Translations under genes and position numbers: made by a program | NCBI GenBank assembly: GCA_004194705.1 | Contig: SADC01000457.1 | Location: 1 to 64,000 of the forward strand | Source of the DNA: Ditylenchus dipsaci | Lineage: Eukaryota; Nematoda; Chromadorea; Rhabditida; Anguinidae | Length of the DNA: 64,000 bases | Direction: 5' to 3' | Notes under the pieces: model-generated | The model's input: only the letters and a program-made list of their open reading frames with translations | Database searches by the model: none | What the model was told of the DNA's origin: nothing | In this document: piece after piece, positions 1 to 64,000 of the stretch | Layout: each line of letters opens with the position of its first letter | Numbering within the stretch: the stretch's first letter is position 1

Positions 1-163
1 GTTACCAAAATGCCTGTTGGACAAAAAATACCTTTACAAGAACACCTGCTTTTTTATCAAATAAGAGGCTTCGAAGAAGCCTCTAGCACTACTTGAAACA
101 CGAAGTGTTTTCTTTACCTAAAATCTTCTCCCTTCAGTAATTTACACTTCTCCCGTCAGCTAG
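1..163. other. Flank of fold-back element, no gene
   Basis: AT-rich sequence outside the left end of the first large inverted repeat. I see no coding exon, RNA or repeat unit in it. Confidence 0.4.
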
Positions 164-3003
164 TTTCAAATAAGCTATTAACTTGCAAATAAAAAATTAC
201 CGTATTTTTTCTATTAAACGCCCCGGGCGTTTATTTTTCAACCTAAAAAATCCGGAAAAAAATTATTTCGATTTGAGATTTTTGGGTGCTCAACCAAAAT
301 CTGAAAAGTGGAATTAGGTAAACTCGTGCTAATTAAGAAAACGCAAAAAACAGATTTGCAAATTATTTTTTTTGGGCTGAGATATATTTCACTGAAGGGG
401 GGTTTATTAGAGAGGGGGGCGTTTATTGAAAGAGAGGGCGTTAAATAGAGAAAAATCGGTGGTAAGCTGAGAAGATACAGTCCTTTAGTAAAATGACCCA
501 ATTTGCAGCTATTACCAGCAGACATTTGCCAGACAGATGGCGCCAGAGTGGAAATTTGAAAACTTTTCAGCACAACGTAATCAGCATGCATTTTAAGACC
601 AGACGTTACTTTAGTACAGTCTGCCTTTGATTTAATACTCTCTGAATAAAAACTTTCACAATTATTATCAAAAAAATTTCTTCTCACCCCTCCTCAGAGA
701 TAGATGCTCATTTTTTTTTGTTAATTTTAGACTCTTTTGATACAGTAATGACAAAATGAAGAAGCTTTTGCAATCGCAAAATAATTTTAACGGTTCAAGT
801 TTTAATTCATTCTATCACGTGAAAAAAGGTTCCATCCTTGTTTTTAGCAATTTTTTAAAATTATATAATTTACAGTTTCTTGTTTTTTCCTTAAAAAGCC
901 AAAGCAGAAAGTTTAAAATCAAGAAAATTCTATGTTCAAGCAAAACACCAAATCTAAAAGCACTTTCCAAAATGATATCATACAACATTTTTAATCTGTC
1001 AATATTTTCAAGTAGCAATGTTATTTGTATTGCATTTGTTCCATAAAAATATTTCTTTCGCGAACATCTGTTCGTTGGCAATAAAAATTTTGCTATAAAA
1101 ATGTGGGCAAAACCTTTCGTCTTCAGTTTTCAATCAAATTTCATATAATGTGCTGCTCTTTTAACCTCATTTCTGTTATTCACCATGTATTTGCCTTATT
1201 CTTTTAATCATAATAATCAATTTTCACTTTGGTAATTCGCAATCAACTCAATTTCTTCAAAAAAATTTTTTTAGGAAATTGTGAGATGGAGGTAATGAAA
1301 TAGGATATTTATTCTTAAGGTTGGGCAAAATACCGGCATTATTCCCGGTATTAATACGGGTAACCGGTATTTTTCGGTATTTTTAAATTATTTTCGGTAT
1401 TTTTCGGTATTTTATTTAAAAGAGGACGAGCATAAAAGTGAAAAAAAATTGAATTTTTATTTTTTTTACGTACGATACACTATTCTCGCATACTATTCGC
1501 ATACTATCACATAGTATACTATCGTATACTATCCACGTATACATATCGTACAAAAACTGAAAAATTTTCGAATTTTTTGAAATTTTTTTAAAACTTTTCA
1601 CTCTTTGACTGGGTCCCCTTTCAAAAAAAAATTATTAACTTACTTTTAAAATTACCGACTATCCACATACAGTATTTTATTGATAAGTATCGGTATTAAT
1701 ACCATTGCCAACCCTAATTTATTTCTAATAGAGCCGAAATCTTTCTAAATTCAAACATTATGTTTGGCATTGTGTCTTGATTTTCCTTTTTACGACTCCA
1801 TAGGCAGTTTACTCTTCAATTTGTAGCATTTTCACTGGCTACAAGAAATGGGTAATTTGACATAAGCAGTCTTAAAAATAGTCAGTAACAAAACTAAAAA
1901 ACACGATTTTTAAATTAGGAAGTGAAGCTCTCTTAAAATGAACACGGCACTTTTTTATACTTGAAAGTTACATAAACATAATTTTAATTTAGGCAAATAG
2001 CATTTTTTGAATTTTCTTCCCAAAAGTTCGGAATTTCGCCGCAATTTATATTTTTCATTTTCCTTAAACTTTTCAAATAATTATGCCTAAGCCGGCAATA
2101 ACGATACATGTTAAAATAATACATCAAGTGACACCTCGTCCTAAAAGTAGTATCGCAGAGTACCTGACAGTATTTATTTATTTCGAAAAAAGTTGAGAAA
2201 TTTCAAAAAAAGTTAAAATAAAATTTGCGTCACTATTCCGACTTTTTGCGGTGAAATTTCTCTCCGCTTTTTTGATACAACTTTAGCTTTTTCAAGCTTT
2301 TTTACTCTAAAAGTGTTCAAAAATATTTTTTTTATTTTTGTTGGTTTTTATTTTTGTTGTTAATCCAAAACAGAATATCTTTTTAATTCATATTCTTATT
2401 CTGTATTTTCCGTGTTAATTTTTATGATCAAATGATCAAAAGTCTACGGACGGCTTTCTGTTGTCTGTTGTCTTCGTAAAAGAAAATAAAATGCTTAATT
2501 CTACACGTTAAAGAACATGTTCCCTTTAAAATTGAAATTTTTATATAGTTTGCTACTATTTTATGAATAAATGATATCTTTCTGCTTTAGCTGAGAAGTC
2601 TCCGCTTTTGCTGAAATATTTTCGCTTTTCGAATTCTGTCTTAAAAAGCTAAGTAGTCTGTTGTGAAAAGAAGCAGATACTTTAAAAAAGAAGCGCGGAG
2701 AGGAGCGGACTTACCGCCTCCCTTGCCTCAAGGTCTTTTCTTTAAATAAACAGGCCAGAAATTTCTATATTTGAAAACGTTCTTTTTGCCAACCAAACCG
2801 TCTTTTTCTAGCCTGATAACGATCCGGGAAACTCAAAAAGTTTCTTCTTTGTGGTTTTTGCCTTACCCATCAGACCTATAAATTAAAAAACAACAATTGT
2901 GGCAGTAAAGCTTCTTGAAAAATTACTCTTTCATATCGAAATGTTTTAATTGATTTAACACATCAGAAATTGAATCCGTTAATATCATATAAAAAAAATT
3001 GAC

Positions 3004-5033
3004 CTAGTAGCGAATACCCCCCCCCTCCCCTTTACGATTTCACCTTTTTTACTTAAGTAAAAAGTAACCAATTTATGTCCCAAGACCCAGAAAAATGCGT
3101 CACACAATATTAGTCACAACTTACGTACGCTGGCATTATTATCCAGGATTTGAGTGAATTTAAAGTTTAATTCACAAACTTTTAAATGAAACATCTCAAC
3201 CCTGATTATCCGGTATATTGATGGTTTCGTATTTATTATCCAGGATATGAGTGAATTTTAAAGTTTATTCACAAACTTTTAAATGAAACATCTCAACCCT
3301 GATTATCCGGTATATTGATGGTTTCGTATTTATTCCAGGATTTCAGTGAATTTAAAGTGAATTCACAAACTTTTAAATGAAACATCTCAACCCTGATTAT
3401 CCGGTATATTGATGGTTTCGTATTTATTATCCAGGATATGAGTGATTTAAAGTTTAATTCACAAACTTTTAAATGAAACATCTCAATCCTGATTATCCAG
3501 TATATTTGATGGTTTCGTATTTATTATCCAGGATTTGAGTGAATTTAAAGATTTTAATTCACAAACTTTAAATGAAACATCTCAACCCTGATTATCCAGT
3601 ATATTGATGGTTTCGTATTTATTATCCAGGATTTCAGTGAATTTAAAGTTGAATTCACAAACTTTTAAATGAAACATCTCAACCCTGATTATCCAGTATA
3701 TTGATGGTTTCGTATTTAATTATCCAGGATTTGAGTGAAATTTAAAGTTTAATTCACAAACTTTTAAATGAAACATCTCAACCCTGATAATCCAGTATAT
3801 TGATTGTTTCGTATTTATTATCCAGGATTTCAGTGAATTTAAAGTTGAATTCACAAACTTTTAAATGAAACATCTCAACCCTGATTATCCGGTTATATTG
3901 ATGGTTTCGTATTATTATCCAGGATATGAGTGAATTTAAAGTTTAATTCACAAACTTTTAAATGAAAACATCTCAATCCTGATTATCCAGTATATTGATG
4001 GTTTCGTATTTATTATCCAGGATTTGAGTGAATTTAAAGTTTAATTCACAAACTTTTAAATGAAACATCTCAATCCTGATTATCCAGTATATTGATGGTT
4101 TCGTATTTATTATCCAGGATTTGAGTGAATTTAAAGTTTTAATTCACAAACTTTTAAATGAAACATCTCAACCCTGATTATCCAGTATATTGATGGTTTC
4201 GTTTTATATCCAGGATTTCATGAATTTAAAGTTTGAATTCACAAACTTTTAAATGAAACATCTCAACCTGATTATCCGGTATATTGATGGTTTCGTATTT
4301 ATTATCCAGGATATGAGTGAATTTAAAAGTTTTAATTCACAAACTTTAAATGAAACATCTCAATCCTGATTATCCAGTATATGATGGTTTCGTATTTATT
4401 ATCCAGGATTTGAGTGAATTTAAAGTTTAATTCACAACTTTTAAATGAAACATCTCAACCCTGATTATCCAGTATATGATGGTTTCGTATTATTATCCAG
4501 GATTCAGTGAATTTAAAGTTGAATTCACAAACTTTTAAATGAAACATCTCAACCCTGATTATCCAGTATATTTGATGGTTTCGTATTTATTATCCAGGAT
4601 TTGAGTGAATTTAAGTTTAATTCACAAAACTTACGAGTTTAATTCACTGTTTCATTTAAAAGTTTTGTGAATTAAACTTTAAATTCACTCATATCCTGGA
4701 TAATAAATACGAAACCATCAATATACGGATAATCAGGGTTGAGATGTTTCATTTAAAAGTTTGTGAATTAAACTTTTAAATTCACTCATATCCTGGATAA
4801 TAAATACGAAACCATCAATATACCGATAATCAGGGTGAGATGTTTCATTTAAAAGTTTGTGAATTAAACTTTAAATTCACTCAAATCCTGGATAATAAAT
4901 GCCAGCGTACGGAAGTTGTGACTAATATTTGTGTGACGCATTTTTTCTGGGTCTGGGACATAAATTGGTTACTTTTACTTAAGTAAAAAAGGTGAAAATC
5001 GTAAAGGGGAGGGGGGGGGGTATTCGCTACTAG
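3004..5033. mobile_element. CTAGTAGCGAATA-family inverted-repeat element, copy 1
   Basis: It is bounded by CTAGTAGCGAATACCCC at 3004 and the reverse complement GGGTATTCGCTACTAG ending at 5033. Each end carries a run of C or G and then a conserved block with ACTTAAGTAAAAAGTA, TATGTCCCA and GTACGCTGGC. Three other copies lie at 31293-31558, 33408-35196 and 54158-54388. In this copy the middle has been replaced or expanded by the 97-bp tandem array. No coding capacity is visible. The family looks like a non-autonomous MITE. Confidence 0.8.
3135..4890. repeat. Tandem array of ~97-bp units, inverting near 4640
   Basis: About fifteen head-to-tail copies of a unit containing TTATCCAGGAT, GTGAATTTAAAGT, AATTCACAAACTTTTAAATG, AAACATCTCAACCCTGATTA and ATTGATGGTTTCG run from about 3135 to 4635. 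Then about two and a half copies follow in reverse orientation to about 4890. Each unit has its own dyad (GTGAATT ... AATTCAC). Copies differ by single substitutions and many one-base indels. The open frame at 3293-3481 (minus) is a read-through of the units and not a gene. Confidence 0.9.
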
Positions 5034-7850
5034 GGTCAATTTTTTTTTATATGATATTAACGGATTCAAATTTCTGATGTGTTAATCAACATTAAAACAT
5101 TTCGATATGAAGAGTATTTTTCAAGAAGCTTTTACTGCCACAATTGTTGTTTTTTAATTTATAGGTCTGATGGGTAAGGCAAAAACCACAAAGAAGACAA
5201 CTTTTGAGTTTCCCGGATCGTTTATCAGGCTAGAAAAGACGGTTTGGTTGGCAAAGACGTTTTCAAAAATATAGAAATTTCTGCCTGTTTATTTAAAGAA
5301 AAGACTTTGAGGCAAGGGAGGCGGTAAGTCCGCTCCTCTCCGCGGCTTCTTTTTTAAAGTATCTGCTTCTTTTCACAACAGACTACTTAGCTTTTTAAGA
5401 CAGAATTCGGGAAAGCGAAAATATTTCAGCCAAAGCGGAGACTTCTCAGCTAAAGCAGAAAAGATTATCATATTTATAAAATAGTAGCAAACTATATTAA
5501 AAATTTCAATTTTTAAGGGAACATGTTCTTTAAAGTGTAGAATTAAGCATTTTATTTCTTTTACGCAAGACAACAGACACAGAAGCCGTCCGTGACTTTT
5601 GATCATTTGATCTAAGATTAACACGGGAAATACGAATAAGAAGTATGAAAATTAAAAAGATATTCTGTTTGGATTTACAACAAAATAAAAACCAACAAAA
5701 ATAAAAAAAATATTTTTGAACACTTTTAGAGTAAAAAGCTGAAAAAAGCTAAAGTTGTATCAAAAAAGCGGAGAGAAATTTCACCGCAAAAAGTCGGAAT
5801 AGTGACGCAAATTTTTGTTTTAACTTTTTTTTGAAATTTCTCAACTTTTTTCGAAATTATATACTGTCAGGTACTCTGCGTACTACTTTAGGACGAGGTG
5901 TCACTTGATGTATTATTTTTAACATGTATCGTTATTGCCGGCTTAGGCAATAATTATTTGAAAAGTTTAAGGAAAAATGAAAATATAAATTTGCGGCGAA
6001 ATTCCGACTTTTGGAAGAAATTCAAAAATGCTATTTGCCTAAATTTAAATTATGTTTATGTAACTTTCAAGTATAAAAGTGCCGTGTTCATTTTAAGAGA
6101 GCTTCACTTCCTAATTTAAAATCGGTTTTTAGTTTTTTGTTACTGACTAACTTTTATAAGACTGCTTATGTCAATTACCATTTCTTGTAGCCAGTGAAAT
6201 AAGCTACAAATTGAAGAGTTAACTGCCTATGGGAGTCGTTAAAAGGAAATCAAGACACAATGCCAAAAACATAATGTTTGATTTAGAAGAGTTTCGGCTC
6301 TATTAGAATAAATTAGGGTTGGCAATGGTATTAATACCGATACTTTATCAATAAAATACTGTATGTGGATAGTCGGTATTTTAAAAGTAGTTAATAATTT
6401 TTTTTTGAAAGGGGACCCAGTCAAAGAAGTGAAAAGTTTTAAAAATTTTCAAAATTCGAAAATTTTCAGTTTTCGTACGATATGTATACGTGGATAGTAT
6501 ACGATAGTATTCTATGTGATAGTATGCGAATAGTATGCGAGAATAGTGTATCGTACGTAAAAAATAAAATTCATTTTTTTTTCACTTTTATGCCTCGGTC
6601 CTCTTTTAAATAAAATACCGAAAAATACCGAAAATAATTTAAAATACCGAAAAATACCGGTTACCCGTATTAATACCGGGAAACATAATGCCGGTATTTT
6701 GCCCAACCTTAGATAAATATCCTATTTCATTACCTCCATCTCCACAATTTCCTAAAAAAAATTTTTTTTGAAGAAATTTGAGTTGATTGCGAATTCCAAA
6801 GTGAAAATGATTATTATGATTAAAGAAATAGGCAAATACATGGTGGAATAACAGAATGAAGGTTTAAAAGAGCAGCACATTATATGAAATTTTGATTGAA
6901 AACTTGAAGACGAAAGGTTTTTGCCCACATTTTTATAGCAAAATTTTTATTGCCAACGACAGATGTTCGCGAAAGAAATTATTTTTAAGGAACAAATGCA
7001 ATACAAAACATTGCTACCTTGAAATATTTGACATTAAAATGTTGTTGATATCATTTGAAAGTGCTTTTAGATTTGTGTTTGCTTGAACATAGAATTTTCT
7101 TGATTTTAAACTTTCTGCTTTTGCTTTTTAAGGAAAACAAGAAACTGTAATTTATATTTTTAAAAATTGCTAAAAACAAGGATGGAACCTTTTTTCACGT
7201 GATAGAATGAATTAAAACTTGAACCGTTAAATTATTTGCGATTGCAAAAGCTTCTCATTTTGTCATTACTGTATCAAAAGAGTCTAAAATTTAACCAAAA
7301 AAAAATGAGCATCTATCTCTGAGGAGGGTGAGAAGAAATTTTTTTGATAATAATGTGAATTTTTTTCAGAGAGTATTAACACTCAAAAGGCAGACTGTAC
7401 TAAAGTAACGTGTCTGGTCTTAAATTGCATGCTGATTACGTTGGTGCTGAAAAGTTTTCAAAATTCCACTCTGCGCCATCTGTCTGGCAATGTCTGCTGG
7501 TAATGCTGCAAATGGGTCATTTTACTAAAAGGACTGTATCTTCTCAGCTTACCACCGTATTTTCTCTATATTAAACGCCTCTCTTCAATAAACGCCCCTC
7601 TCTAATAAACGCCCCCTTCAGTGAAATATATCTCAGCCCAAAAAAATAATTTTGCAAATCTGTTTTTGCGTTTTCTTAATTAGCACGAGTTTACCTAATT
7701 CCACTTTTCAGATTTTGGTTGAGCACCCAAAAATCTCAAAATCGAAATAATTTTTTTCCGTTTTTTTAAGGGTTGAAAAATAAACGCTACGGGGCGTTTA
7801 ATAGGAAAATACGGTAATTTTTATTTTGCAAGTTAATAGCTTATTTGAAA

Positions 7851-9465
7851 TTGAGATCTTAGAAACATTCTGTAATCCGCTCGAGACGAAATTATAACAT
7901 ATTAAAAAATGGAATAAATTGATTTGCTTTGCTAAAACCTCAGCTTCTCAGCTTTCCAACAAGCCATCCGACTTTACCGAATTATTTCAAATCAAGTAAT
8001 AAAAACAAAAAATTTACTTTAATCCAACCCCTAATTCTGTCATTTTTAAATGATTCAGTGAGTTGGATAGCTCATTAGAAATATGTATATCACAGCTCAT
8101 TATCAGTTTCTGGGTGACTGAAAAAAAACAAAGGTCTTCTGGAACAGATGAAAACTGGAGAAGGAAAATCCTTGGAGACTGCCATGACACTGGCTGTCTT
8201 TGCATTGTTGGGTAGAAAACCGGATGTGTGCACCAGTTCATTGATATTGGCTGAGATCCAGGGCTAGACGATAATAAAAAAATGTTGAAAAATCAAACAA
8301 AACCTTTGTCAATTTAAGGTTGAAGTTTTTTCGTGGCACATTTCAGGTTTTTCGTGGCATTTTTCAGTTTTTTCATGGCATTTTTGAGGTTTTCAGCGAA
8401 CCAAATCAGTATAGCCTATTAAAAACTAAATATGTTTTGTTTCGAGCGGAATTCAAAAATTTGCCGTGACTTTCAAAATTTGAGAGCATTTTTTTAGCAA
8501 ATTTACTACGCTGAACATGAATCCGGTGTCAAAAACTCATGTTTTTCTAGCAAAATCCAATTTTTACGTCAAAATATATTTGAAAGGAAGAGCAAAGATT
8601 GCAGCTTGATTTGATGGAAAAGTTCGTCACAATTTTGCCAAAAAGTAATTTTGTCTGCTTTTAAATCATTCCAGGGCTAGTATTCAGTTTTTTCAGGGCA
8701 ATATAAAGTTCGTGCATCATATAGCTCGCGCTAATCCACCTTTTGCGACTGTGGGGAGTCATTTACTGTTGATACTGAACTTGTGAACTGTGAGACTGGG
8801 ATTTCAAATTATTCGTGTGAGTGCTAGATGAGTAACCTGATGAAAGATTCTGTCGGACCAGTCTTAATGCCAGACGTAAAGCGAAAAGCTAGACACGGAT
8901 CAATGAGCTGATTCACTTCCTTATTTACCAGTTCTACATTCTTGTAAGAACCCAGTCAGAACAATGACAACGCCCTAAACATTTAAGCTTGGCTTCCTAG
9001 AAGTCTCATGAAGGAGGAATATGCGCAAGGTTTTATCTGACCTGTTTTACGCTTCTATTTTGTTGTTACTCTGTTTAGGCTTTTGAGACTGAAGGTTTCT
9101 CGCACGCGGCTTGTGGCTTAACAGGCTTAACTTAACCGAAGCCATTTTTGCAGAAAAAGAAGTTTCAGGGGAAAAGAAGTTTACTTTGGTTTGGTTTGGC
9201 CATTTCAAGCATGGCAGTTTGGCGAAAAAAAGTTACACTCTTGTTTATGATTGCAGAAAAAGCGATCTCTTACCTGAGAAAGTCAAGATGTTAATATTCC
9301 TTGACAAATCTTTGCCATTGATAAATTACTTTTATTGAAATTCAATATGTTTAGGTGTTTGAATAAAGCTTTCTGAGTTGTGTGTCTGCAAAAAGGTCAA
9401 TAAGCAGTGGATAGAAAATTACTGCCTCTTGTGTGAGATTTTTCGACAAACAATTTCAAAGCCTG
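7851..9465. other. Intergenic stretch, no supported gene
   Basis: I find no exon chain here. A minus-strand stretch around 8060-8265 reads openly in one frame, but it has no recognisable family and no clear splice partner. The repeated TTTCGTGGCA phrases at 8330-8400 look like low-complexity sequence. Confidence 0.3.
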
Positions 9466-9617
9466 ATATTCGGGTCGTGGCCCCGCGGGGCCGCCCGAAA
9501 GACATCGAAACCCGACCCCGAACAGTGCAAGAGAGTAAAACCCCGCCGCAAACCCGGCACTTTTCTGTCATTAATTTGACTAGGACTAGCGGGTACCGAA
9601 ATTTCGGGTACCCGAAC
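9466..9617. repeat. CCCGAAA/TTTCGGG subrepeat tract, left part
   Basis: Clustered CCCGAA, CGGGTACC and TTTCGGG motifs in both orientations. The tract is interrupted by the hAT-like element at 9618-11964 and resumes at 11965. It looks like the subterminal repeats of an older element. Confidence 0.6.
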
Positions 9618-11964
9618 CAGGGATGAGAATTTCGGTCTAACTAGGCCTTTTTCCTTAATAGCTGGGATTCCCAAAATAGGCCTGCAAAATTTGAGTTAGG
9701 CCTATCCCTAACTAGGCCTTTTTTAGGCCTAGGCCTTTTCGGTCTAACTAGGCCTTTTTTAGGCCTATTTTTTGGCGGAATTTGAAATAATTTTATTTTT
9801 CAAAGAATTTTTTTTGTGCTTTGTGATAAGGATAATACTTTTTTCCGGCCCAAATCCACGCTTTTTCAAATTGTTCGTTGCTCAAGGCTAGGTTATTACG
9901 ATTGGCGTGATTATTTGGACTAATTTCCGTAGTTCCTCTACTAATTCAACCTGTTTTCTTTTTTACAGTCAATATGTCTATATAGTATTTGGACTATGTC
10001 CGTCAGGTTTTTGACTACAAAGTTTGTTCGCAGCATAAGTGGCCTTAGAGCTAATTTTTTTAGCTAATGTTTGACGCACAGTTGTCTGGAGATGTGCCCT
10101 TCTCGAAAGTGCGAAACCATACTCCCACACCAGCGAGCTATGTGCCTTGGAAGTAAATAATAATTTTTTGCTAGACAGAAAAATTAAAAAATTAAATTTG
10201 AATTAGCACCTTTAGTTTTTGTACCAAGATGTGCTCTATCCACCTGAAGGATACACCAACCACCTAAAGGTTTATAACTGCCTACAATATAACTTAACTT
10301 CCTTTAGGGTGACCTATCTATACTCTACAGAGGGTACACCAATCATCTGTAGAGTACCTAAACTGCCTAGAAGCATCGTAAACTGATCAGCGCTACTATC
10401 ATTCACCTGGAGAATACCCAAGTGGTAAAACATACTCTAACGGCCTGGAAACTTTTCTAACCGCCTGGAGGGTACCTGTTCTGCCTGGAGAGGCAAAAAT
10501 TTCAAATCTCGGACGGGACGGCGGACGGCCGGCCAAAATTTGGAGACGGCGGACGAGACGCCGTCCAAATTTAAAAAATGGACCACTATGGCTATGTGCC
10601 GTAATTACGTAAAGGCTAAGCTTGCCGCTCGATCAGGGCCTCTACCGGGAGGTATAATGGACCTGGATATTGTGTCAGACAGTAAGACACCAACCATATA
10701 CAAAAAAGGGCTCTGGATACCGGCACTGGAAAATTGTCAAATTTTGCCTGGCAACCGATCAACTATTGGCTGTGATGATTTAAAAAGAGTATTCTCTCCC
10801 TATAATTTACACGCTACATAATGTACTCTTCAGTTACAACCCCTGCACTATTTCGACTTTATTGCTTTTCTAACAAGGCGATGCCATGCCCCTTTCAGGT
10901 CTCTTAGTCAGGTAAATGTCTCGTTCAAATTACAATTTTGCTTTATACAGCTTTCAAGCAAGCTGATTATGTGTATATGGTCATGTGAACTAAAGTATTT
11001 AACTGCAGTGAAAACTTCAAATTATCTCTAATGGAATTGACTATAAACCATGCATTTAATTAAACACCCTCTTATTCAAGGGTACTAGAAAACAAGAACA
11101 AAATGAGCAAGAGAATATCCCACAAATCGCGCTTGATGATCAATGGGTGAGAAAATCTAGCCAGTGGTTCGAAAATTCCAAAATCTCATTATTTGCATAT
11201 GCTGTGTTCAGTGTGGTAAATCCACCGGTGGATTCACCCATGGACGTAGCCAGGGAGGGGGTGGGCTGAGGGGGCTATAGCCACCCCCCGTCAGGTTTTT
11301 TCGAAAAAAATTGTTAATTAAAAACACTATAAAACTCGAAAACGGTGTAGGAAAATGACCTCTCTCGGGTGCTTTAGCAGCCCTCCCCCGTCAGATTTTT
11401 CTGGCTACGCCTCTGGATCCACCGGTGGTGGTGGGAAATCTTGGGTAGCCACCGGTGGCGGTGGCGGTGGGTGGCTGCCAACAAATTACAACGCTAGAGT
11501 GAAGAAAAGAAATAAATAGGAAACCCGTGAATCTGACAGTGACAAAATCATTGATTGGTTTTGGTTTGCTTTAATACCTGAATTAGCAAAATTACAGATG
11601 AATATTAACTGAAAAAAGAAAACAGGTTGAATCAGTAGAGGAACTACGGAAACTAGTCCAAACAATCATGATAATCGTAGTTACCTAGCCTTGAGCAACA
11701 AACAATTTGAAAAAGCGTGGATTTGGGCCGGAAAAAAGTATATCCTTATCACAAAACAAAATTTTTTTTGAAAATAAAATTTTTTTCAAATTCCCGCAAA
11801 AAATAGGCCTAAAAAAGGCCTAAAATAGGCCTAGTTAGACCGAAAAGGCCTAGGCCTGAAAACGGCCTAGTTAGGACTAGGCCTAACTCAAATTTTCGCA
11901 GGCCTATTTTAGGCCTCAAAATAGGCCTAAAATAGGCCTAGTTAGACCGAAATTCTCATCCCTG
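9618..11964. mobile_element. hAT-like non-autonomous element with long TIRs and 8-bp TSD
   Basis: The left end starts CAGGGATGAGAATTTCGG and the right end finishes CCGAAATTCTCATCCCTG. The inverted similarity extends inward about 350 bp on each side: the TAGGCCT-rich block, then a block with CCGGCCCAAATCCACGC on the left and its complement near 11725. The 8-mer ACCCGAAC stands on both sides (9610-9617 and 11965-11972) as a target-site duplication. A terminal CAGGGATG and an 8-bp duplication fit the hAT superfamily. No transposase frame is visible inside; the open frame at 10540-10821 is unrecognised. GC-rich pieces at 10500-10565 and CCACCGGTGG repeats at 11220-11475 look like nested insertions. 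Confidence 0.88.
11205..11480. repeat. Small GC-rich inverted repeat nested in the hAT-like element
   Basis: ATCCACCGGTGG occurs at both borders. Inside it CGTAGCCAGGGAGG on the left faces TCTGGCTACGCC on the right, each next to CCCCCGTCAG. This suggests one small element inserted in another. It has no coding potential. Confidence 0.55.
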
Positions 11965-12540
11965 ACCCGAACCGATACCCGAAACTCGAAATTTTCGGGT
12001 ACCTGAACCGATATCCGAAAAAACCGAATTTACAGAACAGGCTTCCTGCATACACAAAAAATCTTTTATTGGACATAAATCCAAACATAACGCTCGAGCC
12101 ACATTTACCAACAAAATATCTACAACTCCTTCTGGTTTTTCATCATTTGCTTTGCTCGCTTACCACAAGATCTCATCCGCTAACTCTGCTACCATGCTGA
12201 GAAAATTAGCCACATTTTCTTTTCTAGACGCGATCTCAAAGAATTGCCAAAAGTAGATTGGCATTCGAGAAGCACCGCTCAGACGCCACGCTGGATAAAG
12301 AGATAGTCAAATATTTGCGAGCCAAGATAGCCAGACATTTTCAGTCTGACACAAACAAATTATTGTAATTGTTTAATCCTCCACTTGAAATCGTACATCC
12401 CAAACAATACCCGAAACCCAAAATTTTCGGGTAACTGAACCGAAACGATACCCGAAACCCAAAATTATCGTGTACATGAACCGTAATGAAACCCGAAAAC
12501 CCGGGTTTCGTTTTCAATTACCCGAAAACGAGTATCCTAA
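11965..12540. repeat. CCCGAAA/TTTCGGG subrepeat tract, right part
   Basis: Continuation of the tract split by the hAT-like element: repeated CCGAAACCCAAAATT, TTTCGGGTA and ACCCGAAAA phrases, densest at 11965-12030 and 12400-12535. No gene is visible between them. Confidence 0.55.
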
Positions 12541-12939
12541 CCGCCAACATTAGTTGAAATTCTAAATTGCGCGAATACAAATAATATTAAATATTATTTC
12601 TTAAATAAAATCGTCATGACATGCGGTTCGAGCTCATTGCCAATGTAGGTCATTGTACACAAAATGTTCGTCAGAATGTGCGCATTCATATGCGATAAAA
12701 TTTTTGAAAACAAATATATCTTCAACAGCTTTTTCAGCATTAAATAAAAAAGACAATTATTTAAAAAAAATAGTTGTTATTAAATTATGTTATTTTACAA
12801 GAAACTTTGTCCGTGATTATCCGTGATTCCATTGTTTTGCTCATCCATTTGGCAACGAATTTTTCAAACTAAAATAGGAAATTATATAAGTATTTATAGG
12901 AAAAGAATCAAAAAACAATAAAAAAAACAGTCGGAAAAG

Positions 12940-13005
12940 ATTATTTATGCTCGTAGTGGGATTCAAACCATTCGGGCCAGAAAATGTTCCCCTCCTTATG
13001 CTTCT
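12940..13005 (-). repeat. tRNA-derived SINE-like sequence, copy 1
   Basis: On the minus strand GGTTTGAATCCCAC reads like a tRNA T-arm/B box, followed by TACGAGCA. A related stretch at 20308-20352 has GGTTCGAATACCACTACGGG and the same neighbouring bases (GAACATTTT before it, a C- or T-rich run outside). Two copies sharing tRNA-like and flanking sequence suggest a short interspersed element. I could not fold a full cloverleaf. Confidence 0.45.
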
Positions 13006-13230
13006 TGCATCTTGTTGTGCAGAAAGAATGAGTTCCTCTTTTCGAAAAATCCTAAACTGGAGGGGGTGGTAGGCGACTAGATAAGTGCCAAAAAAGTCTC
13101 GATTTGATTATTTTATTGAAAATAAATTACTTCAAAATATTATAAACCATAAATGAATCCAATTCCCATCCATACCATTTCAAAAACAGATTATAATATC
13201 AAAAATGATAAAGATTTTGTTGAAATAGCT

Positions 13231-13601
13231 TTATTTAATAGTCTGGCTCAGCCGTGCGACTTCGTTGAAAGCTTTTCTCTCCTCTATCTCTTCGTTTTCC
13301 AGATGAGTCTGGGCTGCTTTGGCCTGAGAGGACTCTCCACCGTGCCGTTCGCTCAAACTGAGCAATGAATTTCTGGCCGCTTCAACAGATCTTCTTTTCA
13401 ATCTTAGCTCTCTTATTGCTTTCTCCATAGCTTTATTGTCCTTCATTTTTGTGTTTTTCGCAACTGCGTCCATTAGAGCTCTAGAATGAGCATCAAGCGG
13501 GTTGTCGGTAGCCTGTTGTTTGGCTTCTGCAAGTCGTTGCTCGTAATCACGTTGTATTAGGCTGCCCACATGCTCTTCTTTGGCTAGATTACGTTCAGGC
13601 G
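13231..13601 (-). CDS. Hypothetical terminal exon, charged coiled-coil protein
   Basis: The frame runs from a possible acceptor (TTTAAG before GTGCACG near 13601) to a stop at 13231. It is longer and more protein-like than its surroundings: about 120 residues rich in Glu, Arg, Lys, Ala and Gln with few hydrophobic runs. Segments such as RDYEQRLAEAKQQATDNP, KAIRELRLKRRSVEAARN and ENEEIEERKAFNEVARL predict amphipathic helices and coiled coil. I do not recognise the family. The in-frame codons continue upstream of the first Met-like codon, so this is probably a last exon rather than a whole gene. No upstream exons were identified, and it may be a stranded gene fragment. Confidence 0.5.
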
Positions 13602-13917
13602 TGCACCTTAAATTTTTTTAGTCTTTCATAGATATTTGCGCTTATAGTACACATGGGGGTGCTCCGCCTAAAAAGTATCTATTCTTTTTTGATGTTATTT
13701 TTAAATTACGTCTTTTAAAAGTTTCATTAACTTTGATTGATTTCAACTAGTGTTAAATCGGTTCATTGAAAATCGGTAAATTTACTCGTAAATTAACTGT
13801 AATCGGAGACTATTAAAAAGGTGACTGCGCAAACTGTAAAATCTTAATTCTTAAAACTTTTATATGATTTAGCATTTCTAAAGTTTTTCGGTGCGCTAGT
13901 TACAAAAATCATGCCTA

Positions 13918-14101
13918 CAGTCACCCTCGATTTCACATCACCTCGATTTAACGTCATCCTCGGGTTGAAGTCACCCAAAAATGGACCTATTTGGTCGGCC
14001 TTGACTGAAATTTATCAGAGTGAACCTTCGATTCAGCGTCACCCTCGATTAAAATCACCTTAGCCGGTCCCTGGAGGTGACGTTAAATCGACGGGGGACT
14101 G
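13918..14101. mobile_element. TA-flanked MITE (CAGTCACCCTCGATTT)
   Basis: The left end CAGTCACCCTCGATTT and right end AAATCGACGGGGGACTG are imperfect inverted repeats, each flanked by TA. This fits Tc1/mariner/pogo-type non-autonomous elements. The unit is about 184 bp and has no coding capacity. Related ends occur at 40000-40012 (AAATCGAGGGTCGACTG). Confidence 0.7.
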
Positions 14102-16143
14102 TATAGCTATCCCTGTGATTGACGATAAAAATTTATATTTTAGTGTGCCTTGGTCTCCCAAACTGACTTTGAAAAATTTGAAATAAAAATTTTTTGAAAA
14201 AGTGCTAAAACCGCAAAAGCATTTTAAAGTTTGTCATTTTACAGTTCGGGCGATTCCCTTGTTAGTCAGCATTTTTGATATTTGTAAAATTTATCGTAAA
14301 ATATGCGAGAATTACTAATTATCGACTTACAATTATTTATCGGGAGTAGATTTAAACCTTGTCGATAATTGTAAGTTGATAACACAAAACTTCTCTTACA
14401 GGGTAAGTTAGAAAAACTGGTGCAATTTTCGAATTGGGTTTTTTTCTCCAATTGTTTTTTCGATCTTGATTTTACGATCAGTGCATAACTTTGTTACAAC
14501 GGGTGTGAAATAACTTTCGAAACGATTTTCAAAACCTTATACTTTATTTTTTGAATATAATATCTTTAATCTTTTTTACTATTATGTAGCCCTGGGTCTC
14601 TTTTTTCAAGTGATATATAAAAATTACTTTAATTTTTTTTTGAAAACGTAAATATTTGGCTACAAATAGTTTTTGCCTCCTTCTGTAAAGTTGACAATTC
14701 AAGGTACAATGCCTTAACGACATCTTAGCATCTTGTTGTAGTCATAGGCGCACCCAGTATTTTCTGACGGAGGGAGGCTAAATAAGCTAAAAATGCTGAC
14801 GGGGGGGGGGGCTGAACTGGCCAAAAAATCAAAATAAGGCTAAAAAACGAACAAAGGCTAAAAAAATCATGACGGAGGATACCCAAGGGGGGGGCGGGCT
14901 ATGGCCTAGCTAGCAACCACTCCACCCCTTCCCCCGTGGGTACCCCTATGGTTGTAGTACAGTTCAAGATCTACAAAACCAATTTCACAAAATGATTCAA
15001 AAAATGTTTGAATGTTGAAATATAGCTTTTTGAAAAAATCAATTTCTTTGAAAACGCGCGAAATCCAAGTTTTTTGCAATTTTTCGGATTTATCGTCATT
15101 CTTAAAGAATTTTCACAAAAGCCATATTTTAACACTCAGATTCTCAAAGTCATTGTGGGTAATGAGTTTTGCAGATATTGAGCTCCGCTACAACATTGTG
15201 CTAGGATATTGCAAAGTTGCCGTACCCAATATTTGATTTTTGACCACTTGAAGTGGTGAAAATGCTTGTAAACTTCTTAAAATGACCCAAGAGCTGTTTG
15301 GAGACGGATGCTCACGTTTATAAAATAATAATTAAGGATTTTTTATATTTGACACTCGTTATAAAAAAGGTAATCATTTAATTATCTAATAAAATCAAGC
15401 TCTTTTTGTAAATAGAGATAAAAGACGCAATTAAGGCAAACAACCATTTTGAAAATTGCATCATTTCCATGACTCACCTTGTTTATTATTAAAAATAAAA
15501 TTAGTTTTTTTATCAGTTTTGGATAAACTAAAAAGTTCGCAATGAATTTAATGAACGCCATGAACACGAGTGAAAACATTTAAATTTACCAGTGTACTTA
15601 TTATCACCGGACTGTTTCACTACTGTTCCTTAAAAAAACAACAGAAAGTTAGAAAAATTTTGGAAAAAAACCATAAAATACCAGGGCATATTTTTGAAAA
15701 AACGGGAAAAAACATCGATGGAGAGCAAGTCATATTTTTGGCTTGGCACACGCATGTGTACTAGTGTTAAAAGATCTTTCAAACTTTTAGGCATTGCAGG
15801 TGGATCTTCCTTGTCTTTGGGTTTAGTCTTAAAAGCTTGAAACTTTTCACGGTCTAAAAATATGGATGAGGATTAAATGTGCCACCTTTGGCTGAAAAGT
15901 ACCACCTTTTTGCTAAAAAGTGCCACTTTTTGTCGGTGACTATAAAAAAGTTATGGCCATTTCAAAACCAACAAATTTCTTGAAAAACATTGTACAATGG
16001 AGAAAGTGACACAATTCAACAAATAGTTAACTTTCCAGCCAAAAAGTGACATAGCTCAACAAAAATGGCACTTTTTAGCTAAAAGGTGGCACTTTTCAGA
16101 TTTATCATAAAAATATCATATTAGGTTGTCCAAAGAGAATCAT
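14102..16143. other. Intergenic stretch with small hairpins and G runs
   Basis: No gene is supported. A short palindrome at about 14320-14385 pairs ATTATCGACTTACAATTAT with AATTGTAAGTTGATAAC. At 14745-14945 GACGGAGG...GGGGGG and CCCCGTGGGTACCCC phrases look like the remains of a small inverted repeat. Tracts at 15870-16090 repeat AAAGTGCCACTTTT-like phrases. Confidence 0.35.
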
Positions 16144-16252
16144 GCCTCAGGTAAGTTAGTGCGCTCATCTCCCCTGCGGCGCCGAAGGTGGCCCCTTTGG
16201 GGCCGCAGGTGACTTTTTTTGTTGAGATGCGCACACCCACATACCTTAGACA
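16144..16252. repeat. Hairpin element TGTCTAAGGTAAG family, copy 1
   Basis: A stem pairs CTCAGGTAAGTTAGTGCGC ATCTC with GAGATGCGCACACCCACATA CCTTAGACA around a GC-rich loop. The same hairpin occurs at about 37945-38025 and 60566-60671 with different loops, and a right half lies at 58680. It is a small dispersed inverted-repeat element. Confidence 0.65.
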
Positions 16253-16484
16253 CAAATCACTCGAAATTCACTTCGGATGCATGAAAACAATGTATACCAG
16301 AGTTTCTGTATGGGGTAGGCCTCAGAAAATAAAAACTTGTAAAAATCTATGATTTTAACCTTCATATAACTCAAAAAAGAATAAAAATGGGTGAAAGCAA
16401 ACTGAAAAAATCTATAAAATTAGCCAATGAAACTAGGTATCATGTTTCGATTCATGTTTGATATTTTTTGTGGACGTCTAAACG

Positions 16485-17036
16485 GTAGGGTCACATTTCA
16501 ATTCGAGACATTTCATATCGCATTTTTTTAAAAACTATTCCAGTCAAAATTGTTTTTAACGCTTTCAAACACTTTTCCTTCAACTTCCATGTTTATTTCA
16601 TGGAAAAATAACTAAAATTCAACTTTTCCCAAATTTTTGGTATTTAGTCATTTTTTCAAGAAATTAATTTTTTTGAAAAGCCATATCTCAACATTGAGAT
16701 CTTCAAAAAATATTGTGTAACATAAGTTTTGTAGCGCTTGAGCTGCGCTACAATCTGATGCTAAGAATGTATTGTAACCTTCGTAATTTTATTAAAATTT
16801 CTATCAGTTAAAGTAACGAATAGGTATTTGAATACGTATTCGTTACTTTGACTGATAGAATTTTAAATAAAATTTCGAAGGTTACGATACATTCTTAGCA
16901 TCAGATTGTAGCGCAGCTCACATTGTATTGTAGGCAGTTAAAACAATTTTGACTGAAATAATTTTTAAAAAAATAGCTTTCAGACCTCATAAAGCTGCGA
17001 TATGAAATGTCGGGATATGAAATGTGACCCTACCTT
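16485..17036. mobile_element. Fold-back element (GTAGGGTCACATTTC)
   Basis: GGTAGGGTCACATTTC at about 16485 faces GAAATGTGACCCTACC ending near 17036. The interior is itself folded: TATCAGTTAAAGTAACGAAT pairs with ATTCGTTACTTTGACTGATA around 16830. No gene is present. Confidence 0.75.
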
Positions 17037-17559
17037 CTAAACAGGACTTTTTAAACAACCTAAATTTGAAAAAAAAAATTATGAGCTACTCACTCAGATC
17101 TCTGCTTTTTTGTCGACGAAGTTCACGTTGAGCTAAAATAGAATTTTTTAAGCATCTATTTCTGATAGGAACACAATCTAGAATCGTGAATACAAGATGG
17201 GGAAACCTTTTCAATTTTTTCAGATAAAAATTACTATCATTCTAAGAGGAGAATTTTTTTGCATAATCTATAGTTTGAATATGTGCGCGATCAACCTGGT
17301 TTTGTCAATAGTATATGTGTATTTTTTTAGTATTGAAAGTCGAATTAGTCGAGCACAACGTTTCTAACATTCCCAGATGGGACGAGCTATCCGACTTTAA
17401 TTTCATTTTTAACTTTCTGATAGAAGCTTGCGTTCTATATTTACTAATGAAAAATTTTAAAAGGTCCCGTTGGTCCCGCGCAAATTAAAATTCCGCAAAT
17501 TGTTGTGCTTATCTACTTTGGCTCTTTATCTGTTGGTGTGGCTCCTAAGAAAAATACGC

Positions 17560-18400
17560 CTTGGTCCGGCCTGTTGATTTTTTCCAAAATTTTCTTTTAT
17601 TTTAAGGATTCGTCTTGAGCTTGGTCAAGCGTAGGCTAGCGTATGTCGGGACGGACTCAACGGATTCTTTATCTATACAAAAGATAAGGAAAACATGTTT
17701 AAGTGGGTCACAATGAAGAGGCTGTTTGGAGATGCTAAAACAGACTACTCAATAATGGCTTGTTCACGTTGTTCAAGTCAAAGTTCGAGTTAGAGTTGAG
17801 TTTGGTTTTTTGTGAACACCTGTGATCCGAACTCTAACTCCAACTCGAGGGTTTTCGTGTGACTCAAGTTAGAGTTCGAGGTTGAATTTGAAGGTTTTCA
17901 TGCACATAACTTGGATTCCCTTGTAGTAAACCATCCAGAAACTAACGTTTAGTGGCTTTCGACGGTTCTGTGGTGAGATTCTGAGCTATCTAAGCTATAT
18001 ACATAAGCAATTTCATGCTCGACCTCGAACTCTAACTTGATACACGTGAATTTTTTCAAGTTGCTCATACACTCGCTGACATCATGTGTTTAAGGTTCAA
18101 AGCTACTATAAATATTGCTTCAGAAATTCAGACAAAATTTTAAGGATATGCCCAACATTCCTAACTGGAATTAATTTCAATGCGTCTCCATTTTTACAAC
18201 ATATAATTCATCAATAGCTTATTTGGTATCCCTGTATCTTACATAGAAGATGGCATTAACAAAAAAATCAAAAATTAAAAAAGCAGTTACAACTAATTCT
18301 TAGTGACAAATCAGATTTAGCATCCCCAAACAGTCTCTTCATTGTGTATGCGGTTCAACATACGATAGCCTACCCTGCGCCTATGCCTAAGAAAAAAAAA
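17560..18400. mobile_element. Fold-back element with TTCGAGTT subrepeats
   Basis: The borders pair loosely: AAGAGGCTGTTTGGAGATGC near 17715 with GCATCCCCAAACAGTCTCTT near 18325, and TAGGCTAGCGTATGT near 17630 with ACATACGATAGCCTA near 18360. In the middle, AGTTCGAGTTAGAGTT and AACTCTAACTCGAAC motifs stand in both orientations. A related fold-back lies at 39480-40260. Confidence 0.6.
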
Positions 18401-18594
18401 GAATTTTTTGACATTCTTGCAGAAAAATTCAAAAAAAAATTGAAAATAAAAAAATTCTGAATAAATAATTTTTGAAACTATTATAAGGAAAAATTTAGTA
18501 AAAAACCCAGAAATAAGATTAAGGGATATTTTTAGAGCCACACCAATAAATATAAAGTCTCAAGTTTCATGTTAGCTGAAACAATTTTTTTAAC

Positions 18595-18862
18595 TACCGT
18601 AGTTCTTTTAATAAGCCGGCCGGCGGCCTTATTTCTTGGATGCCCGAAAATAGGAAAAATTTGAGTTCTTACTCAAGATTTTTAGGTGAAGATCCAAAAT
18701 CTAAAAAGCGAAATTGGTAGAGCTCGTGGAAGTTAAAAAATGCAATAAACAGCTTTGCGAAAATCTCTTTGTGCTAAGATATAGGTCCTTGAAGTTGCCC
18801 CTCATTAGAGGAAATACGCATTAGAATACTCATTAGAAATACTCATTAGAGGAAATACGGTA
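18595..18862. mobile_element. ACCGTATT-family MITE, copy A
   Basis: It starts TACCGTAGTTCTTTTAATA and ends GAGGAAATACGGTA. The interior keeps family phrases (AAAATCTAAAAAGCGAAATT, GTAGAGCTCGTGG, AACAGCTTTGCGAAAATC, GAGATATAGGTCCTT-like). Other copies are at 28701-28861, 40265-40505 and 45060-45314, in the arms of the 0.2-7.8 kb fold-back, and partly at 47620-47836. Confidence 0.75.
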
Positions 18863-18917
18863 AGTCCTTTTTTATTTATATGTCTTTTTGTGTGTGATAT
18901 TAAAAAATGTCATTTAC

Positions 18918-19163
18918 CATGCTCTGCTTGAGCATCTTGTACTTTCTTCGTGGCACCTTAAGTTTTTATCATTAAGACAAATATTCACTTAAGCCTACCT
19001 TCAGGCATTGGGGCTTCTTCAGGCTTTTTTGTTGCTCTGCTTTTAAATGCTTCTGCCTCTTCTGAAACATTGTAGATTTATTTTTCAAAAGAGTGCCATG
19101 AAGCAAAATTAAACTCTTGGTTAGGCTTTTTCGTCTTTTGATATCAGGCTCATCTGAACTCAT
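18918..19163 (-). CDS. 5' part of a small charged protein gene, three exons
   Basis: Three short minus-strand exons join in phase: 19163-19115 (start ATG, 16 codons, phase 1), 19061-18999 (acceptor TTTCAG) and 18956-18918 (acceptor TTAAG, donor GTAAAT). The product begins MSSDEPDIKRRKSLTK and continues EAEAFKSRATKKPEEAP and ATKKVQDAQAEH. It is very hydrophilic, with a basic RRK motif that could serve nuclear localisation. All three junctions keep the frame, which supports a real gene. The 3' end was not resolved: a possible last exon starts after TTTCAG at about 18584 and stops near 18528. I do not recognise the family. Confidence 0.6.
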
Positions 19164-20300
19164 TTTTTTATTAAGATAATCAATATAAACAGGACAACGG
19201 CTAATTGCGATGACTCTCTATTCTAATGCAGCTTTTTAAAATGCGCACGTGTGTTAATTCAATTTTGTTTTTAAATTTTTTATTTAAATTTTTAAGAAAT
19301 CATCTGCTAGACACCTAATTTATGGTTAACTGTACAGGGTTAACTACTGTTTATTGCTGATTTTTTTGTTTCACCTGTCTTGCTTGGGCTGCCTTCAACT
19401 GGCTGATTCATTGCTAGAAATTATAAAGTTACGTTTGTTACAAATATAGATTTTTACTTAAAACTCTTTTGCTTTGTCTTCGCGGCGTGTCCCCATCTTA
19501 AAGAAACATGATTTTATATATTAGAATATACAGAAATTTCTGAAATAACATATTACAGTATGTACTAACTATTTCAGCCGCTTTCAAATGCCCGCAACTT
19601 TTTTATTTTTAGACTCTTATTTCACAAAGTATAGCTTTTTTAACTGCTCTGAACTGCAATTTCGTTTAACAATAACAAAAAACATTTAACCGAAATCGTG
19701 CGCTGAGCTTGTGTGAATCGGGTTTTGTAGCTCTTAATCTTCTCTACAAAAATTGCTAGGAAATTTTCTGAATGCATTTTTGAATCCCTTCCCTAAATCC
19801 CTTCAAAAACGGTCAAAATAGGTATTTTGGATGGTCCGAAAACTCAACTTTTATTGACTAGAACTTTAGAATAATCTCTTTTGAGAAATCCTGAGGTGAT
19901 TTTAGGTCGACATCAGTCATTGAATTATCTTCGTAAAATTCAGCCCAAAGAAGTAAAAGTATGAACCAAGTCAAAAAGATAATTAGGCTCATACTTTTAC
20001 TTTTTTTTGCTATATTTTACAAAAATAATTTAATGACTGATACTTCATTGGAAAATAGAATCGCAGCGCTACATAGTGGTGTTATCGCTTTTGAAAAAAA
20101 GACGAATTCCTTTAAAAAAATCAGTCAAAATAAAAACTTTGCCTCAAAAAAAAATTAAATTTACCCTCCAAAAAAGGGAATTACCAGTAATTTTTTCGTG
20201 CTCTAACACATTTCCGCTAATTTAGAGCTATTAATACTATGGTTTAACTAATAAAAAAAAGTAATGAATAGGAAAAAAGAAAAAAAAAGATCAAAAAATA
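19164..20300. other. Intergenic stretch
   Basis: AT-rich with no supported exon. A segment at 19790-19925 matches one half of the element at 58480-59000 (GGTCCGAAAACTCAA ... TTTTAGGTCGACAT). The open frame at 19961-20158 is lysine- and phenylalanine-rich low-complexity sequence. Confidence 0.35.
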
Positions 20301-20307
20301 GTCAAAA

Positions 20308-20352
20308 ACAAGTGCGCATGCCCGTAGTGGTATTCGAACCATTCGGACTATA
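20308..20352 (-). repeat. tRNA-derived SINE-like sequence, copy 2
   Basis: The minus strand reads GTCCGAATGGTTCGAATACC ACTACGGGCATG, a tRNA-like T-arm and acceptor. It matches the copy at 12940-13005 in sequence and in its flanks. Confidence 0.45.
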
Positions 20353-20709
20353 AAATGTTCACCCCCCCCCCCTTTTTAAAAGTACCAACGTACTCTTTCA
20401 GCTTCAATCACCTTGGTGCCCAAGGCAAAAATTTAAAATTCAATCAACCAAATGAGAAAAAAACAATTTTTTAGTCAAAATTTAGTCTGGCCTTTTTATC
20501 TATAGTGTGTTCCCGTATCTAAAACACGTTTTCTAAACGTTTGAGGCACTGAAACACTCTAAAAAGTAGTTAAAACATTTTTTTTGCTATGGCTTGCTAT
20601 AACATACTTCAGATCTAATTTTTCCCACACAATGCATTTTTTATCTTAAAAATTCAAAATTCAAAAAAATTCAAAAATTCAATCAAAATTATTATGCAAT
20701 TTTTTTACC

Positions 20710-20856
20710 ATTGTCTGCACAATCTCCTAAAAATAGAAATTTTCTAAGAAAGCATTTTTTTGAACAGAAATTACCAGGTGGAAGGTTCAGGATAATAGTG
20801 AAAACGACAAGTCCGACTACAAGCACAGAAAATGAAGGTTGACGTGAACTGACCAT
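20710..20856 (-). CDS. Signal-peptide exon plus microexon of an unknown secreted protein
   Basis: The minus-strand ATG at 20856 opens an exon to 20775 with a donor GTAATT (phase 1). It encodes a short polar start and a long hydrophobic run (VLVVGLVVFTIILNL), typical of a signal peptide or anchor. A second in-phase exon of 18 bases (20727-20710, acceptor TTTTTAG, donor GTAAAA) adds GDCADN. I could not follow the gene further downstream; the next kilobase on this strand shows no convincing exon. Function unknown. Confidence 0.5.
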
Positions 20857-21282
20857 TTTGTTTAAAAAAATCTTATTGATAGATTGGATAAAATCTAACG
20901 TCTTTTTATAGCTGTCCTGTTATTGAAATAAAAATTTTTTTGCTGAACAAACATGTTTTGAAATTTTTCAGAAACAAAAACACGAATGTATTTTCTAGAA
21001 GCATTTAGTGTCCTTTTTTCGAAAATGTTGACATTTAGTTTTTTTTATAAAAATGTGTTTGAGTGTCTTGAAACAGCATGATGTTGAAAAATTTTTACTT
21101 TTCTACACCAAAACACAATTTTAATCGTCTTTGTACTATTAAATTTAAGCAGTATTTCTAGGGCTGTTGAATTCACCGGTTAACTAAAATCGGTAAATTT
21201 AAAGGGTAATTAGCCCTAATTGACCGAAGACCGGTAAATTAGGGTTTTCGATAACTGTAAATTTTCTCATACAATATACCAG

Positions 21283-21785
21283 AAATTCTACAGTTATAAA
21301 CGTACAGTTATCACGCTGAGTCAGTTTTGCTTGTTTATAACTGAAGAATTTCTTGTATGATATATTTTTTAATTTTTAGATAAGGTCGGAATAACTGTAC
21401 GTTCATAACTGAACACTTTTTTATATATTACACGAGAAACGCGGTAGTTATCAAAAGGGTCAACACTGGTCAACCACTAGTTTTCTCGATAGAGAAAAAG
21501 GAAAAATCAGTGTGAGAACGTAAAACAATTATGATTGTTAGGGGAAGGTGTAAGATTGGCACTTGCGTTTTACTTGTTTTCAGTGTTCACTTGAATGTTT
21601 ACTTGAGTTTCAGAGTGTACTTGTTTTCAGTTTTCAATAGTCACTGTTTTGCTTTTCTAACTGAGTGAATTCTTGTTTGGTTTTGTTTTGTGACTTGTGT
21701 TCTGTAATCAATTATTATTGTTGTTTTAGAAATTCTACAGTCATGCTGAGTCAGTTTTTCCTTGTTTATAACTGTAGAATTTCTG
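21283..21785. repeat. Pair of ~60-bp hairpins around an AT-rich spacer
   Basis: AGAAATTCTACAGTTATAAA at about 21288 pairs with TTTATAACTGAAGAATTTCT at about 21335. The same hairpin recurs at 21727-21785 with a shared loop CTGAGTCAGTTTT. The stretch between them has no gene. Confidence 0.6.
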
Positions 21786-21946
21786 CCATGATAAATATGT
21801 GTGAATAGTTGTAAAATGCTTCAGACGCAAGATATCCTGGAAGAAAAAAAACTTATGAAAAGCTTTCGTGAGATTTAAACTGTACTGATAAGCGGCAACT
21901 CTTTCTTTAAGAATATCTTGATGTTTGAAAGGTAGACCACAGAAAT

Positions 21947-22400
21947 ATGTGGACTTTATATTGTTGTGTACTTGACCACAATCGCATTCTTCGGCTGAAC
22001 AGTCGGCTAAACGAAAGCAACCTGACCGACCACGCTAAACAGCCTGTGTTCTTACAAAAAGGGACGAAAATAGCCGAATCGGTCATCCAGGAGGCCTACG
22101 AGCCTACTTGCCAGTTATCACTACTACCGCTATTCTAAGGCAGAAATTTTGGATTCCTCCCCCACTGAAAAAGACCGTGGCTTCCATTCTCAGGAAGACG
22201 TGCCTGAAATGACAAGGACTAAGGGCCAAGCCCTACCACCTCCCGGACTCACTAGATCTCCCGGCTAGCAAAGTAGTCAGAAATCGGCCCTTCACCCATT
22301 GGTGAGTAGACTGTTTCGGGCCCATCAAAGTTGAGACCGAAGAGGTGATAACACGAAAGTATGGCAACAATCAGAAACGAATATCACCATAAGAAAGCTC
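21947..22400 (+). pseudogene. Decayed BEL/Pao-like retrotransposon integrase fragment
   Basis: Pieces in several plus-strand frames resemble the zinc-binding start of a BEL/Pao or retrovirus-like integrase. They include a region with RLNESNLTDHAKQPVFL, then a frame change and LRQKFWIPP, a CLK-type cysteine motif, AKPYHLPD and finally DCFGPI before the catalytic core. The order matches the family, but stop codons and frame changes break it, so it is a relic. No long terminal repeats or reverse transcriptase are visible around it. Confidence 0.6.
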
Positions 22401-22878
22401 GCTTAATTTTGCAGAGAACGATATATGATTTGAGGGGGCCCTGCAATAAAATTTAAACACTGCAGGCATTAGAAAGTAAATACACACATTCCATGCAGTC
22501 GACACAGGTTGAATTACAAAATGGCCATATCATAAAATCCAAATATGAAGTTGGCGCTCTGTGAAAAGTGAACTAAAAAAACTGAAGGTTTTGAAAAAAT
22601 GTGGAAAAAAAGTTCATATGAAGCGGTCTATTTTTACGAAAAAAAATTTTTAAAACTTTTTGTTTCGTTAGAGCTGAATTTAGCTAAACCAAGCTCTATA
22701 TAACGACGCTTAAAATAAAGTCTGCTAGTTTTTTGTAACTTTTTCCACCATCGTTTTCAACATAAAACAATGCACAAGAATATGCACAACAAACTTACTT
22801 GTGTTACTTTTCTTGCAAACAGAATGATTTTGATACCAAAATTTACATTTTTATGAAAAACTTAAAATTTTGACCATA

Positions 22879-23252
22879 CAGTCGACTCTCTGATTAACGT
22901 CTCTTTCTGATTAACATTCCATTAGGAATGGTTTGGTTGGTCGTCAAAGAAATTACTTATAGTTGACTGCTCCAATTTTTCGACAAAATAGATGACTTGA
23001 TAGCCAAAGAACGCGTCAAAAAGTTAAAACAAAAGAATCTTCTGGAATACTAGTTGTTATTGTTTATGATGATTATGGTGTTTATGGTGATTATGTTCCA
23101 AATAAATAAATTATGAAAACTTCGAATAACGTCCGGCGTGTAAGAGGTAAGTAAAGTGTCTCTCTGATTAATGACTCCCTGATTAACGTCCGTCTCTGAT
23201 TAATTTTCTCTTAGGGTCGATCTCTTGAAAGACGTTAATCAGAGAGTCGACA
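22879..23252. mobile_element. TA-flanked MITE (CAGTCGACTCTCTGATTAACG)
   Basis: CAGTCGACTCTCTGATTAAC at 22879 pairs with GTTAATCAGAGAGTCGAC ending about 23251, each next to TA. Internal GATTAACGTC motifs repeat. The end sequence and TA duplication fit pogo/Tigger-type non-autonomous elements. Confidence 0.8.
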
Positions 23253-24917
23253 TATATATATCTATGTATTTACCGCTGTATATTTTCTTGTCCAAGCTAA
23301 AGTATGAGAATGAATCGCATTTAAGCTGATTTTTCAGTCAAAGACATTTTCGAAAATTAAAATATCTTGAAAAATTTTAAAAAATTAAAAACACCCTATG
23401 CTATCACAGACACCCTCAAACTACTTTATATCAACCAAAATTTGATTAATTCAATTAAAATTTTTTGAGGAGCGGAAAGAAAATTTCGGAAAAAAATTTT
23501 TGACCAAAATTTGACTTGAAGTCTAGGATGAACAGGGTGAACCATCAAGAAAGGTTATATGGATACCCGTAGATACGTAGATGTTCCGATCAAAACTCTT
23601 GATCAAAAATACATTTAGAGAGTTGTTTTGCCCAGATCCAGGGATATAAATCAGGTAGAATAGAAGGTAAAATATGATTATATATGGTAACCCTTTGTTT
23701 TTACAGTATCTGGCTCCCCTTTTTGGTTGGGTTACCTTGGTCACCAAGTCAAAATGTCAAATTTTAGTGAAAAAAATTTTTAAATTTTTTTTTCTCGAGC
23801 CCTGAAAATATGTCTTCGATTGTTTTATTTGGACGGTTGGCATTTATACGGTACAAGTGACCCATTTCAAGAAAAGTAAATAATTTCTCGAGAGGCAGAT
23901 ACCACTTATACCCAGACCACATCTATGACCGCAATATGTCAAAATGATCGCTAAAACTAACGCTATTTAAATTAATAACAAAAAAAAGAAATATATTGTC
24001 GAATAATTCAAAAAATGGACCTGATTTAGCACTAGGAGGTGAGTGGTGCTGGTGGCGCTCTATTTTATTCATTCACCCTCTAGAGCGGGCTTTACTAGGA
24101 AGAAAGCTATATTGGAGAACAGAGGCTTCATTAGAGCATTGACAGTACCTCTATTAAATATAAGATTTTTCAACTTTATTTTTTCTTACTTTCATCCACA
24201 GGAAAATAATCAACTAATCACAACCCGAAAAAAACAGGCGAAAATTTAGATTGGACCAAAGTAACGCTGAAAAACTTTGTGGTTTTCAGAATTTAAAATT
24301 ATTTAGAAGACGTTTGAATTATGATTAACAAAAGATAATAAAATGCGCTACCATTCTTTCATTAAATAAGTGCCACACTTCCAAATAAGTGCCGGACTTT
24401 CATTAAATTAGCACTGGGAGCTCTCTGGAATTTATTTTTTTTTGTAAAACTGCTTTTTCAATGCCTTTTTTTCTTTCCGTTTTTAGGGCATTTTTTGAAA
24501 AAATTTAGAAATTATAATTTCATGTTGCTAGTCAAACTTGTGCAGATTTGCAATTCTTGCAAATCTGCACAAGTTTATTCTAGATCGCAATACCGAGTTG
24601 TCATCAATATGAGGCTGAAAAACCATATTGAAAAAACCAAAAACTTGCATAAATTAATCCTTTAGTGTCGAGACTATCTCCTTAACAGCCTCTTGAATGT
24701 ATTTGCGACAGTATTCACTCACACAAAAACTTACACTTAAACAATTTTGGGTCCTGTCAAGATCGGCATGAAAGTAAAGAAAAAGCACAGTTTAAAAGTT
24801 TTAACAATTTATTTCCTTTGTATCACATTAACAAGGATGCCTTTTAGTGTCTTATGACTATATTGTTTTAACAATCCTGTTTTTCAAGCACTCACTTGAT
24901 TGTATTTTTTAGCTAAT
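23253..24917. other. Upstream region of BTF3, no gene seen
   Basis: AT-rich. A stretch at 24540-24710 matches the element at 49855-50320 (TTAATCCTTTAGTGTCGAGA, CGCAATACCGAGTTGT). A short palindrome TTGCAATTCTTGCAA lies at about 24550. GGTGAACCATCAAG and TTGGTCACCAAG at 23540 and 23740 may be ends of another small element. Confidence 0.35.
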
Positions 24918-27900
24918 ATGAACAGTGACAAGGTGAAGAAGTTGCAGCAAAATGCTGAGTCAGTTCGAACTGGTGGAAAGGTATCAATAAAAGAGGGCGA
25001 AATTATAATCTTTAAAGATTATTAATTTCAGGGTACTGCTCGCAGAAAGAAGAAGGTTGTCCACAAAACAGCTGCAACAGACGACAAGAAGTTGCAGAGC
25101 AATTTGAAAAAGTTGTCAGTAACTAACATTCCCGGCATTGAAGAAGTCAACATGATTAAAGAAGACGGAACTGTTATTCACTTCAACAATCCTAAAGTTC
25201 AAGCATCTGTGCCGGCCAATACTTTCTCAATTACAGGTTTGAGGTCAATAATTAGTTAACACATCTTATCGTGAGTTTTAGGCAACTCTGAAAGCAAACG
25301 TAAGCTTTTAACTTTCTGTTATTGAAGGTTTTACCGTTTTCTTGCTAACCACTAAAGATAAAAAAAATTTTTTTTTCAGAAATCACGGAGATGCTGCCAG
25401 GAATTCTTAATCAATAAGTTTTGCTATACAATTACTTAACACTATCAAAAACTATTTCATATTAGTTTTTTAAGCTTCGAAAAAAAATTTCTTTCTAAAA
25501 GATATTTAATAATTTACAGAGCGTCTCTGAGAAAAATTCACACGCTATATAATTGTTTTGCAGTGAAAAGGGGCTTTCGCGTTCATCGAAATTTTGGTAT
25601 ACAATGAAAAAATACGACTTTTTGTAAAAAAAAAACCCCTTCTGCCTTTTAGAGCAGAACTACCTAGACTATAAAGTACTAGAAAGACCATCGATGTTGA
25701 TGACAATGATGATTTCGAATTTTTCAATTCCCGGTGGACAGCTCTTTTATTTCGAAAATGTTGTCGAATTATTTTTTGTCCGCATCAAAAAATTGGTTCA
25801 AAATGTAGAACTAACCACTAGTCGAGCCCAACGATGATTGAGCATGCTAGATTGGACGACTTCGCCGTCTTTGAGTAAGTCATAACGTATTATAGCCTTC
25901 ACTCGATTCGCCTCGTGTAATAGGTACTTTTAAAAAGGCATTCCCACGCTAATAAGAGGTGGTGCCCGCTAATTCAAAATCTTTTCCGAATCATTGAACT
26001 TCTATACGGATTTTTAAAATGTATACTTATCACCTAAAAAATAAGAGGTAATACTATATGCTTTTTCAAAAAAACAGTACTATTATTTTTATTTCCGAAA
26101 CTTATTTTAATATTTTAAGCTAGGAGCAGAGTCTTTGACTCACTTGAAAAAGCTTGCAAACAACGTGACCAGTCAATTCAAGGTTAATGAAGAGGATGAT
26201 GATGTTCCAGGTAATTAAGATTTTTAAATTCTTTTACGTAAGACTGGAGGTGCATAAAAACCACGTGCATTATTGCGAAAACTAAACTTAAACACTTGAC
26301 AGCGCCATGAGAAAAAAATATTTTTCGCTGGGAGTAGTACTCAAATTAGCCACCTGGTTATCCATACACACACTCTGATTCCGTATTTGTAGTTTTCTGA
26401 CTACACTACTCCCCCCCCCAAAATTGACTCCTGGCAAACATGGATAATTATGACAGAACCATGGAATTCTAGGTGCGTAGTCGTTTCGCAAATTTTGACA
26501 TTTGTCCTTTTTTGCGAAACGTTTCGCAATTTTGACATTTGTCCTTTTTTGCGAAACGTTTCGCAAATTTTGACATTTGTCAAATTTTGACATCTCCCAA
26601 CTCTACTTCTATCTCATTTCATGTTCAACAAATATACCACTATATACTGAGATAGTAACCTTTCCTTGTGTTCCTCCCGCATTGTATATTCACGAAAGCC
26701 AGGTAAACATCCAACAGTGATAATCACCCCAACTTTATTTATATCAACCACCGCAAACAAACATAACAAACGCATACATTTTAACTGCCAAATCTGCACT
26801 TAGAATTTTATCACGAAAACATGTACCACAACAAACAGATCTTACTGATCAATCTTCATCACTATATTCATCTTTATGGAGATCCACCGCCTTCTGTTCA
26901 TATTCCGGCCTCTCCTCATCCATCTTCGGTGTCCAGATCAAAGCCAGGCGATCATTTGCTGAAGTGATAAGCTAAATTAAGCACGATTATCTTGGACTAG
27001 ATTGACAAATATAGTTAAGATTACCTCTTGGCGATTCCGACTAAAAATGCTCACTATGAAACAAAACTAATTATATTATCCACGAATACCGGTATGCAAT
27101 CGCCGTGACAGATTGAAAATGACCCTGTAGCAAGTGCTCATTTGTGCAACTGGTTCTCCTTGACCGATCTATTTTCTTGATGGCGACATTTTTACCTTAA
27201 ATAAAGAATAATCCAGATGAAAAAAAAAGCGAGAAACATCTCATAACCATATCAAAGATATCAAAGATATCTAAAAGTTATTTTTTTCTGAAACTAACCA
27301 TCTGGAATGAAAGTCCAGAGAATATTGCCATCATCGCAGAAGTCGAAAGGAACTGGCTTCTTGGTTTGAGCAGTGCTTTGGGAGATGTTGTGTGTAGAGA
27401 AGAGAGCTGAGTGCAAAAGCCTGACGTGAAAATACTAAAGCAACAGGCAACAAACAACGGTGCATTACCTTTCCGCGGTTTCTTTCCGCTACAAGTTGCA
27501 AGTAATAGTTGATGACGTCGTCATTGTCGCACTGTCCTGGCTTTAGCTTGTCCAAATCTCTCTGCCTCAGTTGAATGCCGAATCTGTTGGCCAGCACTCT
27601 GTCCTCCTTCGATCCAAGTCCCCTGATGATGTTGAGTCCCTATCCAGAAAGTTCTATACAAAACAATCATAATATGGATGTAAATAACAGAGAAAGTCAC
27701 AAACCTGTCAAGTCTAGTGTGGCTGTTCTTTACCTGCTATCTTTTTTCAGCTTCTTTCCTTCACAGGCACCGGATCCATTGCGCGCCTCTTTCTGCTCTT
27801 CGCTGCACGCTCCGCTTTCTTTGTCCTTAGACCAGGCCTGGTCAAACACGTCTTCTCCTTTAGCTTGCGACATCTGCAATGCCTTCTCTTGGAACTAAAA

Positions 27901-29435
27901 GAACAACCACTTGAATCGTATACAATTAATCATTAAACAACCAACCTTCTTGAAATCATAACTAGGAGGTGCAAAATAAAAGTATGCTTACTCGCCACAG
28001 TGATAGCACGCGTAGTACTTTTTTCCCTCCTTTTCGTTGCAGATACGGAATGTATGATAGCCTTTTTCGCTTTGCCTAACTGCTTTCATCTGCCCGAAAT
28101 GTTTCGACTTGATCGAGCTGCAACTTACAAAACAAAAGTAACCTTTAAAGATAAAAAAGTACAGCCTACATTACGTCCATAGCTTGATTATCTATGTTGA
28201 CCTTCGAAACGTGTCTCGAGATAGTTTTCTCCGTCAGCTTGTGGTTGAAGTCCCTGAGAATGTTAGCAACGACGTCCTTTAGCTTCAGTTTCTTGTCTTG
28301 CACTTGCTCTATCCAGCTAATAACATCCATATCGCTTGTCCAAGATTGTTTAGTCCACACCCTCATGACGAGCACTAAAATTAAATCAGGAAAGTTGCTA
28401 CTGGCCGTTACTTAGCGCTGCCATAATAAACATAGTACGTACTTGTAACAAGACAACCAACTAGTCACAAATGACAAATAGAAGTATGAATTCAACGTAG
28501 AAGTACGAGTAGAAGAACGTACGAAGAGTAGAAGTACGAAGTACGAATTCAACGTTTCACAACAGTTGGCAAATGTCAAAATTTGCGAAACGTTTCGCAA
28601 AAAAGGACAAATGTCAAAATTTGCGAAACGTTTCGCAAAAAAGGACAAATGTCAAAATTTGCGAAACGTCTATATGCCGAATTCTAGATCGGGTAGCTGA
28701 GTATCGTATTTACTATATTAATCACCCACCCTCTAATAAACGCCCATCCTCGCTTTTTTGACTAGGATTTCAAAGTTAGAGATTTTTTGATATAAAATTT
28801 TAAGATTTTTGAGGGGCTGAAAATTAATTGCCCATAAGGGATTAATAGAGTGAATACGGTACCCTCCAGAACGGCCGAAAAGTAGATTTTCTGTCTAAAT
28901 TTTTTTAGTGGAAAGTGCTTCCCAATCTTTCTTCATATTTTCTATACGTGAAAGTGGTCAAATGGCGTGAAAACGCGGTTTAAACCGGTTTTCGGGCCAG
29001 GGAGGATTATGTACTCCGGCAATCGGCTTTCTTGAAAGGGCATGCCCGTGCGTTAAGGCGCGAACCAGCAGTTTTTTTCGAATTTTTCCGAATCGTCCCA
29101 TTTTTCCTTCGTTCTGCGTCAAATCTGATATAGATGACTCTATACTGCTTTTAAAAACTAGACACGAAATTTAAAAAATCTAGACGAGAAGGAATGTGAA
29201 AATTTATCGAGAAAGGAAATAACTGCTGGTTTGCGCCTTTTCTCCCAATCGGGCACGATCATGCCCTTTAACGTGTGGTTATGTATTTCCCATATTAATT
29301 CTGAAAAATTATTGGAAAAAATCTTTTAGATCTTGTGGGTGATTTGATGAGGCATCCAAGAACGAGACTAAAGAAACAAATTTAACTGAAAATGCAATTG
29401 AAACTGAGCACAAAGAAAAAGAAGGAACAAAATAA
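24918..29435 (+). CDS. BTF3: BTF3 / nascent polypeptide-associated complex subunit beta
   Basis: NAC-beta pairs with NAC-alpha at the ribosome exit and shields nascent chains. Six exons: 24918-24980, 25032-25236, an 18-base exon 25282-25299, about 25381-25413, 26120-26210 and 29330-29435. The start [20 protein letters not shown], the basic ribosome-binding RRKKK, then [43 protein letters not shown] and the end FDEASKNE match the whole family in order. Two defects stand out. The donor after LNQ reads TAAGTT where GTAAGTT is expected, and in the last exon one T is missing before FDEASK. Both look like one-base deletions; intron retention after LNQ would stop at once. The last intron (26211-29329) is swollen by a 2.2-kb TIR element and a MITE. 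Identification is very secure; whether the copy is intact depends on the two bases. Confidence 0.93.
25975..26020. repeat. Partial hairpin-MITE copy in BTF3 intron 4
   Basis: GCTAATTCAAAAT, ATCATTGAACTTCT and TACGGATTTTT match one arm of the hairpin elements at 41960-42215 and 48290-48520. Confidence 0.5.
26472..28678. mobile_element. TIR element carrying captured gene fragments (Pack-type)
   Basis: The left TIR runs GGTGCGTAGTCGTTTCGC and then repeats of AAATTTTGACATTTGTCC TTTTTT. The right TIR is its complement, ending GCGAAACGTCTATATGCC. Both contain two to three tandem units with the palindrome GCGAAACGTTTCGC. GAATTCTA flanks the element on both sides (26464-26471 and 28679-28686) as an 8-bp target duplication. 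It lies in the last intron of BTF3, in opposite orientation to its own exons. TIR length and duplication size fit a Mutator-like or hAT-like group. No transposase is seen, only the spliced gene pieces described next. Confidence 0.8.
26849..28375 (-). pseudogene. Mosaic of captured exons: Ulp1-like start, WD40 (ERCC8-like) end
   Basis: Minus-strand exons inside the TIR element: 28375-28166, 28117-27992 (Cxx[10 protein letters not shown]), 27961-27946, 27894-27734 (acidic/basic linker), 27639-27469, 27434-27299, 27195-27090, 27040-27025 and 26971-26849. The 27639 exon reads [13 protein letters not shown] and [10 protein letters not shown], like the first block of Ulp1/SENP C48 proteases, but the His-Asp-Cys catalytic part does not follow. 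The last four exons join in perfect phase to a WD40 repeat ([19 protein letters not shown] then [12 protein letters not shown]) and an acidic tail ending DEYSDED, resembling the C-terminus of ERCC8/CSA. Phases fail at two upstream junctions, so the whole is probably a non-functional mosaic. Indels are an alternative explanation. Confidence 0.55.
28701..28861. mobile_element. ACCGTATT-family MITE, copy B (short)
   Basis: It begins TATCGTATTTACTATATTAA and ends TTAATAGAGTGAATACGGTA, with the internal CTAATAAACGCCCATCC phrase. It sits in the BTF3 last intron just outside the Pack-type element. Confidence 0.7.
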
Positions 29436-30640
29436 ACATTCACACTTGTAATGATCCAAAATCCACTGTAAAAGAAAATGATATTAGTTAAAAAATTTAT
29501 TTTTACGTGCCTAAGTGATGGTGAAAATTACTGTTTGTTAACTGACAATTCTATTTGTCAACCATACTTAGCAGTGTCTTCTAAGCTGACTTGTTGAGCA
29601 CTTGTTTTTAGTAATAAAATTATTCATAAAATGGTTACTTGTACAAGGTGTCTCATAAGCACTTGTGCGCCCGAAAAAAATCGGCGCCGGGCGCACCACC
29701 GGGCGCCGGTCTCTTGAAAAAGTGACACCGGGCGTCGGAATTCGGCGCCGGCGCCTTTTTGTAAAAAATCGGCGTCGGGCGCCATGGCAGAAAAGATGAC
29801 GCCGAGGAGAAAAAAGCGAAAAAAAATTGGCGCCGGGCACCGAGTAACTTACATAGAAAAAGTAGCTTTCCAAATTTTTACTTTATTTTCATTTTATATT
29901 ACAATTTTATCGCTATTTTAACTTATAATATAAAATTCAAAAGATGTATGAGTCATAAAAGCTAAAAAACTGAAAAAATCAGTACGAAACACAGTTTTAA
30001 AACAACTAAAAAAGGCTATTTTTATAATAAACAAAGATATAAAAAACTACTGAAAAAAGAGGCGCCGGAATTTAACTGAAGATGCGGCTCTCTTATGTCC
30101 CGTCCCATGTTGTTTGCGCAAAAATCGTTATAGCCAAAAACGTTACATTTTTAATTAATTAGTTTGCTACATATGTTTTTTCTAACTAATTTTGTGGATA
30201 TTCTCATTTACAAGTTCATACTCAAATTGATACTAGAGAGCAGGGCTACATTTTGAGCATGAGGTTCTAAATGACCATGTCTGCAATATTTGCTGAATAA
30301 CCCTAAAATCTCCGGACTTTTTTGAGAACTTTTGGGGTTATTCAGCAAATATTGCAGACATGGTCATTTACAACCTCATGCTCAAAATGTAGCCCTGCTC
30401 TATAGCAACAATTTCAGTATAAACTTGTAAATGATAATATCCACAAATTAGTTAGAAAAAACATATGTAGCAAACTAACTAATTAAAAATGTAACGTTTT
30501 TGGCGGAAACAATTTGAGAACGAAACAGGAGAGAGCCGAAGATGCAATTGAAATAATCCCGACTACATAATTTCAAAAAGGCGCAGAGCGCCGGCGTCGG
30601 CGCCTCATTTTCTCCAACACCGGCGCCGGCGCCCGTCCAA
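29436..30640. repeat. GGCGCCGG-rich repeat around a large palindrome
   Basis: Both flanks (29660-29850 and 30580-30640) are dense in GGCGCCGG/CCGGCGCC motifs, unlike the AT-rich surroundings. Between them, about 30142-30503 is a near-perfect inverted repeat: AAAAACGTTACATTTTTAAT faces ATTAAAAATGTAACGTTTTT, and GGTTATTCAGCAAATATTGC sits at the fold. This looks like one fold-back element inside another. The open frame at 29568-29873 comes from the GC repeat and is not a gene. Confidence 0.65.
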
Positions 30641-31292
30641 GTATGCTCATACGTGTTTGGTATTTTTTTTTAAATTGCCGAGAGCTTACGAACACCGGTG
30701 AAAACCAAATTTTTGTCTCGGAGACTTAGGTGAATCACATTATTAGGATATTCTACCACGTTTTGGCATAGAACTTTACAAGAAGAGTCTCTTTTTCTTT
30801 TTCATTTTGCAAAAAGCAAAAAACACTTTTGCTTTCAGACAATCTGTCGACTGTTCCCAGATAAATCGTTGTCGAGAAACACGAATATGCAATCGGTTTT
30901 GAAAATTTCTTGCAAAAAAGGGTCAGCTATGGGGAGGGGGGTTGTCAAGTAAAATCTAGCCATTGCAAATAGCGGTAATTTTTATTAGTGGTAATTTTAA
31001 AATTTTTATAGAGTCGATGTTTTTCATTAACTCTGCTGCTCTGCCTTGTAGAAAAAGTTAACTGAGAATTTTCTTTGTAAAATTTTCCGCTGACAACTGT
31101 AGACAACAGCTGAACATCGCCTCTAAACTGCTTCATTAGTTCTCTTCGATAAAATCTCTGGAAAGTGGATCAAGCAAGTCAATATGTAATCAAAATGCTT
31201 TAGTAAAGACAGTGTGATCAGTAAGGCTCTAGCTGACAATGGATTACAGAGTAAAATATTCATTGGATGCAATGCACTTAAGATATTTGGCG
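30641..31292. other. Intergenic stretch
   Basis: No supported exon or repeat pair. Short open frames here have no protein-like composition. Confidence 0.3.
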
Positions 31293-31558
31293 CTAGTATA
31301 GAATACCCCCCCCCCCTAATAAAAATCCGACCTTTTAAAACTGTTGTAACTACCCTTGCAAACAACAAGTTTAGGCTTAGCCCTTAGGCTTGGGGGTAGG
31401 CCAGCGTACGGAAGTTGTGACTAATAAAGAGTTTACGCATAATTTCCGGGTCTGGGACATAAATTTAGGTAGTCTTTACTGAAGTTTTAGAAGGAAAAAT
31501 TTGGGGGGGGGGGGGGGGGGGGAGGGGTGGCTGGTGATGGTCGTTTATTCTATACTAG
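31293..31558. mobile_element. CTAGTAGCGAATA-family MITE, copy 2
   Basis: It runs from CTAGTATAGAATACCCC at 31293 to TTCTATACTAG at 31558. It has the C and G runs and the conserved interior (CAAACAACAAGTTTAGGC, CCAGCGTACGGAAGTTGTGA, GTCTGGGACATAAATTT). This is the compact form of the family, about 266 bp. Confidence 0.8.
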
Positions 31559-31779
31559 GGTCAGATATTTTTAGTTTTTTCTCTCTTTATAATAACAACT
31601 TATTAGTCATACGATACATCACATTTGACATTTTGGCTAATAAATTACACGGGATGTCAGAAGATAAGATCCCAAAATAACAATAGCAATTTAGAAACGA
31701 GAACAAATGTATTATAATCCTACACTCCTTAAACTAATGTCATACAACTAGTGTTTTTTATCTCAACATTTAGGTGGTA

Positions 31780-32560
31780 GCCATGGTTCTCAAAATATAC
31801 AAATTTATATAGATATACAGGATAAACAAAATCTATACAAAATTTTGCTAATATTCTTCTGTCTTTCCATACTCACTTTTGTCGAAAACTTCTTTCACGA
31901 TAAAAAGTAAGGTTGTAGAGCTGGATCTCCTGCACAAATTTACTTTTTATAGTGAAAAAAGTTTACTACAAAAGTGAGGATAAAAATAAGGGAAGAAGAT
32001 TAGCGAAATTTTGGGTGCATGTCGTTTGATAGCCAGAATTTGATCACCCACAAATTTAATCGCCCACAAAATTGATCGCCACAAGCTAGCACAAACTAGC
32101 TTTCAGGTCTTAATTTTTAAAAATTTTTAAAATGTTGGCACCAAATTGTAGTCCTGAATGTCAGCTACATTTTGACACTGAAACTTCTGGAAAAAATTGA
32201 AAAATTTAGATCTAAACTTCAAAACCGCTTATTCGGTGATACCCGACACGTTTTTAAACACCGAGTAAGCGCTTTTTGAAGTTTAGATCTAAATTTTTCA
32301 GTTTTCTAAAAGTTTTAGTGCCAAATGCAGCTGACATTCAGGCTACAGTTGGTGCCAAAACTTTAAAAAATGTATAAGAATTAAGATCTGAAAGCTAGCC
32401 TAAGTATGCTGGCGATCAATTTTGTGGGCGATCGAATTTGGCTGGCGATCAAATTTGTGGCGATCAATTTCTGGCGATCAAACGACCTGCGCCCAAATTT
32501 TTTTAGATTTTGTATATCTTGTATATCTATACAATTTGTATATTTTGAGAACCATGGCGG
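31780..32560. mobile_element. Fold-back element with GGCGATCAA subrepeats
   Basis: CATGGTTCTCAAAATATACA at the left pairs with TGTATATTTTGAGAACCATG at the right. Inside, CCACAAAATTGATCGCC and GGCGATCAATTTTGTGG face each other. Further in, AAACTTCAAAACCGCTTA pairs with TAAGCGCTTTTTGAAGTTTA. Overlapping open frames on both strands are products of the symmetry. Confidence 0.75.
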
Positions 32561-33106
32561 TAGCAAGGACTTTAAGGAAAACTCTGTGTTTTGATCGTAA
32601 TAACCTAGAACTCACCTACAAGAATTTAACTTCAGAATGAGTAATGGCAAGCATAAATAAAAAGATTGTAATCATAACTACACATTTTCCGCATAGTTAG
32701 TCAAACATGCAGTCTAATGAGAAAACCACTGCGTAATGTGTTTTCCATTTTTGTTTTGTCATTTTTATAATAATTAGCGCTGATTTTCGTAGATTTTGTG
32801 CCATTGTATTCTTTTAGTTGTAGTTTTTAGTGTTATTGCGCATATATTTCCTTGGAATGGGATGCATTTTACATATACTTCGGCTTTTAACGATGCTCGC
32901 TATATATCTTATCGCAGTATATTTAGTTCACATTTTTTGATACCAACAAAATTTTAAAAAAGTAAGGTCCCAGTGGAATCAGACCGACAAACGCTTACCT
33001 ACTCTCTTTACTTCACCATTCTCAACTAGCGAGCTTGCCAGACCTGCGCAGTCAATTTTATTGCATATTGTCGGGAAAGCGCATAAGTTGCCTTCTAATA
33101 GTTGAT

Positions 33107-37360
<4,254 letters not shown>

Positions 37361-38480
37361 AAAAATTCTCTCCGCTCAATATTTTTTGTGGAATAAAAGC
37401 CTTTTATTTGTTACTTTATTTGGCACATGTTTTTCTTGGGAATGAGAAAAGGCGGTTTTTTGCAGTCACAAATATTCCTCAAGCAACCCATCAGCAAATT
37501 TTTTTTAAGGTCGTATGGTAGAGTTCACTCAAGCTTTTATTATAACCAAATTGAGCCTGTTAGTCATTTTGGGCAGTGACTATAAACGGTTATCCACTTC
37601 GCCGTGAATCAAATAAATTTTTAGTCAGACAAGTTGCTTATTAATCCTTAACTAGCAACCGCAACCCTACCGGAGTATAACTTCCCACACCACCCCTCCC
37701 CCTCCCCAAATGAAATTTTTTAAAAGTGTTTCCAAACACCCTATATCGTACCAAAATCACCCAGGTGTTCAAAAAAGACATTATTTTGAGTTCTGGTAAA
37801 TAAAATGAAAAATTGAGTTTTGGGCATTTTGAAATTTCGACCATTTGCCTGTTTCAGCATGTTTTGGTCACTGGAGCTTGGCAAAAAGAGCCTCTAAATG
37901 CATTTTTATCAAAAATTTTACCAACAAAGTCTTGCTCGGAATTATGTCTAAGGTAAGTGTGTGCGCGCATCTCTAACCTACCAAGCCCCCTGGTTGCTTG
38001 GGGTTGAGATGCGCATATATACTCCGGTAGCGCCGCAACCGCTGATTAAAAAGAGAGCGGTTAAAAAGAACGCTGTAAATAGTCGCTTGTCAGTGAGTCA
38101 TCCATCCTAGCCTTGCTCGTTCTTAAATATTTCAACTATGCGAGGATTACTCGCTTCTCTGGCAGAAGCTCTGATTGTATTGTGTGTAATTTGTTTTAAG
38201 CTATTTTAGGAAAGCCAGAAAAGGTTTGCAAATATGGCTAGCCGGGCTATAGCCCCAGTCATAACTTGTTTAGGCTTTTTTTAGTTTTTTTAGCCTTATT
38301 CAGCTTTTTGCCATTTTAGACACCCCCTTCATCAGAAAATTTTGGGTACGACTATGCCCACACACTTCAATTCTCTAATGGTAAGTGGACCTCTTAGAGC
38401 CAAATTTTAAAAAGCTTGAGAACCGAAAATTCAGCTAACAAAAAAGTATTAACAAACAGGAAACAACAAACAACAACTAC
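37361..38480. repeat. GPCR 3' flank with dispersed element fragments
   Basis: At 37690-37925 is the left half of the element seen at 58480-58680 (AAGTGTTTCCAAACACC, GAAAAATTGAGTTTTG, GGCAAAAAGAGCCTCTAAAT). At 37945-38025 is a hairpin of the TGTCTAAGGTAAG family. No exon is supported. Confidence 0.55.
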
Positions 38481-39478
38481 AAATCTTCCGCATAGTTAGT
38501 CAAAACATGCAGTCTAGTAAAAAAAGTAGCTGCTTATTTGTTTTCTACGTTATATTATGTCATTTTTATAATAAGTTAGTGCTGCTTTTGAAGATTTCAC
38601 GCAATAATTGTTTTCAATCTCGACATCAACATCTCCCTTCAACGACTTCAAACCATTGTGACCGAGCTACAGCAGAAAGTAAAGTATTTTGAGAAAACTG
38701 TTTGAAAAAATTCACTTCATAAATGTTTTTTTCCCACAACGAATGTTTGAACAATTTTTTTTGTTTCACAACCCAAACATGCCCTACAATAATAGTAGCA
38801 AAAGACAGAATTGCTTGTTTCTCTCTGAAGCTTTCTCAACTATTTCATAGTTAGTAGATTTGAATATTACAAATTTTAAATTTGAGAACAAATTTAATTG
38901 CAGATTAGGAGTGTCAATCATTTGCTATAAGGTCAGTTGTGCAGATTGATCGGTTAGTTTGAGTATGGAGTCCAATACCACTGTAAGTTTTTTTGCCTTT
39001 GCTAAAGTTGCCGCAAATTAAAATTAGGTCAAAGGCATAAAACAGAGGTTATTAGGTACAGTTTACAGCCTTAAAGCTCAGTCGGAATACTCAGCAGTTT
39101 CCACACAGCAATGTGTGGAACAGCTTATATGAGCCAAATTTTTTTATTAATATTGGGTTGCTTTGAAAGAGATTCTGATGTGCCCTTGCACCATATTCAT
39201 ATAAACTCGCTCCTAGATCAGCGGATGAATAAGCACATGTGATGGACTCTAAAACCACCCGAAAAAGCCAACAGCTGAGATTGGACGAGATAACCCGAGA
39301 ATTATTTGCCCAATTAAGGGTGATGAAGTAAGCTTTTTGCAACACTATCTAATATATACTCACACACACATTATAATCTACATTTGAGCGGTAATACATT
39401 TAAGTTAATCATTGAAGTAAAACAACAGTTGGCGTAAACAGTGAATTTGTTGAAAATAATATCGGCTGACAAATTTTG
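38480..39478 (+). repeat. Partial duplication of the GPCR upstream region, with a possible first exon
   Basis: CGCATAGTTAGTCAAA, CATGCAGTCTA and ATGTCATTTTTATAAT at 38485-38580 match 32690-32775, upstream of the GPCR gene. At 38965 ATGGAGTCCAATACCACT precedes a strong donor GTAAGTTTT, like a short receptor-type first exon. No transmembrane exon follows, so this may be the start of a broken tandem receptor copy. Confidence 0.4.
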
Positions 39479-39479
39479 G

Positions 39480-40262
39480 AGGGCAGTTAGAGTTAAAATT
39501 CGGATTAGAGTTCGAGTTGGAATTCAAATTTTGGCTACATGAACACCTTCGATCCGAACTCGAATTTGAAGTCGAAGTCAAACTCGAAGTTGTTCAAGTC
39601 CAGCGGACGCTCGATTTAAAAACAGAAGTTCGTCCCGCCTAGGGTCCGACACTTTTTTACCTCTATTTTTAAAACTTTCGGTAGTTGTGTTTTAACAGTC
39701 TGATCCCAAATATCGCAGGGATTTCGTTTTTGCCGATCGGTTTTCATAAACGTAAGAATTCTTACTTTGAAAAATCAAAAACTTGATTCTACGACAGACT
39801 TTTTCAAAAATCACAGTTTTCAGTCAAGTTTTTTCATTCATAGTGCCAAAAATTCTAGATTTCTGAAAAACCATATCGGAATCCTTGCGATTTTTGGGGT
39901 CAGACTGTCAAAAGCGAACTGGCAAAATTTCAAAAAATGGAGGTAAAAAAAGGCATCAAACCTGGTCTCTTGGCCAGTCATTTGCGCGTAGTTAAATCGA
40001 GGGTCGACTGTAATTGGAGTCCGCGTTCAAGTTCGTGGTCGAACTTAAAGGTGTTTTTTTGTAAACAACTCAGCCTTCCCTTTAGTAAACCCACGAAAAG
40101 CTAAATTTCAATGGCCATTCCGGGGTAAGATTCTGAGCGATTTGATTTATGTACATGAATACCCTGAAGTTCGACCTCGAACTCGAAGTACGCGAATACC
40201 TGGATTTTGGACTATATGACATCCCTGACCTGAGCTCGAACTTAAACAAGCCGTGAAAAGGC
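39480..40262. mobile_element. Fold-back element with TTCGAGTT subrepeats, copy 2
   Basis: AGAGTTCGAGTTGGAATTC near 39505 and many AACTCGAA/TTCGAG motifs recur in opposite orientation to about 40250, as in the element at 17560-18400. An AAATCGAGGGTCGACTG end at 39996 suggests a nested TA-type element. Confidence 0.55.
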
Positions 40263-40264
40263 TA

Positions 40265-40505
40265 TATCGTATTCACTCTTTTAATCGCCCACGGGCGTTT
40301 AAACCCTTAAAAAATCGGAAAAAAAAATATTTCGATTTTGAGATTTTGGGTGCTCAACCAAAATTTAAAAAGTGGAATCAGGTAAAATCGTGGTAACTAA
40401 GAAAACGCAAAAACAGATTTGCAAAATAATTTTTTAAACTGAGATACAGGTCCTTAAGGATGGGCGTTTATTAGAGGGTGGGCGATAATTAAAGTTAACA
40501 CGGTA
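40265..40505. mobile_element. ACCGTATT-family MITE, copy C (best preserved)
   Basis: It runs from TATCGTATTCACTCTTTTAA to TTAAAGTTAACACGGTA, about 241 bp. The interior has GGGCGTTTAAACCC, TTCGATTTTGAGATTTTGGG, TGCTCAACCAAAAT, GAAAACGCAAAAACAG and TTATTAGAGGGTGGGCG. This matches the arms of the 0.2-7.8 kb fold-back almost word for word. Confidence 0.8.
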
Positions 40506-40941
40506 TTGTCGCGTTGCGATCCTTCACACTCATGCATACCACAAATTTAATAATAATTATAATGTTTAAATTACTAGATATTTAGCTGGGTTTCATCATC
40601 GGTTAGATAGCTTGTTCTATTACTCTCTTTTTCACATACCGTATTTCCTCTAATTGCCGCCCGGGGCGGCAATTAGAGGCAATTAGGTATTCCTTTATAC
40701 TATAAATATATTAGATAAGTGATATCTTATGTATCTTATATAGATAAATTTTATTCAACCTTATGAAAATATATTCCTGGTCTCGGTTTTTATATTAAAA
40801 CCAGTGTACTGCATCAAATGAGTATGTGGAACACCGAAAGAGCACCCATGGGTTTCCTAGTCAGTTATTTTCAACAAATTTTTTGTTTAGCTTACTATAA
40901 CCTTTTTCTGAGACCAGTGTTAATTTTCTTTAAATTTACAG

Positions 40942-43900
40942 AACCAGGACTTAAGCACGTTGACTTGTCCCAAATGTTCGGACCGTCTGGATGCTATGCC
41001 ACTCAAGTTTGTGCATGATGAAAAAGACAATACAGAATACCAAATTGTGTGGTGGACGTGCCGAGGACTCAAGAAAAAGGTAATTGACATCTCCCTTTGC
41101 CTAAATAAGTTTAAAAATATAGTTATTGGTTTAGACATGCATATTCCCTTTGAATGTGCCTACCAATGTGTTCTGGACAAGGAGGACTATGGAGCAGATG
41201 AGACAAGGATTATTGCCTCCACCAAACATACACCTTCTGCCAGAACATTTGCATTACCTGTATCCAAATGTGTTCAATGCAGAAAATAGGGCTAAAGAGG
41301 TGCAAAGGATATCAAAAATATCTTCATTTACAAGGAAAAATGCCGATGTCGAAAAAGAGGTAGAATTTTATTTGTTACACTGATTTAGAAGAAAATCTGT
41401 GAAATAAGCTTTTTTGCATATAAAACACTTTTCGCAAAAAGTATTTCATTTTGGACGATACGGAAAAATGCCCGCGTTTGGGGAAAAAGTGCCGCGTTAT
41501 GTGAAAAAGTGCCCGCGTTTTTTCGTTCTAGTCAAAAAGCGAAAAAGTGCCCGCTTCTTGTGAAAATAAGCCTGCTTTTTTGAAAAAGAGCCATCTTTTT
41601 GTGAAAAAATGTCTGCTTTTTGTGAAAAAATGCCCGCTTCTGGATTAACCTGTTATCTTCATTATGTTTTATGTGAGCGTAATTGTTGAAGCTGAAACTG
41701 CATTATTTTGCATTAAATCAATAGTATATTATACGGTTGCCAAAAATGCAGACTCAGTCCTTGTTATAGAGTGGTTTCACAAAAAAATCGGGCACATTTT
41801 CACAAAACACGAGCACATTTTTACAAAAAGCGGCACTTTTTCGCCTTTTTGACCAGAACGAAAAAACGCGGGCACTTTTTCACATAACGCGAGCATTTTT
41901 CCGTTTTGTCCTTTGATTTTTTTCACTTTTTTATTGGAATACGAAGTTGCATATATTTTTTAAAAGGCCATGGCCACGGCTTCTGTATTTTCTTCCTCTA
42001 ATTCAAAAAATTTTCGCCTAATTATTGAAGTTCTGTACGAATTTTCCGGTTTGGTTTCTAACAAAAAAGGACTTGAATTTAGTTTTAGGTATAGTTGTGC
42101 TAAAAAGCAAATTAAAAAATCCGCGGAGAAGTTTAATGAGTTGGAAGATTTTTTTAATTGGCGGGTTACAACCGTCGTCAGAGACGACAATGGCAAGAAA
42201 AGCGGAATCACTTATTTCCTGCAAGCTAGTTGCAAAAAAATGCCTGCAAAAAATTTTGATTAAAGAAATTTTAAAATTCTTTCAAAAGTGAAGATGTATG
42301 TCTAAAATTCCAACTTTTCCGCAGGCATTTTCTTAAATTCTTCATAAAAAACCAAAAATTTGAAGTTTTAGCAATTCTCTTGTCATTGAGTGACATTTTT
42401 ACTAGTGCTTATAATTTTTTGGGCGTCGAAATAAAAATTTGTGGTGAAATTCTGAAAGTTTTGTGATGATAAAAAACATAATTTAACTCGATTTAACAAA
42501 ATTTGTTTAGTCTAAGTTCGAATTTTTTTAATATTTTAAAATAAGAATGTCAAATAACCCCTTAGGAAATAGATTTCTCTTTTTCAAGATCTAGGATTTT
42601 TAAATAAAAAAGCGCAGATGACAGCTCGGCCTTATAGTTAATTTTTTTGCTGTTTTTAGTTATATACATTTTTTTCAGCCTGCTTTCAACAATGACTTTA
42701 TCGATGTCGAAGGTTTTGCCGATACATTTACTCCTTCTTCACCAGTTGTGACCACACCCAGCGTCTCGCTCACCACTTCTCCCATAAAAAGGTAGTTTAA
42801 AAAATCGAGTTTTTCGAAATTTGACCACTGTAGAAATTTCAGGTTCGGTGGCAGTGGCCAAAAAGCAGAACAAGCACAATTTTCAATCAAAAAAGATCAG
42901 GCTCAGCAACTAAAATATGGGGAAAGCGATAGTAGACGAAACGTGGATGTGTTTGCAGACACAAATTCTGCTCTGGTAACCTATTTCTATTGTTTTTTTT
43001 TAATTACAAAATTTAAAAAAACTTTCAGAGCTCTCATCTATCTCTGCGATTCTCCACCGACTCCTTTTTGTCACACATAAACTCAGAAATGAGTCGAAAG
43101 AAACTGATCCAACCTCCTTTAGCCATTGGTCAAAAGCAAAGGCTACGCTTCGCCAACTTTGTTGACAAATACAAAGGATTAGTGCAGCCGTCGGCTCTAG
43201 AGCAGAGTTCAGCCGTGAAGAAACCTAAAAAGAGTAGCAGGAAGAGGAGGAGAACATCGGAAGACAGGGAAAGCATAGCTTCAGCTCTTAAGCAGTATGA
43301 TGAAGCTAAAAGAGCTAGAAACCTGTCTGTTCGACTCGGAAGAGAAGTTGTAAGTAATTTATGCTTTCAAGCTTACAGCCGGCCATTTGAACAACCCTAG
43401 TGAAAAAAGTCCCGCGCAAATTACAAAATTATAAATAGATTTTTGTCTCAAAGGTGGGGCTCTTTTAACTTTTATTTTTTTTATCGAAATTTTTGACCTG
43501 CGATCCTGAACCCCGAAATTGGCTAATCAGGATCACGAAATCTTCAATTGCAGAATTCAGGGTTGCAGATCAAAAATTTTCAATAAAACATAAAAAATGA
43601 AAAATGTAATAGATGGATGAATGAAAAGTAAAGATATAGTTCAAAATTATCGGCTATCAATGTCTGTTAAAAAGTGTGTCGAAAGTTCTTTCAAAAGGAA
43701 ATCCTAAAATCCCGATGCAGAGCTCCAATAAGAAAAAATAATAAATTTTCAAGAATACACTTTATTAATCATCTTTAGTACACAGATAAAAAATCCGTTC
43801 AAATAACAACCAGGTTGTTAAAACTAAGGATAACTAATAAGGCACTTTCGCATTTTAGAATACAAATACAGTCGACGCTCTCCATAAGGGACTCGAAGAA

Positions 43901-44890
43901 CCGACTTTTTCGTCCCTTATAGAGAGCGTCCTTATGTAGAGCGTCGATTCAGGTCAAATTATACTAACTGTAACCAAATCGGCCAAATTTCTGTCCCTTA
44001 TGGAGAGGGTCCCTTATGGAGGGGGTCCCTTATGGAGGGGGTCCCTTATGGAGAGCGTCGACTGTAGTCACATTCTGAGTCATTGATCGCCTTAAGAAAA
44101 CAATCTGACTAACTGTTTTCAGACAGAACCAGAGCCTCGACTAGCCTTACCCGGTCTACTACAGCCCAGTTGTTCTTCAGAAAACTACCTCCAACCACTG
44201 TCAAGGGTGAATATATCAAGCAGCCAAGAGATGGCCTCTTCGGTTGGTTACACATCTCCTTGTAGCAGCAAAAGTGAGTTGACACATATTTGATAATCTA
44301 ATTTCTCTGTTTCTTGTAGACAACGATTTCACAGACAGTAACAGAGCAGAGTCCAGCAGCTCTGCTTCCACTGCTAATTCCTCCACCCAAGCTTCCAGCA
44401 AACAAAAAAAGAATACCAAGAATGTGCTTCCCTTTGACTCTATGGGTGATCCAGAACTGGACAAGGTGGGTATCTCAGCTTTTTTAAATACGGCATTCAT
44501 TTAATAACACTGATTTTCAGCTAGTTGAGCTCAAATTCAAAGAAGTAATGGCTAATGCGATGTTCTCCAAGAAGAAAAAGAAGAAGACCAAGCGCCCAGA
44601 TTCACAGGTAAATTATGTTATTTTATAGAGTTAGGGCTTCATTTGCAACTATGACTAAATTAGATAAATTTGACGAATTTTTTTATTTCCAGCAATCCAG
44701 TCAACTTCAAGGACTAATGCCTATCACTACCAGCAATAACGAGCTAGCACCAGCAGAGGATACAATGCCCCCAGCAGAACCTGGCTACACCTCGACAATG
44801 CAATACCTCGACCCTGAGGATCCAGATCTTCTTAATGGTTTTGACAACGACTTCTATCAAGACTTAAGTTACGGACTAGAATTGTTTTGA
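40942..44890 (+). CDS. Zinc-ribbon nuclear protein, multi-exon, unknown function
   Basis: Nine exons join in phase: 40942-41079, 41135-41359, 42679-42791, about 42841-42975, about 43029-43348, about 44124-44271, about 44320-44465, about 44519-44608 and about 44693-44890. The start exon is missing: 40942 follows TTTACAG and the frame is open upstream, with no clean ATG donor. The N-terminus has CPKCSDRLDAMPLKF, WWTCRG and TCIFPLN, four cysteines of a probable zinc ribbon (the CIFPL block recalls USPL1). Then come Ser/Thr-rich linkers, a basic KKPKKSSRKRRRTS nuclear signal, a Ser-rich region, KKKKKKTKRP and an acidic end PEDPDLLNGFDNDFYQDL. This looks like a nuclear regulator. Intron 2 holds two fold-back elements and intron 5 a TA-type MITE. 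Confidence 0.75.
41450..41905. mobile_element. Fold-back of GCCCGC/GCGGGC units in intron
   Basis: Left-arm units such as GAAAAAGTGCCCGCG face right-arm units CGCGGGCACTTTTTC. The ends are ACGGAAAAATGCCCGCG near 41460 and CGCGAGCATTTTTCCGT near 41895. It lies in intron 2 of the zinc-ribbon gene. Confidence 0.75.
41960..42260. mobile_element. Hairpin MITE in intron, copy 1
   Basis: The stretch is palindromic: CTAATTCAAAAAATTTTCG, GAAGTTCTGTACGAATTTT and TTGGTTTCTAACA on the left are echoed in reverse as TGCTAAAAAGCAAATTAAA, GAGAAGTTTAATGAG and TTTAATTGGCGG on the right. Related copies lie at 48290-48520 and partly at 25975. The four overlapping open frames of 68-97 codons on both strands come from this symmetry. 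Confidence 0.65.
43869..44064. mobile_element. TA-flanked MITE (CAGTCGACGCTCTCCATAAGGG)
   Basis: CAGTCGACGCTCTCCATAAG at 43869 is the exact complement of CTTATGGAGAGCGTCGACTG ending at 44064, and TA flanks both ends. Internally GTCCCTTATGGAG repeats three times. It is a pogo/Tigger-type element in the zinc-ribbon gene's intron. Confidence 0.88.
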
Positions 44891-45059
44891 ACTTACGTTT
44901 CAAGATATTGTTGTAGAGAACTAAAAATTAGGCCTTTTTTAAGTTTGTGTGCAACTGATCGTTGGGCTCTCTCTTTTCTTCAAAATTTTATTGTTGTGCC
45001 GGTGCCAATTAAGAATTCAGTTTTGTAAGAAAAACCGGTATTATTCAATCAGTTGTAAT

Positions 45060-45314
45060 TACCGTATTTACTCTAATAGCAGCCCCGGAGTCAATAATTT
45101 TTAACCTGCCGAAAATCGGAAAAATGCGACGTTGGTCTCAAAAATTTTGGGTGAAAATCCAAAATTCAAAAAGCAGAACTGGTAGAGATCGTGGGAGATA
45201 AAAAATTGCAATAAACAGATTTTCAAAATATTGACTCTGCTTCGAAATACAGACCCTCAAAGTTGAGGGGTGGGGGTCACAATTAGAGGGGCTACTATTA
45301 GAGTGAATACGGTA
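45060..45314. mobile_element. ACCGTATT-family MITE, copy D
   Basis: It begins TACCGTATTTACTCTAATAG and ends CTATTAGAGTGAATACGGTA, nearly perfect 20-bp inverted repeats. The interior is diverged from the other copies but keeps CAAAAATTTTGGGTG, GTAGAGATCGTGGGAG and AATAAACAGATTTTC. It lies between two convergent genes. Confidence 0.85.
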
Positions 45315-45499
45315 AGTTTTGTTACTGTTATAATTTTTAATCTATCATCCATTAGTGTGTTCTAACGAATAAACATTTACACTTTTATAAAAGCAAATAA
45401 AAGTGAAAAGGCAATGCAAAGAACACGACTTTGACTCACAAAACATTGATTAGAAAAAATACTGACGACTTTTCAGATCATTCTGTAAATAAGTGAGTT

Positions 45500-48400
45500 T
45501 CACGAACAGCATTTCATTAAAAAAATTATATTTAGAAAGATGAATATGTGACATTGTTTTTTGCTGTTTTGATGTATTGATGTTCTATGCCATGTTTTAG
45601 TTGACTGAATCTAAAGAAAAATTAAATTACCGTTACATGCGTTAAAATCCAACCTACCAACAGTGCTCTTGTGGAAATGTTTTTGATAAACACTTCTATT
45701 TGACGTTTTGTGAACATTTTATGCAGCTCTCCAGCCACTGTGATTGACACGCCACCAGTCTCTTCCGACACTATTACACATAAAGACTTTTCGTGTTGAA
45801 TGCTGAAGGACCAAGCTGCTCGGTGCCGATTTCCTCGATTATTTTTAAGGAAAGAGCCCGCGATCACTTGGTATCGTACAAAAGACCAGTACCTTTGTTT
45901 TTCTATAAATAATTACCGTAGAACCTCTGATAGTAGCCTCTCTCTCTGGTTCAATACAATGTTTGTGGCATTGCGTTTCTGACCCAATTTCGAAGACTGC
46001 TTACCAATTTTTTGCCAGTGAGATGAGCTACCAAATGCGTGGTAATTTGCTTATGACAAGTTTTGAAAAAGTGGGTCTGAAACACAATGCCAAAAACATG
46101 ATTTTGAATCAGGGGGATGCTATTAGAGATGTTACGGTATTCCGAAAGCAATTTAAGAAAAAATGTGTTTATTGCAAGATTATACTCATTCCTTGAGCAC
46201 TTAAAAATATTTTTTTTTCGAAATTAGTGATTCCAATCGTGATCAATAGATCTTATTGCTAGACTTTGATTTAGTCAGCAAGCGAACCGAAAATAGTATA
46301 AATAGTTTACAAAATGCTTCAAATTGAATTGTGTCCTCGAAGATCTAAAATTTACCGTTTTTTTTTGTAAATGCTCTATTTGTCACCCATTCTAAAATAA
46401 TCCCTACCTTTCGAGTCTGTTGTATTTTTTTGTGAATTTGCCATGATCTTGAATTTTTTGGCCCTATTCCACAATGGGGGGGGGGGGGTTTCGCCTTGGT
46501 CTCCCCTGTTGTTTTTTATTGTGATTTTTTAGGCCAAACTCAGGCAAGTGTAAGCCAGCGTATGTTAGAATGGACTGTCAATATCGTCCTAACAAACGCT
46601 GGCCTACCCTTGCCTAAGCTTAAAAAGTCACAAAAACAACAGGGGGACCAAGGCAAAAAACCGCCCCCCCCATTTTGTGGAATAGAGCCAACTTTTTTGT
46701 GATAAAAGATAACCAAACGATTTCGATAATAGATAAATTTTCATTAAAAAACGAAAAAATCAGGAATGAAATTAATTAGTTTTTTTCCTAGCGGCCTAAA
46801 TTATTCGTACTGACGAGTATGCTCCTTTAAATTTAAACATACTTGGTTTTTTGTCGAGGTCCATAGGCAGTGAAAGATTGGCAGAATAAATGGTAGGATT
46901 AAATTGCTCGTCTAATCGAATGACGGCGGCCCCATCATGCAGTCTGTTAATAGGATTGGGCACATTGAATATTGTTTCAAGCAATTCGCCAGAAAATATT
47001 CCAGAAATCATCACAGCTTCAGCTTTTTGAGCACTTCATTGACAAGTCTGTCTGGCTCGCGGTAGAGCACAACCAAAGCCCCACTCTTTTGTTAGCCATA
47101 TTGAGGATTGCTTTTGAAAAGTCGTCCAGAAAATTTTCAAAAGAAGCATCCGGCTTTAAACCTTGAAAAAATATATTTCTGCTAATCTCTTCAAAATACA
47201 GTTGATGTTTTGAAAAAAATTTGAAAAAATAACACAATACGGTACTTTTATAGTTCCCCCATACTTGGATTTTTGAAAAGTTACCCAAAATCACCTGTCG
47301 AACTGATTTTTTCACGATAAGAGAAGTGTTTCTAAACACTTTCTGATTAATTTTTTCTGGCCTCTAAAAATTATTTACTTTCAAGGACTGAATTTTTATT
47401 AACAAAATTTTTTGAACAAACACTGTTTAGAAATGTTTTTTCATCGTATAGAGCATAAAAAAGTAGTTTGATGTGTGTTTTAGGTCACTTTTCGAAAACT
47501 TGGAAGAGGGCCAACGGCATTGTGCCACGGCATTTCGTCCAAAATTAGGTTCTCGCAAAAGTCAATTCGTCCAAAATGCAATTCGTTCAACTTTGTATTT
47601 CAGATCATAATTTTGAGGGGAAACACCGTTTTTGAGGGTTTGGAGCGGTTCGCGATATCAGACGTGGTATTCTGAGATTCTGACACGCTCAGTCGTTTTT
47701 TTCGCCAAATTAAGAAAACAGAAAAAACAGATTTGTGAAATGTTTGCTCTTGGCTGAGATATGAGGTCCGTAGGATGGGGGATTATTAGAGATTGAGATT
47801 TATTAGAGAGTGGGGATTAATAGAGAATATACGGTATACAGAAACAGTTATTTGGATTGCAGGAAGCCTTGTCCTCAGCAGTTTCAGACCGCGTAGTACT
47901 CAGGTGGAAGTCCAAAACACGTGGTATTTAAGTGACTGTATTTGGGGAGGAACACTCAGGTGAATGTATTTGGCACCCTAAATATGCGTACTCAGGCATA
48001 AGTCGATCAATAAACATTTTTCACGGACTTTTTTCTGAAATTTGAAGGAGTTTCAATTTGGACGAATTGATTTTCGGACTAATTGAATTTTGGACCAATT
48101 GAGTTTTGGATGAACTGCATTTTGGACGAATGGACTTTTGGACGAAATGCTATGGCACCCGACAGCATAAGTGCCGAATTTTTAATAGTCTGACTTTTAG
48201 TAAAAAAACATCAGGGTTATTCAGATTTGGTTGATTTCAGAAATTAGGAATACTCAATAATCTGATTTTTCATTTAAAGGGTCATGGTCACCTGTTTTCA
48301 ATTTGTCTCCGCCAATTCAAAATTTTTTTCTTATCATTGAACTTCTGTACGGATTTTTCAACTTGGTTTCTAACAAAACAAGGCCTAGAATTTAATTCTA

Positions 48401-49737
48401 GGTACAGTTTTGTTAGAAACCAAGTTGAAAAATCTGTACAGAAGTTGAATGATTCGGAAAAAATTTTTGAATTGGCGGGGACAAAATTCGTAACAGGTAA
48501 CAGACCATGCCCCTTTAAGATTTGTCTGTAAGCCCTAGCATAGAGTCACTTTGGCCACACTATAGAACGGATTATTTCAAGCCTCCAGCTAGCACAAAAT
48601 TAAATTTTTTCTAATGAGCAAACTATCTCAAAATTGTGATTCTCTTGATAGGCACGAAAAAACTTTAGTTTTAGAAAATTCACAAGCACTTTTGTTTTCG
48701 TCTTGCTTTGGTTTCCCAAAAACAAAAATTAAAAAGAAGTTCAAAAATTTTAAAAATTTCAACTTACGTTCGTATTTGCGTCTTTTATAGACTGTCTGAA
48801 GCTGTAAAATCACCATCAGCATGAATATCGCACAAATACCCAAATCAAGTAGTGGATGCCAGAGTGAAGAAAATAAATCGTTGATTGGAATGCAACAGCT
48901 GGAAAAGAACTAGTAGAAAAACATAATCTATAAACGAGCAGTTAAGTTTTATTAAATTAATACACATTTACATATGGCTATGACTAGTTTCCGCCTCCAG
49001 ATAAATGATTTCTGACACTAAACGAAATTTTCTGTCAAAATATCGTTTATAATCGGTTCTAAATCAATTAATTTCGGCACTAAATCTTGATTTCGGACGC
49101 TAAATATACTATTTTCGCCACTAAATCGGCACTGAGCTTTGCATTGTAACAGAAAAAATTGACTAAACTGTGGTTAACAGTTGAAATTCTTACTTTGTCT
49201 ACTTTTAGCATACTTTCTGAGCTGTGCTTTAGCTATAAAATTTTGCTGGTCTTTAGTGGTCGATGATGGTGGCAGGGCAGAAACTAATTACAGCTTTTGT
49301 TTATTTTACGATTGTTTATTTTATTTAAATTTTTAAAAATCCTACTGTACGTCGTGTTGATCTCTGCTGCAGTCAAGGTGTCCTGTTGACCAGGATGTTT
49401 TCAAATCACATGTCTGCCAGAACATGCATTTACCGCCTAACTTTTTGCATCCTCTATCTAATTTCGGTACGCAGCACCTAGATTTAAAGAATGAGTAAAA
49501 AAACATTACACAATCCTAACCAAACTAACATTTTTTTGGCTCTGGGCATCGATTCTTGATGATTATTGCGCTGTCCTCCCAATTACATTCACTGCTCATC
49601 AAGCATTGTCCACCAAGAAAACTACACGTTTCTCCAAGTTCATTAGGCGAAAATTCCAATTTTTTGATTGAAGCAGCTAAGACTACAGAAGTCAAAGGCA
49701 ATAGAAAAGTGAAGAGCAGTGCACTAAAATACATCAT
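45500..49737 (-). CDS. Receptor-like diadenylate cyclase: signal peptide, two defensin-like domains, TM, DisA_N domain
   Basis: Predicted c-di-AMP synthase (two ATP to c-di-AMP) on the cytoplasmic side of a membrane. Exons: 49737-49530 (signal peptide ALLFTFLLPLTSVVLA, domain 1), 49477-49346 (domain 2), 48898-48768 (CC, then TM about residues 130-150, LGICAIFMLMVILQL, then KRRK), 47161-46843 and 45833-45658 (cyclase), and a possible last exon 45610-45500. Both ectodomains space cysteines C-x6-C-x5-C-x12-C-x6/8-CC, a beta-defensin-like pattern. The cyclase has KRVG, GALVVLYREPD, FSGELLETIFN, NRLHDGAAVI (DGA near residue 234), NRHRAAWS (RHR 267-269) and CVIVSEETGG (from 287), the metal- and ATP-binding motifs of CdaA/DisA. 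The phase-1 intron from 48767 to 47162 joins TM and cyclase cleanly. Three one-base losses in A or G runs (near 49531, 47060, 47025) must be assumed. DisA_N is known mainly from bacteria and archaea; the exon structure argues for a transferred, domesticated domain. Confidence 0.82.
46470..46690. mobile_element. TTGGTCCCCCTGTTGTTTT-family MITE, copy 1
   Basis: CCTTGGTCTCCCCTGTTGTT near 46492 faces AACAACAGGGGGACCAAGG near 46643, with G and C runs outside and AAGCCAGCGTATGTTAG/CTAACAAACGCTGGCC inside. It lies in intron 4 of the cyclase gene. Other copies are at 56385-56625 and 63335-63530. Confidence 0.75.
47520..48165. mobile_element. Element with TTCGTCCAAAA inverted ends
   Basis: GGCATTTCGTCCAAAATTAG, TCAATTCGTCCAAAATG on the left face CATTTTGGACGAATGGAC and TTTGGACGAAATGC on the right. 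A partial ACCGTATT-family copy (to TATACGGTAT at 47836) is nested inside. It lies in intron 3 of the cyclase gene. Confidence 0.65.
48290..48520. mobile_element. Hairpin MITE, copy 2
   Basis: CCGCCAATTCAAAATTTTTT, GAACTTCTGTACGGATTTTT and CAACTTGGTTTCTAACAAAA are mirrored by TTTTGTTAGAAACCAAGTTG, AAAATCTGTACAGAAGTT and AAAATTTTTGAATTGGCGG. This is a stem of about 95 bp in intron 3 of the cyclase gene. Confidence 0.8.
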
Positions 49738-49854
49738 CGTCGTCCTCAACAACTCTCCTATAAACAAGTTCACTTAAATACCATGAAACTTGAAACGTAT
49801 TTTTTCAATCTTTCAAAAACGTTTTGGAATCATTTTTTGTGTTCATTTTAAAGG

Positions 49855-50320
49855 AGAGGTTAAAGCTGTTAAGGAGATAGTATTGACACAAAAGAATTAA
49901 TCCAAGATTTGTGCTTATATGAAATGTGGCTTTAGAGCCATGTTTTGTCGACAACTCGGTGTTGCGATCTCGAACTAACTGTGCAAAATTAAAAGTTGAT
50001 GAGCATCATCAATGTTAAAATCTATAAATTTCTTAAAAAAATGACCTGAAAATCCAAATGCAATAGAGCACTAATCCACCTTTCAATGGGGTTTTTCCCT
50101 TTCCCATTTCGATTTTTAGGGTACTTTTTTGAAGGAATCAATAAATTCTGATATTGATGATGCTCATCCAACTTTTGATTCTGCAAAAGTTTGTCTGAAA
50201 TCGCTAGACCGAGTTGAGGACAAAATATGGATCAAAAACTATATTTGAAAAAAAACACAAAACTTGGTATAATCCTTTCGTGTCAAGACTATATCCTCAA
50301 CAGCTTTCACCCCTCCTTTA
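49855..50320. mobile_element. Inverted-repeat element upstream of the cyclase gene
   Basis: AAAGGAGAGGTTAAAGCTGT TAAGGAGATAGTATTGACAC on the left pairs with GTGTCAAGACTATATCCTCA ACAGCTTTCACCCCTCCTTT on the right. A degraded copy lies at 24540-24710. No gene is present. Confidence 0.75.
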
Positions 50321-50522
50321 AAGGACCATACTTGTTGATGCAAATGAGAATTTGACAAATTCAAATGCGCGCGGGACACTTCTCTTTCGTCTCGCACTCT
50401 ACTCTTTGGAGTCGCTCGAAATAACGCAAAAGAGTACAGTGATAGACGAAAGAGAAGTGTCCCGCGCGCATTTGAATTTGTCAAATTCTCATTTGCATCA
50501 ACAAGTATGGTCCTTTAAGATT
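50318..50522. mobile_element. Near-perfect 74-bp-stem hairpin MITE
   Basis: TAAAGGACCATACTTGTTGA through GACACTTCTCTTTCGTC is exactly complemented by GACGAAAGAGAAGTGTC through TCAACAAGTATGGTCCTTTA. The loop is about 55 bp. The lack of divergence suggests a young insertion or active arm homogenisation. Confidence 0.85.
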
Positions 50523-51432
50523 TTTTATTAGCTATGACTACGTTATACCTCCATACAAATAAATTATGGCACTAAAATTTTTTTCCCATTTCTATTCGTC
50601 ACCAAAAAGTAAGTTTCTAGCACTAAATCAATTATTTTTAGCAAAAATTTTAATTTCTGGCCCTAGATGTTGGTTTTTGGTACTATTTTCAAGCAAAAAG
50701 TGCTGAGAAATGTTTTTTTGTCGTTTTTAATAACAAGAAAATTATTAGGGTCATTTTTGAAAAATGGAGGGGATATTATTCAAAAATAGAAATTCTGTTT
50801 TTATAGAAACTTAGAGCAGGATGTGTGTGATCTTTCAATCATTCGAAGCAAGTCGGTATGCCTGAAGAAAAAAAAGTTACAGCACTCCGTACCTGAATAA
50901 AACAGTAGCGCTAAAGTTTTTTCATGACGGAAATGTGGGCTCATAAAGTCGTTAATAATATTTTGACACGTCTTCCGTTGAAAAAACTAAATAATTTTTA
51001 TATCATTCCCACTCCCATTCGATGCAAAAATGTGTGAGCTGCTGAGCTTGGTGGATGGACCTAAAGTGGATTTCTTTACATACTTAAGCCAGTAAAAAAA
51101 CCACCAGGAACAGCGATTTTGAAAAGCTAAATTTACAGACTTGTTGAGCATAAAAAATGAGCCGGATGAACTGTCGTTACAGTCAGGGCTTCTCGTGTTA
51201 ACAAGTGATTTTCCATTAATTGTGAAAAAAGGGAGCAGGGAGCCCTTTTATGGGAACCAGACAAAATAGGTTTTAATATATATTGTCACGCAACAAAATA
51301 TGAAAAAAAACTCGTGCGACAAAATATATTTTTGCATATTTTATACGACAATGTATATTAAAATCTATTTTGTCCGGTTGCCCCCTTATATGAAGACTTT
51401 ATTTAGGCTTCACACACTTGTTCCGCTGAATT
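50523..51432. other. Intergenic stretch
   Basis: No gene is supported. A loose palindrome at about 51255-51385 pairs ACAAAATAGGTTTTAATATA with TATATTAAAATCTATTTTGT. Confidence 0.4.
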
Positions 51433-52500
51433 GGGTACAGTCCGTTTGACCGTCACCATTTTGACCGTCAGCATAATTTGACCGTCACCATTTTGACCGT
51501 CACCAATTTTACCGTCAGGAATTTTGACCGTCGTTTATATTTGACCGTCGTTTAAATTTGACAGTCACCATTTTGACCGTCAGCATAATTTGACCGTCAC
51601 CATTTTGACCGTCAGCATAATTTGACCGTCACCATTTGACCGTCAGCATAATTTGACCGTCACCATTTTGACCGTCAGCATAATTTGACCGTCGCCATTT
51701 TGACCATCGTTTGAATGTGACCGTCGCTATTTTGTCTTGGCCTTGTTTAAGATATTTATTTCGTGAAGCTTTTACTCATTATTTCTTCTTCAGGCTACAA
51801 GATGAACAACGACTTCGATAGCTACGATGAAGCGCAAAATATATCCGAGTCCGAGAATGGTGAAAGTAGTGATCTCGAAAGAGAAGATGTGCAAAGCGTG
51901 CTGCGAATCGAACCAGAAGTCGAGCTTAAATGGGTCAATTCTACTCGTAGTGACAAAAGCAAGCCGGTCTATGAAGGAGCACTCTTCTCATTCGATGCAT
52001 ATTCCAAAGATGAAAAGCTTGCTTTTTATAAATGCGATCAGTGGAAGTCCGGCTGCAAAAATGCGTCTACATCTAGTCAATACTAAAGTTACGGTGTTAG
52101 TCAAGGTTTTATCGTCTTATTTAGTAATTGTTAGCCTGCGTTGCAAAAATTGCATCAAGATGTGTGATTCACTCGTTATCTGTTCAAAATTACTGACGGT
52201 CAAAATGGTGACGGTCAAAATAGTGACGGTCACATTCAAACGACGGTCAAAATGGCGACGGTCAAATTATGCTGACGGTCAAAGTGCAACGGTCACATTC
52301 AAACGACGGTCAAAATGGCGACGGTCAAATTATGCTGACGGTCAAAGTGGCAACGGTCAAATTTAAATGACGGTCAATTTAAACGACGGTCAAATATAAA
52401 CGACGGTCAAATTCCTGACGGTCAAATTGGTGACGGTCAAAATGGTGACGGTCAAATTATGCTGACGGTCAAAATGGTGACGGTCAAACGGACTGTACCC
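51433..52500. mobile_element. Mutator-like element with TTGACCGTC subterminal repeats and 8-bp TSD
   Basis: The ends are GGGTACAGTCCGTTTGACCG and CGGTCAAACGGACTGTACCC. The arms (to about 51735 and from about 52190) are tandem TTTGACCGTCACCA/TGCTGACGGTCAAA units. GCTGAATT flanks both sides (51425-51432 and 52501-52508). The long TIRs, the duplication size and the FLYWCH-like exon inside fit a MULE. The 179-codon frame at 51827-52366 is an artefact of the repeats. Confidence 0.85.
51802..52086 (+). CDS. FLYWCH-like zinc-finger fragment inside the MULE-like element
   Basis: The ATG at 51802 opens 94 codons after an acceptor-like TTCTTCAG. The first half is acidic (SESENGESSDLEREDV). The second reads YEGALFSFDAYSKDEK, LAFYKCDQWKSGCKN, matching the core of FLYWCH fingers (Tyr/Phe, then Y-x-C and C), but it stops before the final His. 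FLYWCH domains often stand at the N-terminus of animal MULE transposases; the transposase core is absent. This is a deletion derivative. Confidence 0.55.
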   Translation: MNNDFDSYDEAQNISESENGESSDLEREDVQSVLRIEPEVELKWVNSTRSDKSKPVYEGALFSFDAYSKDEKLAFYKCDQWKSGCKNASTSSQY

Positions 52501-52508
52501 GCTGAATT

Positions 52509-53205
52509 TCAATCAAACCAAGTGAATTCATCAGCAAATTCGCCAGTGAATTCGATAAATTTGGTTTCACCGGTAAATCCGCCAACACTAATATGAAAAT
52601 AATATCATTTATATTGTGAAGAGCGCCAGCGATAGCTTGCGACATTTCAAATTAAACAATTCAAATTGAGACAATTTGGATTGCGACAAATCCACGTTAA
52701 GACATGTCAAATTGAAACACAATCAAATTGCGACAAAATTTCTCTATTTAATTTTTAATTTATTTATCCATTCTCGTCGCAAAATGAATTTTCTCAATTT
52801 GAGTTGTTTTAATTTGAATCGATGGCCATAAAAAGCTCATTGTAGATAAACATGATTAGATTGTTATTTCAACAAAATTAAAAAGCTTTTATTGATTATG
52901 TTCAAAATTAGTTTAACACAAACAAACATTGCAGCAGAGTTTGTTTATGATTATTTTGAGTAGGAGCAATAGGTCTTTGTTCTGGACAAGCTGCAGAAGT
53001 TGTTTTGTTGAACATGAGTCATAGTTTCAGTAAGTTAGCAGTCTTCCACATTGATGTGGCCTTTTACATTTTTATGCAATAATCTTTGAAAATCCATACA
53101 AACAAGTATCCGATTCACATACTTGGAATATTGTATTTCTCACCTCGCCTGTGAACTTTTTAAGTGTCTTAGAATAAACATTCTATAATTATGGACATCT
53201 CCATA
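52509..53205. other. Intergenic stretch
   Basis: No exon is supported. A short ATTGCGACAAAT / TTGAGACAATTTG motif cluster at 52650-52800 looks like remnants of an inverted repeat. Confidence 0.3.
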
Positions 53206-53790
53206 AAGACTTTTGTTACCTCGATTTTTTTCACAATTTTCGGTTTTGGGCTCATTTGAAAGAGCACCGTGTTTTAAGTAAGTCGTCAGCTAATTCGAAA
53301 TTGGATCTCGAGATATGGCCGTTTGGAAATTTTTCTCACGTCGAAGGCTTGAAATGGGGTTTTGTCTTTCTTTAGTATACAGTTTTTGATTGTTATTTCA
53401 GCACCCCACACATTTCAACAAAAGGCACAGAATTGATAAAATTATTATTATTTAAAATCAATTTTTTTGTTGTGAATCACCTATTTTTTCCGCAAAACAG
53501 CAGTGACATGCAAAAACTGACAAAACTATTGAGAAGCCACCTCTTTTCTGAGTAGAATATAGTATAAAATGTGTGGCAGTCCTGAAATAACAGTCGAAAA
53601 GTGTATACTAATGAAAGGAAATAACCCCATATCGGGCATTCGACATGAGAGGGATTTCAAAACGGCCATATTTCGAGATCCAATTGTGAATTAGAAGGTC
53701 TGTAAAAATAACATTTACTCAGAATTAAAAAAAATTTCAAACGAACCTAAAATCAAAAAGTGTCAAGAAAATCGAGATGACAAGGTATAG
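53205..53790. mobile_element. Fold-back element, ~290-bp arms
   Basis: TTGGATCTCGAGATATGGCC and TTTAGTATACA with TGTTATTTCAG in the left arm face GGCCATATTTCGAGATCCAA and TGTATACTAATGAAAG with CTGAAATAACA in the right arm. The centre is near 53500. No gene is present. Confidence 0.8.
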
Positions 53791-54157
53791 TCTATAATTA
53801 CAGAACGCGTGTTTTAAAAATCGCTTAAAATTTTTTCACAATAATTCAGCATTTTTCAAAATTTTGAAAATGGGTGATATTTTTGATTTCTCATGGCTGG
53901 AGACCTTAATTTATGTACTCACTTGAGCTCTGAGCAACCTTATTTGAAATTGAAATGGGTTATTATTTGTCGTTGGGAACATAGACTGTACAAGTGTTTT
54001 TTAAACAATCTGTTGTCATTAAAGCAATTATAGATAGAGAATCGTATATAGAGAGAGAAAACAGCTATCTTATTTTATCTATTCACCCAAAAGCTCATCT
54101 GCACTTACATGTTTGAATCCATATGTCAAAAATTTCCTTGAAGTAGAATTTTCGGTG

Positions 54158-54388
54158 CTAGTATAGAATACCCCCCCCCCCGACCTTATAAAATTGCTGT
54201 AACTACCCTTGCAAACAACAAGTTCAGGCTTAGCTCTTAGGCTTGAAGGTAGGCCAGCGTACGGAAGTTGTGACTAATAAAGAGTTTACGCATATTTCCG
54301 TGGTCTGGGACATAAATTTGGGTACTTTTACTAAAGTAAAAAAGGTGAACATCGTCGGGGGAAGGGGGGAGGGGGTATTCGCTACTAG
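54158..54388. mobile_element. CTAGTAGCGAATA-family MITE, copy 4
   Basis: From CTAGTATAGAATACCCC to GGGTATTCGCTACTAG, 231 bp, just upstream of the defensin-like paralogue. It has the same interior as copy 2. Confidence 0.85.
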
Positions 54389-54487
54389 GGTCGAATTTTC
54401 TCTTTACTTTCACCTTTTTTTTCGACTTACTTGATATATTTTTCAGGTTATTGATGTTCGAGATATTAAATTTAGTTCCAAACATCA

Positions 54488-56318
54488 ATGACGAACACAT
54501 ATTACACTTATTTAATTGCTACACTGCTTGTATCAAACATCAGGGTTGCAGCAACATCAGACAACAGTAAACTTAGCCAAGGACAGTTTGATGTACGCTG
54601 CGCGTAAGCATTGTTGCTTGAAACAAAATGAAAGTTTAAAAAACGATGATTTTAGCTTTGTTGGAGGAATGTGCACGACAGAGAATATATGCGAAAATGG
54701 CTTTGGTGGGGACATCATTAAGAAACGCTGCAAAGTGGACGAGTAAGTCTACAGCGGGTTGAGTTTGAAGTATAAAGAGTGTGGGGTAGTGACGCAATAA
54801 ATCTTTAAAATTATACTGACTAGATATGAATTTTAATTTTTGGCGCTACTAGCGTATAACACAGAACTTTTTTTCAGAACTTTTTTTCTAAAAAAAAGGA
54901 GGCCAACCCCATTGTACACTATATGGAGAGTAACTCTGCCTAGTTTATACTGGGTGTACACTATAGTTTATGCTGGGTATATAGAGTTGTTATACAGAGT
55001 TGTATATAAAGTTGTTTAGCTTATACAGCGTCTTACATACTTAACGCACGGCATGCAACAAGTACATTGCAAAAGTTACAAAACTCATTGATGTCGAAAA
55101 AATACAAGAACGAAAAATTTCGATCAAAATTGGTCACTTTTTATGTGAAAATACAAAAAATTTGAACTCAATTTGTTTATCATTTTGACTGCACACTAAA
55201 TAGAATACCAATTTGACGATCGGAACTGGCCTCAAGTGTATACTATATGGAGGTGTACACCAGGGATTAGACCGGTTTAAAAAAAACATAAGCAGAAAAA
55301 CAAAACCCGGTCCCACCCTGGTGTACAGCATAGAGTGTAGACTGTATAGAGAGTCCCTTTGCCTTAATTTAGTCAAGGCCAATCAAATCTTCCTCAAGTG
55401 TACACTGTACAGAGGTGTACACTATATAGAGGCTTGACTGTATATAATAATATGTCTCGGCTGCGTATCGCATTCTATGCCTTAATGGAGGTACGAATTT
55501 GTTGACTATATACAGCTTGCTAATTTTGGCTCTAAAAACAGAATTAAAGTTACTGACTTCTCCTAGTTTGGGTCATTGCATAATAAACATACATCTCAGT
55601 CATTGAAAATTAATAACAAAATTTGAAATTCCAAATTTTTTTTATAAATAAAAGAAACATTTTTCAGGTGTTGTGTTCCTCAGCAAACCTATGCCTGCAA
55701 TGAAAGCAGCGGTGTTTGCAGATTCTCTTGCGATGAGCATGCGCCAGCAAAAATGGGTAGTGGACTCTGCGGTAGGAGTGAATTTTGTATGTTTATTTTA
55801 TTTTGCAATAATTTATTTTACAACAATTAAGCTAGCTCACGAAAAGTTACTGACAAATTCTTCTCAAATTCTTTGATATACAATTTCAAAATAGCAATGA
55901 AACTGTCCTTGTTCAGTTCGATTTCCAAATTTTTTCGGACCATGTAGAATTAGGTTTGGGCGATGTCTAATTCAGCCAGCTAATTTAGCGCTAATTTACC
56001 CTATTACCCTAAATTAGCGCTAAATTACCCGGCTAAATTAGCAATCCCCAACTCTAGATAGAATGCTTGTCAAAAAATTAAAGAAAAAAACACTGATGGT
56101 TTTTTCCTTTTTCACTCCGCTGGTAGACTTTTGTTAAAAGCCCAAAAAACAAATTTTCAATTTTTTTGTTATTTTTTATTTTCAATGTCCAATTGTATCA
56201 ATTCAGGTGCTGCGGTAAGAAAAAGATCTCTGTGTGGCGTCTTGTGCTTGAGTCTGTTGGCTGCCTTACCATTTTTATTTTGATGTTTCGTCTTATTTGG
56301 CTAAGATACTGGGGATGA
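54488..56318 (+). CDS. Defensin-like membrane protein, paralogue of the cyclase ectodomain
   Basis: Exons: 54488-54742, 55668-55786 and 56207-56318. A signal peptide (YLIATLLVSNIRVAA) starts at 54488. Domain 1 has GGMCTTENICENGFG and KKRCKVDECCVP, domain 2 ACNESSGVCRFSC ... GLCGRSEF, and exon 3 CCGKKK followed by a membrane segment (VGCLTIFILMFRLIWL) and a stop. Spacing C-x6-C, C-x12-C and the closing CC equal the cyclase gene's domains, and exon borders fall at the same CC. The signal peptide and domain 1 are one base out of frame with each other, and the 55786 donor is phase 1 where phase 2 is expected, so the copy is either mis-assembled or decaying. No cyclase exon follows. The first Cys of domain 1 is Phe. 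It could act as a decoy receptor or be a relic. Confidence 0.62.
54890..55440. mobile_element. Element of GTGTACACTATATGGAGG repeats (TA-type end), in intron
   Basis: GTACACTATATGGAG and its complement recur from 54910 to 55440. The right end TATAGAGGCTTGACTG is followed by TA, resembling the ends of the CAGTC family. It lies in intron 1 of the defensin-like gene. Confidence 0.55.
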
Positions 56319-56384
56319 ATGTCATATTTAGAAATGTCACATTGTACTGTTTGCTTCACTTTTATTATTTCGGCTTAATTCACC

Positions 56385-56625
56385 TTTAAGTCCCCCCCCC
56401 CCCCCAAATTTGCCTTGGTCCCCCTGTTGTTTTTGTTGAAAAATTGCTTGGTCCCCCCTGTTGTTTTGAAGGTGTTCATGTTAACCATAATCACCATGAT
56501 CACCATAATCACAGTATCAATATGACTATAATGGACAGGGGGGACCAAGCAATTTTTCAACAAAAAACAACAGGGGGGACCAAGGCAAATTTGGGGGGGG
56601 GGGGGGAGGTGGGACCTAAAGGTGA
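56385..56625. mobile_element. TTGGTCCCCCTGTTGTTTT-family MITE, copy 2
   Basis: ATTCACCTTTAAGTCCCCC on the left pairs with GGGACCTAAAGGTGAAT on the right. Two nested units of TTGGTCCCCCTGTTGTTTT follow inside. The centre (GGTGTTCATG to ATGACTATAATGGACAG) is in the opposite orientation to copy 3 at 63335-63530. Confidence 0.85.
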
Positions 56626-57352
56626 ATAGAGCCATTATTTCTGTATTAAATGAGTTAAATAAGAAAAAATAAATAAAAAAATATGTGTTTATGTTAGCAT
56701 ACAATTAACAGGAAGTGCAAGGTAGGAAGCTTAACAAACATTTAACTGCTTTGATTTTAGTAGTCATCCAGCCTGGCTGTTTCTTGTTGCAAACTTCATT
56801 GCTGCTGTGTTGGACCTACAATACACATGTCATCATACCTATACGCAAATTATTATATACTACTTTCTCTGACAAGCCCTCACTCCTGATTTGAAAAAAA
56901 ACACTTTTTTCGATGTGGATTTTTGTTTCAAGTACAGCTCTTCTAAATATCTACTGTCAACATTTTTGATATGCTATGACTTTTGATTCACTTTTAAACC
57001 CTGCTTCGTTTAAAAAAAACTTAACAGCTCTAAACTAATAAAAGTGGGTCAGTGGTCCAATTCTGAAATTTTGTTTCTTTTTTCTATATTGAATATTGAG
57101 TTCTTGTATATTGAGTTATTTTTCACTTTTGAGAGATTTGATTTAAATCACTTACCTAATCAAGCCATCCTTGTGTACCACTCGATACTTATCCAAAAAC
57201 ACGTAACGCGTGAAGCCGGGCACTCTGGAAATGTCTTAGTAAAATATTTAGCGGAAAAATATGCCTTACTTCCCTGTTGTTTTTGCTTTTTCAAATATGT
57301 ATAGAAAATCGACAGGGAACCAAAGCATATTTCGCTACTCAATTTTGTGTTA
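56626..57352. other. Intergenic stretch between defensin-like and GH25 genes
   Basis: No exon chain is supported. The genes on either side converge here. Confidence 0.35.
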
Positions 57353-60290
57353 TTACTTTCTGGTGAAATTGGCATCCTGTCGACCAAACCAGCCCTTACT
57401 TTGCCAAGTTGCAGGAATAGGGTCTCTTGGGTCGAGTTTGCCAATCCACAAGCCGTATTGACTGAAATCATGACGCTTCCAACTGACTTGATTTGCCCAA
57501 TAGTTTGCCTCGCAATTGATCCACAAATTGTAGCCTGTAGTATTGTGTAAATTTGTATGATACACTTGTTTTACTCCGAGGTTGTTTAAATCAAGGGTGG
57601 GGCTATCGTAATTATGGCATATTTCATTGGTATTCATGAGTAAATTTCAGGAGTAACAGCAGTCTTTCATTAATTTTATTATATTACCAGGATATAGAAA
57701 AAAATTTGTAGCATCAAGTCTCATATTTCAGATAATATAAAATGTTTTTAAAATTTCAAAGATTCAACTTAACTTAAACATAATAACAAATTATCGAAAT
57801 TATTCTAATAGGAGCTCCCTATTTTTTACTGAGATTTTGGAGACAAGGCCATCGTTAATTGACAATTTCAAGATTTTTAGGAGATCAACTTCGGGGTTTT
57901 CTATTAGTAATTACGGTACTATGATTCTGCTAAGTGAGGTCTATTTTTAGTCAAGAATGACAAACTCTCGTATACTGCATTATGCTTTTAATATCGCTAC
58001 CGAGATAAAATAAATAACATGCCTTTGAAATGGTTGAGAAAATCAAACAAATAGTCTGCGCTTTGATCAGGTGTAGGTTTATCGTGTTTTTCCATGTTGT
58101 CAGGAGCATAAGGTGCAATTGTGATTGCCAACATGTCATTGTCCTTGTCAAAACCAACATCTTTCAATGCTCTGCCAACATTGTCCACTTGTTTTTGAAC
58201 GTTTGCTAAGGCATAGAACCGATGGTTGGCTGCCACTAAGACGCCATTTTTCTTAGCATTCATCCAGTTTTCTATGAACAATGGGTCACGGTCGAATACA
58301 CCAGTACTAGCACATATTATGGCTGCATCTATGCCAAAATTTTTAGCCTTTTGCCAGTCAATTTCAAATTGGCGGTCAGACACATCAACGCCTTGCACAA
58401 TTGATTCTTCGTTGTTTTTAGCTGTAAGATTTTATGATTTAATTTTTTTTATAAGAATATTCGACCCTACTTGGATATACCCCTCCCGAATCAACTTTTT
58501 TTAAAGTGTTTCCAAACACTTTAAAATATTAACTTAAAAAAGCATCAGGAGTTCGAAAAAGGCATAATTTTTGAGTTTTGGTACATGAAAAATTGAGTTT
58601 TGAGCTTTTTCAAATTTCGACTTTTTACCTGTTTTACCATGTTCTTCAACATGGGGCTTGGCAAAAAGAGCCTCTAAATACACATACCTTAGACACAATC
58701 ACTCGAAAGCGACTCTGGATGCATGAAAGATGTATGCATACCAGAGTTTATTTATGCGGTAGGCCCCAGTATTCAAAACAATGTTCAACATCTTCCTTTT
58801 GTTCAAATTGGCACCTTTTTGGTTCATTTCCACCCCAATACAGCCTTAAAACCCTTGAAAATGGTCAGAAGGGGTACTTTTTGGTGGTCCGAAAACTCAA
58901 TTTTTTACCGACCAGAACTCAAAATAATGCTTTTTTTAACTACTGAGGCTATTTTAGGTCGACATAAGGTGTTTGGAAACACTTTTAAAAAAAATTGATT
59001 TGGGAGGGTGTTACATATAGGTAAAATTACGACTATTTCTATAAGATCTACACGTGTAGCGCAGTGGGTTAGCTTCCCACTTTTTACGTTACAACAATTG
59101 GCGCAGTCGGCAGGATTCGAACCTACGCGGACAAAGCCCAATTGATTTCCAGTCAATCCCCGTCAATTTTACGTTACAACAATTGGCGCAGTCGCAAGTT
59201 CGATCCCGCAAGGGTCCCGGACATTTAAAATATAATTCAAATTCCTCCATTTCTTCCTAATTTTGGACCCTCCATTCGACGTTTCAATAAGTGGTTGTAT
59301 TACAATACAACGGAGGAAGTAGGTGGCGGTACCCCACTGAAAAAAAATCGATCCGATTATTCCTAATTTCATGGCCATGTCATTTATTTGCATACACCTA
59401 CAAGAGGTTTTGACATGGGAGACTCACCTTGCGGGGTGTTTACTCTGGTTCCTAGTAGCCCTGCGAACGGTTAACTATAAGTCTATCGATATATAAATTC
59501 TTACTTAAAAGGGGAGATGTTACATATAGGTAAAAGTACGACTATTTCTATAAGTTCTACACGTGTAGCGCAGTGGGTTAGCTTCCAACTTTTTACGTTA
59601 CAACAGAGGGTATATCCAAGTAGCGCCAAATATTCAGTCTACTTATTTTATCACAGTTTTCCGGATTTTAAAATTGCAATTTTTTCTTCGAATTTTAAGT
59701 AGTTGTTTTAACCCGATTTCGATTCGTAAAAATGAATTTTGACTGCAGTTTCAACCCGCGACAATAAGGTTTCCGAATATCGCATGAAAAGATTCAAATG
59801 CTCTGGTATAGAGATACAAACATTAAATGATAAATTCTTGTGTTATAGATGTATTAAGATATAGGGGTATATGGAAGATCCGTCCAAAAGAGCTTCTTTT
59901 TCATATAAACATACTTTTTTGTAAATCATTCTTCTGCTCTTCAAATTTTTTGATTTTTCCATCTGAAACGGTCTTTGGTTTACCTAATATCGCAGCTGCC
60001 CAAATTGGAAAAAATTGAAAAGGATGAAAATAAAAGAAAATAAATTATTTCTTTGAGTAAAATACAATAAAGTCATACTAACTTTTTTTCTTATTTACAA
60101 CAAGCTTCTACTCCCAAAATGAAAAAGAAAAAAAGCTTTATATCTCCACGAGCTTATATCGATACTTAGATAAAGACGTTGAATATTTCAAAACTTACAT
60201 TTCATGGGTTTGGCTAATTTGCACAGTTGTTTGAAAATAGAAGGCCTTTGAACTGCATCACAGGGGCACTCATATGAATTGCTTTCTGGT
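57353..60290 (-). CDS. GH25 lysozyme-like protein, probable pseudoenzyme
   Basis: GH25 muramidases cut bacterial peptidoglycan. Exons joining in phase: 60290-60199 (YECPCDAVQRPSIF, Cys-rich lead), 58421-58023 (VQGVDVSDRQFEIDW, the family's N-terminal block with its Asp; then ASTGVF, DPLFIENW, LVAANHRFYAL) and 57534-57353 (NLWINCEANYW, QYGLWIG, PATWQSKGWFG, stop). A signal-peptide exon upstream of 60290 was not found. The intron between the last two exons uses a GC donor (AAAG/GCATGT), which gives an ungapped protein. Where the catalytic DxE normally lies, the sequence is NDMLAITIAPY with no acidic pair, and the end WFGRQDANF is short of the usual WQY...D segment. The fold is probably kept but activity is doubtful. 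Intron 1 holds MITEs and tRNA-like pieces. Confidence 0.8.
58480..59000. mobile_element. Fold-back MITE (AAAGTGTTTCCAAACAC), full copy
   Basis: TTTAAAGTGTTTCCAAACAC at 58500 faces GTGTTTGGAAACACTTTTAA at 58968. AAAATTGAGTTTTGAG pairs with CTCAATTTTTTACC near 58600 and 58895. Halves of this element occur at 37690-37925 and 19790-19925. It is in intron 1 of the GH25 gene. Confidence 0.75.
59045..59240. repeat. Chimeric tRNA-like repeat
   Basis: The plus strand has an A-box-like GTGTAGCGCAGTGGGTTAGC at 59055 and a B-box-like AGTTCGATCCCGCAAGGG near 59198. Between them a 28-base sequence (TTTTACGTTACAACAATTGG CGCAGTCG) stands twice, bracketing a tRNA-Ser fragment in the opposite direction. The A-box part recurs at 59555-59605. 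This looks like a tRNA-derived SINE disrupted by a second tRNA piece. Confidence 0.55.
59102..59163 (-). pseudogene. tRNA-Ser 3' fragment (anticodon loop onward)
   Basis: The minus strand reads GATTGACTGGAAATCAAT (anticodon stem-loop, anticodon GGA), then a Ser-type long variable arm (GGGCTTTGTCC), GTAGGTTCGAATCCTGC (T-arm) and CGACTGCG (acceptor). The 5' half with the D-arm is missing, so it is a fragment. Confidence 0.65.
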
Positions 60291-61249
60291 CTAAACAAAT
60301 AAAAAATAACACAGGTACCGATTCCGGTCATGGTTCTATTTGTTTTTTTACCCTGTTGTGTACAGGTATTTCAAAAAACTCCTTCATTTTTAAGAAACTG
60401 AAAATCGAAAAAAAATTTCGATTTGCCTTGGTCACCCAAGGTAAAAAATTTAGGCAAAATTCAAAAAAAATTTTTTTTGAATTCCCGCCAAAACATTTTT
60501 AAGGGATATAGGGACTCTAAGAGACTCTATATGCATTTTATGGTCAAGAGTACTTCTCGGAATCATGTCTAAGGTAAGAGAGTGCGCGCATCTCTAACTC
60601 TCAATCCTCTGCGCCCCTTTCGGGCGCTTGGGGCTTGAGGTTGAGATGCGCACACCCACATACCTTAGACACAAATCACTCGAAAGTGACTTTGGGCGCA
60701 TGAAAAAGCATGCATACCAGAGTTTATTTATGCGGTAGCCCCAGCTAACAAATTATGTTCAACATCTTCTTGTTAGTGGGCTTTGTGTGATTAGTGGCCC
60801 TTTTTATTCCCTTCTTCTACCAATACAACCCTAAATCCCTTTAAAAATGTTTTGGCGGAAATTCAAAAAAATGTTTTTTTGAATTTTCTTAAATATTTTA
60901 CCTTGCGGGACCAAAGCAAACCGAAAGTTTTTTTTCGATTTTTTTGAAACCAAAGTGTTTCCGTGCCGTTTCAGAGCACGAGAAACAATATGAGACGGGT
61001 CCTTTCCCCTTCACGAAAAGTAAATTTTTCGCTAGCTGGGGGGGGGGAGGGATTCTATAGTATAGATGAAAAAGTATGCTAAAATACTCTAAATAACCAT
61101 GGGTTATCAGAACTTGAAGTAAAATTTTTTTGAGACAAATTTCAATTTTTATATTAGAAGCTGTTCACAAAGACTTCTTTTATCATGTGAAGCAGAGAAA
61201 AGAGCTTGAGACCTATGTTCGGGTCACTTTTTGAACATTTTGGGACCTT
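60291..61249. repeat. Upstream flank of the first GH25 exons, with hairpin element
   Basis: The hairpin of the TGTCTAAGGTAAG family lies at 60566-60671. The stretch 60670-60750 repeats 58690-58770 (ACACAAATCACTCGAAAG, TACCAGAGTTTATTTATGCG). GGCAAAATTCAAAAAAA near 60452 and GGAAATTCAAAAAAATG near 60855 suggest an enclosing inverted repeat. No exon is seen. Confidence 0.5.
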
Positions 61250-61500
61250 ATGTACTTTGGGGGCACCGATTTTTCACCAAAATTTTTACGTTTTATATAG
61301 TGATCAAGTTAATTATGGTGATTTAATTGACCATGATCACTTAATCAACATATTTTCTATGGTCACTAAGAGACGGTTAACATAATTATTATGATTATAG
61401 AATCAACATGTAAAAATTGAAGAAAAAACCGAGGTGAAAAATCGGTGGAACCCCCCCCCCCCCCAAAGTACATAAGGTCCAAATTTTGGGGGGGGGGGGG
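61250..61500. mobile_element. Small TIR element with C and G runs
   Basis: GGGACCTTATGTACTTTGGG pairs with CCCAAAGTACATAAGGTCC, followed by CACCGATTTTTCACC and GGTGAAAAATCGGTGG. The interior repeats GTGATCAAG/CATGATCACTT. Confidence 0.8.
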
Positions 61501-61639
61501 GAGGTTGGATCAGCAGAGTGAACGGAACAAGTACTCGGATTTTCAATAAACAAATTTATTGCAGTCTAGCGTCAGATTAACGCACCCATCGGATTGAGAA
61601 AAGTTCAAAAATAATGCACTTCTGTATTTTTGAGGTTTT

Positions 61640-61831
61640 TTGGCTATTAATGAAATTCGATATAGATCTCCTCGCAATAGCGCACTTTTTCGATATAAGG
61701 CCAATTACGAGGCGGTAATTGAAAAATTGACTGCATTACTTACTTCTGTTGGACTGTGTATTTGTTTCCAGCAAACTGAAGCACATTATCTAACTGGTGA
61801 CCATAAAGTTCGGAATGGACTTTTGAACTAA
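61640..61831 (+). pseudogene. Inverted copy of a GH25 C-terminal tail
   Basis: After an acceptor-like TTTCCAG near 61771 the plus strand reads QTEAHYLTGDHKVRNGL and then a stop. Its second half equals the end of the minus-strand GH25 exon (ITGDHKVRNGL). The codons before the palindrome differ, so this may be a paralogous last exon or a fragment carried by the inverted duplication. Confidence 0.5.
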
Positions 61832-62584
61832 TTTTTAGCAATAAAATTTATTCCCCGAAAATATTCCAAACATATGGTTTTGTAGCTCTTTCCATCCTCT
61901 TTCGAATGGTATATAAAGTTTCATTAGAATATTTTATAAAAGCCATTATTTGGTTACAAACATATGTGAGGTCATTTTAGGATGTTGATAGGCATTTTTA
62001 TCACTTTAGCTGATCAAAATTTTAATTAAAAGTTCAAGGCTACAGCACAATAAAAGCACCATGTTGTAGCGCAGTTCAAGAGCTACAAAAACCACTTTAC
62101 AGAGTAGCTTTTAAAAATCTGAGTGTTGAGATATGGCTTTTTTGAAAAAAAAACAATTTCTTGAAAAATAACCAAAATCAAATTTTATCCAAATTTTTTA
62201 GATTTCAGTCATTTTCAAGAAATTGATTTTTTTGAAAAAGCCATATCTCAACACTCAGATTTTTAAAAGCTACTCTGTAAAGTGGTTTTTGTAGCTCTTG
62301 AACTGCGCTACAACATGGTGCTTTTATTGTGCTGTAGCCTTGAACTTTTAATTAAAATTTTGATCAGCTAAAGTGATAAAAATGCCTATCAACATCCTAA
62401 AATGACCTCACATATGTTTGTAACCAAATAATGGCTTTTATAAAATATTCTAATGAAACTTTATATACCATTCGAAAGAGGATGGAAAGAGCTACAAAAC
62501 CATATGTTTGGAATATTTTCGGGGAATAAATTTTATTGCTAAAAATTAGTTCAAAGTCCATTCCGAACTTTATGGTCACCAGTT
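61792..62584. repeat. Large near-perfect palindrome that copies the end of a GH25 exon
   Basis: AACTGGTGACCATAAAGTTC at 61792 is repeated as GAACTTTATGGTCACCAGTT ending at 62584. The two ~395-bp arms match almost base for base, folding near 62190. The right arm includes the last 11 codons and stop of the GH25 exon at 62551-62856. The left arm holds the same codons on the plus strand. Confidence 0.88.
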
Positions 62585-62856
62585 ATATCAACCAAACAGA
62601 ATTTGTCTCTCTGTGCAAAATGACAAACATCGTGAAGTTCATGCTTCTTAGTATACTGCCAACCAAACCATCCCTTTCTGTTCCAAGTTTGTGGCACAAC
62701 AGGAAGCCCATAATATTGTGAAATCCATAAGCCATAGTTGCCAAATGGGTGCTTTGTAAAACTAATTTGACGAGTCCATACCTCAGGCTTGCAGTATATC
62801 CATATATTGGCAAAATCAGCCAAATTTCTAAGGAATTCAAATAAATTGTCAGCCAT
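62551..62856 (-). CDS. GH25 lysozyme-like C-terminal exon, second copy
   Basis: A 306-base exon after TTTCAG. It reads ADNLFEFLRNLADF, NIWIYCKPEVWTRQ, NYGLWISQYYG, PQTWNRKGWFGWQYT and ends VDITGDHKVRNGL. It aligns with the last exons of the GH25 gene at 57353-60290 but keeps WFGWQYT and a terminal VD segment, closer to the family norm. The initial Met is in mid-domain, so it is not a start codon. The upstream exons, with the catalytic half, must lie beyond 62900 or outside the window; repeats fill the rest of the minus strand here. Confidence 0.7.
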   Translation of the reverse strand: MADNLFEFLRNLADFANIWIYCKPEVWTRQISFTKHPFGNYGLWISQYYGLPVVPQTWNRKGWFGWQYTKKHELHDVCHFAQRDKFCLVDITGDHKVRNGL

Positions 62857-62943
62857 CTGAAATATGCAAGAAGCGTCAATTTTTTTTATAAACATGATAA
62901 AGTCACATTAAAACGATGTTTTTTCCATGGATGTCAAAACTAG

Positions 62944-63032
62944 GGTTCTTGTCGTTATCCGGACTACCTCTACTATTTTTTCTCTGTAGTTCTGTTTATG
63001 GATAGAGGTAGTCCGTATAACCGACAAGAACC
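62944..63032. repeat. Hairpin GGTTCTTGTCG ... CGACAAGAACC
   Basis: GGTTCTTGTCGTTATCCGGA CTACCTCTA pairs with TAGAGGTAGTCCGTATAACC GACAAGAACC around a ~25-base loop. It is a short inverted-repeat element directly abutting the next one. Confidence 0.75.
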
Positions 63033-63035
63033 ACT

Positions 63036-63790
63036 AGTGTTGGCAGTTGGCGAAAATCGAGAATCGAGAAAGACAAAGTTTTTGAGAATCGAGATTCTCA
63101 ACAAAAAATTTCGAGAATATCGACGAGAAACACGATAGAGGCCAGAAATTCCTTTATTCGTACTCCGAACAAACACTAGACGAACAAATTAATAAGTAAA
63201 GTTAACATCAGAAAGAGCACGGTTCAGACAAATGAGCTGCTCGGCAGTTTGCTGTATCAGAGTCTTTCTTCTTTCCGAACAGATCAATTTTCCATATATT
63301 GTGAGCCATGCTTGCCTACACAAACGTATGGCTTAATTCACCTTTAGGACCCTCTTTTTTGCCTTGTCCCCTGTTGTTTTTTGTTGAAATATGCCTTGGT
63401 CCCTCCTGTCCATTATAGTTATATTCATACTGTGATCATGGTGATCACCTTCAAAACAACAGGGGGGACCAAGGCATTTTCAACAAAACAAAAGGGGACC
63501 AAGGCAAAAAGGGGGACCTAAAGGAGAACAAAATGTATATGATGAGGGCAGATACAACAAGAATATAAGTACAGGTACAGTAGCATATAAATTGTCATAA
63601 ATGTGCAATTGTCCTAGCAGTTACAAGTAAGATAAAAGAAAAACAATTTCATGTCGAAACAAAATTTCTCAAAAATGTCGAGATCTCGACGAGAAAGGAA
63701 AAATTGAAATCGAGGATCGAGAAAGGCAACATTTTCGAGACGAGAAACGAAAAATTCTTGAAATTTTCTCGTCTCGATGCCAACACTAGT
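63036..63790. mobile_element. TIR element TAGTGTTGGCA with ATCGAGAA subrepeats
   Basis: CTAGTGTTGGCA at 63036 and TGCCAACACTAG at about 63789 form the ends. CGAGAATCGAGAAAG-type subrepeats follow on the left and CTCGACGAGAAA/GAGACGAGAAACG on the right. A MITE is nested at 63335-63530. No clear target duplication is seen. Confidence 0.65.
63335..63530. mobile_element. TTGGTCCCCCTGTTGTTTT-family MITE, copy 3
   Basis: AATTCACCTTTAGGACC on the left faces GGACCTAAAGGAGAA on the right. GCCTTGGTCCCTCCTGTCC and AACAACAGGGGGGACCAAGG stand inside. It is inserted in the TAGTGTTGGCA element. Confidence 0.8.
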
Positions 63791-63803
63791 CAAAACAGCC
63801 AAA

Positions 63804-63947
63804 ATGACCAAAATTAGTATAAATTTTTGGCTGCTTTTTGGCTGTGTCTTAGTCGTCTACTTTTCAGCGACCCATTGCTCGGCGGAAAATTTACCAAAAC
63901 GGTCACATATAAGCTTGTTCGAAAGATCTACTCTTGCTGAACCAAAT
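63804..63947 (+). CDS. First exon of a secreted protein gene, runs off the window
   Basis: ATG at 63804, 48 codons and a strong donor GTATGT (phase 0). A short lead MTKISIN precedes a hydrophobic run (FWLLFGCVLVVYFSA) and a cleavage-like THCSA, followed by a polar segment (ENLPKRSHISLFERSTLAE). This is a classic secretory signal. Too little of the mature protein is present to name it. The start codon lies only some 15 bp beyond the right end of the TAGTGTTGGCA element, so the element occupies the promoter region. Confidence 0.55.
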
Positions 63948-64000
63948 GTATGTTTGAGTTTGGATTTCTGATTTAAAAAATTAAGAGAAACAGTCCTTAA

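What the first reader, a model, noticed from the sequence alone, without database searches (positions are those of the whole stretch)
45658..49737. Animal gene encoding a membrane receptor-like diadenylate cyclase
In-phase exons join a signal peptide, two beta-defensin-like domains and a single TM to a DisA_N domain that keeps DGA, RHR and SEETG. c-di-AMP synthesis is known from bacteria and archaea; I know of no animal receptor with this domain. The TM followed by KRRK places the cyclase in the cytosol, so extracellular recognition could be coupled to c-di-AMP, a ligand of STING-type sensors. Exons and motifs are seen; activity and role are inferred.
Basis: partly seen in the sequence, partly recalled or inferred. 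Interest (0 to 1): 0.97.

Follow-up and report, generated by a model that had tools for sequence, protein, structure and literature searches.

The report
Nematode membrane gene with bacterial cyclase
A plant-parasitic worm carries a bacterial-type domain for making the signal molecule c-di-AMP, joined to what looks like a cell-surface protein; animals are not thought to make this molecule, so a working copy would be a surprise, but activity is unproven and this draft copy has reading-frame breaks.

Summary
The diadenylate cyclase (DAC, PF02457) domain is real. The window is from the draft genome of the stem nematode Ditylenchus dipsaci, and the locus already has an automatic UniRef entry (P0001, A0A915EM99). 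Exons give a signal peptide, two six-cysteine domains, one TM and a DAC that keeps DGA, RHR and SEETG. 'In-phase' is wrong as written: the first junction is out of phase and the cyclase exon breaks frame twice, each time at a homopolymer run. The PacBio assembly shows similar breaks in HSP70 genes, so assembly error is likelier than decay, but unproven. New here: (1) the DAC is CdaA-like, not DisA-like, and groups with Chlamydiae (100/100; a place just outside them is not rejected); (2) it is one of 7 DAC matches in the genome and, by eye, the only one with all three motifs; (3) a gene 5 kb away encodes the same signal-Cys-Cys-TM protein without a cyclase, so a bacterial cyclase was joined to a local membrane-protein gene. 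Most likely a single-pass membrane protein with a cytosolic DAC. Catalysis, ligand and any STING link are inferred or untested.

The parts
49530..49737 (-). E1: start codon, signal-peptide-like stretch, first Cys domain up to the CC
   Evidence: next junction out of phase by one base at a homopolymer run
49346..49477 (-). E2: CC of domain 1 and second Cys domain
   Evidence: public model P0001 starts inside this exon
48768..48898 (-). E3: CC of domain 2, single TM stretch, KRRK
   Evidence: present in P0001
46843..47161 (-). E4: N-terminal part of the DAC with HDGA; two frame breaks between about 47090 and 47020
45658..45833 (-). E5: C-terminal part of the DAC with NRHRAA and SEETG; P0001 begins it near 45902
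45500..45610 (-). E6: probable last exon as in P0001, hydrophobic tail and stop
54488..56318 (+). Neighbouring paralogue of E1-E3: signal-peptide-like start, two Cys domains, TM, stop; no cyclase (exons 54488-54603, 54656-54742, from 55668, 56207-56318; the end of the third was not settled)

Best explanation
A nuclear gene of the nematode Ditylenchus dipsaci in which a CdaA-like diadenylate cyclase domain, taken up from Chlamydiae or a near relative and multiplied in the genome, was joined behind the TM of a local membrane-protein gene (signal peptide, two six-cysteine domains, TM). Shown: the domain, its motifs, the paralogue without cyclase, the DAC family, the nearest relatives. Inferred: the product is a single-pass membrane protein with the Cys domains outside and the cyclase in the cytosol; pairing of two chains, perhaps on binding an outside ligand, brings two DAC domains face to face and makes c-di-AMP inside the cell. 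Paralogues with lost motifs may be partners or sensors. My weights: DAC domain of bacterial origin in the worm genome 0.97; fusion gene real as drawn 0.85; intact and expressed in the animal 0.65; catalytically active 0.45; signal-driven receptor cyclase 0.3. The confidence below is for an active membrane-bound cyclase or close to it.
For: DAC 59.1 bits; all three motifs kept; 17 of 22 highly conserved columns kept against 4 of 54 variable ones, counted on P0001; public gene model crosses E2-E6, from an annotation that used RNA-seq hints according to the genome paper; paralogue without cyclase with similar intron positions, alignment score 127 against 47.2 +/- 10.4 in shuffles with Cys fixed, 0 of 1000 as high; 7 DAC matches over cut-off on five contigs; Chlamydiae nearest; C204 DAC model pLDDT 88.7, pTM 0.85; HSP70 control shows many frame breaks in this assembly.
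Against: Three frame faults in the assembled copy; no reads were available to me. Most paralogues have lost motif residues. No PgpH-type phosphodiesterase domain in the genome. AU tests do not reject nematode copies outside Chlamydiae (p 0.395, 0.235, 0.41), and the nematode branches are long. P0001 folds only moderately (pLDDT 67.6, pTM 0.55). Activity, expression level and topology untested.
Confidence: 0.5

Rival explanations
1. Decaying copy: a fusion gene that once worked and is now a pseudogene; the frame breaks are real mutations.
For: One out-of-phase junction and two frame breaks; other DAC copies show breaks too (C204 after SEQ, C910a around RHR).
Against: All three faults lie at homopolymer runs in a PacBio assembly for which no short-read polishing is mentioned; 13 similar breaks among 45 of 93 HSP70 rows, though part of those copies may be pseudogenes; motifs, splice borders and conserved columns are kept.
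Confidence: 0.2
2. Pseudo-cyclase: the protein is made but binds ATP or c-di-AMP, or serves as a scaffold, without making c-di-AMP.
For: Most of the 7 copies have lost DGA, RHR or SEETG residues, yet the two C910 copies differ with dN/dS 0.34 (NG86) and 0.31 (YN00) over 118 codons, so motif-poor copies were constrained. A shorter stretch of 45 codons gives 0.35 (NG86) and 0.67 (YN00).
Against: The window copy keeps all three motifs.
Confidence: 0.17
3. Osmotic or drying-stress regulator rather than a receptor: c-di-AMP works here as in bacteria on salt and water balance.
For: c-di-AMP is linked to osmotic homeostasis in bacteria and implicated in it in an archaeon (passages); survival of drying by this worm is recalled, not checked.
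Against: No c-di-AMP receptor was sought apart from STING; outer Cys domains and GH25 neighbours suggest defence rather (inference).
Confidence: 0.05
4. Contaminant or chimeric contig.
For: Draft assembly merged from two assemblies and scaffolded.
Against: DAC exons have introns and sit with an outer-half paralogue 5 kb away; seven DAC matches on five contigs; three public D. dipsaci DAC models.
Confidence: 0.03

Closest known systems
CdaA/DacA membrane diadenylate cyclase (TIGR00159), chlamydial members such as P0041, P0055, P0066, P0108
   Same: DAC with DGA, RHR, SEETG; membrane anchor before the DAC; sequence signatures shared with Chlamydiae
   Different: In an animal; single TM with outer Cys domains and signal peptide instead of the CdaA_N membrane domain, which was not found in the genome over its cut-off (best 17.6 of 23.8 bits, elsewhere); scores below the CdaA cut-off
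DisA (DNA integrity scanning diadenylate cyclase)
   Same: Same catalytic domain type
   Different: The C204 copy scores 14.1 bits and the C275 copy 20.1 bits with the DisA model, and P0001 is not listed for it; DisA PDB chains match the mixed profile far more weakly than CdaA
Receptor guanylate cyclases of animals (recalled)
   Same: Would work alike: outer domain, one TM, cytosolic nucleotide cyclase
   Different: Another cyclase domain; not members
cGAS-like receptors and STING
   Same: Animal cyclic dinucleotide signalling
   Different: Other enzyme fold: a review passage says GGDEF, SMODS and DAC synthetases share no structural similarity (PMC7288161)

Membership tests
DAC domain (PF02457) | Profile score over the curated cut-off | tested here: met
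   59.1 bits against 27 with X at breaks; 47.0 for P0001
DAC domain (PF02457) | DGA, RHR and SEETG motifs | tested here: met
   All in the window copy, by eye; 1 of 7 copies, the first motif of C151 not located
DAC domain (PF02457) | Makes c-di-AMP | not testable with these tools
   No experiment
CdaA (TIGR00159) | Equivalog cut-off of 188.8 bits | tested here: not met
   P0001 60.2, P0014 57.5, P0015 44.1, C204 75.2, C275 39.6 bits; CdaA-like, not filed as CdaA
CdaA (TIGR00159) | CdaA_N membrane domain (PF19293) | tested here: not met
   No match over cut-off in the genome; controls rang in 6 of 14
Beta-defensin-like domains | Six-cysteine spacing | tested here: met
   C-x6-C-x5-C-x12-C-x5..8-CC twice in the window gene; similar spacing in the neighbour
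Beta-defensin-like domains | Match to a known defensin family or structure | tested here: not met
   No Pfam family at E<=1; no PDB sequence at E<=10
Receptor cyclase (type I membrane enzyme) | Signal peptide, one TM, cytosolic catalytic domain | tested here: inconclusive
   Hydropathy and KRRK agree; no topology predictor or experiment; E6 adds a second hydrophobic stretch
STING pathway partner | A STING-type receptor in the genome | tested here: inconclusive
   PF15009 gave no match, but no control rang

The most novel reading that the evidence does not exclude
The first animal diadenylate cyclase: a transmembrane receptor-like enzyme that makes c-di-AMP inside a nematode cell, built by joining a chlamydial-type DAC to a native Cys-domain membrane protein, with pseudo-cyclase paralogues as partners or sensors, so that an animal has taken a bacterial second messenger into its own signalling.
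Probability: 0.35. Interest if true: 0.96.

Novelty: new variant of a known kind. Interest (0 to 1): 0.86.

Why it matters
Passages of two papers say that eukaryotic cells are not known to use c-di-AMP as a second messenger (PMC6741144) or are believed to lack it (PMC8646023), although host cells sense c-di-AMP from bacteria. A worm gene family with one member that keeps the catalytic motifs, joined to a membrane-protein gene whose cyclase-free sister lies 5 kb away, makes that rule directly testable. It would also be a clear case of how a bacterial enzyme is wired into an animal membrane protein.

Tried and rejected
STING_LBD search: no match, no control rang, so no conclusion. PgpH-type domain: none, controls rang in 5 of 14. 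DHHA1: two C-terminal pieces on C1216 only, which I take for a tRNA synthetase (recalled, not tested). A 40-base intron in E4 as in P0001: rejected, because the piece is DAC-like and its removal costs 12 bits. DisA as the family: rejected. Nematode copies as one clade: not in the best tree, not rejected (p-AU 0.254). Hits of the outer half at C1345 (E 3.59) and of the neighbour's Cys domains at C1296 (E 1.72): taken for chance; one search also failed to list the neighbour, so such searches miss relatives. Between the trees I dropped 12 of 80 rows, three of them nematode copies (C275, C910a, C910b), most for long branches or gaps. The five signature patterns were chosen after seeing the alignment.

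Full report
Origin of the window. The window is the first 64 kb of contig C456 of an assembly of 226,978,389 bases in 1359 contigs. The best protein match to the gene model is UniRef A0A915EM99 of Ditylenchus dipsaci (P0001). Its residues are those of this locus apart from X positions and two stretches explained below. The published D. dipsaci draft has 227,234,012 bases in 1,394 scaffolds, near but not equal to these figures; PacBio RSII reads at 42x, CANU assembly, no short-read polishing mentioned; 537 complete, 133 fragmented and 312 missing of 982 BUSCO genes (PMC6929663, whole text). The species is a nematode.

The gene. On the minus strand E1 (49737-49530), E2 (49477-49346), E3 (48898-48768), E4 (47161-46843), E5 (45833-45658) and probably E6 (45610-45500) have AG/GT borders where expected. 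They encode a signal-peptide-like start, two domains with spacing C-x6-C-x5-C-x12-C-x5..8-CC, one TM stretch followed by KRRK, and a DAC domain. With X at the breaks the DAC scores 59.1 bits in Pfam, E 3.9e-16.

Frame faults. E1/E2 is out of phase by one base and E4 changes frame twice between about 47090 and 47020. All three lie at homopolymer runs. The public model P0001 starts within E2 and leaves out 40 bases of E4. That piece is DAC-like: the score is 47.0 bits without it. P0001 also begins E5 earlier, near 45902; residues 164-188 there have pLDDT under 50. As a control I searched HSP70: 93 matches. Of 45 rows that I gave to a script, 13 neighbouring pairs continue the profile in another frame with a gap under 36 bases, the shortest intron of the published annotation. 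So frame breaks are common in this assembly even in a conserved family. Some of those copies may be pseudogenes, so the control shows that the fault is common, not that it explains this gene.

A neighbour shows what the outer half is. On the plus strand at 54488-56318 lies a gene with a signal-peptide-like start, two Cys domains, a TM and then a stop. It has an intron before each CC, as in E1-E3, and one extra intron of 52 bases; the donor of its third exon was not settled. Its pieces align with E1-E3 at score 127 against 47.2 +/- 10.4 for shuffles with Cys fixed, 0 of 1000 as high; piece by piece, domain 1 reaches 2, domain 2 0 and the TM exon 10 of 1000. It has no cyclase. The simplest account is that a local membrane-protein gene was duplicated and one copy gained a DAC behind its TM. 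GH25-type exons lie further along (58000-58431, 44.2 bits; 62554-62907, 26.9 bits, just under the cut-off of 27).

The DAC family in the genome. PF02457 gives 7 matches, all over the cut-off, on five contigs: C204, C275 (two), C910 (two), C151 and the window. C204 holds a further weak one at 100541-100978, 17.9 bits, below the cut-off. P0015 at C910 begins with what looks by eye like a degenerate DAC before its DAC. By eye only the window copy keeps DGA, RHR and SEETG together: C204 has DGA, RHR and SEQ before a frame break; the C275 copies have DGA, RHY, SEEK and DGA, GHR, SETN; the C910 copies DLA or DLS, RHR (in one of them in another frame) and SHG; C151 RHT and SEEK, its first motif not located. 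The two C910 copies differ with dN/dS 0.34 (NG86) and 0.31 (YN00) over 118 codons; a second stretch of 45 codons gives 0.35 and 0.67. The window copy, counted on P0001, keeps 17 of 22 columns that are 90% conserved in 69 bacterial rows and 4 of 54 variable ones; C204 20 of 23 and 14 of 64; C275 15 of 23; C910b 13 of 23; C910a 10 of 16.

Where the domain comes from. Of five nematode proteins scanned against NCBIfam four score best with CdaA (TIGR00159), below its cut-off; the C275 copy scores slightly better with CdaS (40.4 against 39.6 bits). Among the 120 listed of 749 hits to a nematode profile, six bear chlamydial names, from 1.2e-27 to 1e-25 or better (P0040, P0041, P0055, P0060, P0066, P0108); most carry no name. 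In a quick tree of 80 rows the nearest bacterial rows of the 4 nematode copies shown are chlamydial or unnamed rows of that group; the fifth copy was not shown. A careful tree of 68 rows joins 2 nematode copies with 11 rows, 7 of them named Chlamydiae by their source, at 100/100 against 55 others; its bootstrap had not settled and both nematode branches are long. AU tests do not reject Chlamydiae without the nematode copies (p 0.395), nor the window copy or C204 outside (0.235, 0.41). So the donor is chlamydial or a near relative. Signatures agree: FSxELLETIF in 7 of 11 chlamydial against 0 of 64 other rows, also in the window copy; SMG[TSA]RHR in 8 of 11 against 0 of 64, also in C204.

Structure. 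The C204 DAC, with 25 relatives in the alignment, folds at mean pLDDT 88.7, pTM 0.85; P0001 at 67.6 and 0.55. A profile of four nematode and three bacterial sequences matches 21 PDB sequences, CdaA-type chains best; the bacterial rows make this less than independent.

Mechanism. [quoted passage not shown] A single TM with outer Cys domains and an inner DAC would suit pairing driven from outside; this is inference. Paralogues with lost motifs could be partners, sensors or remnants. A link to STING is not supported: the search could not have shown it.

Literature. Ten searches (open-licence PMC only) listed no paper whose title or shown abstract is about a diadenylate cyclase in a nematode or other animal. 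Seen: PMC6929663 whole; passages of PMC6741144, PMC8646023, PMC7288161 and PMC10732462; the rest as listings. The UniRef name 'DAC domain-containing protein' is automatic, so the domain call is already public; the fusion, the family and the origin are not described in what I saw.

Noticed in passing
window 54488-56318 (+): Paralogue of the outer half (signal peptide, two Cys domains, TM, stop) without cyclase.
   Followed up: yes
window 57356-58431 (-) and 62554-62907 (-): GH25 lysozyme-type exons near the Cys-domain genes; 57356-57646 looks by eye like a second exon of the first.
   Followed up: partly
G000 C910:146794-151188 and C204:97234-100978: DAC-like domains that seem to stand in tandem, the first degenerate.
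   Followed up: partly
G000 HSP70 loci on C170, C1177, C1185, C126, C312, C281, C863, C1291: Frame breaks in conserved HSP70 genes; single-gene readings from this assembly need care.
   Followed up: yes
G000 C275:56978-57763 (+): Open frame of 262 aa just downstream of a DAC copy, no Pfam match at E<=1.
   Followed up: no
window 50239-50531: The two strands read almost the same peptide here, so this is an inverted repeat, upstream of the gene.
   Followed up: no
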